Shown piece after piece: positions 1-64,000 of a stretch of DNA of 64,000 nucleotides. The notes under the pieces were generated by a model. That model was given only the letters and a program-made list of their open reading frames with translations, searched no databases and was not told the DNA's origin. Every line of letters starts with the position of its first letter. The stretch's first letter is position 1. The position numbers and the translations under genes were made by a program. The stretch comes from Antedon mediterranea (lineage: Eukaryota; Echinodermata; Crinoidea; Comatulida; Antedonidae): contig NC_092674.1 of NCBI RefSeq assembly GCF_964355755.1, positions 13,645,001 to 13,709,000 of the forward strand, read 5' to 3'.

Positions 1-890
1 CTACTGTAGCTAAAGTAACTGTCATTAGCGTCGATAGTTCACTATGACAAGAAGCATTACCGTTTTTGATGATCAACTTTAGATGACATGGTAACCAACG
101 TGGTGATGTTGCAACATGTTAAGATGAATAGCCCTTAATGATTTATATGAAGTAGGATTTTCTAAAAAGAAATACTTCAATAAAAAGTCATAATACTGTA
201 GCTTGAAGCCTTGCAAGTACCAGACCTATCATCCAACGTCATCTCTAAAGTGAAACTATTTGCCGATTATTGAATTCACTACAACACAATTTTTCAAGTA
301 CTGAAGACGCTGAAAATTGCAAACAGGCTTGGTAAGCGAACGAGAAAAGGTGTTAAAATGCTAATAAATGCTTCTCCGTGATTGTTAAACACAAGAAGAC
401 ACCAATCATATACGAATACCATCCTTTCCAGTATTTGAACTCAGTCAAATTAGATTGGTCAACCCATATAAACTAAATCACAAATAAAGCAAACAGATTA
501 CTAAGATTGCGAAAGATAAATCTATAGTACAATTGTAGTAGGAATATTAAACTATAGCGTATAAATATCTTATTCGACCTTTTAGCTTAAGTAATGTTTT
601 GATGCTTGGCCAAATCACGAATCGGACATGTACATGCTAATATGTGCAGCTAAACACATAACACAATTATACGAGGATGCTTCGATGCAACCATTAGCCT
701 AACCATTTTGTGATTTTATGGATTTTAGCACCGCGACCTCTGACTGCAGTTGATACAAATTGTTGCTCATTGTTTTATTTAGCTTATATATTATCCTATT
801 ATATGCCTAGAAGAATAGGAGTTAGGCCATGTTATATTATATAGGCCAGGAACTTTGTTAACGTCTGTGTTTTGTATGGTAAATACACAT
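1..890. other. AT-rich intergenic or intronic DNA, no gene seen
   Basis: No open frame of useful length, splice-bounded exon or clear repeat was recognised here on either strand. It may be intron or 3' flank of the minus-strand ankyrin-repeat gene whose exons lie at 3794-3892 and 11299-11349; no further ankyrin exon was found in it by eye. Confidence 0.4.
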
Positions 891-894
891 ACGC

Positions 895-1680
895 CCGTAT
901 TCTTAAACCGGACTTTAGTCGTAGTTCAAGCTAAAACTTGATGAATGACATCATTTTAATTCTTAATCCAAACTTCAACTAAATCGGACCAACCTCGACT
1001 AAATCGAGACGGATTTTGATCGATTTTTTTAGTCCTCAAGGGGGCAGGCTAAATCGCCGACTAAATAGTATTTAAACGAGGTTTATAAAAAATATAACAG
1101 TCATTGAGTTGTTATATTGGCCAGATATTGCAGAATGATATATCTATTTTTACATTAGCTAAATTAATTGATGCAAATCATGTTTATTTACAACTGTATA
1201 CAAATTACATAATTTTCTTCGCGCAAGTCACCGATGGAACGTTTATAGCGCTTTCTTGTCACGCTATGAAGTACGTGATGCGTCGCGATCATACTTTGTT
1301 GGAGGCCTAAAATATGGAAGTTTTTGTTTGTTGTTAATAAAAAGTAATTTACTTTTAAATTAATACTGATCTTGTTCCAATAATAAACGATTAACATTAT
1401 TTTTCCTGTATAGTCCTGATGCGTAAAAAGTTTTGTTATAACAAAATGGAAAGTGATATTAATGCGCAAAATTTCGTCTTTTATCATTGGCCAATTTAAA
1501 TTTATAATATTTATTAAAATAGCCTTTGTTACCCAGACGTGTGAAACTCGACTAAAGCTCGACTTCATTAAGTCGAACTGCAAACTTGGACTACTTCTTT
1601 TTGAAGTATTAGCTCGAACTAGTACATTTGAAGTCGAAGTTCGAACTACGACTAAATTTCGGTTTAATAATAACCGACGT
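895..1680. mobile_element. Candidate short TIR element (MITE-like)
   Basis: The left end (about 901-935, reading TTAAACCGGACTTTAGTCGT) matches in reverse complement the right end (about 1638-1673, ACGACTAAATTTCGGTTTAA), continuing about 10 bp further inward with mismatches. Both ends carry TTAA, so a TTAA target duplication (piggyBac/Kolobok style) is possible, but the sequence is too AT-rich to prove it. The interior repeats short ACTAAATCG / AGTCGA motifs and has no convincing protein. A 216-codon open frame overlapping the right end (1453-2103) shows no recognisable domain and is treated as chance. Confidence 0.45.
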
Positions 1681-1689
1681 AAATGGCTA

Positions 1690-3793
1690 TTTAAATTATA
1701 TGGAGTAGGGAAATATATTATAAAGAGCGTTTACCTTGGCAATAAGCAATTCAAAGTTGAATATTTTAGATGTGAACGTCTCCCCCCCCCCCTACCCAAA
1801 TGCATCAAATGTGCCATGACAAGGACAGTAATCGGTGATACCATACAAAACACACATTTGACTTTGATTAAATTTAATTCAATAGTTTGGAGTCATTTTA
1901 TAACAAGTAATTTCCAGGGTTCGAATTGTATTCGATTAATAATTCAACGTGTCTGTATTATTTGTTCATGTCGACATGTATACTGTTGTACACATAGCCT
2001 TGCCTACACTTATTTATTTAGGCCGAAACTTCACTACAGTTCAGTAGAACCTCTCCTTTCAAACACCCCTATTCAGGGAACAAGTACTCTAACTGCCAAA
2101 TGAAACAACATCACAAAAGCAAATAAAAAAAATTACTAAATAATTATATTCATCATTATTAATACAAAACGTTGGTACTTTCTCTGGGTCGAAATTTGTT
2201 AAAAGTTGTTAAATCGTTGGCTGCTAAATTTTCAATTCTTCTAGATTTATTTAGTCAGTCCAGATCAATTATTAGGAGACAATTTTCGAAAGGTGAGGTT
2301 CCAAAGGTGACCTTTTATTAGGTGTTCTTTGTATTCTAAAACCATCTGTGGGCGCGACCTAGATGGTACGCGAGCGAATTGAGCAATGTATCTAGTATTA
2401 TTAAATATCGTCAACAACATGATAATGTTACTACTGGACAAGTGGTGGCCAATATAAACATAATAATAACCACCAAATATAATTGTTATTATTGTTACTC
2501 ACTCTACACAAAGACAATTCCTAAACGAATCGGACAGAACAAAAGACAAGCAATGCACCAAACGTTGCCACTTTAAGAATAAATTGAACACCATTAACTT
2601 AATTTCATTAATTATCTTTTTTTTTTAATTGTTTGCTCTTTTTGAAAGTCAACAATACTGATACAGATATATGTAACTTGTATTATCATATTTTTGTGAC
2701 GTCTTTTGTGGTACACAATACTTAGTTGCATATTTTCCACCTGTGGGTTGGTTTAAATAGACGATGTATTTGTAAAAGGAAAAGTTAGGTTGTGCACAAC
2801 GAATGAATAAAGTGAACGGTACCAAGTAAGATGTATTGTGTATTTATATTATTCTAAGCATAACAATATAAGCACTTTATTAGTTGTCTCGCTGTTTGCG
2901 TTTTTTCACGTTCGAACACGGTATCGTTGACCTAAACGCAACTCTATTAAACTGTTCGCCGAGTGTGGCATTGATTGCAAAACACACTGTGTTGATTACA
3001 AGGTAGAGAACGCCGCCAAGATAATGTAATGTATATGGGCGCAATGTTCTTAGTACCGGGAGTGTGAAGTTTAGTGTTTACATTTTGTTGATAAGTCAGT
3101 CTGTGGAGCACATGCTAAGGAAGTTAATAATTTTTCTTTTCTTTTAGTTTTAAACTTTTACATTTATAATTCGCATTCAATTATCGTACGAAGGAAGACA
3201 AATTAAATCCACCACTTTTAAACAAGATGATTTGAGCAGAGGCAAAATCAACAAAATAATTCTTAAATTATCAATATGTCAGGGAATAAACCCCGACCAA
3301 TCGTTATACAACTAGTGTTTTAACATATGTGTGGTTAGGCCTACATTACAAAATTATAATGGGAACCGAATACATTTTCGTCGCAACAGCGATGATTCAA
3401 CTACAGTAATTGTTGTAAATAGGGGAGGGGGGTGCAAAATTGATAGATTAGCTTTTTTCACTTGGCATGCTCTCTTCATTGTTCTTCTAATTCATTTATT
3501 CGTTTAAAAAATAAAACAAAAAAATAATATTTTTTGTTTGGTGCAAGAAAGTTTTACCATTGAAATCTTACCTTTTAATGTATATCTCAATTATAACAAT
3601 TTTATATATTTTCTTTTTACAAAATTGCTTCAATCAAGTTAAATTTTTTACCACACCTTTTGAATTGTCGAGTTATGAATGTTTGCATATTATATTATTT
3701 TTATGGTAAATAAACACATTAGTTTGCTGAGATAAGTATATACAATTTCCAGATATATTAATAGGTAACATTAAAATATACTTTATTACTTAC
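1690..3793. other. Non-coding AT-rich sequence
   Basis: No convincing exon or repeat recognised. There are poly-A/T runs and several short open frames without coding character. It probably belongs to the intron downstream (minus strand) of the ankyrin exon at 3794-3892, whose donor site lies at 3788-3793. Confidence 0.35.
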
Positions 3794-3892
3794 GTTAGCT
3801 TGAAGATTAACATCAGCACCCGACGCAATCAAGTTCTGGCAAACAGTGGCATTGTTGTAATAAGCCCCCCAAAACAATGCCGTGTGACCATG
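3794..3892 (-). CDS. Internal exon of an ankyrin-repeat protein
   Basis: On the minus strand a 99-nt, 33-codon exon is bounded by a pyrimidine-rich tract ending in AG (3893-3894) and by the donor GTAAGT (3788-3793). It reads in phase 0 throughout. The peptide begins HGHTALFWGAYYNN and ends LIASGADVNLQAN, an ankyrin repeat: the G-x-TAL turn, the helix pair and the GADVN hairpin are all visible. One repeat per 99-nt phase-0 exon is a common gene structure for ankyrin arrays. The upstream coding exon at 11299-11349 also ends in phase 0, so they can join directly, although the first exon supplies only about half a repeat and a missing exon in the 7.4-kb gap is likely. The protein's function cannot be told from two exons. 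Confidence 0.8.
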
Positions 3893-5989
3893 CTATTAAA
3901 AATTAAAAAAACAAAATAACTGCAACAATTATCTTTTTCAAACACCAATTATTGAAGATTAATCGTGTTAAATTCAATGTTTTGTACAATTTTATCATCA
4001 CTAGAGAACAATTGTTTTTTAAATAATCATTATTAATGACTAAATTTACTATGTGTTTTAAAATGGAATATTATTTTGTGTGTGATAGACACATTTGTTT
4101 TCTTTTTGCATCTATATTATTTGCTCTGAAGTCAATACATAAGTTTGAATTCATTTGTCATAGTTTTTATTTATTTTAAGAAAAGTGAGCATAATAAAAT
4201 ATTAAAAAATAATAATTGGGGATAGACTATAGGCAGGTAATTTAACTGCTTAAAATGCAAACGATAAAACTGAATTCTCGTCCAAAAACTATTTGCTATT
4301 TTATAGAGTTGTTTCAGTTAAATACTTCCCTGGGAAAAAGAAGAATGATTCACTTACAAAAAGACAACATAACAGTTACATTCAATCAAAAATCCATTGG
4401 TTGTCAGTCGATTTGACTACTTTTTCCTTTAAATTTTACAGTTTTTCAGGTAAATGATAATTTGTTTTGGTCAAATTATTGACCAAAATAACTAAATAGT
4501 ATGTGACATTAAAATTCCATACAACAAAAATGTTAATTTTTTCAGGTGGAAAATATAAATTTAATTTATAAGATTGTTTAGTCTGTGAGTAAATTATAAT
4601 TGGCAAAATATATGTATATGTAGATTCTTACTTTATGTAAATGCATGTGGTACGGTACTTATTTGTTACCACATAAAGAAGTTGAAACACAATACTATAA
4701 GGATGCTTAGTAGTCATGTGTATCTCTGTTTACAATGATTGTTTTTAAATGCTAAATTATTGAAAACAATTCGTTTATTCAAAGGATGTCAATGAAGGAA
4801 ATATTCAAATTATTATTTCATAATGTTTAATCATTTTGTTTTCTTTTAGCTTTTTCTATATATATTATATACATAATTAGAAATGTCCAAAGCATCTCCT
4901 GCCATCAGAAGCGATGGACTGTTTGTGTAACTTTGATTTTTCCATCTCAGTTGATGGACACTTGACATACATTTTGTATTTACAGTGTAAAGACAATACG
5001 AGATATATTATAGCATGCATGCTACAGAAACGTGAGCCCATGTATGGAACGTCAAGTTTAGTTTTATACACCTAGATTGTAAAGCTGTCCAGCTGATTTT
5101 TTCATTGAAAGTACAGTATTCATTGAATGCAATAAAGTCAGATTTTTAGTAAATCGAATTGAAAAAAAGATTGATGTGAGATGTGAAAGAAAGATGCGAT
5201 ATTGTGGTATACTGTCGTGTTTATTACTGATTATTATAGCACACTTTGTTATACGGTAGGTTTCTCCCTATTGTAGGAAGTATTTGCATTATAGCACATG
5301 TGAAATCCCTGAATCATTGAATGTAGTAGACAATAAAAGCAAGGGAATTATCAATCAAGCATTGTATCCAGTTCCAAAAACAAGCATGCTGCAAACGACA
5401 GATCCAAGTCACAGTTTAACTTTATTAAGTTTATAAGCAGTTTACTTCATTGTATGTTTTTGATTTGTCTTAAGAAATAATTTGTATTATTATAAATATA
5501 ATATTAGCTATGCTATTTTTATAATGTTGATATCGTCCCATAATATGTACGCTATTTGTTTCAAGTATGTATCATCAAATAATTTAAACCTTTATTACAT
5601 TTGGAGGTTCATCAGAGAGATTTAATTTAATATAAAAATAATTTAGATTTTTCATTGATTTGTTTTACTTGTTTATATGTTTATTGTTATACAGTAAGCG
5701 TTCTTATAATGTGTGCATGTTAGTGTAGGCCACTATGTAATTTCGTGTCATTTTTTTGTTAAAAGAAAAATTCCAGCTGATTTAGTGTCTTTAGGATGTA
5801 AAGTAATGAAAACAATATGTTGCCATTTTTTAAAAAAAGCTTAAGGGTGTCAAATCCAAGATGGCCGCCAATACGTAAAATATCCAATAAATGTAACATA
5901 TTGGACAAAGTAACACCCATTATAAAAAATATTTTAAGTTCATATGGGTTCTCTGCTATATAAGAATTATTATAAACATATATTCATTA

Positions 5990-6290
5990 GTATTCTGACA
6001 TTTTGAATTTCAAAATGGCCGCCATTTTTTAAAAATGGATTAAATTTCTTATTAAAACATGTGCAAGTTATGACGTTAATTGAAATCACATAAAATGATA
6101 GGCCTATGACAACAACATTGGTGATTAACACAATATGGCGGCCATTTCGAATTTTAAAATGGCTGCCATTTTTTAAAAATGGGTTAAATTTCTTATTAAA
6201 ACTTGTATAAGTTAAATAAAATTAGATTGAAATATACAAAATGATATGCTTATGACAACAACATGGTGATTAACACAAAATATTGACCAT
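5990..6290. repeat. Two-copy tandem repeat, unit about 140 bp, with GGCGGCCAT motifs
   Basis: The block around 6006-6135 is repeated around 6150-6285. Both copies contain AAAATGGCYGCCATTTTTTA, then a TTAAATTTCTTATTAAAAC stretch, then ATGACAACAACA and GGTGATTAACACAA. The palindromic GGC(G)GCCAT cores resemble the ends of other repeats in the window (9065, 9225), suggesting a small dispersed repeat that duplicated in place. Confidence 0.7.
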
Positions 6291-9200
6291 CAGGAGGTCT
6301 ACAGTACTGACAGAACACTTCTTCATATTAAAACATCTCATAAACTTCTTCAGTTAAATTACAACTAACTCTGCCAAAGTCCTTCAATGAAATATTTCTA
6401 ATCTTGAATGCGATACAGTAAGTTGACCTTCCTTCGTTCTCTACTACTGTATCCATCGAACTTCCACAGACTGATCTGCATTCCCAACAACCTTGTTCAG
6501 AAACAAATTGGCAAAATAACTGAAATACCTCATTTCACCGGCAAATAATCTCTATAGGAGTCTTCTTTTACTTTGATAAGTTTGTCACCTGTAGGCCTAT
6601 TCACCGTCATATATATTTTTTGCCAATATTTGTCTTTTTCTTAGGATTCCATATAGACAGTTTTCCTTCTACAAGACTTTTACCAATGCCTCAAACATTT
6701 TCTGTCCAATTTCATCATGCCATGGCCAACAAACACCTTTGTGCGAATTACATCATTCTTCATTAATCGGGATATCATCTCTCTTTAAATGTTAACTAGA
6801 TTTGACAGCTCTGATGAAATCATTAATTTGTGTTATTCCAATGATACCACGCTCAATGACCCTGATCAATTGATGTAAATCCAGCAAGTCCCACACATAC
6901 ATGCCCTCTCATATAAATATATAGGGATTTTGTCGACTCTCTGTATTCAAGTTAATATCTTTATGATCAGCCTCTTTCAAACAAAATGATACTTAACTTA
7001 GAATCTCTTTCTCTGTCTGCATTTGTAGAAGCAAGTTGTAGAGAGAAAGCAGAACTAGTGTGCTTTTGTACTTTAGAGATGTTTTCCATTTAAGATATTT
7101 GTGTCACTGGTTGTATAGGTAATACAAGTTCACAAAAGCACTTGCTTCAACACTATTTTCACAATGCTACCTGTCCAAAAGCCATATAGTTCACCGGGTC
7201 GACATAAAATTGCTTTTTGATGTCATCTCTGTCCACCTCCACTCATCTCGGGTAAGAGTCATCACCAGGGATTCTTGTCTTTCCCTAGTACATGAGTTTT
7301 TATACCACAACCATGTGCACTCATCAAACCAGTGTATAATGCTGGTCTGTCTGTAGGGGGTTCATATCTAATGAAATTGGTTGAGATTGTAGAAGATGAG
7401 AAGTAGGAGTTCATTCATTTACAAGGTTATTTATAGGCAGAGTTGTATCTGTATTTTCTTCAAGCTTCTGCCAAAAGTTGACAGGTTGAAAACTTACCAA
7501 CCATACTGGTGACTATGGCCCTGAAGGTTCAGACATTGAATTACATAGCAATAACGCATTATATTTTACCATATTTATACAGGATTTCACAATAAGGTAT
7601 AAATGCACTAGTTTTATATTGTGGTCCTGTCTCCTGTCAAGTTTCAGTTTCATGAAAAGAAATGAGATCTGTAATTTAGAATCTATATATAAATTATGGT
7701 TAATTCTGACATAGGCGAGCACAATGGAAAAACTTTGGAAGAAATTCTGCCTTGGATACATACCTGAACTATCTCAGGTGTACCGCAAAATGTAAAAAAG
7801 TTTTCACTATTACGATATTGTTTCATATTTCTATCTTAGGAATATATTATAAAGAGTTTTAAAACAAAATTTCTGATTCATCGGTAGATGTTCAACTCAA
7901 TTTCAATTGTACGCAGTCAAAGTAATTTCCGGGTTCATGATGAGTTCACAGGTTCACCTTGCAACTACTTGGTTTCAGTTAAGGTGGTCGTTAGTGGCTA
8001 TAGCTATTTTAGTTTTTTGTTTATTTTCGGATTGGACAGCGCGTGTGAAGGTACAGTAGTTAAAAAATAAAATCCCGATAGCCGAGTTTTATTGAGTAAG
8101 CTGGCAGGAATAACTGTAGGTTATCTGTGTCCCATTAGGGTCCATATTGCAAGCAGTCTAAAACATCTTCCTTCTTGGGCCGAAACGGCCTACACTGTCG
8201 CGGAAGTTAGTTTCAAAAGATGTTTAAATTAAATAATGTATTATGATGGTATTTATTTGAATAAACGCCTCCCCAATAAAACATCACTTTGAATAATAAT
8301 CGCCTACACCCACCCCACCCACCCCACCCCCTACCTATCTAATAAACGCCCATCCACATTAATTATACACACAATATTGTATATACTATTTATAATAGAA
8401 TTCATTACACTGTTAACTATAATTTACCAAGCATTTGTTATAATTTTTTACCACTTTTCATATCTATTAAAGGATTTTATTTGATTATAAATGTAACGAT
8501 ATTATTAAACTAAAAAATCCCTCGAATAAGCATCTCCCTCAAATGAACTCTGCCTCCCCACCTCCGCCCTATAAAACAATAAACACTATACTTTAAAATG
8601 TTATTAATCATCTAAGACACTGTGAAACAGAGTAGGTTTAGTTTTTCGAATGTCAAGCATTTTCAATAATGGTAACCGACAGAAAACGTACAAGGAGTCC
8701 TTCTAAAACCTTTTTACCCGAGTCATTATCATTCCGAGAACCATCGTTTACATTTCCTAGAGGGGAGCGAGCAAACTAGAGGTCTAACCCCCTAGTTAGA
8801 CGTAATTGTTGTTGAATATTTGATATAAATTGTTAAGTTGTTCCATACTTTTGCAACTCCAACTTTGAACGATTATTTAATTTAATAGTATAATAATAAT
8901 AATATATATAATAATAATTATATATCTGTTATATAGAGGACATGACAACTTTAGCCTTATATTTACAATTTACAATCCTGTGAGAAGTGACAATTTTAGA
9001 ACATTGTGTACAAACAACAATTTATGCACACGTATTTAAAAAAAATTATTTAAAGAATTTAATTTTTAGTGGCGGCCATTTTGAAAACCAAGATGGCTGA
9101 CAGATTATCGCTTTACATTAGGATTGTATAATGGGTACAGTAATACCATCAAAACGGACTTGTTCCACATTCATAATCTGTATTATTGGTGATATTCTGA

Positions 9201-9452
9201 TTTTCAATATGGTTATTTGAATGTTGGCGGCCATCTTGAATTTGGTCCTTTAAATGTCTTTTGAAAAAATGGCAACATATTTTTTTTCATTCCTTATATT
9301 ATCAAGATATGAAATAAAGTCAAAGTTTGCTTTTAACAAAAAATATACACGACATTCATATAAACGACATACCAGCCTACACTATGTGGCAAATGGTTTA
9401 GTTTAAATTCGTGTTGGTTTGTCACTATTGCTGAAATCATGTCAGTACATTT

Positions 9453-10375
9453 TTAGTCGCGTGGACGCGACTCTATAGTTCACTATGTCGGTCGGTCGGT
9501 CGGTCGGTCGGTCGGTCGGTCTGTCTGTCTGTCTGTCTGTCGGTCTTTCTGTCTGTCTGTCGGTCTGTCTGTCGGTCCGGTATCACTATGCGTTTTATCG
9601 CTTTCTGACCTTATCTTGATATCAGTTTAATCTAGCTAAGTCAATTTTTCACAGTATATTCCTTTTGGCCAGGAATCGATGTGGTTATGTTTTCACGGTG
9701 CGCAATAAAAAATTACGCGGTTTACGCACGATTTAACGAAATCACGTTTGTAATCATATCTTCACAACCATGAATCACAATTAAATAAAATTGGTACTCA
9801 TAACTTTCGGGGCATAAATCGTGATATGGCAATACAATTACGTGCGTAGCGCATGTAACGCATGCGTACGCGCGCTTAAAATTTTCAAAATTTATTTTCG
9901 ATGAAATAAGAGTACGTTTCAGGCAATTTTAAGCGTTTACAAAATTGCCATGAGTGCGCAGAATTTTGCGCGTGCACTGCGCGTTCAATGTTATTGCGCA
10001 CTCTTTTTGCCCGATTTCTGTTTTCTTTACTTACTTTTCAACTCGATATTACGTTATACGAGCACGTCAAAAGTGACAGGCTACGCACGTGTAAATTACA
10101 AAAATATAAATGTTTTTAAACATTTCAACATTTTTAAACATGTTCAGTAATTTCGGTCAGTGGGTAGGTTGGTCGGTCGGTCGGTCGGTAAACACTAATG
10201 AGCACGCGACTACAGTCATCTATATGGCCTTTTTAGTCACGTGAACGTGACTCTATAGTTCACTATGTCGGTCGGTCGGTCGGTCTGTCTGTCTGTCGGT
10301 CTGTCGGTCTGTCTGTCGGTCCGGTATCACTATGCATTGTAGCACGCGACTTAATGGCTGTTGGCCTTGTTTTTT
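9453..10375 (+). repeat. CGGT-array dispersed repeat, two adjacent copies
   Basis: Each copy opens with the palindrome AGTCGCGTGGACGCGACT, then CTATAGTTCACTATGTCGGT and a run of CGGT/CTGT tetranucleotides, and closes with GCACGCGACT followed by a CCTTGTT-type end. The first copy (9453-10231) has an internal body of about 650 bp. The second (10232-10375) lacks that body. The body matches 24632-25387 closely. No protein is encoded. The class is unknown: it could be a non-autonomous DNA element, since the ends carry inverted CGCGACT motifs. Confidence 0.7.
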
Positions 10376-11298
10376 AGAATGATGATTGAATAATGAACCT
10401 AGTAATTGATCATGATTTATTGAAATTTGTAATTTGAAAATTAATCTATTTATTATATAGATTGCTGGAAATTTGAAATATTGAATATTACTTGTATTAT
10501 ATTATATACTATTCACTTAATTTCCGAATAACAATAAAATTTCAATTCCAAACAATGCTTGGAAGAAAGCGAAAAATCACACTAAAATATTATGTTCCCA
10601 TTTAGTATTTAAATTATTTATTATTATTTGCATTAATATTGTTGATGTTATTTTCCTTCCTATCTACATCATTATTTGCATTAATAATTCAGTATTTGTA
10701 TTTTTTTCTATTTTGTAGGGAAACCCACTTTTATTGCACATATGACAAACAATGTGTATCTACATGATATTACACAGACTGAGGTCAATATGTTAATACA
10801 TTACAGATAATATATTGGTATTTTGTTAAATATATTTGCATTATTATTATTTACATAGAAAATATATCATAATTGATTTGTAGGCCTACCTGGTTCTGAA
10901 TGTTTACGTTCTTTGTATATATAATATGGGTACATATACCAATCTCACTAGTCTTTGCACTTTCCGGAATCTATAAAATGTGAACCGATAATGTTATTAA
11001 TATAAATCCAACTGTTTATGTAATTTAATGACATGCATTGATATTATTTTTTAACACAAGATCAGAATATTCTATTTGTAAATCATTGATCAAGGCGATG
11101 ACGATGAGGATGATGATTAAATTAAATAAATTGTGAAGAAAACTATAAAAAAAAGTTGAAGTTAAATTAATAAGTAAATTTGTTTGTCTATAATATGATG
11201 TACAAAGATGGAAGGTACTAATCTTTATACGTTTCAACATAATCAAGGTAAAACACTAATATGATTTTTGTCAGTAGTTGCATAGTAAAATCACCTAC

Positions 11299-11349
11299 CT
11301 TCAGGCTATTGTCAGCACATAGTTTTATAAGACGTTTTTTAAGATCCAT
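11299..11349 (-). CDS. First coding exon of the ankyrin-repeat gene
   Basis: The minus strand reads ATG at 11349-11347, then 17 codons (MDLKKRLIKLCADNSLK), then the donor GTAGGT at 11293-11298. The peptide is a typical capping helix at the start of an ankyrin array (short, basic, LIKLCADNSL), and the exon ends in phase 0, matching the phase-0 99-nt ankyrin exon at 3794-3892. No other ATG-initiated frame competes. The 5' UTR and promoter lie to the right (above 11349) and were not defined. The link between the two exons rests on strand, phase and protein family. Confidence 0.65.
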
Positions 11350-14320
11350 TTTTAGTTGCTATACTGTGTACTACTGTAGCAAAACATAAGAACTGGTTAA
11401 CGATGGATAATACAAATTGGTTGTAAAATATTTAATAAGAGGAATGCAAACATGGTGTGTACAGTGTTAAAGTTGTCCACTAATTAATCAAAAATAATGC
11501 TATCAAAATAAACGTTTGTATTTAGATCTAAAAAGCTTTCATAAGCATTAGTTACCGTATTAATATTTATTATCAGTAAATACTCGTGGTACAGAATAGA
11601 TCAACAATGTTCTCTCCGTCAGAAATGGTTTCAGAATTGTACAAAAACTTAAAGCATATATGCTGTAAGAGAACGAATGACTCTCAAACGGCCACCATTA
11701 CGACGACAATGTTTCTATTTATTGTGCGCAATAATGGACACCACATTTACTGCTGTATGTTTGATTTTTTATAAACAATTCTAAAATGTTTAATTTTAAT
11801 ATTAAATTTGTATATACGAAACTGATTTATTTTTACACAAACAGAGGCAATGTTCGTTAAGATAAATATCTGTTACTTGTATAGCAAAATCTGTAGTAGC
11901 TAACTAAAAATATTGTATAACTGTAAATAAATGACGTGCAAATATTGTATATAAAACACAACCCTATCTTACACTCACGTATAGTTAAGTACATCACTTA
12001 TCAAACTCAATTGACTTGTGCTGAAAGATATGTTTCCTCAATCAGTTAACTGTTTTTGTACAGAACACCAGACACTTTACATTATCGTTTGTATAAGAAG
12101 CGATAACAAGTACATTCTAAAAAGTTGCTGCAACAAGCGTGATTTGTTATTTATTGTTTGCTTTAATCTTATAATAAAGTGATTGGAGCTACACCGATGT
12201 GAATTGCCATTTTAGGTGAGCAAAGTAAATCATTATACCGATTTGGTTAACGATATCGAAGTACAATACAATTCATAATTGTGGACATACATTTCTCCAC
12301 CACTAATTCACAGAACAAAGTTTTTTTTTCAATAAAGGTTAACGTGCCAGTGACATCTAATTTTAATATTGTTCTTCTTTGATTGCAAGTGAATGCATCG
12401 TCTATTCATTTTTATATTCATTTATCGTATAGAAATATCAATCGATAGTTTATGTTGAAATTGATTGTTTTTGCATTAATTATTAACATTAACATAAATA
12501 CAAGTAAAAAGAATTATTCACTTTGAAAAAAAAGAATATTAAATGACATTATTTAATTAAATTTAAAAATAAATTATTATTCAAAAAAATTCAAAAATTA
12601 CCACAAAAATGTGCTACATTATCTATAAAAATCTATTATTTCCAACTATTTTACATTCCTACCTAAAGTTGATGCGTAAATATTTTTAAATATTCATGTG
12701 ATACATTTTCTACTTACATAAGTATACCTACATATATCTAGATTTATAAAGCAAACATATAAAAAAAATGTACAAGAAGTTTATTACTGCCACTAATAAA
12801 AGCAAGAATACTTGAACTGAAATAGGAAGAATATTATGTTAATGAAATGAAAGTTTGACAGAGTTCTATAACCAGGCGAAGCCGAGTGCAGAAAACAAGT
12901 CAATCTTCTAAGGACTATTCTCTCCGTTCAAATAATATAAAATATTCATTTTTAGGTTCAATGTTAGTTATACAATGTACGATTACATAATTAAGAGGCA
13001 TTTAAAAAATATATAATTCCATTTTTTTTTAAATATATTTTAATGAATGCATGTTAGAAGAAAGGAATTGATTCTAAATAGGCTGCTGCATGTTTTTTTG
13101 TGTTAAAATTGAATAGTGCATTATTATTAGCAAATCCGCGTATGATGTATGACGTCTCATCCATACTTTATTATTTGTTTTTATGTTGTGGATATCAACT
13201 TTTAATTTCAATTCATAGTTTCAGTCATTCAATTCTATATAACCCCAAATAGTCATGTATCAGATTATATAACCTGTACCCAATATAGTATACTCTTAGT
13301 GTGCTAAATTTGATAAAACCTAACGTATTCAATAGGTAAATGAATTTTATATGTATAATATGAAATTAAAACTCAGTGGATATAGGAGAATAGGTAACAA
13401 AATATTACGATTGTGTAAATCTTTGTTGAATTCATGTATTAAGACAGTAGGATATATTATGGTTACGTTTAGATTTAAGCATAATTATAAATGAAATAAC
13501 TCAACTGTTGGAAAGAAAAGAGAATGCATGTACAATATATAATATATGTCATTAATTGGCACTATTTCAAGAAACAAGAATAATAATACTATAGAACAAC
13601 ATTTTAACGTTATAAATAATCTAATATTCATACATTTTATTCAGCATTTACTGACTAATTGTATAACACATGTAAACAGAGGCGCCATCTCATTTACAGC
13701 CAAGATTATTACGTCTATTATGCAAAGTTTGAAATATTAAATAACGTCAACGATATTTGATACCCCTCTTATTGTTGTGGAGTAGTCCTCTAAGGAGGCT
13801 TCTGATCGGTGGGTGGATTTGTAATCTAAGGAGGAAGAAACCCACATGTGAGGCAGTGGAGCTCCAACCTTGAACAGGAAGAGTCATAGGCTTAAAAATT
13901 ATCTGATCCAATCCATACTAGAAATTATTTTGTACCTGAAGTTACACGCAATTATTAAGTAGGGCATATCATTTCTATTGTGCACTGTATCATCAGTTGT
14001 GGAAAGAATAAAACACCTCCTGAATTCGTAACCGATGGTAGTTTGTGCTTCTGTACGTCATATTACTTACTATCGTCGTCGGAATAACACTGACGCCGAA
14101 CCCGCTAACAACGAGGCATGGAAACGTTACAATACCTTATCCTACGTCGATCAGATTTATAACGTATTTGGAGAATTTTCTCTTATAGGTTTTTCCCTTT
14201 TTCGAGCGGGTTATATTTCAATTTAGCACACAACGTATATGCATAAACAAGTACCTAGTTTTTCTTATTTTTCTTTATTTAACTATTTTTTTATAGCGTC
14301 GCTTTATGTACGGATATGTA
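11350..14320. other. Upstream flank of the ankyrin gene, no gene seen
   Basis: This is AT-rich sequence with many A/T homopolymers. It would contain the promoter and 5' UTR of the minus-strand ankyrin gene, but no core promoter motif can be singled out. Short open frames at 11586, 13546 and 14035 show no recognisable domain. Confidence 0.35.
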
Positions 14321-14322
14321 TG

Positions 14323-14640
14323 TTAAAATTGAATAAATTCATCTCCTTCCCAACATTTTTTATTTTTAGAATCAAATTTTCGTGCGTTAACATCGCACTT
14401 TTTCAAGGTAGTGGTGTCAACTTGATTTGTCGACACTGATCATGGCAAAGTCAAGTGATGTTGTTGTGACACGCGCTCTCTCTGAGTTTTTACTTGAATA
14501 CCTCTGGGTGAATCCCAGTGCGATGCTAACGCACGAAACGTTGGTAAGTTCAACGTTAATTTGTCCTTCACTAGAAACGAAAATTTGATTCTAAAAATAT
14601 TTTTTGAAAGGAGATGAATTTATTCAATTTTATTCGAAAT
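14323..14640. repeat. Inverted repeat at the 5' side of the Penelope-like fragment
   Basis: About 14323-14405, read in reverse, matches about 14515-14640: a hairpin GTGCGATGYTAACGCAC followed by GAAA, then AAATTTGATTCTAAAAAT, then AGGAGATGAATTTATTCAAT. The left arm lacks about 40 bp that the right arm has (near 14540-14580). Head-to-head terminal repeats are characteristic of Penelope-like elements (pLTRs in variable orientation), and this pair sits immediately upstream of the Penelope-type frame at 14614. The right arm also holds a stem ACGTTG/CAACGT after GAAA. Confidence 0.65.
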
Positions 14641-15236
14641 GATTATGGTCAGGATGGTGTAAAATTAGTGCGCCTAAAAGAGAAAATTGTGACGAAGGCT
14701 TTGCGCCAAAGAAATCACCGGATATTCGCTCTATACTGCAAACGCTTAGACATAAAACCACCAAGTCTAAAATTAATGTGCCATATTAACACCACACGGG
14801 GACACGATATTATCAAAAAAGCGGAACGTTGTTTGATTAGAGAAAGAATACGAATCACTACAAACAACATCAACAAATTAGCTAAGAAAGAGGAAAAACT
14901 AGAAGAGAAAATAGTTGAAATAATCACCGATGACACAACTCGAGCGGACGTTCACAGGCATGTTGAGTATGCGAGAGAAATCGAATTCCTGAAAGTACGT
15001 AATCGTCAACAAAACAAATTACATTGGATAAAAGTCAAAAACTACTAGCTGGATTAAATCACGAAATACAATTGGACGGCAAACAACTTAAAGACAGATG
15101 GTTGGTGAACATATCCAGCAAAAAAATAGTTTAGACCAGAAGCAGGTGCTTAAAAAGGGGCTTAATTTCGCCATTATCGAGAGCCGAATACCGGTAAATG
15201 AGTTGAAACGGCAGCAAACCTGGGCCAGGTACCCAT
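14614..15236 (+). pseudogene. 5' part of a Penelope-like element protein, truncated before the RT
   Basis: The frame 14614-15048 encodes a lysine/arginine-rich 144-residue protein with a charged helical segment (about residues 75-125). A change of frame near 15026-15048 leads into ...RWLVNISSK, and a second at the seven-A run 15120-15126 leads into LKKGLNFAI and PVNEL. The pairing of a [K/R]W[V/L]xN[L/I]SS motif with KGLNFA and a following PV motif is typical of the region just ahead of the reverse transcriptase in Penelope-like elements of the GIY-YIG-bearing kind. No RT core follows, so the copy is deleted or truncated after about 15236. Assignment is by motif recognition, not alignment. 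Confidence 0.6.
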
Positions 15237-15466
15237 AGAAGAAAAAAGGAAGACAGGATTGCTAGGACAGAATCTCCACTCACGCTCACGGAGGTTCAAC
15301 TGTATTAACCATTAAGAAAAAGAAATGATTAAGCCGTCACTTTATCATCCTGAATTGAGTTTGATGCTTACCGTGTTGTACTTTGTTATATTGTCAGTTT
15401 TATACAATAACATCTTTCATTAAATATTTATTAAAATGAATGAGTCCATGACTCTAATTTTTATGA

Positions 15467-15672
15467 TGGTAGGCCAAATTGTATGAAATTTATAGGAATT
15501 AAAATTATGCCAAGAAAATTTAAATAATGTGTCAATATATTTGTTAAAATATCAAATAATAGTCATAAACTTAGAAAATAAGCCATTTCAATTCAATTTT
15601 TTTATGGTAGGCCAAATGGTATGAGATTTATAGGAATTAAAATTAGGCCAAGAAAATGTCAGTAATTTGTGT
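15467..15672 (+). repeat. Tandem duplication, 138-bp period, interrupted by the LTR element
   Basis: A block beginning TGGTAGGCCAAAT at 15467 repeats from 15605. The second copy is cut at 15672 by the LTR retrotransposon and resumes at 20780 with TGTCAATATATTTGTTAAA. The first, uninterrupted copy shows what the site looked like before insertion and fixes the target duplication as GTGT. Confidence 0.85.
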
Positions 15673-15805
15673 TGTGATGGGTTTGTTACACGGAAGTGTG
15701 CCCTCTAGAGTAAAAGAGAGAGGATGAATAAAGATGGACGACAACTACAACGTGTTTTGTTATGTTCTTATTGTTGGTTTCAGCCTAACGAGCGAGCCCG
15801 TAACA
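15673..15805 (+). repeat. 5' LTR of the Gmr1-like element
   Basis: 133 bp, TGTGAT...GTAACA. It contains AATAAA (about 15726-15731), a likely polyadenylation signal. It matches the 3' LTR except for four substitutions in its first half, so insertion was fairly recent or copies have been homogenised. It is very short for an LTR. GTGT precedes it. Confidence 0.92.
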
Positions 15806-15826
15806 AATTGGGGGGTCATCCGAGAA
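15806..15826 (+). promoter_or_regulatory. Primer-binding site
   Basis: Two bases after the LTR end the sequence reads TTGGGGGGTCATCCGAG. This resembles the complement of a tRNA-Pro 3' end (the family form is TGGGGGCTCGTCC). Several mismatches leave the priming tRNA uncertain. Confidence 0.6.
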
Positions 15827-16157
15827 CAAAGTACGGAATTGTAGTTGTAGATCGAACTGATGGTAATTTTAGTTACTTATTCTAAGCTGGTTTTAGGTTT
15901 AGAGGCGTTTTATAACGAACGAGGTTTGGCGGTCGTCGAGCCAGTACACTGTGCTGTTGTTTTAGGCTTGTGTAGGCTTTCCTGTGATAGTAGAAGTCGG
16001 TTTGGCTTTGAATTTAGGGGTCTAGTTATTGAGACCACGGCGCACGGTAGGTTTAATACTGAGTGGGCTTGGCAGGTATTTCATTACTGGTGCCTTAATT
16101 ATAGTCATATTGGTTATTTTAACCTGTGTTTTTGTTTGTTTGTTTCGAATAGAAACT

Positions 16158-17225
16158 ATGTCAGAAAGTGATTTTGACGAGGAATTTTTGGACAGCATGT
16201 CCATTGAGGTGGTAGCTCAGCTATCAGATGAGCGTTTGCGACTCCTAGGTACTAGGGTTGGAGCATCTATAAATGATTCCATGAATAAATATGACTTGAT
16301 AAATATGATTGGAAATCATGTTGGTTTAATTACTCATGAATCCGTAAAAACTGCGGGGAATGAGGTCGAGTTGGCTAGAATTGAGTTGGAACGTGAAAAA
16401 TTGATTTTTGAAAGAAGAAAAATAGAGATGCAAACTCAAAGAGAAATGGAAAAAGAAAAACATGGATTTGAGTTAAGGAAATTAGAATTAGCTAACCAAA
16501 TGGGTCACACCACACGGGTTTCTACACCTAATGATTCAGAGATTACTCAGAATATTAAATGGGTTCCCAAGTTTAATGAGGACGAGGTAGAGACATATTT
16601 TTTAGCTTTTGAGAAAATTGCTAATAGATTAAAGTGGCCTGCTAGACACTGGACTGTGTTGTTACAAACTGCTCTTGTGGGTAAAGCCCAAGAGGTATTT
16701 TCTGCATTGGCTGATGATCAATGTGAAAGCTATGATGCGGTTAAAACTGCTGTTTTGTCAGCTTATGAGTTAGTTCCAGAGGCGTATCGTCAGAAATTTA
16801 GGAACTAAGTTAAACCTTATGATCAAACGTTTACAGCATTTGCACGTAAGAAGCAGATTCTTTTTGTTAGATGGTGTAGTTCGGAAGGAGTAAACGGTGA
16901 ATTTGGAAAGCTTCGTGAGCTTATGTTAGTTGAGGAGTTTAAATCTTGTTCCCCTACTGAAGTTCGTACACATCTAGAGGAGCAGAAAGTTGATAATTTA
17001 ATGAAAGCGGCTTCTGTTGCCGATAATTATGTGCTCACGCACAAGGTGGTGGATACCAAATCGGTTTCCAAATCTGTTGATGATTCTAAGGTCCAAAGTC
17101 AGAAAACTACAGTTAATAGTAGTAGTAAATTTGTCAGAACTTGTTTTTACTGCAAGAAAAAGGGTCATATAAAGGCAGATTGCTGGCTGTTTCAAAGAAA
17201 CCCCAATCACTTCCAAACACGTTAG
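16158..17225 (+). pseudogene. gag: Gag of the Gmr1-like element, one internal stop
   Basis: The start at 16158 (MSESDFDEEFLDS) was chosen because it opens a domain-bearing frame; the frame is open further upstream. In order: an acidic N-terminus, a charged coiled coil (ELERE...KEKHGFELRKLEL, about residues 75-115), a capsid region starting KWVPKFNEDEVETYFLAFEK, then a helical region with LRELMLVEEF and a motif like PTEVRTHLEEQKV. A CCHC zinc knuckle (CFYCKKKGHIKADC, near 17134-17175) follows. An in-frame TAA at 16806-16808 splits the capsid, and the reading frame continues unchanged after it. The second half resembles the SCAN domain of vertebrate zinc-finger proteins, a domain previously linked to Gmr1-type Gag. 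The frame ends at 17225, overlapping the protease frame, which lies at -1. Confidence 0.85.
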
Positions 17226-17656
17226 TAAATACAGTCCCGTTGAAAGTGACAGCGAGTTATGACGTTGATGAATGTGAGAAGTTGATCCAATCTTCAGGTC
17301 CGGAAAAAGTGCGAAAGTTATGTAAGCCTTTCCTCTCTACTGGTTCTGTAGCATTGATCAACGATGTGAATCTGAGTAAAGTTCGTGTCTTAAGAGACAC
17401 AGGGGCGTCACAATCCATGATAATAGAATCGGCATTGTCATTTTCAAACGAGTCTTCTGCTGGAGCAAGTGTGCTCATTCAAGGTGTTGAAGGGGGTTAT
17501 AAGGAAGTCCCACTTCATGTAATTCGGATTGAAACAGATATTGTTAGCGGAGATTTTGTTGTCGGTGTCGTTCCGAGTCTTCCAGTATGGGGTGTCACAC
17601 TCCTTTTGGGGAATGATTTGGCCGGAGACAGAGTGACAGTAGAACCGGTTGTGTGA
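17141..17656 (+). pseudogene. pol: Retropepsin-type protease segment of pol
   Basis: The open frame is -1 relative to gag and overlaps its last 85 nt, so protease is probably made by frameshifting. An aspartic protease follows: VRVLRDTGASQSMI carries the catalytic DTG, and about 75 residues later comes LLLGNDLAG, the usual hydrophobic-G-N/R-D-hydrophobic flap-side motif. A TGA at 17654-17656 interrupts the frame just before integrase, which continues in the same frame, so PR and INT belong to one polyprotein. The first residues of the frame overlap the zinc knuckle and are probably untranslated. Confidence 0.85.
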
Positions 17657-18931
17657 AAGAGTCCTGTTGAAGACGAAAGCACGGTGTATTTAGAGAAAGA
17701 ATTATCACATGTGTTTCCATCATGTGCGGTGACGCGATCTATGGCAAATAAAACCATAGATGAGGATGAGAGTATTGACTTATGTGATAGTTTTTACGGA
17801 GACATTACGGATCGCGTTTCCCAAGAGGCTGTCTGCTCAGGTCCCGAGTCACACACTGCCCAGGCTGAACAACATCACCCAAAAGTGTGTGATTTTGGTC
17901 CGACAGTTCTCAATCTGTCTAGGTTAGTGGAAGAGCAGAGTAATGATCCTGATTTGGTGTCATTTGGTCAGCAAGCTCTTTCTGTAGAGGAAATGTCTAT
18001 TGTTCCTGTTTGTTATTATATAAAGGATGGCATACTTATGCGTAAGTGGAGGCCACCAGATATTCCAAGTAGTGATGTTTGGAATGAGATTCACCAGATA
18101 GTTATTCCTAGTGGATACCATCAGGATATTATTGGTATTGCGCATGATGATCCTCTTTCAGGTCATTTAGGTGTCAATAAAACGGTAGAAAAAATACTCA
18201 GGTATTTCTTTTGGGCAGGTCTTAGAAAAGATGTATCTAACTATTGTAAATCCTGTCATGCGTGTCAGGTAGTGGGGAAGCCTAATCAAAAGGTTCCAGT
18301 AGCCCCACTTAAGCCTATTCCTGCATTCGGTGAACCATTTTTAAGAGTTATTGTTGATTGTGTGGGACCACTACCACGTACTAAAAATGGAAATGAGTAT
18401 CTATTAACAATAATGTGTGCATCAAGTAGGTTTCCAGAAGCGATTCCTCTTAGGCGTATTACAGCTAAGAATTTTGTTAAAGCATTGGTAACATTTTTTA
18501 CATGGGTAGGATTGCCTAAAGCTGTTCAGTCCAATCAAGGATCAAACTTCATGTCAAAGATATTTAAACAAGTCTTAGAGCAGTTAGGTGTTGCCCATAT
18601 AAGTTCAAGTGCTTACCATCCACAGTCTCAAGGGGCACTTGAGAGATTTCATCAAACACTTAAGAATATGCTTAAAACCTATTGTTTTCAATGTGAAAAG
18701 GAATGGGATGAGGGAGTTCCCTTATTGTTATTCGCTGTTCGTGAAACAGTGCAAGAGTCCTTAGGGTTTAGCCCATTTGAGTTGGTGTATGGTCATTCGG
18801 TCCGAGGCCCTCTTAAAATAGTCAAAGAAAGGCTGTTAGAAAATGCAGAAGATTCTGTATCGATACTAGTTTATGTGTCTGAATTTCGTGATCGATTAAA
18901 TCGTAAAAAAAACAAAAAAAAAAAATTATGA
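17657..18931 (+). pseudogene. pol: Integrase segment of pol, placed before RT; one DDE Asp replaced by Asn
   Basis: In-frame continuation of the protease frame after the TGA. It has an HHCC zinc-binding N-terminus (HDDPLSGHLGV, then CKSCHACQ), then the integrase core. The first acidic residue is in VIVDCVGPL. The second is in the motif QSNQGSNF, where the family has D-Q-G; the copy shows Asn (codon AAT, near 18530), so the DDE triad is incomplete. The Glu is in GALERFHQT. The core is followed by FAVRETVQESLGFSPFEL and YGHSVRGPL, typical of gypsy integrases. The frame ends in a lysine stretch at two A-runs (18905-18912 and 18914-18925), where it stops being continuous with the RT frame. Confidence 0.9.
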
Positions 18932-20384
18932 AGAGTTTTGTGATCCTGATACATGTGTTAAGTTCAGTAATTCAGATGTTCTTGCAAACATTGAAGAGAA
19001 AGTTGGTCATTTATCTCGTGATCGTAAGGATGAAATTGTTAGTTTGATATTTGGAAATCTGCAGTTGTTTTCGGATGTTCAAGGTCGAACGAACTTAGTG
19101 GAGCATGATGTTAAGACAGCTGATTGTTCACAAATAAAACAAAATCCATATAGAGCAAATCCGTTCAAGAAGGAGATATTACAAAATGAGATTGACTACA
19201 TGATTAAGAATGATATAATCGAGCCTAGTTGCAGTGCTTGGAGTTCTCCATGTATATTGGTTCCGAAGCCAGATAAATCGTATCGTTTTTGTACTGATTA
19301 TCGGAAGGTTAATGCAAAATCTACTACAGATTCATATCCCATACCGAGGATAGACGACTGTATTGATCGTGTGGGTAGTGCTAAGTTTGTCAGTATATTT
19401 GATCTTTTAAAGGGTTACTGGCAAATTCCTTTAACAGAGCGTGCGAAAGAAGTGTCAGCTTTTGTAACTCCTATGGGTCTTTATCAGTATAAGGTCATGC
19501 CTTTCGGTTTAAAGAATGCACCAGCCACGTTCCAGAGATTGGTTAATGGTATAATTTCAGGGTTGGAGGGCTGTGAAGCTTATATAGACGATTTGGTTGT
19601 TTATAGTGATACATGGGATGTTCATGTGCAGAGAATTAAGGCATTGTTTGATAGGTTGACAGCTGCAAAGTTGACAGTAAATTTGGTGAAAAGCGAGTTT
19701 TCCTGTGCAGAAATAGTGTTCTTAGCTCAAAAAGTTGGTTGCGGAAAAGTGAAACCATTAAGTGCTAAGATTAAGGCAGTCTGTGATTTCCCAATTCCAA
19801 AGAGTAAGCAGGAGTTAATGCGGTTCCTGGGAATGGCTGGGTTTTATCGACGTTTTTGCAAAAGTTTCTCAACGCTTGTAGCTCCATTAACGAATCTGCT
19901 GAAAAAGAATGCGAGTTTTGTGTGGTTGGAGGAATGCAATAATGCGTTCATTAAAGTTAAAGCGATGTTATTAAACGAACCGGTGTTGATGGCTCCACAA
20001 TTTGATAAACAGTTCTCGTTAATGATTGATGCCAGTGATGTTGGTTCTGGAGCTGTGTTGGCGCAAACAGACGAGAATGGTGTTGACAAGCCTGTGTGTT
20101 TCTACTCGAGAAAATTCAACCAGCATGAGAAACGTTATTCTACTGTTGAGAAGGAGACATTAGCTTTGATGTCAGCGTTAAAGCACTTTGAAGTGTATCT
20201 TGGATCTACTCCGTTTCCAATTGTAGTTTGGACGGACCACAACCCATTAACGTTCTTGGCAAGAATGAAGGACAAGAATCAACGCTTGCTGAGATGGAGT
20301 TTAATAGTTCAAGAAATGAATCTGGAAATTCATCATATCAGAGGAAAAGACAATGTTGTAGCTGACGCTTTGTCAAGAGTTTAG
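18927..20384 (+). pseudogene. pol: Reverse transcriptase and RNase H segment of pol
   Basis: Open from the A-run at 18914-18925 (YEEFCDPDT...) to TAG at 20382-20384, one frame away from integrase. RT motifs are all visible: the PCILVPKPDKSYRFCTDYR block, FSIFDLLKGYWQIPL-type (here VSIFDLLKGYWQIP), QYKVMPFGLKNAPATFQR, the catalytic YIDDLVVYSD, and the primer grip followed by FLGMAGFYRRF. RNase H follows, with MIDASDVGSGAVL, KRYSTVEKETLAL, WTDHNPLTFL and VVADALSRV holding the four acidic residues. No integrase or chromodomain lies downstream; the frame ends about 260 bp before the 3' LTR. Confidence 0.9.
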
Positions 20385-20646
20385 ATAAAACATGCATGAA
20401 AAGATTTTAAAAGTTTTGTTGATTTTAAAAGTATTTATTGAATTATAATATGTTAGTTGTGATAGAGTGATGCATTTATAGCATACACGGATTTAAAGTA
20501 ATTAGAACTTGTGGAATGTTAAAGAAGCAGTGAAGTAAATTCATATCAACGACCTGTTAAAATAACTACTGTATAAGAAAAGATTTAAGATAATATAGTA
20601 AACAGTTATAAGTTTAATCATATCAAACTTTCTTTAAGTGGGGGTG

Positions 20647-20779
20647 TGTGATAAGTTTGTTACACGGAAGTGAGCCCTCTAGAGTAAAAGAGAGGGGATG
20701 AATAAAGATGGACGACAACTACAACGTGTTTTGTTATGTTCTTATTGTTGGTTTCAGCCTAACGAGCGAGCCCGTAACA
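20647..20779 (+). repeat. 3' LTR of the Gmr1-like element
   Basis: 133 bp, same ends as the 5' LTR, followed by the duplicated GTGT (20780-20783). It is preceded by the purine tract AAGTGGGGGTG. Any open frame crossing it into the flank (20698-21129) is chance. Confidence 0.92.
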
Positions 20780-20789
20780 GTGTCAATAT

Positions 20790-21350
20790 ATTTGTTAAAC
20801 TATCGAATAATAGTCAAAAATTTGGCGCATACTGCGTTACTTACAAAACAAGACATTTCAATTCCTTATTAATTATTCATTCATTCAATCTTTTATTTCG
20901 GAAACTCTGGTCCATAGAAAGTAAATTACATATAAATGAAATAAATAAAATAAACAAAATCACTACTACTCATCTCAGGATGGCATTCCATCTGGAGAGC
21001 ATCTTCGACTTAACTAAGACGTTGCTTATAATCGTTGAGATTAAAATATTTTTGCTTGCATTAAGTCTACACATCAGGCCATATATTGATATTCTTAACA
21101 ATAAAAAGAGGGAATTCTACATTCCGTAAACATGAGGCTGGCACTTATAAATGCTTTGTGAGTATAAATGCCGGCGCCATCCATTGAGGAACTAAAATTA
21201 TCACAACTCCAAACATTTCGTTTTAATTCAAATGACACACTGCAAAAAAACCCGAACGTATCTTATAATTATGCTGTATAAATCCTTTTTGATCTTTAAA
21301 CAGTAGTTAGATAGTACATCAAACTCAATTTAGTTTTACCGAAAACCAAA
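20790..21350. other. Flank of the LTR element, no gene seen
   Basis: The sequence continues the 138-bp tandem repeat for about 40 bp, then is AT-rich single-copy-looking DNA. No exon recognised. Confidence 0.35.
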
Positions 21351-21354
21351 CTAA

Positions 21355-22350
21355 GGTCGTGTTCGTACGGTGGTTAAAATAAGCGCTTATATTTCACCCA
21401 TGCCTCGGGTTATAACTTGAGCGTTGTTCGTACTTGAAATATTTAACCGCTTAAATGCTTAATCGACGAATCACAAACCGGAAATTACGTTTTAAGGTCA
21501 GTTGTCTTTACAACCTACGACCCCATTTTCGCACGCTAGTTTCGTGTTGTATATTTTTCACTCGCGATCTTTCTTTACAATAACAATTACTTGCTACCTT
21601 TTACACTGCTTATCCTTGCGACAAACCTTATGCCTCTTAACGCCGATAATCCTGCCGAAATATTCCTTCTCCTGACGACCATTATTTTACTCATTGACGA
21701 AGAATTTGAGCCATGTGACACGACGGAAACACCACCAACCAGCTAGGCCTACTAAGCGGTCTACACCAACAAGGACAGCACCAGCTGACGATCGCTCTCG
21801 AAGCGTGTATGGAAGAGCTTCGTAGGAGAAATGACGGGCCTAGGCAGCGAACATTTGTCAAAATTTGACACATTGCCTCTATCGGAGATTTATTATTCTC
21901 GAAGGCCGAGTATAATTGGGGCCTGTTCGTAGGGGTTGAAAATACCAGCTTATTTCCGATTTCCGTTCGCGTGATCCAATTAACTTTTGCCTCAGGCTAC
22001 AAAAAATTCGAGGCAAAATGTTCACCAAATTTGCAGGTTATTACAGCAATAATCCAATTATACTCGGCCTTCGAGGATAATAAATCTCCGATAGAGGCAA
22101 TGTGTCAAATTTAAGCGGTTAAATATTTCAAGTACGAACAACGCTCAATTTATAACCCAAGGCATGGGTGAAATTAAGTGCTTATTTTAACCACCGTACG
22201 AACACGACCTTGGATTATCGCTGAAATAACCTGCAAATTTGGTGAACATTTTGCCTCAAATTTTTTGTAGCCTGAGGCAAAAGTTAATTTGATCACGCGA
22301 ACGGAAATCGGGAATAAGCTGGTATTTTCAACCCCTACGAACAGGCCCCT
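21355..22350. mobile_element. Complex of overlapping inverted repeats (probable DNA-transposon remnants)
   Basis: Three inverted pairs interlock. Pair 1: 21355-21452 (GGTCGTGTTCGTACGGTGG...) with 22113-22212. Pair 2: about 21855-21918 (ACATTGCCTCTATCGGAG...) with 22050-22113. Pair 3: 21916-22037 (GGGGCCTGTTCGTAGGGG...) with 22227-22350. Pair 1 and pair 3 look like TIRs of two related elements, one inserted in or recombined with the other. A short frame starting MPLNADNPAEIF (21631 onward, about 37 codons) sits between the arms and may be a decayed N-terminus, but no family is recognised. Confidence 0.75.
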
Positions 22351-22360
22351 ATTTAACGTG

Positions 22361-22495
22361 AGCTTTTAGTACCCCGGCTAACCCGGGGTACTATAATTGC
22401 CTGTAATTGTTTTGACCCTGATCAGTCTTGTTGATGGGTAATTAACAGAACAGTGGCCATCAATCATGCAGGAAAGTATCTGGGTACTAAAAGAG
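22361..22495. repeat. Small inverted repeat with GC-rich hairpin
   Basis: TTTTAGTACCC at 22363-22373 pairs with GGGTACTAAAA near 22482-22492. Within it, AGTACCCCGG and CCGGGGTACT (22368-22392) form a tight hairpin. Part of the outer sequence (CCTATTTAACGTGAGC) recurs inverted near 26396-26415, so it is a dispersed repeat. Confidence 0.55.
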
Positions 22496-22509
22496 GCCAA
22501 GCCCACTTT

Positions 22510-23730
22510 GTTTGCCAACAGCCAATCACCGACAGCATCAGGTTTCAGTTACAGCATGTTTTAATGATTAGGTAATAGTTTGATTTCATGAAATAAATGA
22601 ATATTTATATAATAGCCTTTTCACGCCTTATAATTATTTAAGTAAGCCTTTATTTCCATGTTTCCTTTTCGATTTTGTACATTTTAACAACATTGTATGG
22701 GGGAGCTACAGAGTTCAACCTTAGATTGAGTAGTCAAGCGATCAACCAATTACAATTGAATAATTTAAATTTTATTAATTTACCAATGAAATACATAGCC
22801 TACTACAAATTGATTCTGAAATAAACTGGGATGGTGCGATGGGATTTGGTAGGGATGTCAAGAGGTACACCATCACATCAGACTCGGGCTGATGTATAGG
22901 CAGGGAGTTGTTATTAATAACAACTCCCTGGTATAGGTAGGCCTACAATTTTTGAGAATATGAGCGGGAAATTCAAATAAAATAATGTAGCCGTAGGGGG
23001 TGGTACCCATACGCTTCCCAAAAAGTGTTTGCGCTATATTAGTATATAGGACCAGATATATGAATTAATTAATAATACTAAACAATCTAAAAAATAAATC
23101 TTTTTATTTAAAAAAATGTAATTGAATGAATGTTAATAAACATAAACGAAACCCATATAAATAACAATCTTTTTTATTGTGTAATAACAAGTTGATGTTA
23201 TACGATATTATAATAGAGGGATTATGCCTCATTTTAGTTGTTTATGTTATTCTAAGAAAACTGCACATAGGCCTACATACATTATGTTCACTTTAGCACT
23301 CTAGTATTTTAAAACATTGATGACTAGCAATTATACACGCCCGGGCGGGTTTCCTATGTAGTTTTAAAACTTCACAGTACATTCCCGATCATGTGATAAC
23401 TCATTATCCAGATGCCCTAAAATGCACCCACCTCCCCAACACACACCCGCACTCGGGGATTTTTTAACTTATAATGTTAAACTTCCTGGTACAAATTCTA
23501 TTGCAAACCCCGGCTCTATGACGGTTTTCAAATGCAGTTAAAACATACCCCCAGTTCACATTACTCATGTGGTCATTGATACTAACCCCAGCAAATCACT
23601 AAGCCTCCAACTCATCTAACCTCTGCACACTGTGATTTTTTTTAATATATTTTAAAACCTTCCCAGTACAATTGTGGTCATACAATCACGAAATATTGTG
23701 CTACCTACATTTGAGAAAGTGTGCAATCCA
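22510..23730. other. Non-coding stretch with one perfect palindrome
   Basis: No exon seen. It contains the perfect 30-bp palindrome at 22901-22930 (arms CAGGGAGTTGTTATT). The rest is AT-rich with no recognised repeat. Confidence 0.35.
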
Positions 23731-23734
23731 TTAA

Positions 23735-24480
23735 AAAAATTGTGCTCCTCTTTGAGAAATTGTGCAATATGCAACATTCAGGAAATTGTGCTACCTTTTT
23801 GAGAAATAATTGTGCTAACCATTCGGGAAATTGTGCTACCCATTCGGGAAATTGTGCTACCTCTTTGAGAAATTGTGCTAACCATTCGGGAAATTGTGCT
23901 ACCTCTTTCAGAAATTGTGCTAACCACTCGAGAAATTGTGCTACCCATTCGGGAAACTGTGCTACCTCTTTGAGAAATTGTGCTAACCATTCGGGAAATT
24001 GTGCTACCTCTTTGAGAAATTGTGCATTCCATTCCGGAAATTGTGCTACCTCTTTGAGAAATTATGCAATCCATTCGGGAGATTTTGTGCTACCTCTTTG
24101 AGAAATTGTGCTAACCATTCGGGAAATTGTGCTACCTCTTTGAGAAATTGTGCTAACCATTTGGGAAATTGTGCTACCTCTTTGAGAAATTGTGCTAACC
24201 ATTCGGGAAATTGTGCTACCTCTTTGAGAAATTGTGCTAACCATTCGGGAAATTGTGCTACCTCTTTGAGAAATTGTGCTAACCATTTGGGAAATTGTGC
24301 TACCTCTTTGAGACATTGTGCTAACCATTCGGGAAATTGTGCTACCTCTTAGAGAAATTGTGCTAACCATTCGGAAAATTGTGCTACCTCTTTGAGAAAT
24401 TGTGCAATCCATTCCGGAAGTTGTGCTACCTCTTTGAGAAATTGTACGTACGGTATACCTATTTGAGAAATTGTGCTATC
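23735..24480. repeat. Minisatellite, alternating 21-bp units (42-bp higher order)
   Basis: About 35 units of 21 bp alternate between GAAATTGTGCTACCTCTTTGA and variants of GAAATTGTGCTAACCATTCGG. The alternating pair gives a 42-bp higher-order unit. Because 21 is a multiple of three, frames stay open on both strands and in more than one register; these repetitive frames (for example Asn-Cys-Ala repeats) are by-products, not genes. Units become irregular at both ends. Confidence 0.95.
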
Positions 24481-24631
24481 TTTTTCACATTTTTTCATCC
24501 CCTTCATAATCCATATTCCTATATCTTACCATGCACCAACTCATTCCAAAAGTTAAAGGATACAAGATACTGTGACGGGATTTAATATATGTGCCAACAA
24601 TACTTTATCGCATTATGCAGGTTCACATTTT

Positions 24632-25387
24632 TAGTCGCGTGGACGCGACTCTATAGTTCACTATGTCGGTCGGTCTGTCGGTCTGTCTGTCTGTCGGTCC
24701 GGTATCACTATGCATGTTATCGCTTTCTGACCTTATCTTGATATCAGTTTAATCTAGCTAAGTCAATTTTTCACAGTATATTCCTTATGGCCAGGAATCG
24801 ATGTGGTTATGTTTTCACGGTGCGCAATAAAAAATTACGCAGTCTACGCACGATTTAACGAAATCACGTTTTTAATTATATCTTCACAACCATGAATCAC
24901 AATTAAATAAAAGTTGGTACTCATAAATTTCAGGGCATAAATCATCATATGGCAATACAATTACGTGCGTAGCGAATTTAACGCATGCGTACGCGCGCTT
25001 AAAATTTTCAAAATGTATTTTCGATGAAATAAGAGTACGTTTCAGGCAATTTTAAGCGTTTACAAAATTGCCAGGAGTGCGCATATTTTTGCGCGCGCAC
25101 TGCGCGTTAAATGTTATTGCGCACTCTTTTTGCCCGATTTCTGTTTTCTTGACTTACTTTTCAACTAGAAATTACGTTATATGAGCACGTCAAAAGTGAC
25201 AGGCTACGCACGTGTAAATTAAAAAAATATAAATGTTTTTAAACATTTCAACATTTTTACACATGTTCAGTAATTTCGATCAGTATAGTTCACTATGTCG
25301 GTCGGTCTGTCGGTCTGTCGGTCTGTCCGGTATCAAAATGCATTGTAGCACGCGACTTAATTAATGGCTGTTGGCCTTGTTTTTTAA
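24632..25387 (+). repeat. Second long copy of the CGGT-array repeat
   Basis: Begins AGTCGCGTGGACGCGACT and CTATAGTTCACTATGTCGGT and ends GCACGCGACTTAATTAATGG, then a CCTTGTTTTTTA end. The body from TCACTATGCATGTTATCGC to ACACATGTTCAGTAATTTCG matches 9585-10155 with scattered differences. The CGGT array is shorter than in the first copy. Both share the CpG-rich ACGTGCGTAGCG / ACGCATGCGTACGCGCGC block. Confidence 0.8.
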
Positions 25388-26114
25388 CGGACAGGAATTT
25401 TTTAAGAATATATACTCTATAAAATTTAATTCAAATTAGGCCCATAATATATGTTTACATGGCAATTGTTAATTTTCAAATTAAAATAAATATATAACAT
25501 GCACATACAGATTGTATTCAGTGTATTAATTACAGTATCTGATTTTTTAGTTAATCGTTAAAATAATGATATCCTAGCCTATAACAAAAATGTTCCATCT
25601 GTAACATTAACAACCATTTTTTAATATTTACTTAGACCTAATCTATTGATTACAATTCAGGAGTTACAAATTAAGAGTTAACATTTTTGGTATCATTACT
25701 TCACACAACTTAGACAAACAAATGTCACATTAATGTGTAATAAAAACGGAAATATTATGTATTGAGAAAAAACATAAATATATATTTCCTCCATAAATGT
25801 GCATACAATTGGAGTATACTCAAGAAAAGGGGTTTATAATTGAGACATAAAGTAACTATTATATAAAATATGATTATAAAATACAGTATTTAATTGTTTG
25901 CTTAAAATTTGAAATAGTATTACTGTTATTATATGCCTATATATTTAATATTAGAGGGGTGGCAAATCCATAGAGATCATTTTGAGATCTCAGCTGAAGA
26001 ACATGAAATAGTTTATAAATATAGTTTTAATTTCAAAACAAAAGGTTTTGCTTTTCCAGCGATTTTAGTCTGGGTGCACAAAACACAAATTTTTAATTTA
26101 AACTCATCTCTACA

Positions 26115-26200
26115 ATTCATTCTTTGGTTCCCTGCTGTTAGATTAGAACTGACCTTGCTAACCACAAGGCCACTTGCATTCTTTAATTTTGTGTGCAAAA
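26115..26200 (-). repeat. Degenerate tRNA-like / SINE fragment
   Basis: The minus strand reads AGTGGCCTTGTGGTTAGCAA (A-box-like) then CAGTTCTAATC (B-box-like, one mismatch in GTTCGAATC). The spacing between boxes is much shorter than in a tRNA, so this is at best a deleted tRNA-derived SINE head. Confidence 0.25.
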
Positions 26201-28634
26201 AATGTACCCATGGTATAAAGGTGGTTTCTAAATACAATGAGTGACCAATTCCAAAATAGGCTGTGCATTGCAGCCAATCAGAAGCAAGGAAGGCTGAGCC
26301 TGGAAGATGAACAAGGTGTTACGTGATTTATTAATTGACTAAGACATTAATGACTGGCTTTAGGCAAAAATAAACAAGTAAGATGCCAGAGGCAAAAAGC
26401 TCACGCTAAATAGGGCTCGTTCTCCTAATGTAATATAGCTCGAATGAGAGAGTTGGAATATTTTTAGCCTACAGTAAAAGGCCTGGTAGTATCAATTCGC
26501 ATAGAGTCTACTACACTAGCTAGGTCAATTTTTAACTGGGCCGGATTGGCTAGTAGGTATCTTTCCTACTACCTGGTCTACTTGCTTGATGCAATTTTTT
26601 TAGAGTAAACTAGGCCTATTTAGGCCTACTTTAGACGATCGGGACACCATACGTGCGGACGACGATCGGACCTTGTTTTGCCTCAATATTTACAGCCGAT
26701 TTTGTAGAATTTAGGTTTAGATTGTTTAGGAGTTTGGTTGATAGGATGGGTTTTGGAATTCACTGAGTTTTGTTATTTATGGGCCAATCGTTTAGTAATA
26801 GGCTAGCTAGGCCCATGATGGACCCCCAATGTTTTAATGTAGCAGCCATCTGTCATCGTGGCATGGAATCCCTAGTCAGAATGGCTCTCACCCGTGAAAA
26901 AAAAAATGATTTAGGCTAGGCTAACCTAGTAGAGTACGTGAAGCCGATAATACGATCTGTCTGTACTATTCGAGGTATAAAAATAGTATATAATTTATGA
27001 CTCCGTAATCTGTACTAAATGTTGTATTTTATTAAATGTCAAATAAATGCTACTACTGTTATTATTACACTTTAGGCCTAGCTTAGAAAATCTACAAAAA
27101 AAATGTTTTTCACAATGATCGGGTGGTCGTCGTTTGACAGGGGAGAGAGATGTAAATTAGTTGACAAACGCAACGTCACGTACATGACGTTGCGAGTTTG
27201 GAATCCACTGATGACGTGATTTTACGAATATCTCATGAATATTAATGAGCTTCCCTAAGCTGCTGAAAAACACACTTTCCATGAATTTACCCCAAAATGT
27301 ATATGGAATTTAATTTTTTTAATTTCTCATTATTACTTCTTCATTCTGACATGTCTATAATTGTTATAATATTTTTATTTAATAAATAAACGATATTTAA
27401 AAGCAATTTTAAACCCAGAATCCCCCTTTAATCAAATTATGGCTAAACGTAGGCCTAGGTGGTTAAAAGAAGATTAGATCTTGTTTTAAATTGGAGAAGA
27501 AAATTAAAGAGTTTGGTGCTGTTAAGCCATCCATGGTTCAATGTTGTGTTATATTGATATTTGTACAGTATGTTATTTTTCAAGATGGACATCCATTATA
27601 CAGTGTATATCTCGATCGGAAAACATCTCTATTTGGGGCAAATCGTTGAACCTAAATTTGTTTTAATTGGCAATAAAAAAATAATAATCAAATTATCTAA
27701 CTCAATTTAATTAGTAAACAGGGTTACATCAGGTGGTTAAAATCAGTACCGAATGTACGAACCAACTTTATATACCATCGAGTAAACATTCTAGAAGTAA
27801 CGCGCAATTTACCGAATTTTGCCCTTACATTCATTTATATATAGATAACTGTGATTTATTTCACCTCCCTGGTATAACACATATCCTAGAAGTTGAAGGC
27901 AGTAGATTCATCTCATCTTCTATACCGTTCAATATTCCATTAAAACAATCTGATCAAAACGATCAAACTTATTTTGCAATGTTTACTTTGACCAGAGAAA
28001 AAATGTGGTATCACCAAAATAATAAAAAAATATCAGATCAGAGAATGTTCTTTTTGGATTAGTGTTTACGGTTATGAATCACTACATACTATTTAGACTA
28101 TAATTTTATTTTTTTCTGGGATAAGACATAAACAAAATATATTCGAATGAGCTACTTTGTTAGTTTAGGATAAATTAATTTTTTTTTTATTTTACAAAAA
28201 AAAATTACTTCCACAAGCACATAAACACAATAAAAACATATAGAAAACGTAAAAGACAGTTGATAATGGTGACACACAAATCGAAAATACGATAGGGATT
28301 TATATAAATTAATGTTTATAGGCCTAAATGATCATTTACTATCTAATTCAATTTGAGCGTATTCCTTGGGCTACTTCTTTGAAAGTTGGTAAAGAGATGG
28401 AAACTTGGCATTTGGTGGTCCCTGGACCTTAATTGACATACTTTATTTTAGTAATTTAATGTACTCCCAATGCTAAACAAATTAATCTGGTTGACTGAGG
28501 GTCGAGAAACTATAGGGATTAATATTAATTTTATTTTATAAATTATCTCATCTTCATAACTTTCTTCCTGTATAGGAAACATGTTCTACATAAACAAGTT
28601 ACAGTTTGGGAGTGGAGTTGTAATTTGTCATTAC

Positions 28635-28710
28635 AAAAAATCCTGACATATGACAGGACTTAAACCCAGAACCCTTGGATTGGTAGCTACAACTCGATCC
28701 ACTCCATCAA
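28635..28710 (-). repeat. Degenerate tRNA-like / SINE head
   Basis: The minus strand reads GGAGTGGATCGAGTTGTAGC, then GGGTTTAAGTCC, close to a B box (GGTTCGAATCC). No clean acceptor stem was found, so it is probably a tRNA-derived SINE fragment rather than a gene. Confidence 0.3.
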
Positions 28711-30339
28711 TCAAACAATCAGTGGTGTAAACAATAATGGAATTCTATAATATATAATATTCTATAATAATTCCTAGATGTCGAAAGGTTTAGTTGGAAA
28801 TTAAGTGCTCGTAATTTACTAAATTCAGAAAATACGGTAAAACTATAACAGTACACTTAGCATTTATTCATGATTCAACACACATGCATAAAGAGACACC
28901 GTGATATAGATTCATACATGTACACGTATAGGTCTATTGTTATAGAAGATTCACACAATGCTTAATACACAAGCTTCCCCGTCCTCTCGTGGTCCCATTA
29001 TCGGAATATTACAACCGTTCTTGTAGTTAGGCCCTTATGGCAACAAAATGTTAATTGTGGTACATTGTATAAGTTTAGATTTTCAATTATTTCAAATGTT
29101 CATAACTGAACAAGATCGGTTGGGACGGCTGTTAGACTTATAATACTAAATCCCTGGTCGGTTGCTTGATACGAATATTATAATTAGGTACTGTCCCACC
29201 CTAAAATTATTTAATTGTTGTAAGACAATATAGTGTGAGATACCATGCAAATAAACACAATTGTATATTTTGTTAATATTTGATTCAATGTTTCAACTTA
29301 GGGTTGATGATTGTCGTCAATTTTCTACTCACGCCGAATGAACTAGAATGATTGTGTGAATAATCTCGTTCTAAACATAGAGGAATATAATGTAGAAATA
29401 ACATACCTTCTATCTATTACCAATTGAACATAAAATCACAAAACGATTAAATCCAAATAATTGTATTTGAAAGTAGCTTGGGTAACGTTTATATACTTGA
29501 ATAACACTGTAAACTTACATAGAACTAAACTTGACTTGAACAATCTTGAGACAGGATAATATCCGCTAATAACCTCTGACTTGGACAAGATGGTAGCAGC
29601 AAATACTTATCCTGCGCCAATTCAACACATGTAAGATGAACTTCCTTAATAGTTCATTTAAGATGAAATAATTCATAATTGTAAACTTAATGGTTTTGCT
29701 CAGGAAGTGATGTTTAAAAAGGAAACATCTTACAGTAACAGATACTAAGCATGTTAACTATATGTTTTGCCTGTTTATCTTCAAGAATTGTGAATGTATG
29801 AATTGTTTAATGAATACAAAAAAATGATGAATTATGAAATGAATTGTATAGCATTGTCAAACCTATTAAAAAGTCAACCACTGATCTAGATGTCTGAATA
29901 ATAACACAAACAAGTATAGCCATCCATTAACAACATTTACATTCGGAATTAAACTGTAAAGTAAAGTATGTATTATCTTTGGATAATATAAACCCAGATT
30001 ATAGAATGGAGGCGTAAATATTTCCAACAATGAACTATTGTTCTTAAATATATTTTCGCGTAAAGTTCTTTCCTGTTACCGGAAATTTTGTCTATTAACA
30101 ATCTCCTACATTGTACTACCATGGAGCTCCATGATACTACAATGGGTACTGACATTATTGACGCATTCTCATGGGTAATCGATTATTTAACATTCGGTCA
30201 AAAAAGATAGGTACCTGAAACAAGATATACAAGAAGACATATGACATTCTATTTTCAATGCATTACACCCATTGTCTCATCCTCCAGATAGGATATCATA
30301 TAATATTGTTTTAATGTTGTATTTAGTACGTTTAAATAT

Positions 30340-30790
30340 AGGTGTCGAGTTGTATTCTATGTTATACCATTGCTCACATACAGGTGTCGAGTTGTATGCT
30401 ATGTCATACCATTACTCACATACAGGTGTCGATTTGTATTTTATGTGATGCAATTGCTGACATACAGGTGTCGAGTTGTATTCTATGTTATACCATTGCT
30501 CACATACATGTGTCGAGTTGTATTTTATGTTATACCATTGCTCACATACAGGTGTTGAGTTGTATTCTATGTCATACCATTGCTCACATACAGGTGTCGA
30601 GTTGTATTTTATGTCATACCATTGCTCACATACAGGTGTCGAGTTGTATTCTATGTCATACCATTGCTCACATACAGGTGTCGAGTTGTATTTTATGTCA
30701 TACCATTGCTCACATACAGTTGTGGAGTTGTATTCTATGTTATACCATTGCTCACATACAGGTGTCGAGTTGTATTCTATGTCGTACATG
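30340..30790. repeat. Minisatellite, 42-bp unit, about 10-11 copies
   Basis: Unit CAGGTGTCGAGTTGTATTCT plus ATGTCATACCATTGCTCACATA, 42 bp. Units alternate between TATTCTATG and TATTTTATG and between GTCATACC and GTTATACC. Several frames stay open across it on both strands because the unit is 14 codons; all are repeat artefacts. Confidence 0.95.
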
Positions 30791-31185
30791 TAATTATAAT
30801 TTACTAACAATTGTTCGTGCTATAGCGATTCAAGATTCCAGAAATTGTTCCACTTAAAATGGAACTTCATTTTGCATAATCAAGACAATAAAACTACAAA
30901 GAAAAATGCATCAGATTGCAAAAACGCTATATAGACCAAAGTTAAAATACTATTAATAGGCCAATGTTAAGATACTATTAAACATACTTGTAGATTGCAA
31001 AAACACCATAAGCAAATGTGAAACACTAATAAACGATTAAAAATAATAAAAAAATAAAAAAAATAAAAAATTACAGTATAAAGTTATCGGCGAACATTTG
31101 AACTATCTATACATTAATTGTACTAAATTTTTCGCGTATTTCACGTATCTCCTCCAAAACCACTGAACGGTACGTGCCCACATTT

Positions 31186-31390
31186 GGCATATTACTGTAT
31201 CTTCAATGACATCAAGTGAGCACAATGTGCAATTTCCATTGATAGCAAAATTGGCCCACTTGTATGTCCGACCATCTAAAGCTAGTGTGTTGGAGCGTAT
31301 AAATATTGGTACTATCAAGGAGATATTCCTAGGTGCAGTCTTAAATTCAGCATTATGAGTAAGTGAGGATTTTGCTTTCATATTCTTCAA
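31186..31390 (-). pseudogene. C-terminal remnant of a non-LTR retrotransposon RT protein
   Basis: A minus-strand frame contains RSNTLALDGRTYKWANFA, then CTLCSLDVIED. An arginine-rich helix followed by CxxC and an ED(T) motif is typical of the cysteine/histidine region at the C-terminus of many LINE ORF2 proteins. The H/C half of the motif is lost here. The homologous remnant at 46140-46690 retains more. Confidence 0.55.
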
Positions 31391-31870
31391 ATTGATGTGA
31401 TACTGTAATGTACAATCAACTGTACAATGTAATTGATTTTATGTTTTCATAGGATTATTATTGTAAGTCTACTTTACTTCCTTATAGGTATGACAATATG
31501 TGTTTTATTTTTCTTTTAAGCTTTGCCTGTTTTTTTTTTCTGCGAATTACTAGTATTTATAACAAAAATCAGTAAATATTGTTGCACTTTTAAAGCTGCC
31601 TTATATAAAGCTGTGAAACAAATACTATTTGGAGCATAAATGTGTTTCATTTTTTCTTTTACAATTACCACACTTCCGATATACCGGTACTAGAAAGATA
31701 ACAATGAGAGGTCTGTTATTATACTTTATATAACTTCCTTATATTATTCATATTGGAGCAATAATACACTGTGCTATTTAAAGATAGAAAACAAGCACTG
31801 CCTATTTCTGTATCACTGTTTGTTATTCACGATTGCATTATTTTTCTGAAGGTGTGTAAAGCAGAACAAT

Positions 31871-32023
31871 ATTTATTTTTGTTTATATCTTTGTTTATTT
31901 TGTGTTTTTGTAGTTTATTTTGTATTTTCTGTTTGTTTTGTCTGACGGTCGCTAATGATCAGCTGATGCTGGATGGACCACCCTCATAAAATATTGTTGA
32001 AATAAAAATAAATAAAAATAAAA
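31871..32023 (+). mobile_element. Short 5'-truncated retroposon with A-rich tail
   Basis: Present in copy A and absent at the matching point of copy B. It is flanked by direct repeats AACAAT (31865-31870 and 32024-32029). It ends in AATAAAAATAAATAAAAATA. The short 3' segment before the tail (GATCAGCTGATGCTGGATGG) looks like a LINE 3' end; the parent family was not identified. Confidence 0.75.
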
Positions 32024-33243
32024 AACAATGAATGTTTGCTTTATAAAACTTCCGGTTTGCTTGTTAGCATACCAGATAGATTTATTTGTTAAGAATAGAT
32101 AACATAGATAACAATGTTCATGTATTGTTTATAACTTTGTTACTAGCAAGAATATATTGTGGTTTATATAAGTTTAAGATAGAAAAACCAGCACTACATA
32201 GTTGTTGTATAATTTCATGATAATTTGCAGCTGTATAGCAAGAATCAATCACAACTGTATATTAGTTTTAATGTACAAGATTAACTTATTAAAAACAAAC
32301 GACATTGAGTTTAAACTAAATAGACAGGCATCATTAATTCTTACCAACGTTTTAAAGTAGCACTAAAGAGCAGACTCTTTTTAATCATTATTGGCAGTTT
32401 ATTGATATCTTACAATGGGCCTACGTTTAATGAATCGCAATTAAGGTGATTAACCCTTTATTTCTCTAGCTAGTTAACTTGGAACACCATATTTCACACA
32501 TTGTTAAAGTGTTTCTGTATTTATCGCGGTGGAAAAATTTCTAATTCATATTCCTATTTGCAGAAGCATTAATATCTTAAACGACGTTTTCTGTAGGTAT
32601 AGTTAATAACAAGAATAAGTGCTGATACTGCTAATATTCATTTGTCCATATGAAAAACATTAAAACATAAACAAAAATACATTATGAAACTGAATAATAA
32701 TAGCAATAACAATAATACAAGATACAATTTAAAACATATACAAAATGAAATCACTCATTGCCTGCCTTGTACGTATGTATAGGTCCTAAACAAATATGCA
32801 ATTTAGAGTATTAGAACTTGATTAGTTCATAAAAAGCGCTTTTTTTAATAGCCTACACCATACACTTTATTCGAAATAGACTAAATTCAAGACTGAAGGG
32901 GCGTTTATTCCAAGGAATGTTTTATGGGGAGAGGTGATGGGGCGGTTGCTTATTCAATTCTTATTTAAATAACCGTAATTGGTTCTATAGGCCTGGTGTA
33001 TATCTTCCTAGATATGTATGGATTTACGATTTTAAACGCACCAGCAGGCCTATAAATAAATAGGCCTAATAATATGCATATATAATACCTTATTATTTAT
33101 TTCAAATACAACACACATCCGAGACATACTTTATACAAATGAGACGTTTGGGCCTAAAACAGAAAACACGTTTTAGACGGCTTGCTAACGTAGCTAGTTA
33201 ATGCAGAGGCATTGGCTAGGGCTAGGCCTACCTCTTTTTATTT

Positions 33244-33312
33244 GGTGAATGATGAAAGGTTAAATATCAACTCGTCGTTGCCTCGTTGATATATAACCTT
33301 TCATCATTCACC
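33244..33312. repeat. 69-bp near-perfect hairpin
   Basis: Two 28-bp arms (GGTGAATGATGAAAGG plus TTAAATATCAAC, and its complement) differ at one position and enclose a loop of about 13 nt. The size and pairing are those of a small fold-back repeat or a microRNA-like precursor. No flanking target duplication was seen. Confidence 0.75.
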
Positions 33313-33357
33313 TCATGCCATTATTTGTACCATTACACGAATAAAAACGACTCTGCT

Positions 33358-33425
33358 CACTATCGGTCGGTTGGTCGGTAAACACTAACTTGAGCACGCG
33401 ACTGCAGCCATGTATATGACCTTGT
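33358..33425 (+). repeat. 3' fragment of the CGGT-array repeat family
   Basis: Reads TCGGTCGGTTGGTCGGTAAA, then GAGCACGCGACTGCAGCCAT, then ACCTTGTTAT. This matches the end of the first copy near 10170-10230. Confidence 0.65.
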
Positions 33426-34213
33426 TATATGTAAACATAGGCTTGATTTTGTTCTATTTTTGCATTCTAATCCACCCCTCCTTTTTGGATCCACCTTGGC
33501 ATGTTGTATTAAAACATTAGGCCTATCATAACCATCCCACAACTAAAAAGTTTGTTTTGAACAAAACACTAATTCGACAAAATACGTATACATCGTAATA
33601 AGACTTGCAATGAATTTATTCATTTTATACCGTTACACATTCAAACATAGTACTACTGTATTTAGCCTCTTTGACTCCATTGGTGACTTTCTATCTTCAT
33701 TTTGTAGAATCGAAATAAAAAGAATAACATGAAATCGTTCTACTTTCAACGTCGCGTCTAAACCGTAATTCGACGACGTCATCATCATCTTAGTGCCTTA
33801 TAACATTGGATCGTCGAGGGGTCATTCCGAGCCGGATCGGAATCGTAGCCGTGGTCGTTTATGCTTAACTTATACATTTCCGTTTCCATACCACCACTAA
33901 TATGATTAGTGTCGCACATACAATCGGTAGTGGAATTTTAACTTTAAAATCATTTTGCGATTGCAATCCTAAATTGAAAAAGAAACTAGCTATTATTTCA
34001 ATTAGATGAGTATATTATTAGCATTTTATTACAATTATAATTTGGGTTTTTCCATCATCATTATCATAATAATTATCATCATAATTGTTATCTCAATATT
34101 TACATCTTTGTATTATTATTCCCCAAAAATATTAACAATTAAAACAAATTAGACTTTGAATTTGCCATTATTAGTCACTTCCGTAGAAAAAAACAAACAA
34201 ACAAGGATTCAGG

Positions 34214-34325
34214 TTTTAGTCGCGTGCGTGCAACGCGACTCTACAGCTCACTTTGTCGGTCGGAAGGTTGGTCGGTAAATACTAAATTAAGCACACGACT
34301 GCAGCCATGTATATGTCCTTGTTAT
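34214..34325 (+). repeat. Short complete copy of the CGGT-array repeat family
   Basis: Opens with TTTTAGTCGCGTGCGTGCAA and CGCGACTCTACAGCTCACTT, has one CGGTCGG, and ends GCACACGACTGCAGCCATG and GTCCTTGTTAT. Compared with 9453 and 24632 it has lost the body and most of the tetranucleotide array, so the minimal unit is about 110 bp. Confidence 0.65.
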
Positions 34326-34329
34326 TTTA

Positions 34330-35040
34330 TCAGAGTGCGCTTTTATACTTGCCCATGCAAAGTATATAACCACATATTAAGGCAGAAAAAGACAGTGCGG
34401 AGCACGGGTTACTACTAGTACATATAAATGCTATTATACATGTTATTATAAAAAGTACTTCCTAGTTCTACACAGATTGGCCTTGGTGGTCGTAAAACAG
34501 TAATGTTACGGAAAAGTGGAGTCTTTCATTATCAAAACATTTTCTGCATTTTTCCTATCATTTTCAGTATTTTAACATAAAACAACTAAGAAACAATTGA
34601 AAACCATTAGGCCTACTAATTAAGTTGAGTTAGATAATGTTATATTTATTGACGATTAAAGCGAATTTATGATTTGCCCTGAATAGAGGTGGTTTTCACA
34701 AATTGTTTTACATTATATAGGCCTAGGCCTAAACATATACAAATAAACTGTATTACTGACAGTTGATTCTTAACGTTTTAATTGTATTAGTTAATACTGT
34801 AATTACATTTTTTCCAGTTACAATATCCCTTATCAACAAAACAAAGTGGACTTGCTTATTTTGTCTGCACCAATATGTCGGCATTTAAAACAGTATACTG
34901 TGTCATATTGTGAGTATTCAATCCAAACATATTTGTCATATAAAGAAGAATTAAATGCTCTAAATTGCTTTCCAATTAAATGGGAGGGGAAAAGTTATAT
35001 TTCGAGGTTGGACTGGCTGACCGTTTCTCGAAAACGACAA
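34330..35040. other. Non-coding stretch
   Basis: AT-rich sequence between repeats. The short frame at 34846-35097 runs into the minisatellite and shows no domain. Confidence 0.35.
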
Positions 35041-35043
35041 GTC

Positions 35044-35257
35044 ACTTGGGTCCAAACGTACACTCACAGCCGTTTGTTTTTCCACAGTCACTGGTAGCTT
35101 TACTTCATCGTACACTCACAGTCGTTTGTTTTTCCCCGTTACTGGTAGCTTTACTTCATCGTACACTCACAGCCGTTTGTTTTTCCCCAGTCACTGGTAG
35201 CTTTACTTCATCGTACACTCACAGCCGTTTGTTTTTCCCCAGTCACTGGTAGCTTTA
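35044..35257. repeat. Minisatellite (50-52-bp unit), left part
   Basis: About four units of CGTACACTCACAGCCGTTTG, TTTTTCCCCAGTCACTGGTA, GCTTTACTTCAT. The array is cut within a unit at GCTTTA (35252-35257) by the LINE and resumes at 40186 with TTTACTTCATCG. Confidence 0.93.
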
Positions 35258-35489
35258 TATATATATAACTTTATTCACAATCTCAGATAATACAAAGTAC
35301 ATGCAAAATTAATTGAGGTTGTGAACGGGGTTAAGCTGTAAGCTAATGCTTTAGACGCAAAGCCCCTTAAAACGAGAAAAAAACAAACAAAACAAACAAA
35401 ATTGTAATTGAAATTTAAATAGATAAATAATTAAATAAATAAATAAATAAAAACAATATAATGCACCATATTAATTTTAACGATAAAAA

Positions 35490-38400
35490 TACTAACAATG
35501 GAAATAATGCAGTGATAATAACAAATCAAATGTCGAGAGAAAATGAATTAACCAGTAGCTTAAAAATAAAGATAACTGGTGACAAACATTATCATGAATT
35601 TTATGTTTGAACATACCAATACTGGTTGACATTTTAATGTCATTGGGTAGTGAGTTCCACACATTAGTGCCTCTGTATGTGACACTTTGTTGGCCCAATA
35701 GGGTCCTTTTGAAAGCAGTGCTTAAATTCTCTTTAGCACTTGTCTCATGATTACTGTATGTTTGGAATTGTTTGTAGCAAAGAAAGAATCAAAAGTAATA
35801 GGCAACTTCTTGTGATGAAACTTAAACATGAATATCGCAACACTTTTTTGGTACAGCTCAGATAATTTTAATGTTTTTGTGCTGGCAAAGAGTGGTAGAG
35901 AAGGATGATGAAAAGGAACGTTGCAAACAATTCTAAGTGCTTTCTTTTGTCAAATATAAAGACGATTTAAAATAGTTTGATTAGTAGATCCCCATAGTGT
36001 TATGGCATATGTTAGGTTAGGTAATATGAGAGAGTTGTATATTTTTAATAGGATTTCGTATGGGAGTACGCATTTTATTTTATTCATGGTGCCTATAGCT
36101 GTTGAAACTTTCTTTGCGATTGAATTTATATGATATGCAAATGATAATTTCTCATCTAGATGAACACCAAGAAACTTTGTTTGATTTACTCGTTCTATAA
36201 TATCAGTATTAATTAGCAAAGTTAGATTTGACGTGTCAATTTTTACATTTCTACTAGTAAATACAATATAATTCGTTTTTTTGGTGTTCACAGTTAATCT
36301 ATTTGCAATAAACCAGTTAGAAAGACATGCCATTTCATAGTTTAAAATATCGAATGCTCTTGTAATATCATTGTGTTGCAGGAACACATTAGTGTCATCT
36401 GCATAAATAATAACGTTTGTGTTTCTACAGGCAAATGGCATATCATTTATAAAAATCAGGAATAGTAAGGGTCCAAGAATGGACCCCTGTGGAACACCGT
36501 ACTTAATGTATTTGGTTTCTGATTTTTTACCTTCTACGTTTACAAATTGTTTTCTAGTTGATAAGTAACTCTTAAACCAATCTAAAACGACACCTCTGAT
36601 ACCGTAATGTCTCATCTTCTGTAATAAAATGTGATGATCCATTGAATCGAACGCTTTTGATAAATCTAAAAATATTCCTATCATAAAGCATTTTTGTTCG
36701 ATTGCAGAGGTAATTTTTTCAAATGTATCTAATAATGCGTGAATAGTAGAATGTTGTTGTCGGAAACCATATTGTGATTTATTAAGTACATTGTTCTTAT
36801 TTAGGAATGAAATAGTTTGATTGCTAACAACCCGTTCATAAACCTTCGAAAGACATGGCAGTATAGATATGGGACGGTAATTGTTAATTTCTGATTTATC
36901 TCCGTTCTTGAAGATAGGTATTGTTTTTGCAATTTTAAGTTCGTCCGGAAAACAACCGGTGGCGAGTGATATGTTGATCAAATGAGTAATCGGTCGTTTA
37001 AGATAGTTTGAGTATGGTTTTAGATATAGTGCTCCAATGTCATCGTGCCCAGGTGTTTTATTAGTTTCCAAATTTTTGGGGAGAGTTTTAATTTCATCCT
37101 CAGTAACAGGTCTTAGAAACATAGAATTAACATAGTTTCCTGTTAAATACGAGGATGATTCTGTTATTTGTGGTTCTTGTAAGATTCGTTTTGCCAACGT
37201 TTCTCCAATGCTTGTGAAATAAGTATTAAACGCATTTGCTTTTTCTGAGGGGGTGTTAAATTGCTTAAAGTCATGATTTATTGTTGGTGGTAGTTGTCGT
37301 GTTTTTGTCCTTCCCATTATAGTGTTAATCGTTTTCCATGTCTTTTTGGTATTACTTTTATTATTTTCAAATTGAGTAAAGTAGTATTCTTCTTTTCGTT
37401 TCTTAATAAGTGCTGTAAGTTTGTTTCTGTATTTAGTATATTTCAGTTTATTTGAGGGAGTGGAAATTTTTTCTGTATGAACTATACAACCTGCCCTTAG
37501 TTGTTATTGACTTTGCTATGGCCTCGGTGATCCATTGAGATCGATCTTTATTTGCTTTTGCCTTAATTTTTTTCAAAGGAAAGTTTTTATCAATTAAATG
37601 TTTGAAGTTGTGAGCAAATGTTGAATATGCAATGTTTGCATCTTCTGTTCTTAGGACAGGTTGCCAGTTTTCACTTGCCAAGTCTTCCTTAAAGGATTCG
37701 ACTTGCTGGTGGAAATAAGTGCGTTTTAAAATAAATGACTGTTTTGTATTTTTTTTACGATTCTCAGATTTTGTGATTGCAAATATAGGATAATGATCTG
37801 ATATATCTGTGTAAATAATTCCAGTATTGATATTGTGATTATTTGTAGAATTACTATATATATTATCAATGATAGAAGATGTATTTTCTGTTACACGAGT
37901 CGGTTTATTAATCAGGGGCAAGAAAGAATTGGAAACAGTGGCGTCCACATGACATTGAACATTACAGTTTGAATGGTATAGGTTAAGGTCGAGATTAAAG
38001 TCGCCCATAAGGTATGAGTGCGTCTTTTCTTTGTTAATTATATTCATAACTTCTGTAAATTGATTATTAAATATACTGATTTTAGATTCAGGTGGTCTAT
38101 AAATGACCCCAGCTGAAATATATTTACCGTCAATTATTATATCTATGAATAAGGATTCAGCTTCAGTAATTAATTTAGATAAATCATCTCGTGGTTTGTA
38201 ACACAAATTGTCAGAAATATATAGAGCTACGCCTCCGCCCCGTCTACCCGTACGATTACGATTTACAAGCACATAGTTCGGCAAGTTAAAAAATGAAACT
38301 TCATCATTATCGCTCAACCATGTATCTTGAAGGGCAATGACAGAGAACTTATAATTAAGTGAGTCAATAAATTGTGAAAACTGGTCAAACTTGTTGACGA

Positions 38401-38560
38401 TACTACAACAGTTAAGTGACAGAAAAGAAACATCATCCGATATGTTTGAAATTTGTCTAAATTCTTCAACATGGTAGTATTTAGATTCATTATACTTAAG
38501 ATAGGGATTGAGATCTTCATCATCATCATCATCAGTAGTATTGCTTAAAAAAGGTAACAT
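35490..38560 (-). pseudogene. LINE ORF2: APE endonuclease and reverse transcriptase, broken frames
   Basis: The endonuclease segment (38560-37448) starts MLPFLSNTTDD, runs through VSFLSLNCCSI, GVIYRPP, MGDFNLDL and DISDHYPIF. The motif ALQDTWL has Asp where the catalytic Glu of APE endonucleases is usual. A change of frame at the six-base run 37467-37472 leads into the RT segment, open to 35950. That has NNYRPISILPCLSKVYERVV, QYGFRQQHSTIHALL, GIFLDLSKAFDSMDH, GVPQGSILGPLLFLIFIND, the catalytic IIYADDTNVF and TKFLGVHLDE. A TGA at 35950-35952 interrupts the frame, which stays open to about 35710. A further frame change leads to a C-terminal segment ending VTYRGTNVWNSLPNDIKM and FKHKIHD. Three breaks plus the endonuclease substitution make it inactive. 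Confidence 0.9.
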
Positions 38561-39232
38561 TAATAAAAAAAAAATAAAAAATAAATAAATAAATAAATAA
38601 ATATATATAGTTTTAAAAAAATAAATAAAATAAATAAGTTTAATTAAAAAATATTACTATATACTGTAACAGATGTTTAGATACAGTAGAGTAATAAGAT
38701 AACTATCTAGGCCTATCTAGTGTATCCGTCATGTTAACGTCAATGAGAAACTCAAAGACATAACATAAATAATAATACACAGTACGTCGGTACATTATAT
38801 ATAGTTATAATACAGATGTATTATATAATATATATAAAAAAAGAAAAAAAGAAGCAGCAATATAAACATACCGGTACTATTTCAGCCATTTTCTAGATAG
38901 TACGTACAATTAACCAGACAATCACATGTTCGTTATAGACTGGAACATCCTCTCACCTGTATCCCAATGTGTCTTGGATTAGGTTACTTTAGTAATTTAT
39001 TGGCTGGTTTGTTTACATACAGTGGTAGTATGACAGCAATATGTGTTTGACATGGGACATTCTCTCATCTGTATGCAAATGATTGTTACTTAATTGTGGC
39101 GTAATAGTAGGTGAGAACAATAACACATTTGACAGGAGACACCCTTTTATATGCAAATGTAATTGATTGTTTACATACATCGTAGTTTTTACGAAGACTT
39201 TGTTGACAAAAAACAAAAGTCGTATGAACGGC

Positions 39233-40036
39233 TTATGAGTGGAGTTTTCCGTTAATATAGAGGTTCCCGTTTCTAAACACTGGTCGTTTCCTTTCTCCGT
39301 ATGCTTTTGCCATTATTTCTCTGAGATTACGTTTCTTTTTAAGGTCAGTTTCTGGTAAGTCCTCTAGTACGAAGATCCCCTTATCTTTCAACACATGACC
39401 TGTTTTGGCTTGCATCAGTACTTGGTAGCGTTGCGGTCGAAACAGGAATTTAGCGATAATATGTCTAGGTGCTCCGGTCGGTGAAGTACGGGGTTTGCCT
39501 GTACGGTGGGCATTTTCGACTGTAATGTTCGGTAGTTTCAGATCGTTCTTTATAATTTCATTAATTTTCTCAATTGGAATTTCATCTATACTTTCTTTAA
39601 TTCCACCGAATCTCAAATTAAAACTTCTAGAGTATCTCTCAAGTTTAAGGATTTGATTTTGAAGTAATATGACGTTGTTCCGGTCGGCGTCCATTGATGT
39701 CTTAACCGCTTCAATGTCCGTACAAAATGATACGATTTTCTTCTCTATCTCTACGATTGAATCACTGGTAAATGCGATCGATTTTTCTAGTTCCGTTTGT
39801 TTATTTTCGATCTTGTCAATTCGTTTGAGTAAGGCCTCTTGATTTAAAATGATCGAGTTTAGCTTACCCTTGATGACGGTTTGAAATGTTCGAAGTTCCC
39901 GCCTCAGCATACCCACTTCTGTTGCTTCGGTTCCGTCAGGGTCCCCGCATTCAGAGTCAAGAGTTGATGATTCTCGGGCGAGTAGAACTCGATCTTTTTC
40001 TTTATCTTTTTTGTTATTTCTTCTTTCTCGGCTCAT
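39233..40036 (-). CDS. LINE ORF1 protein (L1-ORF1p-like, coiled coil plus RNA-binding domain)
   Basis: An intact 267-residue frame. The N-terminus is strongly basic and acidic (MSRERRNNKKDKEKD). A long coiled coil follows (about residues 45-140, ELRTFQTVIKGKLNSIIL... ILKLERYSRSF). The motif RSFNLRFGGIKE marks the start of an RRM-like domain, with NAHRTGKP and RHIIAKFLFRPQRYQVL following. The C-terminal part has FVLEDLPETDLKKKRNLREI, as in the C-terminal domain of transposase-22-type ORF1 proteins. It binds element RNA and chaperones nucleic acid in related elements. Unlike ORF2, this frame has no break. Confidence 0.87.
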   Translation of the reverse strand: MSRERRNNKKDKEKDRVLLARESSTLDSECGDPDGTEATEVGMLRRELRTFQTVIKGKLNSIILNQEALLKRIDKIENKQTELEKSIAFTSDSIVEIEKKIVSFCTDIEAVKTSMDADRNNVILLQNQILKLERYSRSFNLRFGGIKESIDEIPIEKINEIIKNDLKLPNITVENAHRTGKPRTSPTGAPRHIIAKFLFRPQRYQVLMQAKTGHVLKDKGIFVLEDLPETDLKKKRNLREIMAKAYGERKRPVFRNGNLYINGKLHS

Positions 40037-40185
40037 GTTGACGTGCAGTTGTATTCACCGTTTATATATATATATATATATATTCAAATGTGAGTTGGTT
40101 TTTTAATAGATGGCTGTATTTTAAGTATCATTATTGACGGATCAGATAGCCGATGTGTGTGTCTGTTACGAGCTCATCATCATCA

Positions 40186-40856
40186 TTTACTTCATCGTAC
40201 ACTCACAGTCGTTTGTTTTCCCCGTCACTGGTAGATTTACTTCATCGTACACTCACATCCGTTTATTTTTCCCCGTCACTGGTAGCTTTACTTCATCGTA
40301 AACTCACAGCCGTTTGTTTTTCCACAGTCACTGGTAGCTTTACTTCATCGTACACTCACAGCCGTTTGTTTTTCCCCAGTCACTGGTAGCTTTACTTCAT
40401 CGTACACTCACAGCCGTTTGTTTTTCCCCGTCACTGGTAGCTTTACTTCATCGTACACTCACAGCCGTTTGTTTTTCCCCAGTCACTGGTAGCTTTACTT
40501 CATCGTACACTCACAGCCGTTTGTTTTTCCCCAGTCACTGGTAGCTTTACTTCATCGTACACTCACAGCCGTTTGTTTTTCCCCAGTCACTGGTAGCTTT
40601 ACTTCATCGTACACTCACAGCCGTTTGTTTTTCCCCGTCACTGGTAGCTTTACTTCATCGTACACTCACAGCCGTTTGTTTTTCCCCAGTCACTGGTAGC
40701 TTTACTTCATCGTACACTCACAGCCGTTTGTTTTTCCCCGTCACTGGTAGCTTTACTTCATCGTACACTCACAGCCGTTTGTTTTTCCCCGTCACTGGTA
40801 GCTTTACTTCATCGTACACTCACAGCCGTTTGTTTTTCCCCAGTCTCTGGTAGCTT
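40186..40856. repeat. Minisatellite (50-52-bp unit), right part
   Basis: About 13 units continuing the array of 35044-35257. Units are 52 bp when they read CCCCAGTCACTGG and 50 bp when they read CCCCGTCACTGG; both kinds are interspersed. The two sides are clearly one array split by the LINE. Confidence 0.95.
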
Positions 40857-40859
40857 TCA

Positions 40860-41335
40860 TCAGTCACTGTGTAAGAAACTATAAATCAAAATAAAACCTT
40901 CATAAACGTAACACTTTTACGGTTGTTTGACCGTCGTTTATGGACTGACCAACAATATTGATAAATTAAACATGAATAGCGTTTTTACATATTTAAATAT
41001 TGTATAGTTTTTTGTTTGTGTATGCATGTAATTATTTTTATCATGTTTTTTAACATACGAATTTCAATTACTGTATTGGACAATAAATTTGAACTTGATT
41101 GTATTCATCGGTCCAATCAACGCACTCAACGGTACAGTACGGTATGTTTAACATTGTATTGAGAGTTGCATATATCATGACGTCACATTTGAGAATTAAC
41201 ATTCAACCTTTATTGATGTGAGTATGACTATGTTGTTAAGGGTCTATAATAGTTCACCTAAAATCCCAGCTGGACCTGCCTCATTATTTTAAGTATCTGA
41301 ATATTCTTCAAAATCAAAACCTGCTTCTGCTTCTA
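40860..41335. other. Non-coding spacer
   Basis: No exon or repeat recognised between the minisatellite and the fold-back complex. Confidence 0.3.
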
Positions 41336-41607
41336 TACTACTCTCTTAATGTAAACGAGTGATATTTCCACTCCAAATTTAGAGTGAACCGATGTTCACT
41401 CTTAAATGAGTGGTAATCCATTCCAATTTGAGCGACTGCCATAATTATTAAGCATAAAACGTACCACTCCTTCAACGAATGTGCATTTATTCCAGCTCGA
41501 ACTGTAAACACTCGCCACTCGACTCCGGGAGTGAACACTTTTGATCGAGGCAGCCAATCAAATGCAAGCATTTCCTAATTCCTATCGTCATCGCGCGCGC
41601 CCGGGCC

Positions 41608-42537
41608 GCCATTTTTTTTTCGTACATAAGTTGGGGACCCCCTCATGAAACGTCACAAAATAAACATGAATAATTCATCAGTTAAATTTTCTTGTTCCGT
41701 GTGCACCCAATCGTATAGCAACAAGAAGTGATTACAGTTTACACAAGTGCGGTAAGATTCTAGGCCTATCTCCGCTGTGGTTGCCGCGTGCGATTTCATA
41801 ATAGAATAGCGGCGTTTTTTGTGGATTATCGAAATAATCAGCCTTTAGTTTTGGTGTTTTTAATATAATTTATTACTAAAGAATTACGTGTTAAAATTAT
41901 AGTTTCTATTGATACTATTAGGCCTAATTACTAGTCTCTAAACCCACGTCTATTCTAGTAGTAGCTGTGTTGGTGTGTGTGACGTGTGTGTTAGAGTTAG
42001 GTATGACACAGTCCGAGTAATAAGTCAGCAAAATTAAACAATAAACATTACACAAAAATACATTTTTTATTCTCGTGGGTCTAATCTTCCCATCTCATGT
42101 GTTCATATACGCGCATTTTTAAAGTTCCTTTGAGTACATGCATATTGTTTGATAATAAAATAGCAGAATTAAAAAAATACAGTACACAAATTATACACAT
42201 TCTTTATTCTTGTGGGTCTAAGCTTTCTTTTGGCTATGTCCAATTACTACTTAGTTTAATGTCTTGCCTAGCTGTCGATTAGCCTCGACACATTTTGCAT
42301 AGTGGACCTGTGTGTGAAGAAGAGTGCGCGAAGGCAATCACGTGAATTGACCTAGAATCCTAGGCCTATTGTAGAAAGAATCGTATCGCAGTTGTGTAAT
42401 CACTTCTTGTTGCTATACGCTTGGGTGCACACGGAACAACAAATTTAACTGATGAATTATTCATGTTTATTTTGTGACGTTTCATGAGGGGTCCCCAACT
42501 TATGTACGAAAAAAAAAATCGCGCCCGGGGCTGCCGA
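41608..42537. mobile_element. Inverted-repeat element with arms of about 135 bp
   Basis: The left arm about 41608-41741 (TTTTTTCGTACATAAGTTGG, then GGACCCCCTCATGAAACGTC and on to CAACAAGAAGTGATTAC) matches the inverted right arm about 42396-42530, with a few differences. The interior of about 650 bp is non-coding. Both outer ends adjoin CGCGCCCGGG-type sequence, so the true TIR may start there. Confidence 0.75.
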
Positions 42538-42563
42538 TTGACTATTTCTCTCTCTCTTTCTCC

Positions 42564-43638
42564 GGGTGTCACGAAACCTAAGACCATGAAAGCTAAGACC
42601 CCCTAAGACCTAAGATCACGAAAGCTAAGACCCAAGACCTAAGATTACAAATTCTAAGATATACTACAGCTTAAAAGCAATAGGCCTACTTGTTTATCCA
42701 TACATAATTTTAAACACAGTAGGTTTCATTTATTACCATAAATATAATTTAATACTACCGCAAAACATAGATAAACTCACATTATTTTCGCCCGTTGAGT
42801 AAATGTATATTTTTTCTTTACAACAAACAAACTTGACGGGTTGTTTGTTGGTATATATTTACTCCAATATGTTGGTTCAGAGGATGTTTTTCTTACGCAC
42901 CTGCCTTTCTTGTATTTTGACTCCAAATTTGTTGACTAACTTTATCCTGAATACCACACTTTAAAATTAGGACTTATAAGTACTTTCAGAAGGAGAAACA
43001 CATAATAACAAATAAATAAATCCTTTAAATTTATGATTTTACAGACGTTTCTTTGTATACTGTAATGTAACTCCTCGAGCTCCCCATGCTCAATGTTTTT
43101 GTTTCTATGGAGCGCCAAAAGAGCAACAATAATAGTACAAGTATAAAAAAAGAAAGAAAACGAAACAAAAAAACTTATCATGATTTTTAAGTTAAAATTT
43201 ATTTGCCAGTATTTATTTCTTCGTACTTGCATGATTATACTATTATCATTACAATTTTAATTTTACATTGTTCCATCCACACTGTAGATGGACTCCAACA
43301 GAGTTTTCAGCCCTCTATATAATTTGTGCTCTTTTGATTTTCCATAGAAACAAAAACATTGAGCATGGGGATCTCGAGGAGTTACATTACAGTATACTGC
43401 TACTAGTGTACTGTAGGCTAGTCATTTTGTGTGCGAGAAAACGTCTGTAAAATCATCAATTTAAAAATGTATTTGTTACTTTTTATGTGATTCTTTTTCA
43501 TGAAAGTGCCAATTCTAAGGTGTGGTATTCAGAATAAATGTTGGGAGTTAAAATACAAGGCAGGTGCGAAAGATAAATATTTGTAATCTTAGGTTTTAGG
43601 GGGTCTTAGCTTTCGTGGTCTTAGGTTTCGTGACACCC
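42564..43638. mobile_element. 1,075-bp fold-back / MITE element with 10-bp target duplication
   Basis: Perfect terminal inverted repeats GGGTGTCACGAAACCTAAGA at 42564 and its complement ending at 43638, extending inward with CTAAGACC repeats. The direct repeat CTCTTTCTCC lies at 42554-42563 and 43639-43648. Inner arms (about 42893-43120 and 43330-43565) also pair. A related half copy lies at 51215-51360. Long TIRs with an 8-10-bp duplication would suit a Mutator-like or similar superfamily; the CT-rich target leaves the exact duplication length open. Confidence 0.82.
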
Positions 43639-43665
43639 CTCTTTCTCCCGCCGCATTCCAACGAG

Positions 43666-43729
43666 ATGGAGGAATTTTTTCACCAGATATTTGGTGAACA
43701 AGATCAACATTTAATCAGGATATTTAATG
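43666..43729 (+). other. Possible short first exon, unassigned
   Basis: ATG, 21 codons (MEEFFHQIFGEQDQHLIRIF...) and then GTAAAT, a passable donor. It sits just after the fold-back element and inside the outer TIR element, so it could be the start of a transposase-type gene, but no partner exon was found. Confidence 0.2.
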
Positions 43730-44783
43730 GTAAATTACATTTAAAATGTAGTTGTTGTTACCGTGTATTGTAGAAATGATTATGATTGTTTTGTAATGTG
43801 TTTACTGTTTTATTTGCGTGTGAATCCTGTTGAACTAGCCTAGCTAGGCTAGCCTACTACACTACTAAGCCTAGGCCTAGACCCCGAGCCCTGTTCACTC
43901 ACTGCAGCAGTGCAGACGAACGACGAACATGCGCATGGACCGGATGGCTCTCTGCTGCGGCCTTATTATTTACTATCCCAAGGCCTAGCCTATATAAGTA
44001 TTCATGCTCTATCTAGCCGACTTTTTAAAATTCAGACATTATATATTTAATGTCCAATTTGCCAGTCCACTTTTAACCTTTTCAATTTCTTTGAAGGTCC
44101 CTTATAAGAAATTACAACAAACATCAAACCAACTGTTATATTCCCATCTTATTCGCGATGAGGAGTAACGGAAATGAAATGTTTTTGATGAATTTAAATT
44201 CCCTCATAATTATGCAGTATGTATAGAGAAGAAGTGATTTGGTGACCACTCTTTTTTTTACTCCAAAACGAGTTGTCCCTCAGTTAACTCTTTGAAAGAG
44301 TGGAAGTTCACTCTAGTTTGAGTGGTTTCTCACTCTTTTACATTAAGAGAGTACTGTCGTCGGAACTATCACTCAGCGAATTTAGGTTTCTCCATTTCAT
44401 TTTTAACCATCTCTTCAAAATATATTTTATAATAAAATCACTTCGCTGACAAAGCCTCATGAGCTGCTTTATGTCTCTTCGACGAGGAAGCACAAGAACT
44501 GAAAAATGCATCCATAGTTCGTTGTTTTTTTTCTGACAATGATTGTCACTGGTGCAATGCGACCGGATCCATAAACATCCTTATGCTTCGATTTTGTATG
44601 CCTAGAAGCATAATCGTTCTGAAAATTGTCATTTCACAAAGCCGTTTTCAGGCTTATTCAACGGAACAGAGCGTCTAGTTTTGCAGCTATACGTACAGTA
44701 CGTCGTCTGATAAACTGAGTGACCGCATGTACGCGTTTCTTCTCAGCTGCTGATTGATTCTCCTATACGTCGGCTAAAGTTAA

Positions 44784-45409
44784 AGACCCCTTCCCTGCAA
44801 TTTTGGACGTTTTTTGGAAAATAATACATATATATCACTTTAAAAACATTAAACCATGTCATTCCTTGTCTTAAATGTACGTTTTATGGTAAATTATGAT
44901 AAAAAGTGAGAAACAATGCACTACCTAAGTAGCTCGCGGCGATCGACCTCTCGTGGACGGTCTTAGGCCTAACCTAGCTAGGCTTAGTTTTGTAGGCCTA
45001 GCTGGTAAACATCGGTAACGTACGAACATCGTACGCTAGCTATATACCTAGCCTGACGTTGTATAGTTGCTGCATTAATTGTCTTTCTATTTTTGCCAGA
45101 CTCCGTTGATACAAATTGGGGAAAACCCGGTATTTTCGCTGAAAAGTTAGGAGTCTTCCATTTGTTTTGGCTTCACGATCGATCGAAAAGTGGGCGAATT
45201 ACAGGTGAAAAACAAAAATATCAATCCGCGCGCAATGCATTTTGGGATTTATAGCGGGCCTCTATAATTATTAGAATCGATTTATTTTTCACATTTTTAA
45301 CCGTTTAAAGACGAAAAAAGTTATCGCAATAGGACCATATAGTATTATTTTTACATTAAATATAGTTTGTGATCTTAAAATAGATCTAAAAAACGTAGGG
45401 AATGGGGCT
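44784..45409. mobile_element. TTAA-flanked short TIR element
   Basis: The left end AAGACCCCTTCCCTGC and the right end GTAGGGAATGGGGCT are inverted repeats (about 14 of 17 positions). Both are bounded by TTAA (44780-44783 and 45410-45413). TTAA duplications are used by piggyBac and Kolobok transposons. The interior is non-coding, with a CpG-rich middle and TAGGCCTA motifs. Confidence 0.5.
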
Positions 45410-45414
45410 TTAAT

Positions 45415-45630
45415 TCTGGTCCCAATGTTAATAAATGAATCGTACAAATACAAAGGGACACCGCCATACTAGTACGTACCTATTGTTTAGTTAGATCGCT
45501 GGCAATAATGCATATGCATATAAAGTGTAATAGCCCTCGGACGTACTCATGGACAAAATGGAACGTCGCTGTTTTCTAGGCGCTGAAGCTACGAGTGATT
45601 TTTACTGTATATTATATTCCCTGATGAAAA
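45415..45630 (+). repeat. Dispersed repeat shared with 57800-58025
   Basis: Shared blocks include GATCGCTGGCAATAATG, AATAGCCCTC, GACGTACTCA, GGAACGTCGC, GTTTTCTAGGCGCTGAAG and TACTGTATATTATATTCCC. Both copies lie in the same orientation with small indels. The short frame at 45549-45761 within it has no domain. Confidence 0.75.
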
Positions 45631-45639
45631 GGTTCCCAC

Positions 45640-46138
45640 CCCCCCCCCCCCCCCACCGTTATATCTCGATTCTGTCACAAATAAAACCACTAATAACAGT
45701 ATCGTCGGCATATTTAACAATATTGCAATATTTACTTAAAATATTAAAACTACTAGTATAAAATTAAAATAATATTGGAGAAATAAAACAACCTTTTTAT
45801 TCGATAGGATACCACACTCAATCAATCAAAAAACTAAGTATACATTTGAAAAAATTAGATGAAACATTAAAAATTGAGGTAAAATAGTCTTAAATGCACT
45901 GGGGAAATTGATTGATAAAGATAGACCATTTAATAATAACAATAATAATTTATAGGCACTACACTTTTTTTTTATCAGTGGCACACTTTAACTTGTGAAA
46001 AGGTGCGTCCAAAGAAACAAAATATAACAATAAAAACAATAACTAAAAAAGGAGAGATCTCCTATTCCATACTTTACACACGTATTTCTTGCAATATTAA
46101 AGATATTGATTGCTCTTCATAACATAGAGAAATATTTC
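45640..46138. other. Non-coding stretch between repeats
   Basis: Poly-C run at 45640-45653, then AT-rich sequence, with no exon recognised. It grades into the LINE remnant. Confidence 0.3.
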
Positions 46139-46139
46139 C

Positions 46140-46700
46140 GATAATTGACATAAATTTTGTAGCATTTTTGTGCTAGTATTAAATATCTCCCAGGATTGTT
46201 CTTGTCCATTTAAAATTAAAGCTTCTTTTAACTTTTGCATTTCTGTTTGTCTTATATCATTGTATTCTGCACAATCAAAATCATATTATCTTCAATGACA
46301 TCAAGTGAGCACAATGTGCAATTACCATGATAGCACTATTGGCCCACTTGTATGTCCTACCATCTAAAGTTAGTGTGTTGGAGCGTATCTTAAAATTTTA
46401 AGCTGGCAGCATAAAAATTGGTACTATCAAGGAGATATTCCTCTATAAAAGGTCCAGTCTTAAATTCAGCGTATTGAGTAAGTGAGGATCTTGCTTTCAT
46501 ATCGTCACGCCACTTGTCAAGAAACAATTTATAATAAGTATCTTTGAAATTTGAAAACCATGGCGTTAAGTATTCTTTACCTTCTCTTAATTTCATAACA
46601 ATATTAGGTTTATTATATTCTGAGAAAAACTTATCTGCTAAATTTAGAAACTTGAAACGAAAATCTTTGGTTACATCCTTGGTTTATCATTGTTAAAAAC
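46140..46700 (-). pseudogene. C-terminal remnant of a LINE ORF2 protein
   Basis: On the minus strand, pieces in more than one frame read KDTYYKLFLDKWRDDM, SSLTQYAEFKTGPFIEEYLL, then (46290-46390) a LALDGRTYKWANFA-like stretch and CTLCSLDVIED. Lower down (about 46140-46260) come EYNDIRQTEMQKLKEAL and QEQSWEIFN. The order, with a Cys/His region near the C-terminus, is that of a LINE RT protein. It is the fuller version of the remnant in copy A at 31186-31390. Several frame changes and stops are present, and no RT core lies nearby. Confidence 0.6.
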
Positions 46701-47737
46701 ATTACCTTTGGCCACCTATACATAACTTTGTTTTGAATCAAGGCGTTGGTAAATATTATGGAGAAAAGAATTAACAGTATCGTTGACCTCTCTATGCAAA
46801 TTGGTTCTTATCTAGGCTACATTACAAATGTTTTCTTGAGTCTTGATACATTCAATCTTTCTAAACATTAAATTATAATTAATTGTAACTGACCTAAAAT
46901 CTGTTGGTACACTGGGTCTTTTTACTTTTGGCAATGGGTTTATAATATAAATATACGCGTGGAACAGTAGGCCTAACTAATAAAAAATAATATTTAAAAA
47001 AAAATTGGATATAATTGCTTATTGCACACTTTCAAAATTGTAATTCCCTGTTGTTTTCAAATGAATACAAAAAAGGACATAACATAACATTGTCAAGCAC
47101 TGTAAAACAATATGCATGAATAAAAAAAACCTAAATATTGTACAAAATATAAAATATTCAAACTAAGGCCAAATCGATGTAATACTATAATGTGCAATCA
47201 ACTGTACAATTTAATTGATTTGATGTTTTCTTAGGATTATTATTGTAGGTCTACTTTACATACTTATAGGTATGAAAATACACTCACCAGAGCTTGTTTC
47301 ATTTTTCTTTTAAGCTGCGGCTGTTTTTTTTTCTCTGCGAATTACTAGTATTTATTTACAAAAAAAATTAATCAGTAAATATTGTTGAACCTTTAAAGCT
47401 GCCTTATTTAAAGCTGTAAAACAAATAATATTTGGAGCATAAATTTGTTTCATTTTTTCTTTTACAATTACCACACTTCCGATATACCGGTACTAGAAAG
47501 ATTTGTTTATTTGAGAATAGATCGGTAACAATGTTATTGTACTTTGTATAACTTCCTTATATTATTCCTATTGGAGCAAAAACACTGTGTTATTTAAAGA
47601 TAGAAAACAAGCACCACCAGTTTCTGTATCACTGTTTGTTATTCACGATTGCATTATTTTTTTGAAGGTGTAAAGCAGAATAATGAATGCTTGCTTTATC
47701 ATATTTCCGGTTTGCTTGTAAGCCTACCATTTCGATT

Positions 47738-48196
47738 TATTTGTTTATTTTATTTTATTTTTTTATTTTATTTTTTATCGAAACCAACAGCGATAATTAC
47801 CGCCACTAACAGGTTTGATACAAACAAAGCCAGGACTGTTTAAAGCACCTTGATTGGTCCTAACAATGATCAAGGGCTTCTCTCGTCCAGTGCCCACCTT
47901 GACCAGAGGTCTGAGGCAGATACTAGATGCAGGGGCTGCCATAAGAGTCTGCAGGGGGTCAGCAGTGCTGATTCCAAATGCCTAACGGGACCCCAGCTCC
48001 GAATACAGCACCCGTTATTCCCAGATGGTCTCCCATCCAAGCTCTAACCAGGCCCAACATTGCTTAACTTCGGTGATCTGACGAGAACCGGGGTTTCAAC
48101 GTTGTAAAGCCGTATTCACGTCGCTTAACTTCGGTGATCTGACGAGAACTGGTGTTTCAACGTGGTAAAGCCGTATTCACGTGGTAAAGCCGTATT
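47738..48196 (-). mobile_element. 5S-rRNA-derived SINE
   Basis: The minus strand begins with a 5S rRNA-like head: ACGGCTTTACAACGTTGAAA, TCTCGTCAGATCACCGAAGT, AAGCAATGTTGGGCCTGG, GCTTGGATGGGAGACC (the internal promoter) and CTGGGAATAACGGGTGCTGT. A non-5S body of about 160 bp follows (GACCCCCTGCAGACTC, GGTCAAGGTGGGCACTGG), then a tail of AAATAAAATAAA repeats. Part of the 5S head is repeated upstream (48121-48195), so the head is partly tandem. Copy A lacks it at the matching point. A 5S head, separate body and A-rich tail define the SINE3-type class; it is not a functional 5S gene. Confidence 0.85.
48002..48112 (-). ncRNA. 5S rRNA-like head of the SINE (5S pseudogene)
   Basis: About 110 nt covering nearly the whole length of 5S rRNA. 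The box A/IE/box C internal control region is mostly kept: AAGTTAAGCAATGTTGGGCC and CTTGGATGGGAGACC. Changes in the 5' stem and loss of the normal 3' end (GTAGGCTTT) argue against a working rRNA. It may still drive RNA polymerase III transcription of the SINE. Confidence 0.8.
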
Positions 48197-49167
48197 GTTA
48201 AGAATATATAACATAGATAACAATGTTCTTGTATTTTTTATAACTTTATGTTTATGAATATTGTTACTAGCAAGAATACATTGTGGTTTATATAAGTTTA
48301 AGATAGAAAAACCAGCACTACATAGTTGTTGTATAATTTGCAGCTGTATATAGCAAGAATCAATCACAACTGGATATTAGTTTTAATGTACAAGATTAAC
48401 TTATTAAAAACAAACGACATTTCTTGAGTTTAAACTAAATAGACAGGCATGATTAATTCTTACCAACGTTTTAAAGTAGAACTAAAGAGCAGAATTCTTT
48501 TTAATCATTATTGGCAGTTTATTGATATCTTACAATGGGCCTACATTTAATATATCGCAATTAAGGTGATTAACCCTTTATTTCTCTAGCTAGTTAACTT
48601 GGAACACCATATTTCACACATTGTTAAAGTGTGTCTGTATTTATCGCGGTGGTGTAATTGCTAATTCGTATTTCCTATTTATTTAGCAAAAGCATTAATA
48701 TCTTAAACGACATTTTCTGTAGGTATAGTTAATACCAAGAATAAGTGCTGATACTGCTAATATTCATTTGTCCATATGAAAAACATTAAAACATAAACAA
48801 AATACATTATAAAACTGGCGAATAATAGCAATAACAATAATACAAGATACTTAATTTAAAACATATACAAAATGAAATCACTCTAAAATAAATTGCATTG
48901 CCTGCCTTGTACATCCTACATAAACAAAATTATATGCAATTTAGAGTAGTAGAACTTGATTAGTTCATAAAAAGCTTTTTTTATGAATAGCCTAAAACAT
49001 ACACTATATTCGAAATAGACTAAATTCAAGACTCAAGGGGCGTTTATTGCAAGGAACGTTTTATGGGGAGAGGGGGTGGGGCGGTTTTGCTTATTCAATT
49101 GGCGTTTATTTAAATAACCGTAATTGGTTCTATAGGCCTGGTGTATATATATATATATATAGAGAGA

Positions 49168-49514
49168 GAAGATTCATCAAAAGAAGAAACATATGTCGGA
49201 CTAACTGAAAACCAGTTTAAAACCAGATACAGAAACCATACGTCTTCATTCCGGAACGAAAAACTAAGAAATGCAACGGAACTCAGTAAATATATATGGA
49301 CTCTAAAACAAATTACTCAATTAAATGGAAAATTATAAAGAAATGCAAACCTTACTCAAATATTAACAAAAGATGTAATTTATGTATATATGAAAAGTAT
49401 GTTATTATATGTCAACCAGAGCTATGCTCACTGAACCGTAAGAACGAGTTAGTCTCTACTTGTAGACATAGGAAAAAATTCTTACTAAATTGCAGATCCA
49501 AACAGTTTATCTAA
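49168..49514 (+). pseudogene. GIY-YIG endonuclease domain of a Penelope-like element
   Basis: The frame opens after the truncation. It reads [20 protein letters not shown], where YVG is the second half of the GIY-YIG motif (the first half is lost at the truncation) and the R and H are the catalytic-region residues. [10 protein letters not shown] follows, with the conserved Glu. Near 49320 the frame changes, and the second frame continues with [27 protein letters not shown] and STCRHRKKFLL. The CxxC and CRHRxKF motifs are typical of Penelope GIY-YIG domains. Truncation plus a frame change mean it is inactive. Confidence 0.85.
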
Positions 49515-49579
49515 AACAATAGGCTATTGTATACGACTTCCTGATGACTCACTTCTATTAAGCACTATGAGACAACTGT

Positions 49580-49672
49580 GTCACTTATGTTTTATATTTC
49601 ACCTGAAGAGTGCGGCCAGCTACATGCTGGTCGTACGAAACAAATTTGTAGTGATTAAAACAATGAAGTAAC
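49580..49672 (+). ncRNA. Hammerhead ribozyme (type I) in the Penelope fragment
   Basis: All conserved core positions are present. CUGAAGA (49603-49609) fits CUGANGA. Stem II is 11 bp (49610-49620 with 49626-49636, two G-U pairs, loop UACAU). GAAA is at 49637-49640. Stem III is short: ACA/UGU (49640-49642 with 49647-49649) around a four-base AAUU loop. The cleavage triplet GUA has H17 at 49650. Stem I pairs CAC(U) (49599-49602) with GUGA (49651-49654), then a small internal loop, then UGUUUUA/UAAAACA. Penelope-like elements are known to carry hammerheads of this kind. Cleavage would be after 49650. Confidence 0.82.
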
Positions 49673-49849
49673 CAAGTTTTCTGCTGTTATTTTATTTTTA
49701 TATCTTCCTAGAAATGTATGGATTTACGATTGTAAACGCACCAGCAGGTCTATAAATAAATAAATAATAATATGCATTTATAATACCTTATTATTTATTT
49801 CAAATAAAACACAAATGTATATTGACATCCGTGACATACTGTAACTCTA

Positions 49850-50790
49850 TACAGAGTGTGACAAAGTGCGAGGCAAGCGAGGTATGCGAGGCACGCCAAA
49901 TATTTGTGCGAGGCATCATTTATCTTTTCCAAAAGTGCGAGGCGCAGGCATGCGATGCATATAGTTTACAATTTCAAAAAAGTGCGAGGCATATCTTAAC
50001 GTGCTATATGCTATATTATAGGCCTAATAATCAATTATTTATATTTTTATAATAGGCCTAGCGTATCGAAATAGATTCGTGTATACACTCATCATGTTGT
50101 TTATTTTTATGTAACGATTGTTTTTTTCATTCAAGTCATATCGTGTCAAATTTTACTTTTATAAAAGTGCCCAAACTGTTCAAAAGCTGGGATCCGTATG
50201 CGCCATATTTTAAAAATCTGAACGACAGTCTTCAACTGTCGATAAACAATATTTGTTAGAGCGACACACATCAAATTACTGCCATGTTGTTTGGTATTTC
50301 GAGCGTGTTCACTTTACAATTATTTTAATATGTATCTCGAACATAGCATAGTGAAAATAATATTTTGGCACACCCTTGCGCCTCGATCCGTTAGACCCGA
50401 GAGATAGAAAATCGCTCTTTACTATTTAGCAGGTAGCGGAATGATTCTGCCTTTAGAGGATTCGGCCTCCTATAGCACGTTGTTTCAGCAGCAACGCACA
50501 TACTTCTGTCTGAGCGGCGTGCCAAAGACATTTTTGACATTCCATTCTCTAGGAAATCAACATCAACAATCTCTCGCAAATAAGGTGAACAGCGATTGCC
50601 CAGGACAAGTTCAATAACTGGCGGTGAATAAAAGGTAACTGATATGCCGATCAAAATAACATGCCGCAAAAAAAAAAAATTGCGAGAGAATTCTAAAGCG
50701 CGTGTGAAAAAAGACTTACGTCCGACAATTGTAATACTAGGCCTAAAATTAAACTTTAGCTAATATGCTTAGCCCTAACCTAGAGGCCTA
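49850..50790. other. Unassigned stretch with GTGCGAGGC motifs
   Basis: 49858-50000 holds about eight copies of GCGAGGCA/GCGAGGTA-type motifs. A CpG-rich block at 50380-50700 has a 92-codon frame on the minus strand (ending LLNSKERFSISRV) with no recognised domain. A TTATTT-rich tract lies between. No gene is assigned. Confidence 0.35.
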
Positions 50791-50792
50791 TG

Positions 50793-51070
50793 GAATAATA
50801 ATACCACATTTATATAGCGCCCTTTTCATGAGTAATCATGCTCAAAAGCGCTTTACAAACACGTATGGGAACATACTCCCATAATGCAGCCGGTAACCAG
50901 CGCAAAGTTGTGTGTAGATCTAACTGGGTACCCATTTATACACCTGGGTGGAGAGAGGCAACGTAAGTAAAGTATCTTGCCTACGGATACAAGCAATGCG
51001 GCGAGAGTTGGATTCGAACCTAGGTCTGACGATCGGTAGTCCAACGTCCAACACACTGCGCCACACGCCC
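50793..51070 (-). mobile_element. tRNA-derived SINE
   Basis: The minus strand begins GGGCGTGTGGCGCAGTGTG (A box TGGCGCAGTGTG) and has GGTTCGAATCC (a perfect B box at 51010-51020) about 30 nt later. A body follows (GGCAAGATACTTTACTTACG, CACCCAGGTGTATAAATGGG). The 3' part has AAAGCGCTTTTGAGCATG, then GGGCGCTATATAAATG and a (TTA)n tail. A GCGCTATATAAAT-type tail is shared by many deuterostome SINEs and their partner LINEs. It looks full-length. Confidence 0.9.
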
Positions 51071-51214
51071 TTGTAGAAAATGATTTAATCAATTTTGATA
51101 TAATAATAATTGGTGTAATATTAATAATGATACACTATTCCTGTTTTAGTAGGTATATTACGAATGAATTTTATTTATTGTTGTCCATGTACGTACTGAT
51201 AAACCTGGCGCTAG

Positions 51215-51360
51215 TTTCCTTCGCTTTTATTTTGACTCCAAATTTGAAAACTAACTTTATCGTTTGTATAACTCATACGGAATTTAATGAAGAAGAATCA
51301 CATAAAAAGTAACAAATAAATCCTTAAATTAATGATTTTACAGGCGTGTTTCTCACACAC
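51215..51360 (+). repeat. Partial copy of the 42.6-43.6 kb fold-back family
   Basis: TTTTGACTCCAAATTTG, CTAACTTTATC, GAAGAATCACATAAAAAGT and CAAATAAATCCTTAAATTAA with GATTTTACAGGCG match 42915-43045 in order. The ends are missing. Confidence 0.65.
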
Positions 51361-51378
51361 TGTTCGCTAATTTCACTT

Positions 51379-51692
51379 AAGCCCCTTTCTCACAGATGGG
51401 CCTGCAATATACCGGTATGATGCTGGCGTCGTACCGTCCATTCTCATCGGACTATCGTGCCGGAAATATAACCGGTATATAACGGCTTTCTGTGAGAAAG
51501 TTGTCGGGCATATTCGGCCAATAAAAAGTCTCTGACAAAATAATTATTGAGGGCGTCCTTTATTGTTATTATTTTTGTCTAGCGATATATGGCGGTGAAT
51601 TTTAAGTTACAGATTATTATCTTCCTTTATAGCATATTTATGCAATACATGCTATGTACAGTATATTGTGAATATATTATACAGGTACAGCA
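51379..51692 (+). mobile_element. 5' half of the AGCCCCTTTCTCACAG repeat, split by an insertion
   Basis: Matches 55657-55990: the TIR AGCCCCTTTCTCACAGATG, then CCGGAAATATAACCGGTAT, CGGCTTTCTGTGAGAAAG, TATTCGGCCAATAAAAAGTC and on to TATTATACAGGTACAGCAAT. It stops at 51692. The matching 3' half begins at about 55204, so about 3.5 kb was inserted. Confidence 0.75.
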
Positions 51693-51693
51693 A

Positions 51694-54500
51694 TTACGAG
51701 CCATTGTCTGTAAGAATCAAAGAAATATCAAAAATAGTGGCAGACTAAAAAAAATGGATTTCTTTAAAATTTTGCACATGGCTATATATGTGTTGAGAGA
51801 AATCAAATATGAAGTATTTTTTATTTCACACATATGTTTCCATGGCAACGGCCAAATTTGTGTTTTTGACAAATTTTCTCCTTTTTTAAGGTTTTTTAAA
51901 ATGGATATTGGTACTACTTTGATGAACGATATTTTTGTTTTGTTCATTTAATTATAAAAAATAATTAGTGTATGCATAATAACAATGCATTGTGTACCTG
52001 TTTCATATTTTTTATTTATTTTTGATTTCATACTTTGGGAGATACCATTTATTTAAAAAGGGGTATTTGTCACTTTTTTTAAATTGTTAAATGCAACGAA
52101 ACTTTACTTCACCATAACGCCCAAAGTGGTGTATTTTTTTTAGCTGATTTATTACAAATAGGTAGTTCTAATGTTTAATAAGTGATTTCTAAAATAAAAT
52201 ACTGGGGTAATTTAAAAATCTACAAACAGTGTTCCCAGAAATATAGGCATTTTTATAAAAAAAAAAACATGGTATATTAGTAAAAACATTTTATTTTCTT
52301 TGAATATCTGATATGAAACTAAACTAAATAATCAGATCGTTGTGAATTTTAATCTTTGCAACAGATTATTTTTCTCTTATTTTGAAGCTCCTCTTTAATT
52401 TTTTTACTTATTTTATTTGCTAACCTAAGCAGTTCCCACATGCCCATCCACCACTACTTCCGACTACCCCCCCCCCCCCACCGCCCTCACCTACCCTGAC
52501 ATAACCACAAAAAGATAAACTGCAACAGAGTTGAGAAAACTACACAGATTTTGACCGACCATTTTTCATTATGATAAAAGCTTAAAATTTTTGCTAAATG
52601 CTAAAAAATACTAAACTACCTGAGTATAAATAATAATACAATTAGCTGGAAAATTGAGAGGCTCGTTTCGTTAAGAATATCGTGCATAGCCATAATACGT
52701 GATTTTGACCCTTTATCGGCAGACCGCGTTTCCAGGTCCCGAGGGTGGCCAATTACTGTATTTTAAAAAACAATTATCCTTAGTTACGCATAGAAACAGA
52801 TTCTAAGATAACATAAATAATACATTTTGACATAATTTGACCCAACAAATGACCCTTTCACAAGATCAGACATTTTCAAAGTAAATTTGGGAAAAGAGTA
52901 GTAAAGCTATGTAATCAATTTTTTGTAGTAATGAAACCCCATATTAAAAATATTGTACTTTGTTACGTATAGAAACAGTTACTACAATACACTATAGGTA
53001 AAATGTTGATTTGTCATTTGACCTCAACATGTAAAATGTATTTTTTTTTCATAAAAACTCCATATTTTATTTAAAAAAAATTATCCTTAGTTATGTAAAC
53101 AGGTTTAAGATAACACTAAAGGTCAATTTTTTACCTTTGTTCAGATTTGTCAAGACTTTCTTTCTGAGATTATTAAGATTCAGTATTTAAAGTAAATTTG
53201 GCAAAAAGTAGAAATGTAAAACTATGTAGAAAAAATGTTTTGTATTTATGAAAAGACCCATATTTTAAAAATATTTTCGCATAGAAACAGTTACTATGGT
53301 AAAATGTTGACCTCATTTGACCTCAAAAAGAATGAATTTACAAGGTCAAGTTTGTCATCACTTTAAGATTATTCGAATGCAGTAGAAGTAAAATTGAGAA
53401 AAATTGCAAATGCAATCAATTCTTTGTATTCATAAAATCGCCATTTTTTTTCGTTTTTTTTTAACTTAGTTACACATAGAACTGGTTTTTAAGGTAACAC
53501 TATGGTAAAAAATGAAATTTGTTGAGAATTATTATGAACTATCTTGTAAATTTTGATCAAACATTAATAGTTGTAGTAAAGTGGGGACCTTTCCTGTTTT
53601 GCATTCTGACCCCTTTTGACCTCAAATGACCTATTTACAAGGTCAGATTTTGTGGGAAGTATTTCTGTATCTCTTTACATAAAATAGATGTAAACAGTTA
53701 TAAAAAAACTTGACGCAATTATTTCAAAGTTTAACATTATTTTTCATCAACTAAATATTTCAATGCAAAATACTGTTTTTCTGGCAATTAATTGAAATAA
53801 ACCTGGCAACACATTCTCCTAATTTATCTAAACTATTCGTATGACTCTAGTAGCATTATGACAAGCCACATATACATGTTATTATTGGATTAGCCATATT
53901 TAAATTGTGTTTCATGTGTTTTGTTTGTTGATATTTTGTTTGTATTTTTTTGTATTTTCCTTATTTTCCTGGCAACAAAAAACCTAGGTACGTACTTTAC
54001 CCCAGTGTTTTTTCGTGATTATTGTTGAAAAACCTATTGACTACTAACAAATTACAAAACCTTATTGATATAAAAACACCACTTTGGAAGTTATATGTAC
54101 GTTTATGAGCTATACTTTTATAAAAAAAATATTTTTAAAAAACACCCCTTTTTAAAATAATGGTATCAGCCAAACTCCATTTTGTAATTTTTTTTTCTAC
54201 ATTAAATGGAACTCAATACATGTTGTTTACACTGCTATAAACAAAATCTGTACTGTAAGTATTTTTGGTTAATATAAGTATACAAGTTTGTACTTTTTCA
54301 CTATAGAAAATCTGTGAAAAATGGCAAAAACATCAACATTTGGATAATTGACCGTTGTCATGGCAACGGAGGCTAAACATTAAAATGATTGTTGTAGATA
54401 TGCTTTTTATTGAAATGTCTATTCATGGTAAAAATTTGAGAGAAATCCATTTTTTTACATCTGCCACCAAATTTTTACAGAAAATGGCTCTTAACAACAT
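51694..54500. mobile_element. 2.8-kb fold-back element with long diverged arms
   Basis: Left-arm blocks recur inverted on the right. GAGCCATTGTCTGTAA (51695) pairs with ACAGAAAATGGCTC (54478-54493); AAAATGGATTTCTTT with GAGAAATCCATTTTTTT (54440-54460); CATGGCAACGGCC with GTTGTCATGGCAACGG (54355). CCAAAGTGGTGT (52128) pairs with ACACCACTTTGG (54077), and ACTGGGGTAA (52201) with TTACCCCAGT (53998). Each arm is about 500 bp. The interior carries diverged repeats of about 180 bp. No transposase frame exists. Confidence 0.65.
52780..53600. repeat. Four to five diverged tandem units of about 160-190 bp
   Basis: Each unit has CTTAGTTACGCATAGAAACAG or a variant, then TAAGATAACA.../ACTATGGTAAAATG, then TTTGACCTCAAATGACC-type sequence, ACAAGGTCAGATTT, GTAAATTTGGCAAAAAGTAG, ATGTAATCAATTTTTTGTA and ATGAAA(A)CCCATATTTTAAA. 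Unit starts are near 52790, 52970, 53088, 53278 and 53462. They form the core of the fold-back element. Confidence 0.7.
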
Positions 54501-55203
54501 TTTCGCTATTGGAAAATCTTTTGGAAATATTAATTAAAAACTGATTAATTAATCAAAATTACGTTGTTTGTGGACTACACGTTTCCCGTATCTAGTCAGA
54601 CAACCGGAAATACTGATTCCTTTGTTGAAAAATGTGCAACGCGAGAAGGATTTTTTGTAGGCCCATGCAGCACGTTGTCAGAATTTACTCGCCTGAGCAA
54701 CTTGCTTGTAGTGGGCATGCTCAGACTAACGATGGTGATAGGATGGTTTGATTGGGCCTAGGCTAAAATTATACGATGGCGGTTTATTTGAATAAAATAA
54801 CTCGTATCTAACTCTCCTATTATTACTTTTGTTCAAGTAAATGTACATTTATAGGTATGTATTATAAATATTTGTTTCTTGGGGTTTTCTAAATATCATT
54901 TTATTATCGTTTTTATACGATTTTTTTAAAGAAATTTTATTTAAAAATTTTATTTTTTTTAATTCATACATTTCATAAATAAAAATAAATCATACAAATA
55001 TTCATTATACATCATTTTACAGGAAATTTAATAAGGAATATTTGTTTTTAGAAACATATTTTCATACATTTATAATAAAATGATGAAATTACGGTTTTAA
55101 AAATGTCAACTCCCTGGAGTACTATAAAAATGCTGTTCTGAAAAGAATTCGGTTGAGGGGAAATGGCTCTCTCTAGGGAATTCGGTACTAAGAGGGCTAA
55201 ATA
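54500..55203. other. Remainder of the insertion into the split repeat
   Basis: Non-coding; GCCCATGCAGCACG and GTGGGCATGCTCAGAC are CpG-poor single-copy-looking blocks. Together with the fold-back element it separates the two halves of the AGCCCC repeat, so a second insertion may be present. Confidence 0.4.
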
Positions 55204-55645
55204 GCCGTCATCGGCAATAAAACACCTTAGAAGGAGAAATCAGGCTGTACAATTTACAAGGCGACGAAGGGTCAGGCACCAACAAAGAGCTATGGCCTAG
55301 ATTATGCTACAAATTTCTTCTTGTCCCCTTATTTTAAACAGCTCTCTTATCTCATTATTCCTCTAGTTCGACATTATTATTGTTAATTGAATTGAATCGG
55401 CGCCAAAGTGATACACTTGACCGCGCAAGGTGTCAAAGCCTCGAAGGGGAATTAAATATAACGGCGTTACGTTCTCACAGAATGCCCGTCTGGCATTGCG
55501 GGGAATATCCCTATTAATATTACTATGCCTAAAGCAGGTCATGTCGTTGCCGGCATTATGCCAAGACGACCCGTTCTCACAGAAAACCATACCGGCTTGG
55601 TAATGATATATTCCCGCAATATTCCTGTCACACAGCTATGTAGCC
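55204..55645 (+). mobile_element. 3' half of the split AGCCCCTTTCTCACAG repeat
   Basis: Matches 56004-56465: GCCGTCATCGGCAA, AAAACACCTTAGAAGG, GACGAAGGGTCAGGCACCAA, CTACAAATTTCTTCTTGTCC, GGCGCCAAAGTGATACACTT, CGTTCTCACAGAATGCCCGT and TATTCCCGCAATATTCCTG. It adjoins the complete copy. Confidence 0.75.
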
Positions 55646-55656
55646 CCTTTCTCTAA

Positions 55657-56483
55657 AGCCCCTTTCTCACAGATGTGCCTGCAATATACCAGTACAGTGC
55701 TGGTGTCGTGCCGGTATCGTTACCGGCATATACCCATTCTCATCGGACTATCGTGCCGGAAATATAACCGGTATATACCGGCTTTCTGTGAGAAAGGAGT
55801 CGGGCATATTCGGCCAATAAAAAGTCTCTGACAAAATAATTATTGAGGGCGTCCTTTATTGTTATTATTTTTGTCTAGCGATGATATGGCGGCGAATGTT
55901 AAGTTACAGATTATTATCTTCCTTTATAGCATATTTATGCAATACATGCTATGTACAGTATATTGTGCATATATTATACAGGTATAGCAATTAATTTGCC
56001 GTCATCGGCAATCTGTAAAACACCTTAGAAGGCTGTAGGCCTACAATTTACAAGGCGACGAAAGGTCAGGCACCAACAAACAAAGAGCTAATGGCCTAGC
56101 CTAGCGGCCTATATAGATTATGCTACAAATTTCTTCTTGTCCCCTTATTTTTAAGCAGCTCTCTTATCTCATTATCCCTCCAGTTCCACATTATTATTGT
56201 TAATTGAATTGAATAGGCGCCAAAGTGATACACTTGACTGCGCAAGGTGTCAAAGCCTCGACGGGGAACCCCGGAATATAACGGCAATACGTTCTCACAG
56301 AATGCCCGTCTGGCATTGCGGGGAATATCCCTAGAATATTACTAGGTCTAAAGCAGGTCATGTCGATGCCGGCATGGTGCCGGCATGATGCCAAGACGAC
56401 CCGTTCTCACAGAAAACCATACCGGCATGGTAATGGTATATTCCCGCAATATTCCTGGCACACAACTCTGTGAGAAAGGGGCT
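55657..56483. mobile_element. Complete 827-bp palindromic TIR element (non-autonomous)
   Basis: The left end AGCCCCTTTCTCACAGATG is inverted at the right end (CTCTGTGAGAAAGGGGCT). Subterminal blocks are strongly palindromic (ACCGGTATATACCGG, CCGGCATGG). Another 3' end, inverted, follows at once (56487-56545), giving a 45-bp-arm hairpin. A further 5' half lies inverted at 58075-58217 and 62529-62545, split by the Harbinger element. No protein is encoded. The superfamily is unknown. Confidence 0.75.
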
Positions 56484-56979
56484 GTAGAGCTGTGTGCCAG
56501 GAATATTGCGGGAATATACCATTACCATGCCGGCACAGCGGTGGCTCCAGGATCTTCCCGACGCGGGGGCTACATTCCCCGACGAGGGGGCTATGCGAGC
56601 ATCACTAGGCTGGGGGACAGGGGGACGAAGCCCCCAGGAAACAACGCGTTCTAGCGTCATTTGAGGCCATTTTAATTAGATTTAGGGTAGCCATTCTTTC
56701 CGTTTTTTATAATGCATAAATAAAATACTGCGGGCAAAAAAACGATGCGCGATAATTCAATCCATGTTTTTTAATTTAAAAAAATAAAAGCTCAAAATAT
56801 GCCTAGGCCTATATTTATCGGGTAAATTGTAGCATAGAAAAATTAATTTACGCAAACGTAAAACGTACGGTACCCACAGGTGAAGAGGTAGGCCTATATT
56901 GTTTATCGCAGAGGCGTAGGCTGGTTGCTGCTGTCTGGGCGTACAAAAATTGTAATGCGTGCCTTGGGCTGATCTGTAA

Positions 56980-57370
56980 GAACATTTTGAAAAATAAAGC
57001 TGTTAGGTCCCCAGAAGTTGAAATTATACATATTAATGATACTATGAAACGAAATTACAAGTCTACAGAACCAGACAACCGTAGTTGGGATGGAGCTAAG
57101 ACAATTTAGAAAAATAGAGTTGGAGGTCCCGGAAATTGGACTTTTTATACTTCAAACCATGAAACAAAATATATAAGTTCTTATCATGGTTGTGACTGAG
57201 CTAAGACATTTTTGAAAAATAGAGCTGTTAGGTCTCGGAAAATGCACTTATTGTACTTCGAAATATGACCAGCTTTATGGTTGGCGCTGAGCTAAGAAAA
57301 TGTTTAAAAAAACAGAGCTGCAGGTCTTCAAAAATTGCATCTTATACTTTGGAAACATTAGGCCTAGAGG
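56980..57370 (+). repeat. Diverged tandem repeat, about 100-bp period, four units
   Basis: Units share GAGCTAAGACATTTTTGAAA, AATAGAGCTGTTAGGTC, then CGGAAATTG / AAAATGCA, a TATACTTC stretch and ATGAAAC. Starts lie near 56970, 57092, 57193 and 57289. Frames crossing it (57265-57540) are not supported. Confidence 0.6.
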
Positions 57371-57800
57371 CTTTAAAAAAGTGGTCCGTTTTGCCTTTAT
57401 TTGGGGGAGGGGGTGCGTCCGCAAGCGTAGACCCTTTTCAGTCGGGGAAATCACTTGATACCCCCCAAGTGTATGCGTGGGTACCATCTGGACTTCCGAG
57501 TGGTGAGAAGTTCATGACATACAGGACATTGAAAATTTAATAACTAATAAGATGTTTGCTAAGCAAAAATGGCATGTTTTTTTGTTTAGTAATGTATGAA
57601 ATATTTATTTTAGGTGCCCCACTGTACAGAGGGTTACTTGTAAATTAAAAAATTGGTGAACATACGAACAATTTACATAATTCGTTTTTGCTATAGTGTA
57701 GCGTAAGTCGACACGTAGTACACGACGTAACCGTCAGTAAACTTCGCCTGGAAAGAAGTAACTACAGTACACTTTTTGGTCCCTGGATGGAACACGATAT
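57370..57800. other. Non-coding spacer
   Basis: A GC-richer block (57400-57500) then AT-rich sequence; nothing recognised. Confidence 0.3.
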
Positions 57801-58025
57801 CACGCGTCTGGACCCAACGTTGAACGATTCGTACAAAGGGATACCGCCAGACAAGTGAGTACCAAGCTACTGTTTAGATAGATCGCTGGCAATAATGAAT
57901 GCATATAAAGTGCATAATAGCCCTCTGACGTACTCACGGTCAATGGAACGTCGCGGTTTTCTAGGCGCTGAAGTTACGAAGTGAACGCGAACGATATTTA
58001 CTGTATATTATATTCCCCGACAAAA
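57800..58025 (+). repeat. Dispersed repeat shared with 45415-45630
   Basis: See the shared blocks at 45415-45630; this copy has extra bases near 57990 (GTGAACGCGAACG). Confidence 0.7.
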
Positions 58026-58220
58026 AGTACACGTGTTCGCCGACGGTGGGGCTAGGCTCCCCGACGAGGGGGCTAGAATATGCCCGACTCCTTTCTCACA
58101 GAAAGCCGGTATATACCGGTTATATTTCCGGCACGATAGTCCGATGAGAATGGGTATATGCCGGTAACGATACCGGCACGACGCCAGCATAATACCGGTA
58201 TATTTCAGGCACATCTGTTA

Positions 58221-58265
58221 AGCGCCATTTACACTAGATACGATAACGACACGATAACGACACGA
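58221..58265 (+). repeat. Left TIR of the Harbinger element
   Basis: AGCGCCATTTACACTAGATA followed by CGATAACGAC repeats; identical in reverse complement to 62481-62525. Further ACGAC / GTCGT motifs continue inside for about 40 bp. Confidence 0.95.
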
Positions 58266-58588
58266 ATGTCGTTGTCGTGTCGTCGTCGTAACAGGTCCGC
58301 GTTTACATTTGAACGATTTGGTAACGATTGTCGTGGAGGTGATGACGTTGACCGTGATACGCTTACTACGTTACTATGCAATGTTACAAATTGATAATTT
58401 GTAATTTATACAATAATGTTGCCAATTTTTTTTTTAAGATGGAGACTTAAACTTAAAATATTAGAATTTATGTGCTCACATATTTATAAATTAGTTTTTG
58501 ATTTTCGCAAATGTTAAGTTGCCAATTTATTTTGAATTTTAATTAAAAATACTTGAGGTCACATAATCAATTAATTAATCAATCAATA

Positions 58589-60194
58589 ATGGCGGATAGT
58601 GATTCCAGTGACGATGAGATGCTTCTCCTATATGTTGCTTATCAACAACATAAGAAAAGAAAAAGAGAATGGGTACACGACATTTACAAACATAGAAAAA
58701 CGCACGGTTCATATCAAACTTTAATTTGTAATGAATTGGCGATATTTGGCGACAAGTTTTACGAATATTTCCGAATGACACAAGTCCAATTCGCCGAGCT
58801 ATTAGCTTACATTGATTCGGACATCGGCAAAGAAAACACTCGTTTTCGTGAAAGCATATGTGCGAAAGAAAGACTTAGTATCTGTCTAAGGTAAGGAACG
58901 TATTCTAATCTCTAATAACTTTACTAATATATAAGATTAACGTAGTTATATAGTTGTAGGCTTACAGTATTATATGCCCAATGTATGGGTAGTAGTAGGC
59001 CTACTATAGTAGTAATTAAAGTTATATATTGAAATAATTAGGAATTAGGCCTATAATTGGATATTATAATAAGTTAATTTTGAATTAGTAGGTTAAAGTT
59101 TTGTATTTTCTTGTTTTTTAATTTCTTGTATTCACACGAGTGCCACTGATATAAAAGTGCTGTTTCCAATAAAGATTATTATTATGATTATTACTATACA
59201 GTTCTGTACTGCGAATACATTGTTTTTACATTCTTCTTACAGGTTTTTAGCAACTGGAGACTCATATGGCACATTAAGTTTTGAGTACCGTGTTTCAAAG
59301 GCCTCAATCTGCCATATAATCTCTGAGGTATGCGAATCCATTTGGAATAACCTTCAGCAGAGATTTATGCCGCTTCCAAAGACCAACGACTGGCAGAGAA
59401 TAGCCGAACAATTTCGGGTACGTTGGAACTTTCCAAATGCAATCGGGGCCATAGACGGCAAACACGTTCAGATTCAAGCACCTGCGAACAGCGGTTCAAT
59501 GTATTTTAACTATAAGGGACACTTTTCTCTTGTGCTTATGGCAATGGTAGATGCCGAATATAACTTTATCTACGTAGATGTTGGTAACTACGGTTCCAAT
59601 AGTGATGGAGGTATTTTCGCACGAAGTACCCTATGTCAAGGACTTGACAAAGGACTCCTTGGCATTCCTCAACCAAGAGAACTTCCAGGTAGCCCCGACC
59701 TGGGGAGAGTACCGCTGGTAGTTGTGGGGGATGAGGCTTTTCCTCTTAAAGAAAACCTAATGCGGCCATACCCTGGAAAAGAGTTAACGAGGGAAAGGCG
59801 TGTTTACAACTACCGGCATTCAAGGGCACGGCGAGTGTCTGAGAATGCTTTCGGAATACTCGCAAGCAAGTTCCGACTGTACCACAGGAAAATCGCCCTT
59901 AAAGCAGAAAATGCAGAGAAAATTGTGAAGGCAACATGTGTGCTGCACAATTACATTCGGAAGACTTCAAGATGTAAACATTTTGAAATTGGTCTAGATG
60001 AAGAGAACATGTTAAGTAATAACTTAATGGAAGCAGAAGGACTGCAAGCTGTAGAAAGTCGAAGAGGGCACCACAGCGCAGCGAGCGCTCTCGATATCAG
60101 AGATAAGTTTAAGCGCTACTTCAGTTCTGATGCTGGCAGTGTTTCATGGCAGGTCCAGAAAACATTCGGTGTAGCTACACTATTGCCAAAGTAA
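58589..60194 (+). CDS. Harbinger transposase (DDE_Tnp_4 / HARBI1-like), two exons
   Basis: Exon 1 is 58589-58890 (donor GTAAGG) and exon 2 is 59243-60194 (acceptor TTCTTCTTACAG). Joining splits one Arg codon and gives 417 residues. The start at 58589 (MADSDSSDDEM) is the first Met of a conserved acidic N-terminus. A helical N-terminal region (RMTQVQFAELLAYI) precedes RVSKASICHIISEVC. The catalytic triad is present: Asp in AIGAIDGKHVQI (about 172), Asp in VVVGDEAFPL (about 264) and Glu in RARRVSENAFGIL (about 301). FNYKGHFSLVLMAM and YVDVGNYGSNSDGGIF are family blocks. It cuts and rejoins the element at TWA targets in the nucleus. An open frame from 59157 is intron read-through. Confidence 0.93.
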
Positions 60195-60480
60195 ATTAAC
60201 TATATGTAGTATATTTATATAAATGTAATTCGTTTATACTATTATTTCCACCAAAATTTATCCGGTTATAAATGTAGGTAAACGAACGTATTCTGAGACA
60301 ACAAATTGATATGACTATTCCACAATTTAAATTTCAACATACTATATGTTTTATTATTAATTTCAAAATATTAAAATTGCACCAACAGTTTCAAAGTTAT
60401 GAATAAAAAATAAAAACTATTTATTCAACCAAAAGTACTTCGAGTCTAATTAATTGATTATACATTTTGTGTTTATTGAA

Positions 60481-62222
60481 TTATTCTTCATTAACGATTT
60501 CCTCTTCTATGTCGAACACAAGAGATGTTATAGCCTTTTTAACTTGAATTTGTTTGATCTTTGGAAACGATTTGACAGTTTGAAATGTTGATTCGAAAAA
60601 AAGTTCTAATGCGTCCTTATTTTTTTTAGGAGTTTTGTTTATTTCTTTTGATTCTAGATAATCAACAATTTTTAGGCCTACGTTGTCATATTTTGGGGCT
60701 TTAGATGACGATGATGATGCAGGTTTTGAAGGGGCAGATCTTTTTGGTGCTACTACAATTGACTCTTCAGTAGTGTCCTCTAAATCCAGCTCCTCTGTGA
60801 ATAAAACCTGATCGTCCATCATCAAATTTAAAAAATCTAAAGAGCTTGAACTTCTGTAAGAAAAAAAGTTTTAATTGTATTAAAGATTAACGTTATTTAT
60901 TTTCATTAACCGTATTAGGGTCATTGAAAAAAGCTATTATTTCCGTATTAGGGCCTATAGGTATGTGCGTAGTATAGAAAGCCAGTTTTACTATTATTAC
61001 ATCGATTATAATTAATACTAGTAACTTGGCAGGCCTAGGAGGAAGGCTAGTTCTTCAATCGAATGGCAACTTAATTAATAATAATTATTATAATATTAAT
61101 TATAAAAACTTACTGTCTTGGTTCAAGATATGGAACTAAAAAATGCATCTGATCAGCCCATTTATATTTTTTAACTCCCCCACCACCAGCATCACCACTT
61201 TTAGTTGAATTAGTTTTTATGGTTCTCTGAAGGGAATCCCGGAGATTGATCCATTTTTTCTTTGCCGATTCACCTGTGATACAACAATATACATATGTCA
61301 AATAATAGAGTCATCATATTGTTATTACATAACATAACTTTTAATGATTTAGCAATTACTTGCCTCACTCCATCATGCCTCACGCAAGGCATATTGTTAT
61401 GCCTTGATATAGGCATATTAGTTGTTGACTTACCATCTACGCCAACCTCGTTCCCAATAGCTTTCCAGACATCTGCTTTTTGTTTGTCTTGCTTATACTC
61501 ATTACTGCTTTTGTCGTACAGTATTTTATTCTGCTGCACAAGCAAAATTAATTTTTCGATGTTCTAAAAAAACAAATTAAAATGTATTTTATTGGCATTA
61601 CATAGCCTGTGCCCTACTTGGGCCTAGCCTACTACTACTTTAGATATATTAAATAATACACATATTAGGCCTAATCTATAGGCGTAGCCTCTATCTAGGC
61701 CCAAGCTAGGCTTAATAGTATTATTATTTAATTGTATAGCTGGCCTAGACCTAGCTAGGCTAATAACAATACTACTATATAATAATATAGTACAGTATTA
61801 GCCTACAGGCCTAGTAATAGTAGTACTGTACCATTATAACACCACTACTAGCCTAGCTAGGAGGCCTACTACCAAATGTAGCATATCACAGGCCTGCTGC
61901 TGCTTGCTAGCCCTATCCATCGTCAGTCAATGTAATGCATATATAGGTATAGATTTACTAGGCCTCAGTCTAGGCGCGCTTAGGTCTAGCCTAGACCTAG
62001 TCCTAGTCTAGGTAGGCCTAGCTAGGCATAGGCCTAGGCCTAGGCCTAGCTGGGCCTTGGCTAGCCTACTCCTTTCTATCTAGCCTAGCTAGGTCAGGCT
62101 TTTATAAATAGCGTATCTAAACCTATGACTTTTTCATAAGATGATAGCACGTAAGTTATTGGTTCAATTAAGGTTAATAAACTGTGTATTCTATTAAATT
62201 TGTAGCTCAATTTACGTACCAT
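60481..62222 (-). CDS. MADF/BESS-type DNA-binding protein of the Harbinger element, four exons
   Basis: Exons on minus: 62222-62220 (the ATG alone, then donor GTACGT), 61563-61434 (donor GTAAGT), 61273-61114 (donor GTAAGT) and 60853-60481. All junctions are GT-AG with T-rich acceptors and phases agree; the CDS is 666 nt, 221 residues. Residues 2-95 form a MADF/Myb-like domain: NIEKLILLVQQNKILYDK, DVWKAIGNEVGV, ESAKKKWINLRDSLQRTI and YKWADQMHFLVPYLEPR. A serine-rich acidic linker follows. The C-terminus (LFFESTFQTVKSFPKIKQIQ, KKAITSL) resembles a BESS interaction motif. In related elements the second protein binds the transposase or TIRs and brings transposase to the nucleus and DNA. The ATG-only exon is inferred. 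Confidence 0.82.
61610..62095. repeat. Block dense in CTAGGCCTAG-type motifs
   Basis: Dozens of overlapping TAGGCCTA, CTAGCCTAG and CTAGGC words, inside intron 1 of the MADF gene. The same words are scattered across the window but are densest here. Confidence 0.6.
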
Positions 62223-62480
62223 TTTTAAACGTCGCGGTGCACAAACCAAGTGACGTCGTCTGTGGTTTTGATTTTTGCGCGCTGTTATTTTGAACTTTGA
62301 CATTACAGGTGCATCCTGATTGGCTATTATAAAATCGTGTCGTGTGTCGTGTCGTGAAAAATGGGTTGTAAACCCATTCAGTACGACCGATTTTTTCCCG
62401 TACACGACACGGTTGTCGGAGACGGTTCTAATGTAAACGTTTATATTCTACAACACGTAACCCAATTTATCGTGTCGTCA

Positions 62481-62525
62481 TCGTGTCGTTATCGTGTCGT
62501 TATCGTATCTAGTGTAAATGGCGCT
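62481..62525 (-). repeat. Right TIR of the Harbinger element
   Basis: Perfect inverse of the left TIR; followed by TTA (62526-62528) and GAAAGGGGCT, the rest of the interrupted host repeat. Confidence 0.95.
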
Positions 62526-62529
62526 TTAG

Positions 62530-64000
62530 AAAGGGGCTACACAGAGGCTTTATTCAATGTTCAATATGTTTGTTTCTATGGAGCGCTAAAAGAGCAACGA
62601 TAATAGCTGAGGACTAAAACTCAGTGGAATGCGTCAATTTCTCATGCATTTATTGGTGAAAAACACGTTTAATTTCAATATATTTGTTAATTTGTCAATA
62701 TTAATGCTGTAATATGTTACTACTGATACTGTTCGATGCAATTTGAAAATGTGTTGTTACTGTACACATGTTTACACATTTTCATCAAAGGTTGTGTATT
62801 ATATATTGCTCACGAGAATCATCACATCATGCTGCATCAGACACGATGGGATGTAATGAGGGTGCCACGACGATCCTGTAGTGTGTACATTCTTTTTGTT
62901 CAAAATTTCGAAATATTAAAATTAATTGCACTTAAATTATTTGCTTTAAATGGCTATCTATCTTCTGATAACCATCTTTGTTTTTTTCAAAATCAGAAAT
63001 CGGAACCCAGAAATATTGTATCGCATACTGTGCGATTGTATAAGGCTATAAGGCTAGTATAAGTTGACTACAATGTTCAAATTGTTTGTTCATAATGATA
63101 ATGAAAGAGTTGGTCAAAAAGACTTCACAAATTCATTCAATACAACAACAACGTATTTATATCAAAACATTTCTCGGAATAGAAATAGATTGTAAAATTG
63201 GTATAAAAACAAACATGTTAAACGTATACAAACAACAATTGATAACAAGAAATATCTCTTACAAAAAACGCTGCTCGACATTTTAAAATTAATCATTGTT
63301 CTTTTGATTGATTTATGATTAATTATTAAAAAGATGTCCTTTAATCGCAAAGATACATACAAATCACAGATAGTTCTTTAATTATGAATCACATGCCCAT
63401 TTTTCACTAGTTAATTGTATACACAACATTTGTTTGCGCTGCTCTGTGTGGCGACATCGATGTCTATAACTAACATGCGCTTTTAAAGGAATATTATATA
63501 TTATTTTGCCATTTGTCATTAAGTATTATCTTCATGAAGCTGTTAAGGTTTTTAATAGACTTATTCAGGATCTGTTTGCAATCATGGACACAACGCTCGC
63601 TTCTCACTACCGTGGCGAAGTATTTGACATACCTAAAGCCTCTTTTCCTGTCGTCGTTAGTCGACGCTATCGTTAACAATAATCGGCGATCTCCTACGTA
63701 AACATTGAAATGTTAACGATTTACAGGAAAAGGTACTTTTTTAACTAACGACGACGATACAAAACGTCGGCGATTTACAGGAAAAGGTGTAATAATCGAC
63801 GGTAATCGACGCTACAATTCGCAATCGTTGACAATGGCAAGAGTTGAATCCAGTTCAACTCGAGCGATATCGCAACGCTAAAACGTAAGAACTGACCAAT
63901 CATCTTGGCGATACAGCACATGACGTCATGTAATCCTTTTCAATTTTAATACCTTGTCATTTTTACACGTGTTTCATAACTTATATTTTTTTGTGCAATT
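62530..64000. other. Right end of the window, no gene seen
   Basis: The first 80 bp complete the interrupted AGCCCC repeat end and then match 43085-43130 (GTTTCTATGGAGCGC). Near 63600-63830, ACGACGAC / CGTCGTTAG words and a duplicated CGATTTACAGGAAAAGGT (63718 and 63771) suggest another TIR-type repeat. No exon recognised. Confidence 0.35.

Follow-up and report, generated by a model that had tools for sequence, protein, structure and literature searches.

A predicted Penelope-type hammerhead ribozyme in a truncated copy of a young, high-copy element family of the crinoid Antedon mediterranea

The locus: a truncated Penelope-like element with a hammerhead

The window, a 64,000-nt stretch of contig NC_092674.1 from the crinoid Antedon mediterranea (genome of 354 Mb in 18 contigs), carries a 5′-truncated copy of a Penelope-like element (PLE), which belongs to a family hereinafter called A and retains the end of an ORF together with a 3′ UTR bearing a hammerhead ribozyme (Table 1). 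Long blastn matches to other genomic copies run from 49160 to 49703, the 5′ junction of the window copy being uncertain by a few bases. Most of these matches are about 97% identical to the window copy (96.6–97.1% for ten of them), as compared to 93.7% and 86.7% for those in loci L046 and L052, respectively, and the alignment with L001 shows a 10-base gap in the window copy. The 121-nt stretch with the ribozyme has at least 47 matching places in the genome, at least 40 of which, the window copy among them, show no difference along all 121 nt (of 190 candidates, 40 were scored). Just 3′ of the copy lie several ‘gtgcgaggca’-like motifs (49862–49995). Elsewhere in the window, Rfam identifies a minus-strand 5S rRNA gene at 48000–48117 (77.7 bits), which is overlapped and in part duplicated by a two-copy 61-bp tandem repeat (48062–48182).

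The ORF end contains an endonuclease (EN)-like stretch, putatively of the GIY-YIG type, the motif being named by eye; so called, it is conserved in six of six family proteins, and in the window copy the reading frame is broken just 3′ of it. The EN domain of the family proteins has no Pfam or NCBIfam match, the Pfam matches that did appear (e.g., PGBA_N, in two of the six) look like chance, and a PDB search by sequence and by profile returned nothing better than E 0.22. As the window copy is truncated, the reverse transcriptase (RT) has to be sought in longer sister copies. There, the PADLOC RT profile matches one of six proteins (L001, E 1.2e-5), and Pfam RVT_1 reaches E 0.001 on L062, below its cut-off, with no Pfam RT match in the six proteins of alignment A3 at E 0.1. 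These matches offer a thin indication of a putative RT in the sister copies of this family.

Table 1. Features of the element copy and its ribozyme (window coordinates)
Feature	Position	Strand	Basis
(TA)n run at the 5′ junction of the window copy	49144..49161	.	Read at the locus; 3′-flank reading
5′-truncated PLE copy, family A: RT/EN ORF end and 3′ UTR with ribozyme	49160..49703	+	blastn, 3′-end types
GIY-YIG-like endonuclease stretch of the element ORF	49186..49314	+	150 scored protein matches in the genome, reading frames
Complete type I hammerhead ribozyme including outer stem I	49580..49672	+	Anatomy, unconstrained fold, leave-A-out model
Stem I, 5′ strand	49583..49602	+	Anatomy, fold
Catalytic core C3 U4 G5 A6 N7 G8 A9 (CTGAAGA)	49603..49609	+	Anatomy, alignments
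Stem II, 11 bp, with 5-nt loop TACAT (49621–49625)	49610..49636	+	Anatomy, fold
Core G12 A13 A14 (GAA)	49637..49639	+	Anatomy, alignment
Stem III, 3 bp; palindromic ACAAATTTGT, able to form 10 bp between two copies	49640..49649	+	Anatomy, fold, two-copy fold
H17 = A (A17), predicted cleavage 3′ of this base	49650..49650	+	Anatomy
Stem I, 3′ strand	49651..49669	+	Anatomy, fold

The hammerhead is complete and of type I, with the full core, stems I–III and a GUA triplet. An earlier note, made from the bare sequence, had described CUGAAGA, an 11-bp stem II, GAA(A), a minimal stem III and GUA in the right order, and each of these lies where it was placed. The 5′ strand of stem I consists of an outer helix, a 7-bp distal helix (49588–49594), an internal loop (49595–49598) and a proximal TCAC (49599–49602), which pairs with GTGA at 49651–49654. 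The internal loop between the proximal and distal helices is asymmetric (TATT vs T), and, in agreement with the same note, stem I is paired on both flanks of it, in the fold as well. The 11 pairs of stem II join 49610–49620 to 49626–49636, and stem III (ACA/TGT, 49640–49642/49647–49649) encloses AATT. Folded without constraint, 49575–49675 adopts the hammerhead as its minimum free-energy structure (−28.6 kcal/mol, z −3.13; 1 of 200 shuffles folds equally well), with loops capping helices II and III and with helix I open; stem III is missing from the centroid. The N7 position is occupied by A, whereas the usual base is U and A is less active there. Shortly 3′ of the predicted cut, a three-codon frame, ATGAAGTAA, lies at 49663–49671; it is retained in family A and in three of the four group C copies read (L056, L057 and L003 are among the loci named) and could be a tiny upstream ORF or simply part of outer stem I.

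Related hammerheads and compensatory changes

Genome-wide, the pattern CTGANGA...CGAAACANNNNTGTA matches 187 times, and its reversed control twice. By our own grouping, the hammerheads fall into six sequence groups, A–F, five of which were seen 3′ of a PLE ORF: unlike hammerheads follow the EN end of related ORFs in groups A, B, C, D and F (e.g., L056 and L058 for C and D). In several C and D copies the EN end was not found within the short stretch fetched, and for group E (L059) there is no EN in the 701 bases fetched. Conversely, among 38 EN-similar loci (L001–L038), a scan that also required four pairs at the foot of stem II found the exact motif in 14, the motif with one core mismatch in 3 more, and none in 21. 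A covariance model built without group A (R1, see below) recovers a hammerhead in seven of these 21, namely L006, L010, L019, L020, L021, L023 and L037. Overall, we count 28 distinct hammerhead versions in 63 instances, one of them being the retrozyme type discussed below.

An alignment of groups B–E (A4, 14 rows) has 95.9% of its cells paired as compared to 82.5% in shuffles and at most 45.1% in slid registers, with both sides changed in 6 of 16 pairs. Two measures are no higher than in the shuffles, namely the count of doubly changed pairs, which 87 of 500 shuffles reach, and that of further pair types, which 470 of 500 reach. Alignment A2 (16 rows, 12 pairs) is similar, three of its pairs having changed on both sides; only five stem II pairs were counted in it, given that it misaligns group C past the fifth. 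The core CUGANGA...GAA...H17 is present in all 16 rows of A2, which were picked by pattern, and also in group F, which was found free of any pattern, and N7 is A, T or C across groups. Row selection relied on patterns that dictate every core position except N7, together with stem III and, for some rows, the foot of stem II, and part of the invariance at these sites is therefore built in; likewise, the stem III pairs never vary, being fixed by the pattern, and are uninformative on covariation. No pattern demanded the pairs that covary in stem I and in the distal part of stem II. Thus, the predicted stems I and II are supported by compensatory changes among groups, which the earlier note had proposed to look for in other genomic copies. 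Most A copies, groups C and E and two D copies carry the 10-nt palindrome of stem III, which B, F and two other D copies lack.

Recognition by models and the question of chance

The earlier note had also proposed scoring the site with the Rfam hammerhead type I model, and here the outcome is the one that it had named as refuting: Rfam returns no hammerhead in the window at the gathering score, nor on 49300–49900 at E 10. Genome-wide, RF00163 (Hammerhead_1) has two weak matches, which do not include the window hammerhead, and RF00008 has none. The Rfam hammerhead models are likewise silent in seven loci holding sister motifs (L001, L002, L003, L056, L058, L059 and L060), and CTGATGA cores occur among these. 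Because all seven are also negative, the miss looks like a limit of the Rfam model. The core and helix order of RF00163 are the same as in the window hammerhead, for which that model reports no score, the long stem II being a possible reason. PLE hammerheads of such kind would thus seem to escape the current Rfam type I model.

A motif this small might also be assembled by chance in AT-rich repeat DNA, and the bare CTGANGA...CGAAA pattern is indeed expected 0.57 times per 64-kb window. Once all three helices are demanded, 1500 random windows with a dinucleotide make-up similar to that of the real one yield two loose and no strict matches, against one in the real window. The model R1, derived from A4 with group A left out, has a single match in the window, at 49596–49663 and in register (60.7 bits, E 7e-16; the E-values are rough owing to a short calibration, and R1 was trained on relatives of group A, which means that the match is no test against unrelated sequence). 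Together with the covariation of the stems in the other groups, these results reduce the probability of chance assembly to practically nil, and we rule it out. On 29 further loci, R1 gives 15 matches up to E 1, 11 of them at E ≤0.002. Six of these 11 (29.8 bits) belong to group F, with an intact core and a U-U at the foot of stem II. Four weak matches (L025, L026, L027 and L031, E 0.11–0.83) were set aside as chance.

Ends, junctions and age of the element family

Family A copies terminate in either of two 3′ ends, namely a short end that leads directly into (TA)n or a hairpin tail of about 57 nt followed by (TA)n; the ends of family B follow the same scheme, an analogous hairpin included. Three or more TA units come after 37 of 45 family A ends (some loci overlap, the script assigned a few ends wrongly, and the 45 include the L061 tandem junction), as compared to 836 of 18278 (4.6%) 30-nt stretches in the window, which alone supplied the background. 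The window copy ends at the short type, without the tail, and is among the 8 of 45 ends that lack TA on the right; TA is present on its left.

Thirteen of 17 close-neighbor hammerhead pairs are head-to-head (100 of the 187 genome matches used). Among 11 family A pairs of this kind read by eye, 10 combine one short with one tailed end, and the eleventh (L053) has one tail with its other end not resolved. Inverted head-to-head dimers were seen in L042–L048, L050, L051 and L053, many of them joined with hardly any intervening bases or none; they look like the outcome of priming on both strands of a break. A tandem junction is present in L061, where the hammerhead-bearing 3′ UTR and its tail are followed at once by the beginning of an ORF region, and in L075 a group F hammerhead precedes an ORF. 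Hence, the sister copies display a pseudo-LTR tandem junction, 5′ truncation, inverted pseudo-LTRs and a 3′ extension. The available parts of two papers describe 5′ truncation, inverted and tandem pseudo-LTRs and 3′ extensions as features of PLEs (PMC8969392, PMC11167929). The assignment of the hammerhead to a Penelope-like fragment, as in the earlier note, is the best reading.

That note had also held that the rest of this copy has decayed and that every core position of the ribozyme is kept all the same. With an identity of about 97% to most long matches, the copy is no old ruin. Moreover, single-base changes break the core in the near-identical sisters L032 and L035, the core of the family B copy L017 is lost at G12, C3 is changed in the more distant copy L021, and in L034 a blastn gap removes the whole ribozyme. 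We reject selection for the core in a decayed copy: the ribozyme is kept here because the family is young and because truncation from the 5′ side spares a ribozyme that sits near the 3′ end, the position that also explains its retention in truncated copies at large. The PLE family has been active recently, and the window copy is one of its truncated passengers.

A coexisting retrozyme-like family

The genome also holds a second hammerhead type, CTGACGA-GATCTAATAAGATC-GAAACAGTACTGTC, with a GUC triplet (102 matches vs 0 for the reversed control), examples being those in L087 (C2:18386342 and 18386627), L088 and L089. Some of the matches are spaced 280–285 bp apart in tandem. The presence of this type raises the alternative that the window hammerhead is that of a small non-autonomous retrozyme and not of a PLE. 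The window type differs from it in stem II, the stem III loop and the triplet, and in many copies it follows the EN end of a PLE ORF. We consider this alternative very improbable and reject it for the window copy, which has the PLE ORF end and is not a small non-coding repeat.

The two families share (TA)n flanks. In 19 of 21 loci read, (TA)n comes right after the retrozyme-like hammerhead, L089 and L097 being those without it; the 21 comprise 20 fetched loci and L046 (25 matches, one scored per locus), and leaving out the five picked or fetched earlier for nearness to PLE or EN matches, 14 of 16 run into (TA)n. Three retrozyme–PLE pairs, involving two retrozyme places, lie within 500 bp of each other as compared to 0.03 expected (63 retrozyme and 100 PLE places, contigs C1–C6), and in L046 and L090 elements of the two kinds face each other across one (TA)n. 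Such common flanks fit PLE-driven mobilization of retrozymes. PLEs as movers of retrozymes have been suggested in print (PMC7761336, available in part). No mention of microsatellite targets of animal retrozymes was found among the papers listed (12 of 18 and 12 of 36) or among the terms searched in PMC7229834.

Do insertions record cleavage?

If cut RNA served as the insertion template, many copies should begin at the cut. The 26-nt segment following the cut has 137 exact copies in the genome, and only 2 of these have a base other than A before the cut; this count misses starts preceded by a chance A, starts after the cut and copies changed within the 26 nt. Letter by letter, one of the two (L113) is a 3-nt deletion. 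The second, L133, is a head-to-head dimer: one of its two elements begins exactly at the cut, and its mate begins at most one base away if one substitution is allowed. The control site 3 nt upstream of the cut gives 0. The other 5′ ends, read in loci without an intact listed hammerhead and in loci already fetched, are scattered through the ribozyme (79 matches, 66 distinct contexts). Five of them (L103, L124, two in L125, and L134) cluster at the palindrome TCGTACGA, 20 nt 5′ of the cut, which suggests that junctions form at palindromes.

Since only 2 of 137 copies lack A before the cut, and only one starts there, the inserted copies seem, as far as their junction sequences tell, to come mainly from RNA uncut at the ribozyme. 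This agrees with reports on PAc, a Poseidon element of Anolis: in the part of that paper available, dead hammerhead mutants insert normally in vitro, and RNA-seq has no reads beginning or ending at the cut (PMC11167929). Tentatively, and with rather less than an even chance of being right, we propose that in this genome insertion templates are not produced by the PLE hammerhead, whose role would lie elsewhere, for example in freeing a translatable unit from tandem transcripts, and that the same PLE machinery, recognized by its (TA)n target, inserts the separate retrozyme family. If true, this would provide genomic support for retrozyme mobility driven by PLEs.

The same observations can be turned toward a deflationary reading, in which the motif is a real relic of PLE hammerheads that is catalytically dead or irrelevant, its shape being kept as a structural signal in the 3′ UTR that serves protein binding or priming. 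Copies that almost never start at the cut would be expected of such a relic, as would the insertion competence of the dead PAc mutants; moreover, the PAc hammerhead is described as cutting only with protein added (PMC11167929, in part). Mere shape would not need the core, so the recurrence of the full core in groups with unlike stems, including the pattern-free group F, counts against a dead relic, an argument weakened by the pattern-based choice of most rows. On balance, we regard it as unlikely.

Proposed function and comparison with known systems

We are fairly confident that the locus represents a PLE-type type I hammerhead in the pseudo-LTR of a recently active PLE family, here in a 5′-truncated copy, which would cut after A17 in tandem transcripts. 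In a transcript crossing two tandem units, cleavage after A17 (49650) would separate the 3′ UTR of the first unit from the hairpin tail and ORF of the second, leaving the 5′ end of the downstream RNA roughly 120–150 nt before the start codon and possibly releasing a unit-length mRNA. The two-copy fold of the window hammerhead, with a 10-bp helix III, reaches −68.0 kcal/mol vs 2 × −28.6 kcal/mol, raising the possibility that cutting may be helped by pairing of two copies via the palindromic stem III. PLE hammerheads reportedly cleave as dimers, as the title of one study has it. Newt and axolotl hammerheads have been reported to cut better as dimers (PMC6155905, seen in extract).

The hammerhead described here lies in a well-preserved PLE family and is ordinary in kind: as the earlier note stated, PLEs carry hammerheads, which is in print in the available parts of PMC6155905 and PMC7761336. 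The in vivo job of these ribozymes is called a mystery in PMC7761336, as far as its accessible text goes. With the minimal type I PLE hammerheads (Cervera and de la Pena 2014; Lunse, Weinberg and Breaker 2017; via excerpts of PMC7761336, PMC6155905 and PMC11167929) the window ribozyme shares its type, its place in a PLE pseudo-LTR and a short stem III suited to dimers. In contrast to them, usually devoid of helix III, it has a 3-bp stem III with a palindromic tetraloop, and it further differs in having A at N7 and GUA as its triplet. The closest parallel in arrangement is the PAc hammerhead, which, in the portion of PMC11167929 at hand, likewise lies at the pseudo-LTR/ORF junction of a tandem GIY-YIG PLE with a tail at the insertion ends and an AT-rich target. 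However, PAc is cut 26 bp inside the ORF, whereas the cut predicted here lies about 120–150 nt upstream of it, as counted in L061, and the flanks here are long (TA)n, unlike those of PAc. The metazoan retrozyme hammerheads (PMC7229834, in part) are also of type I with a short stem III, and this genome too has tandem units of about 280 bp; those retrozymes are small non-coding repeats, whereas the window copy is part of a protein-coding PLE. What goes further than the known systems is the near-absence of starts at the cut site and a separate retrozyme-like family with the same (TA)n flanks. With six hammerhead groups, a young high-copy PLE family and a coexisting retrozyme-like family, this one genome allows cleavage, templates and shared targeting to be compared side by side.
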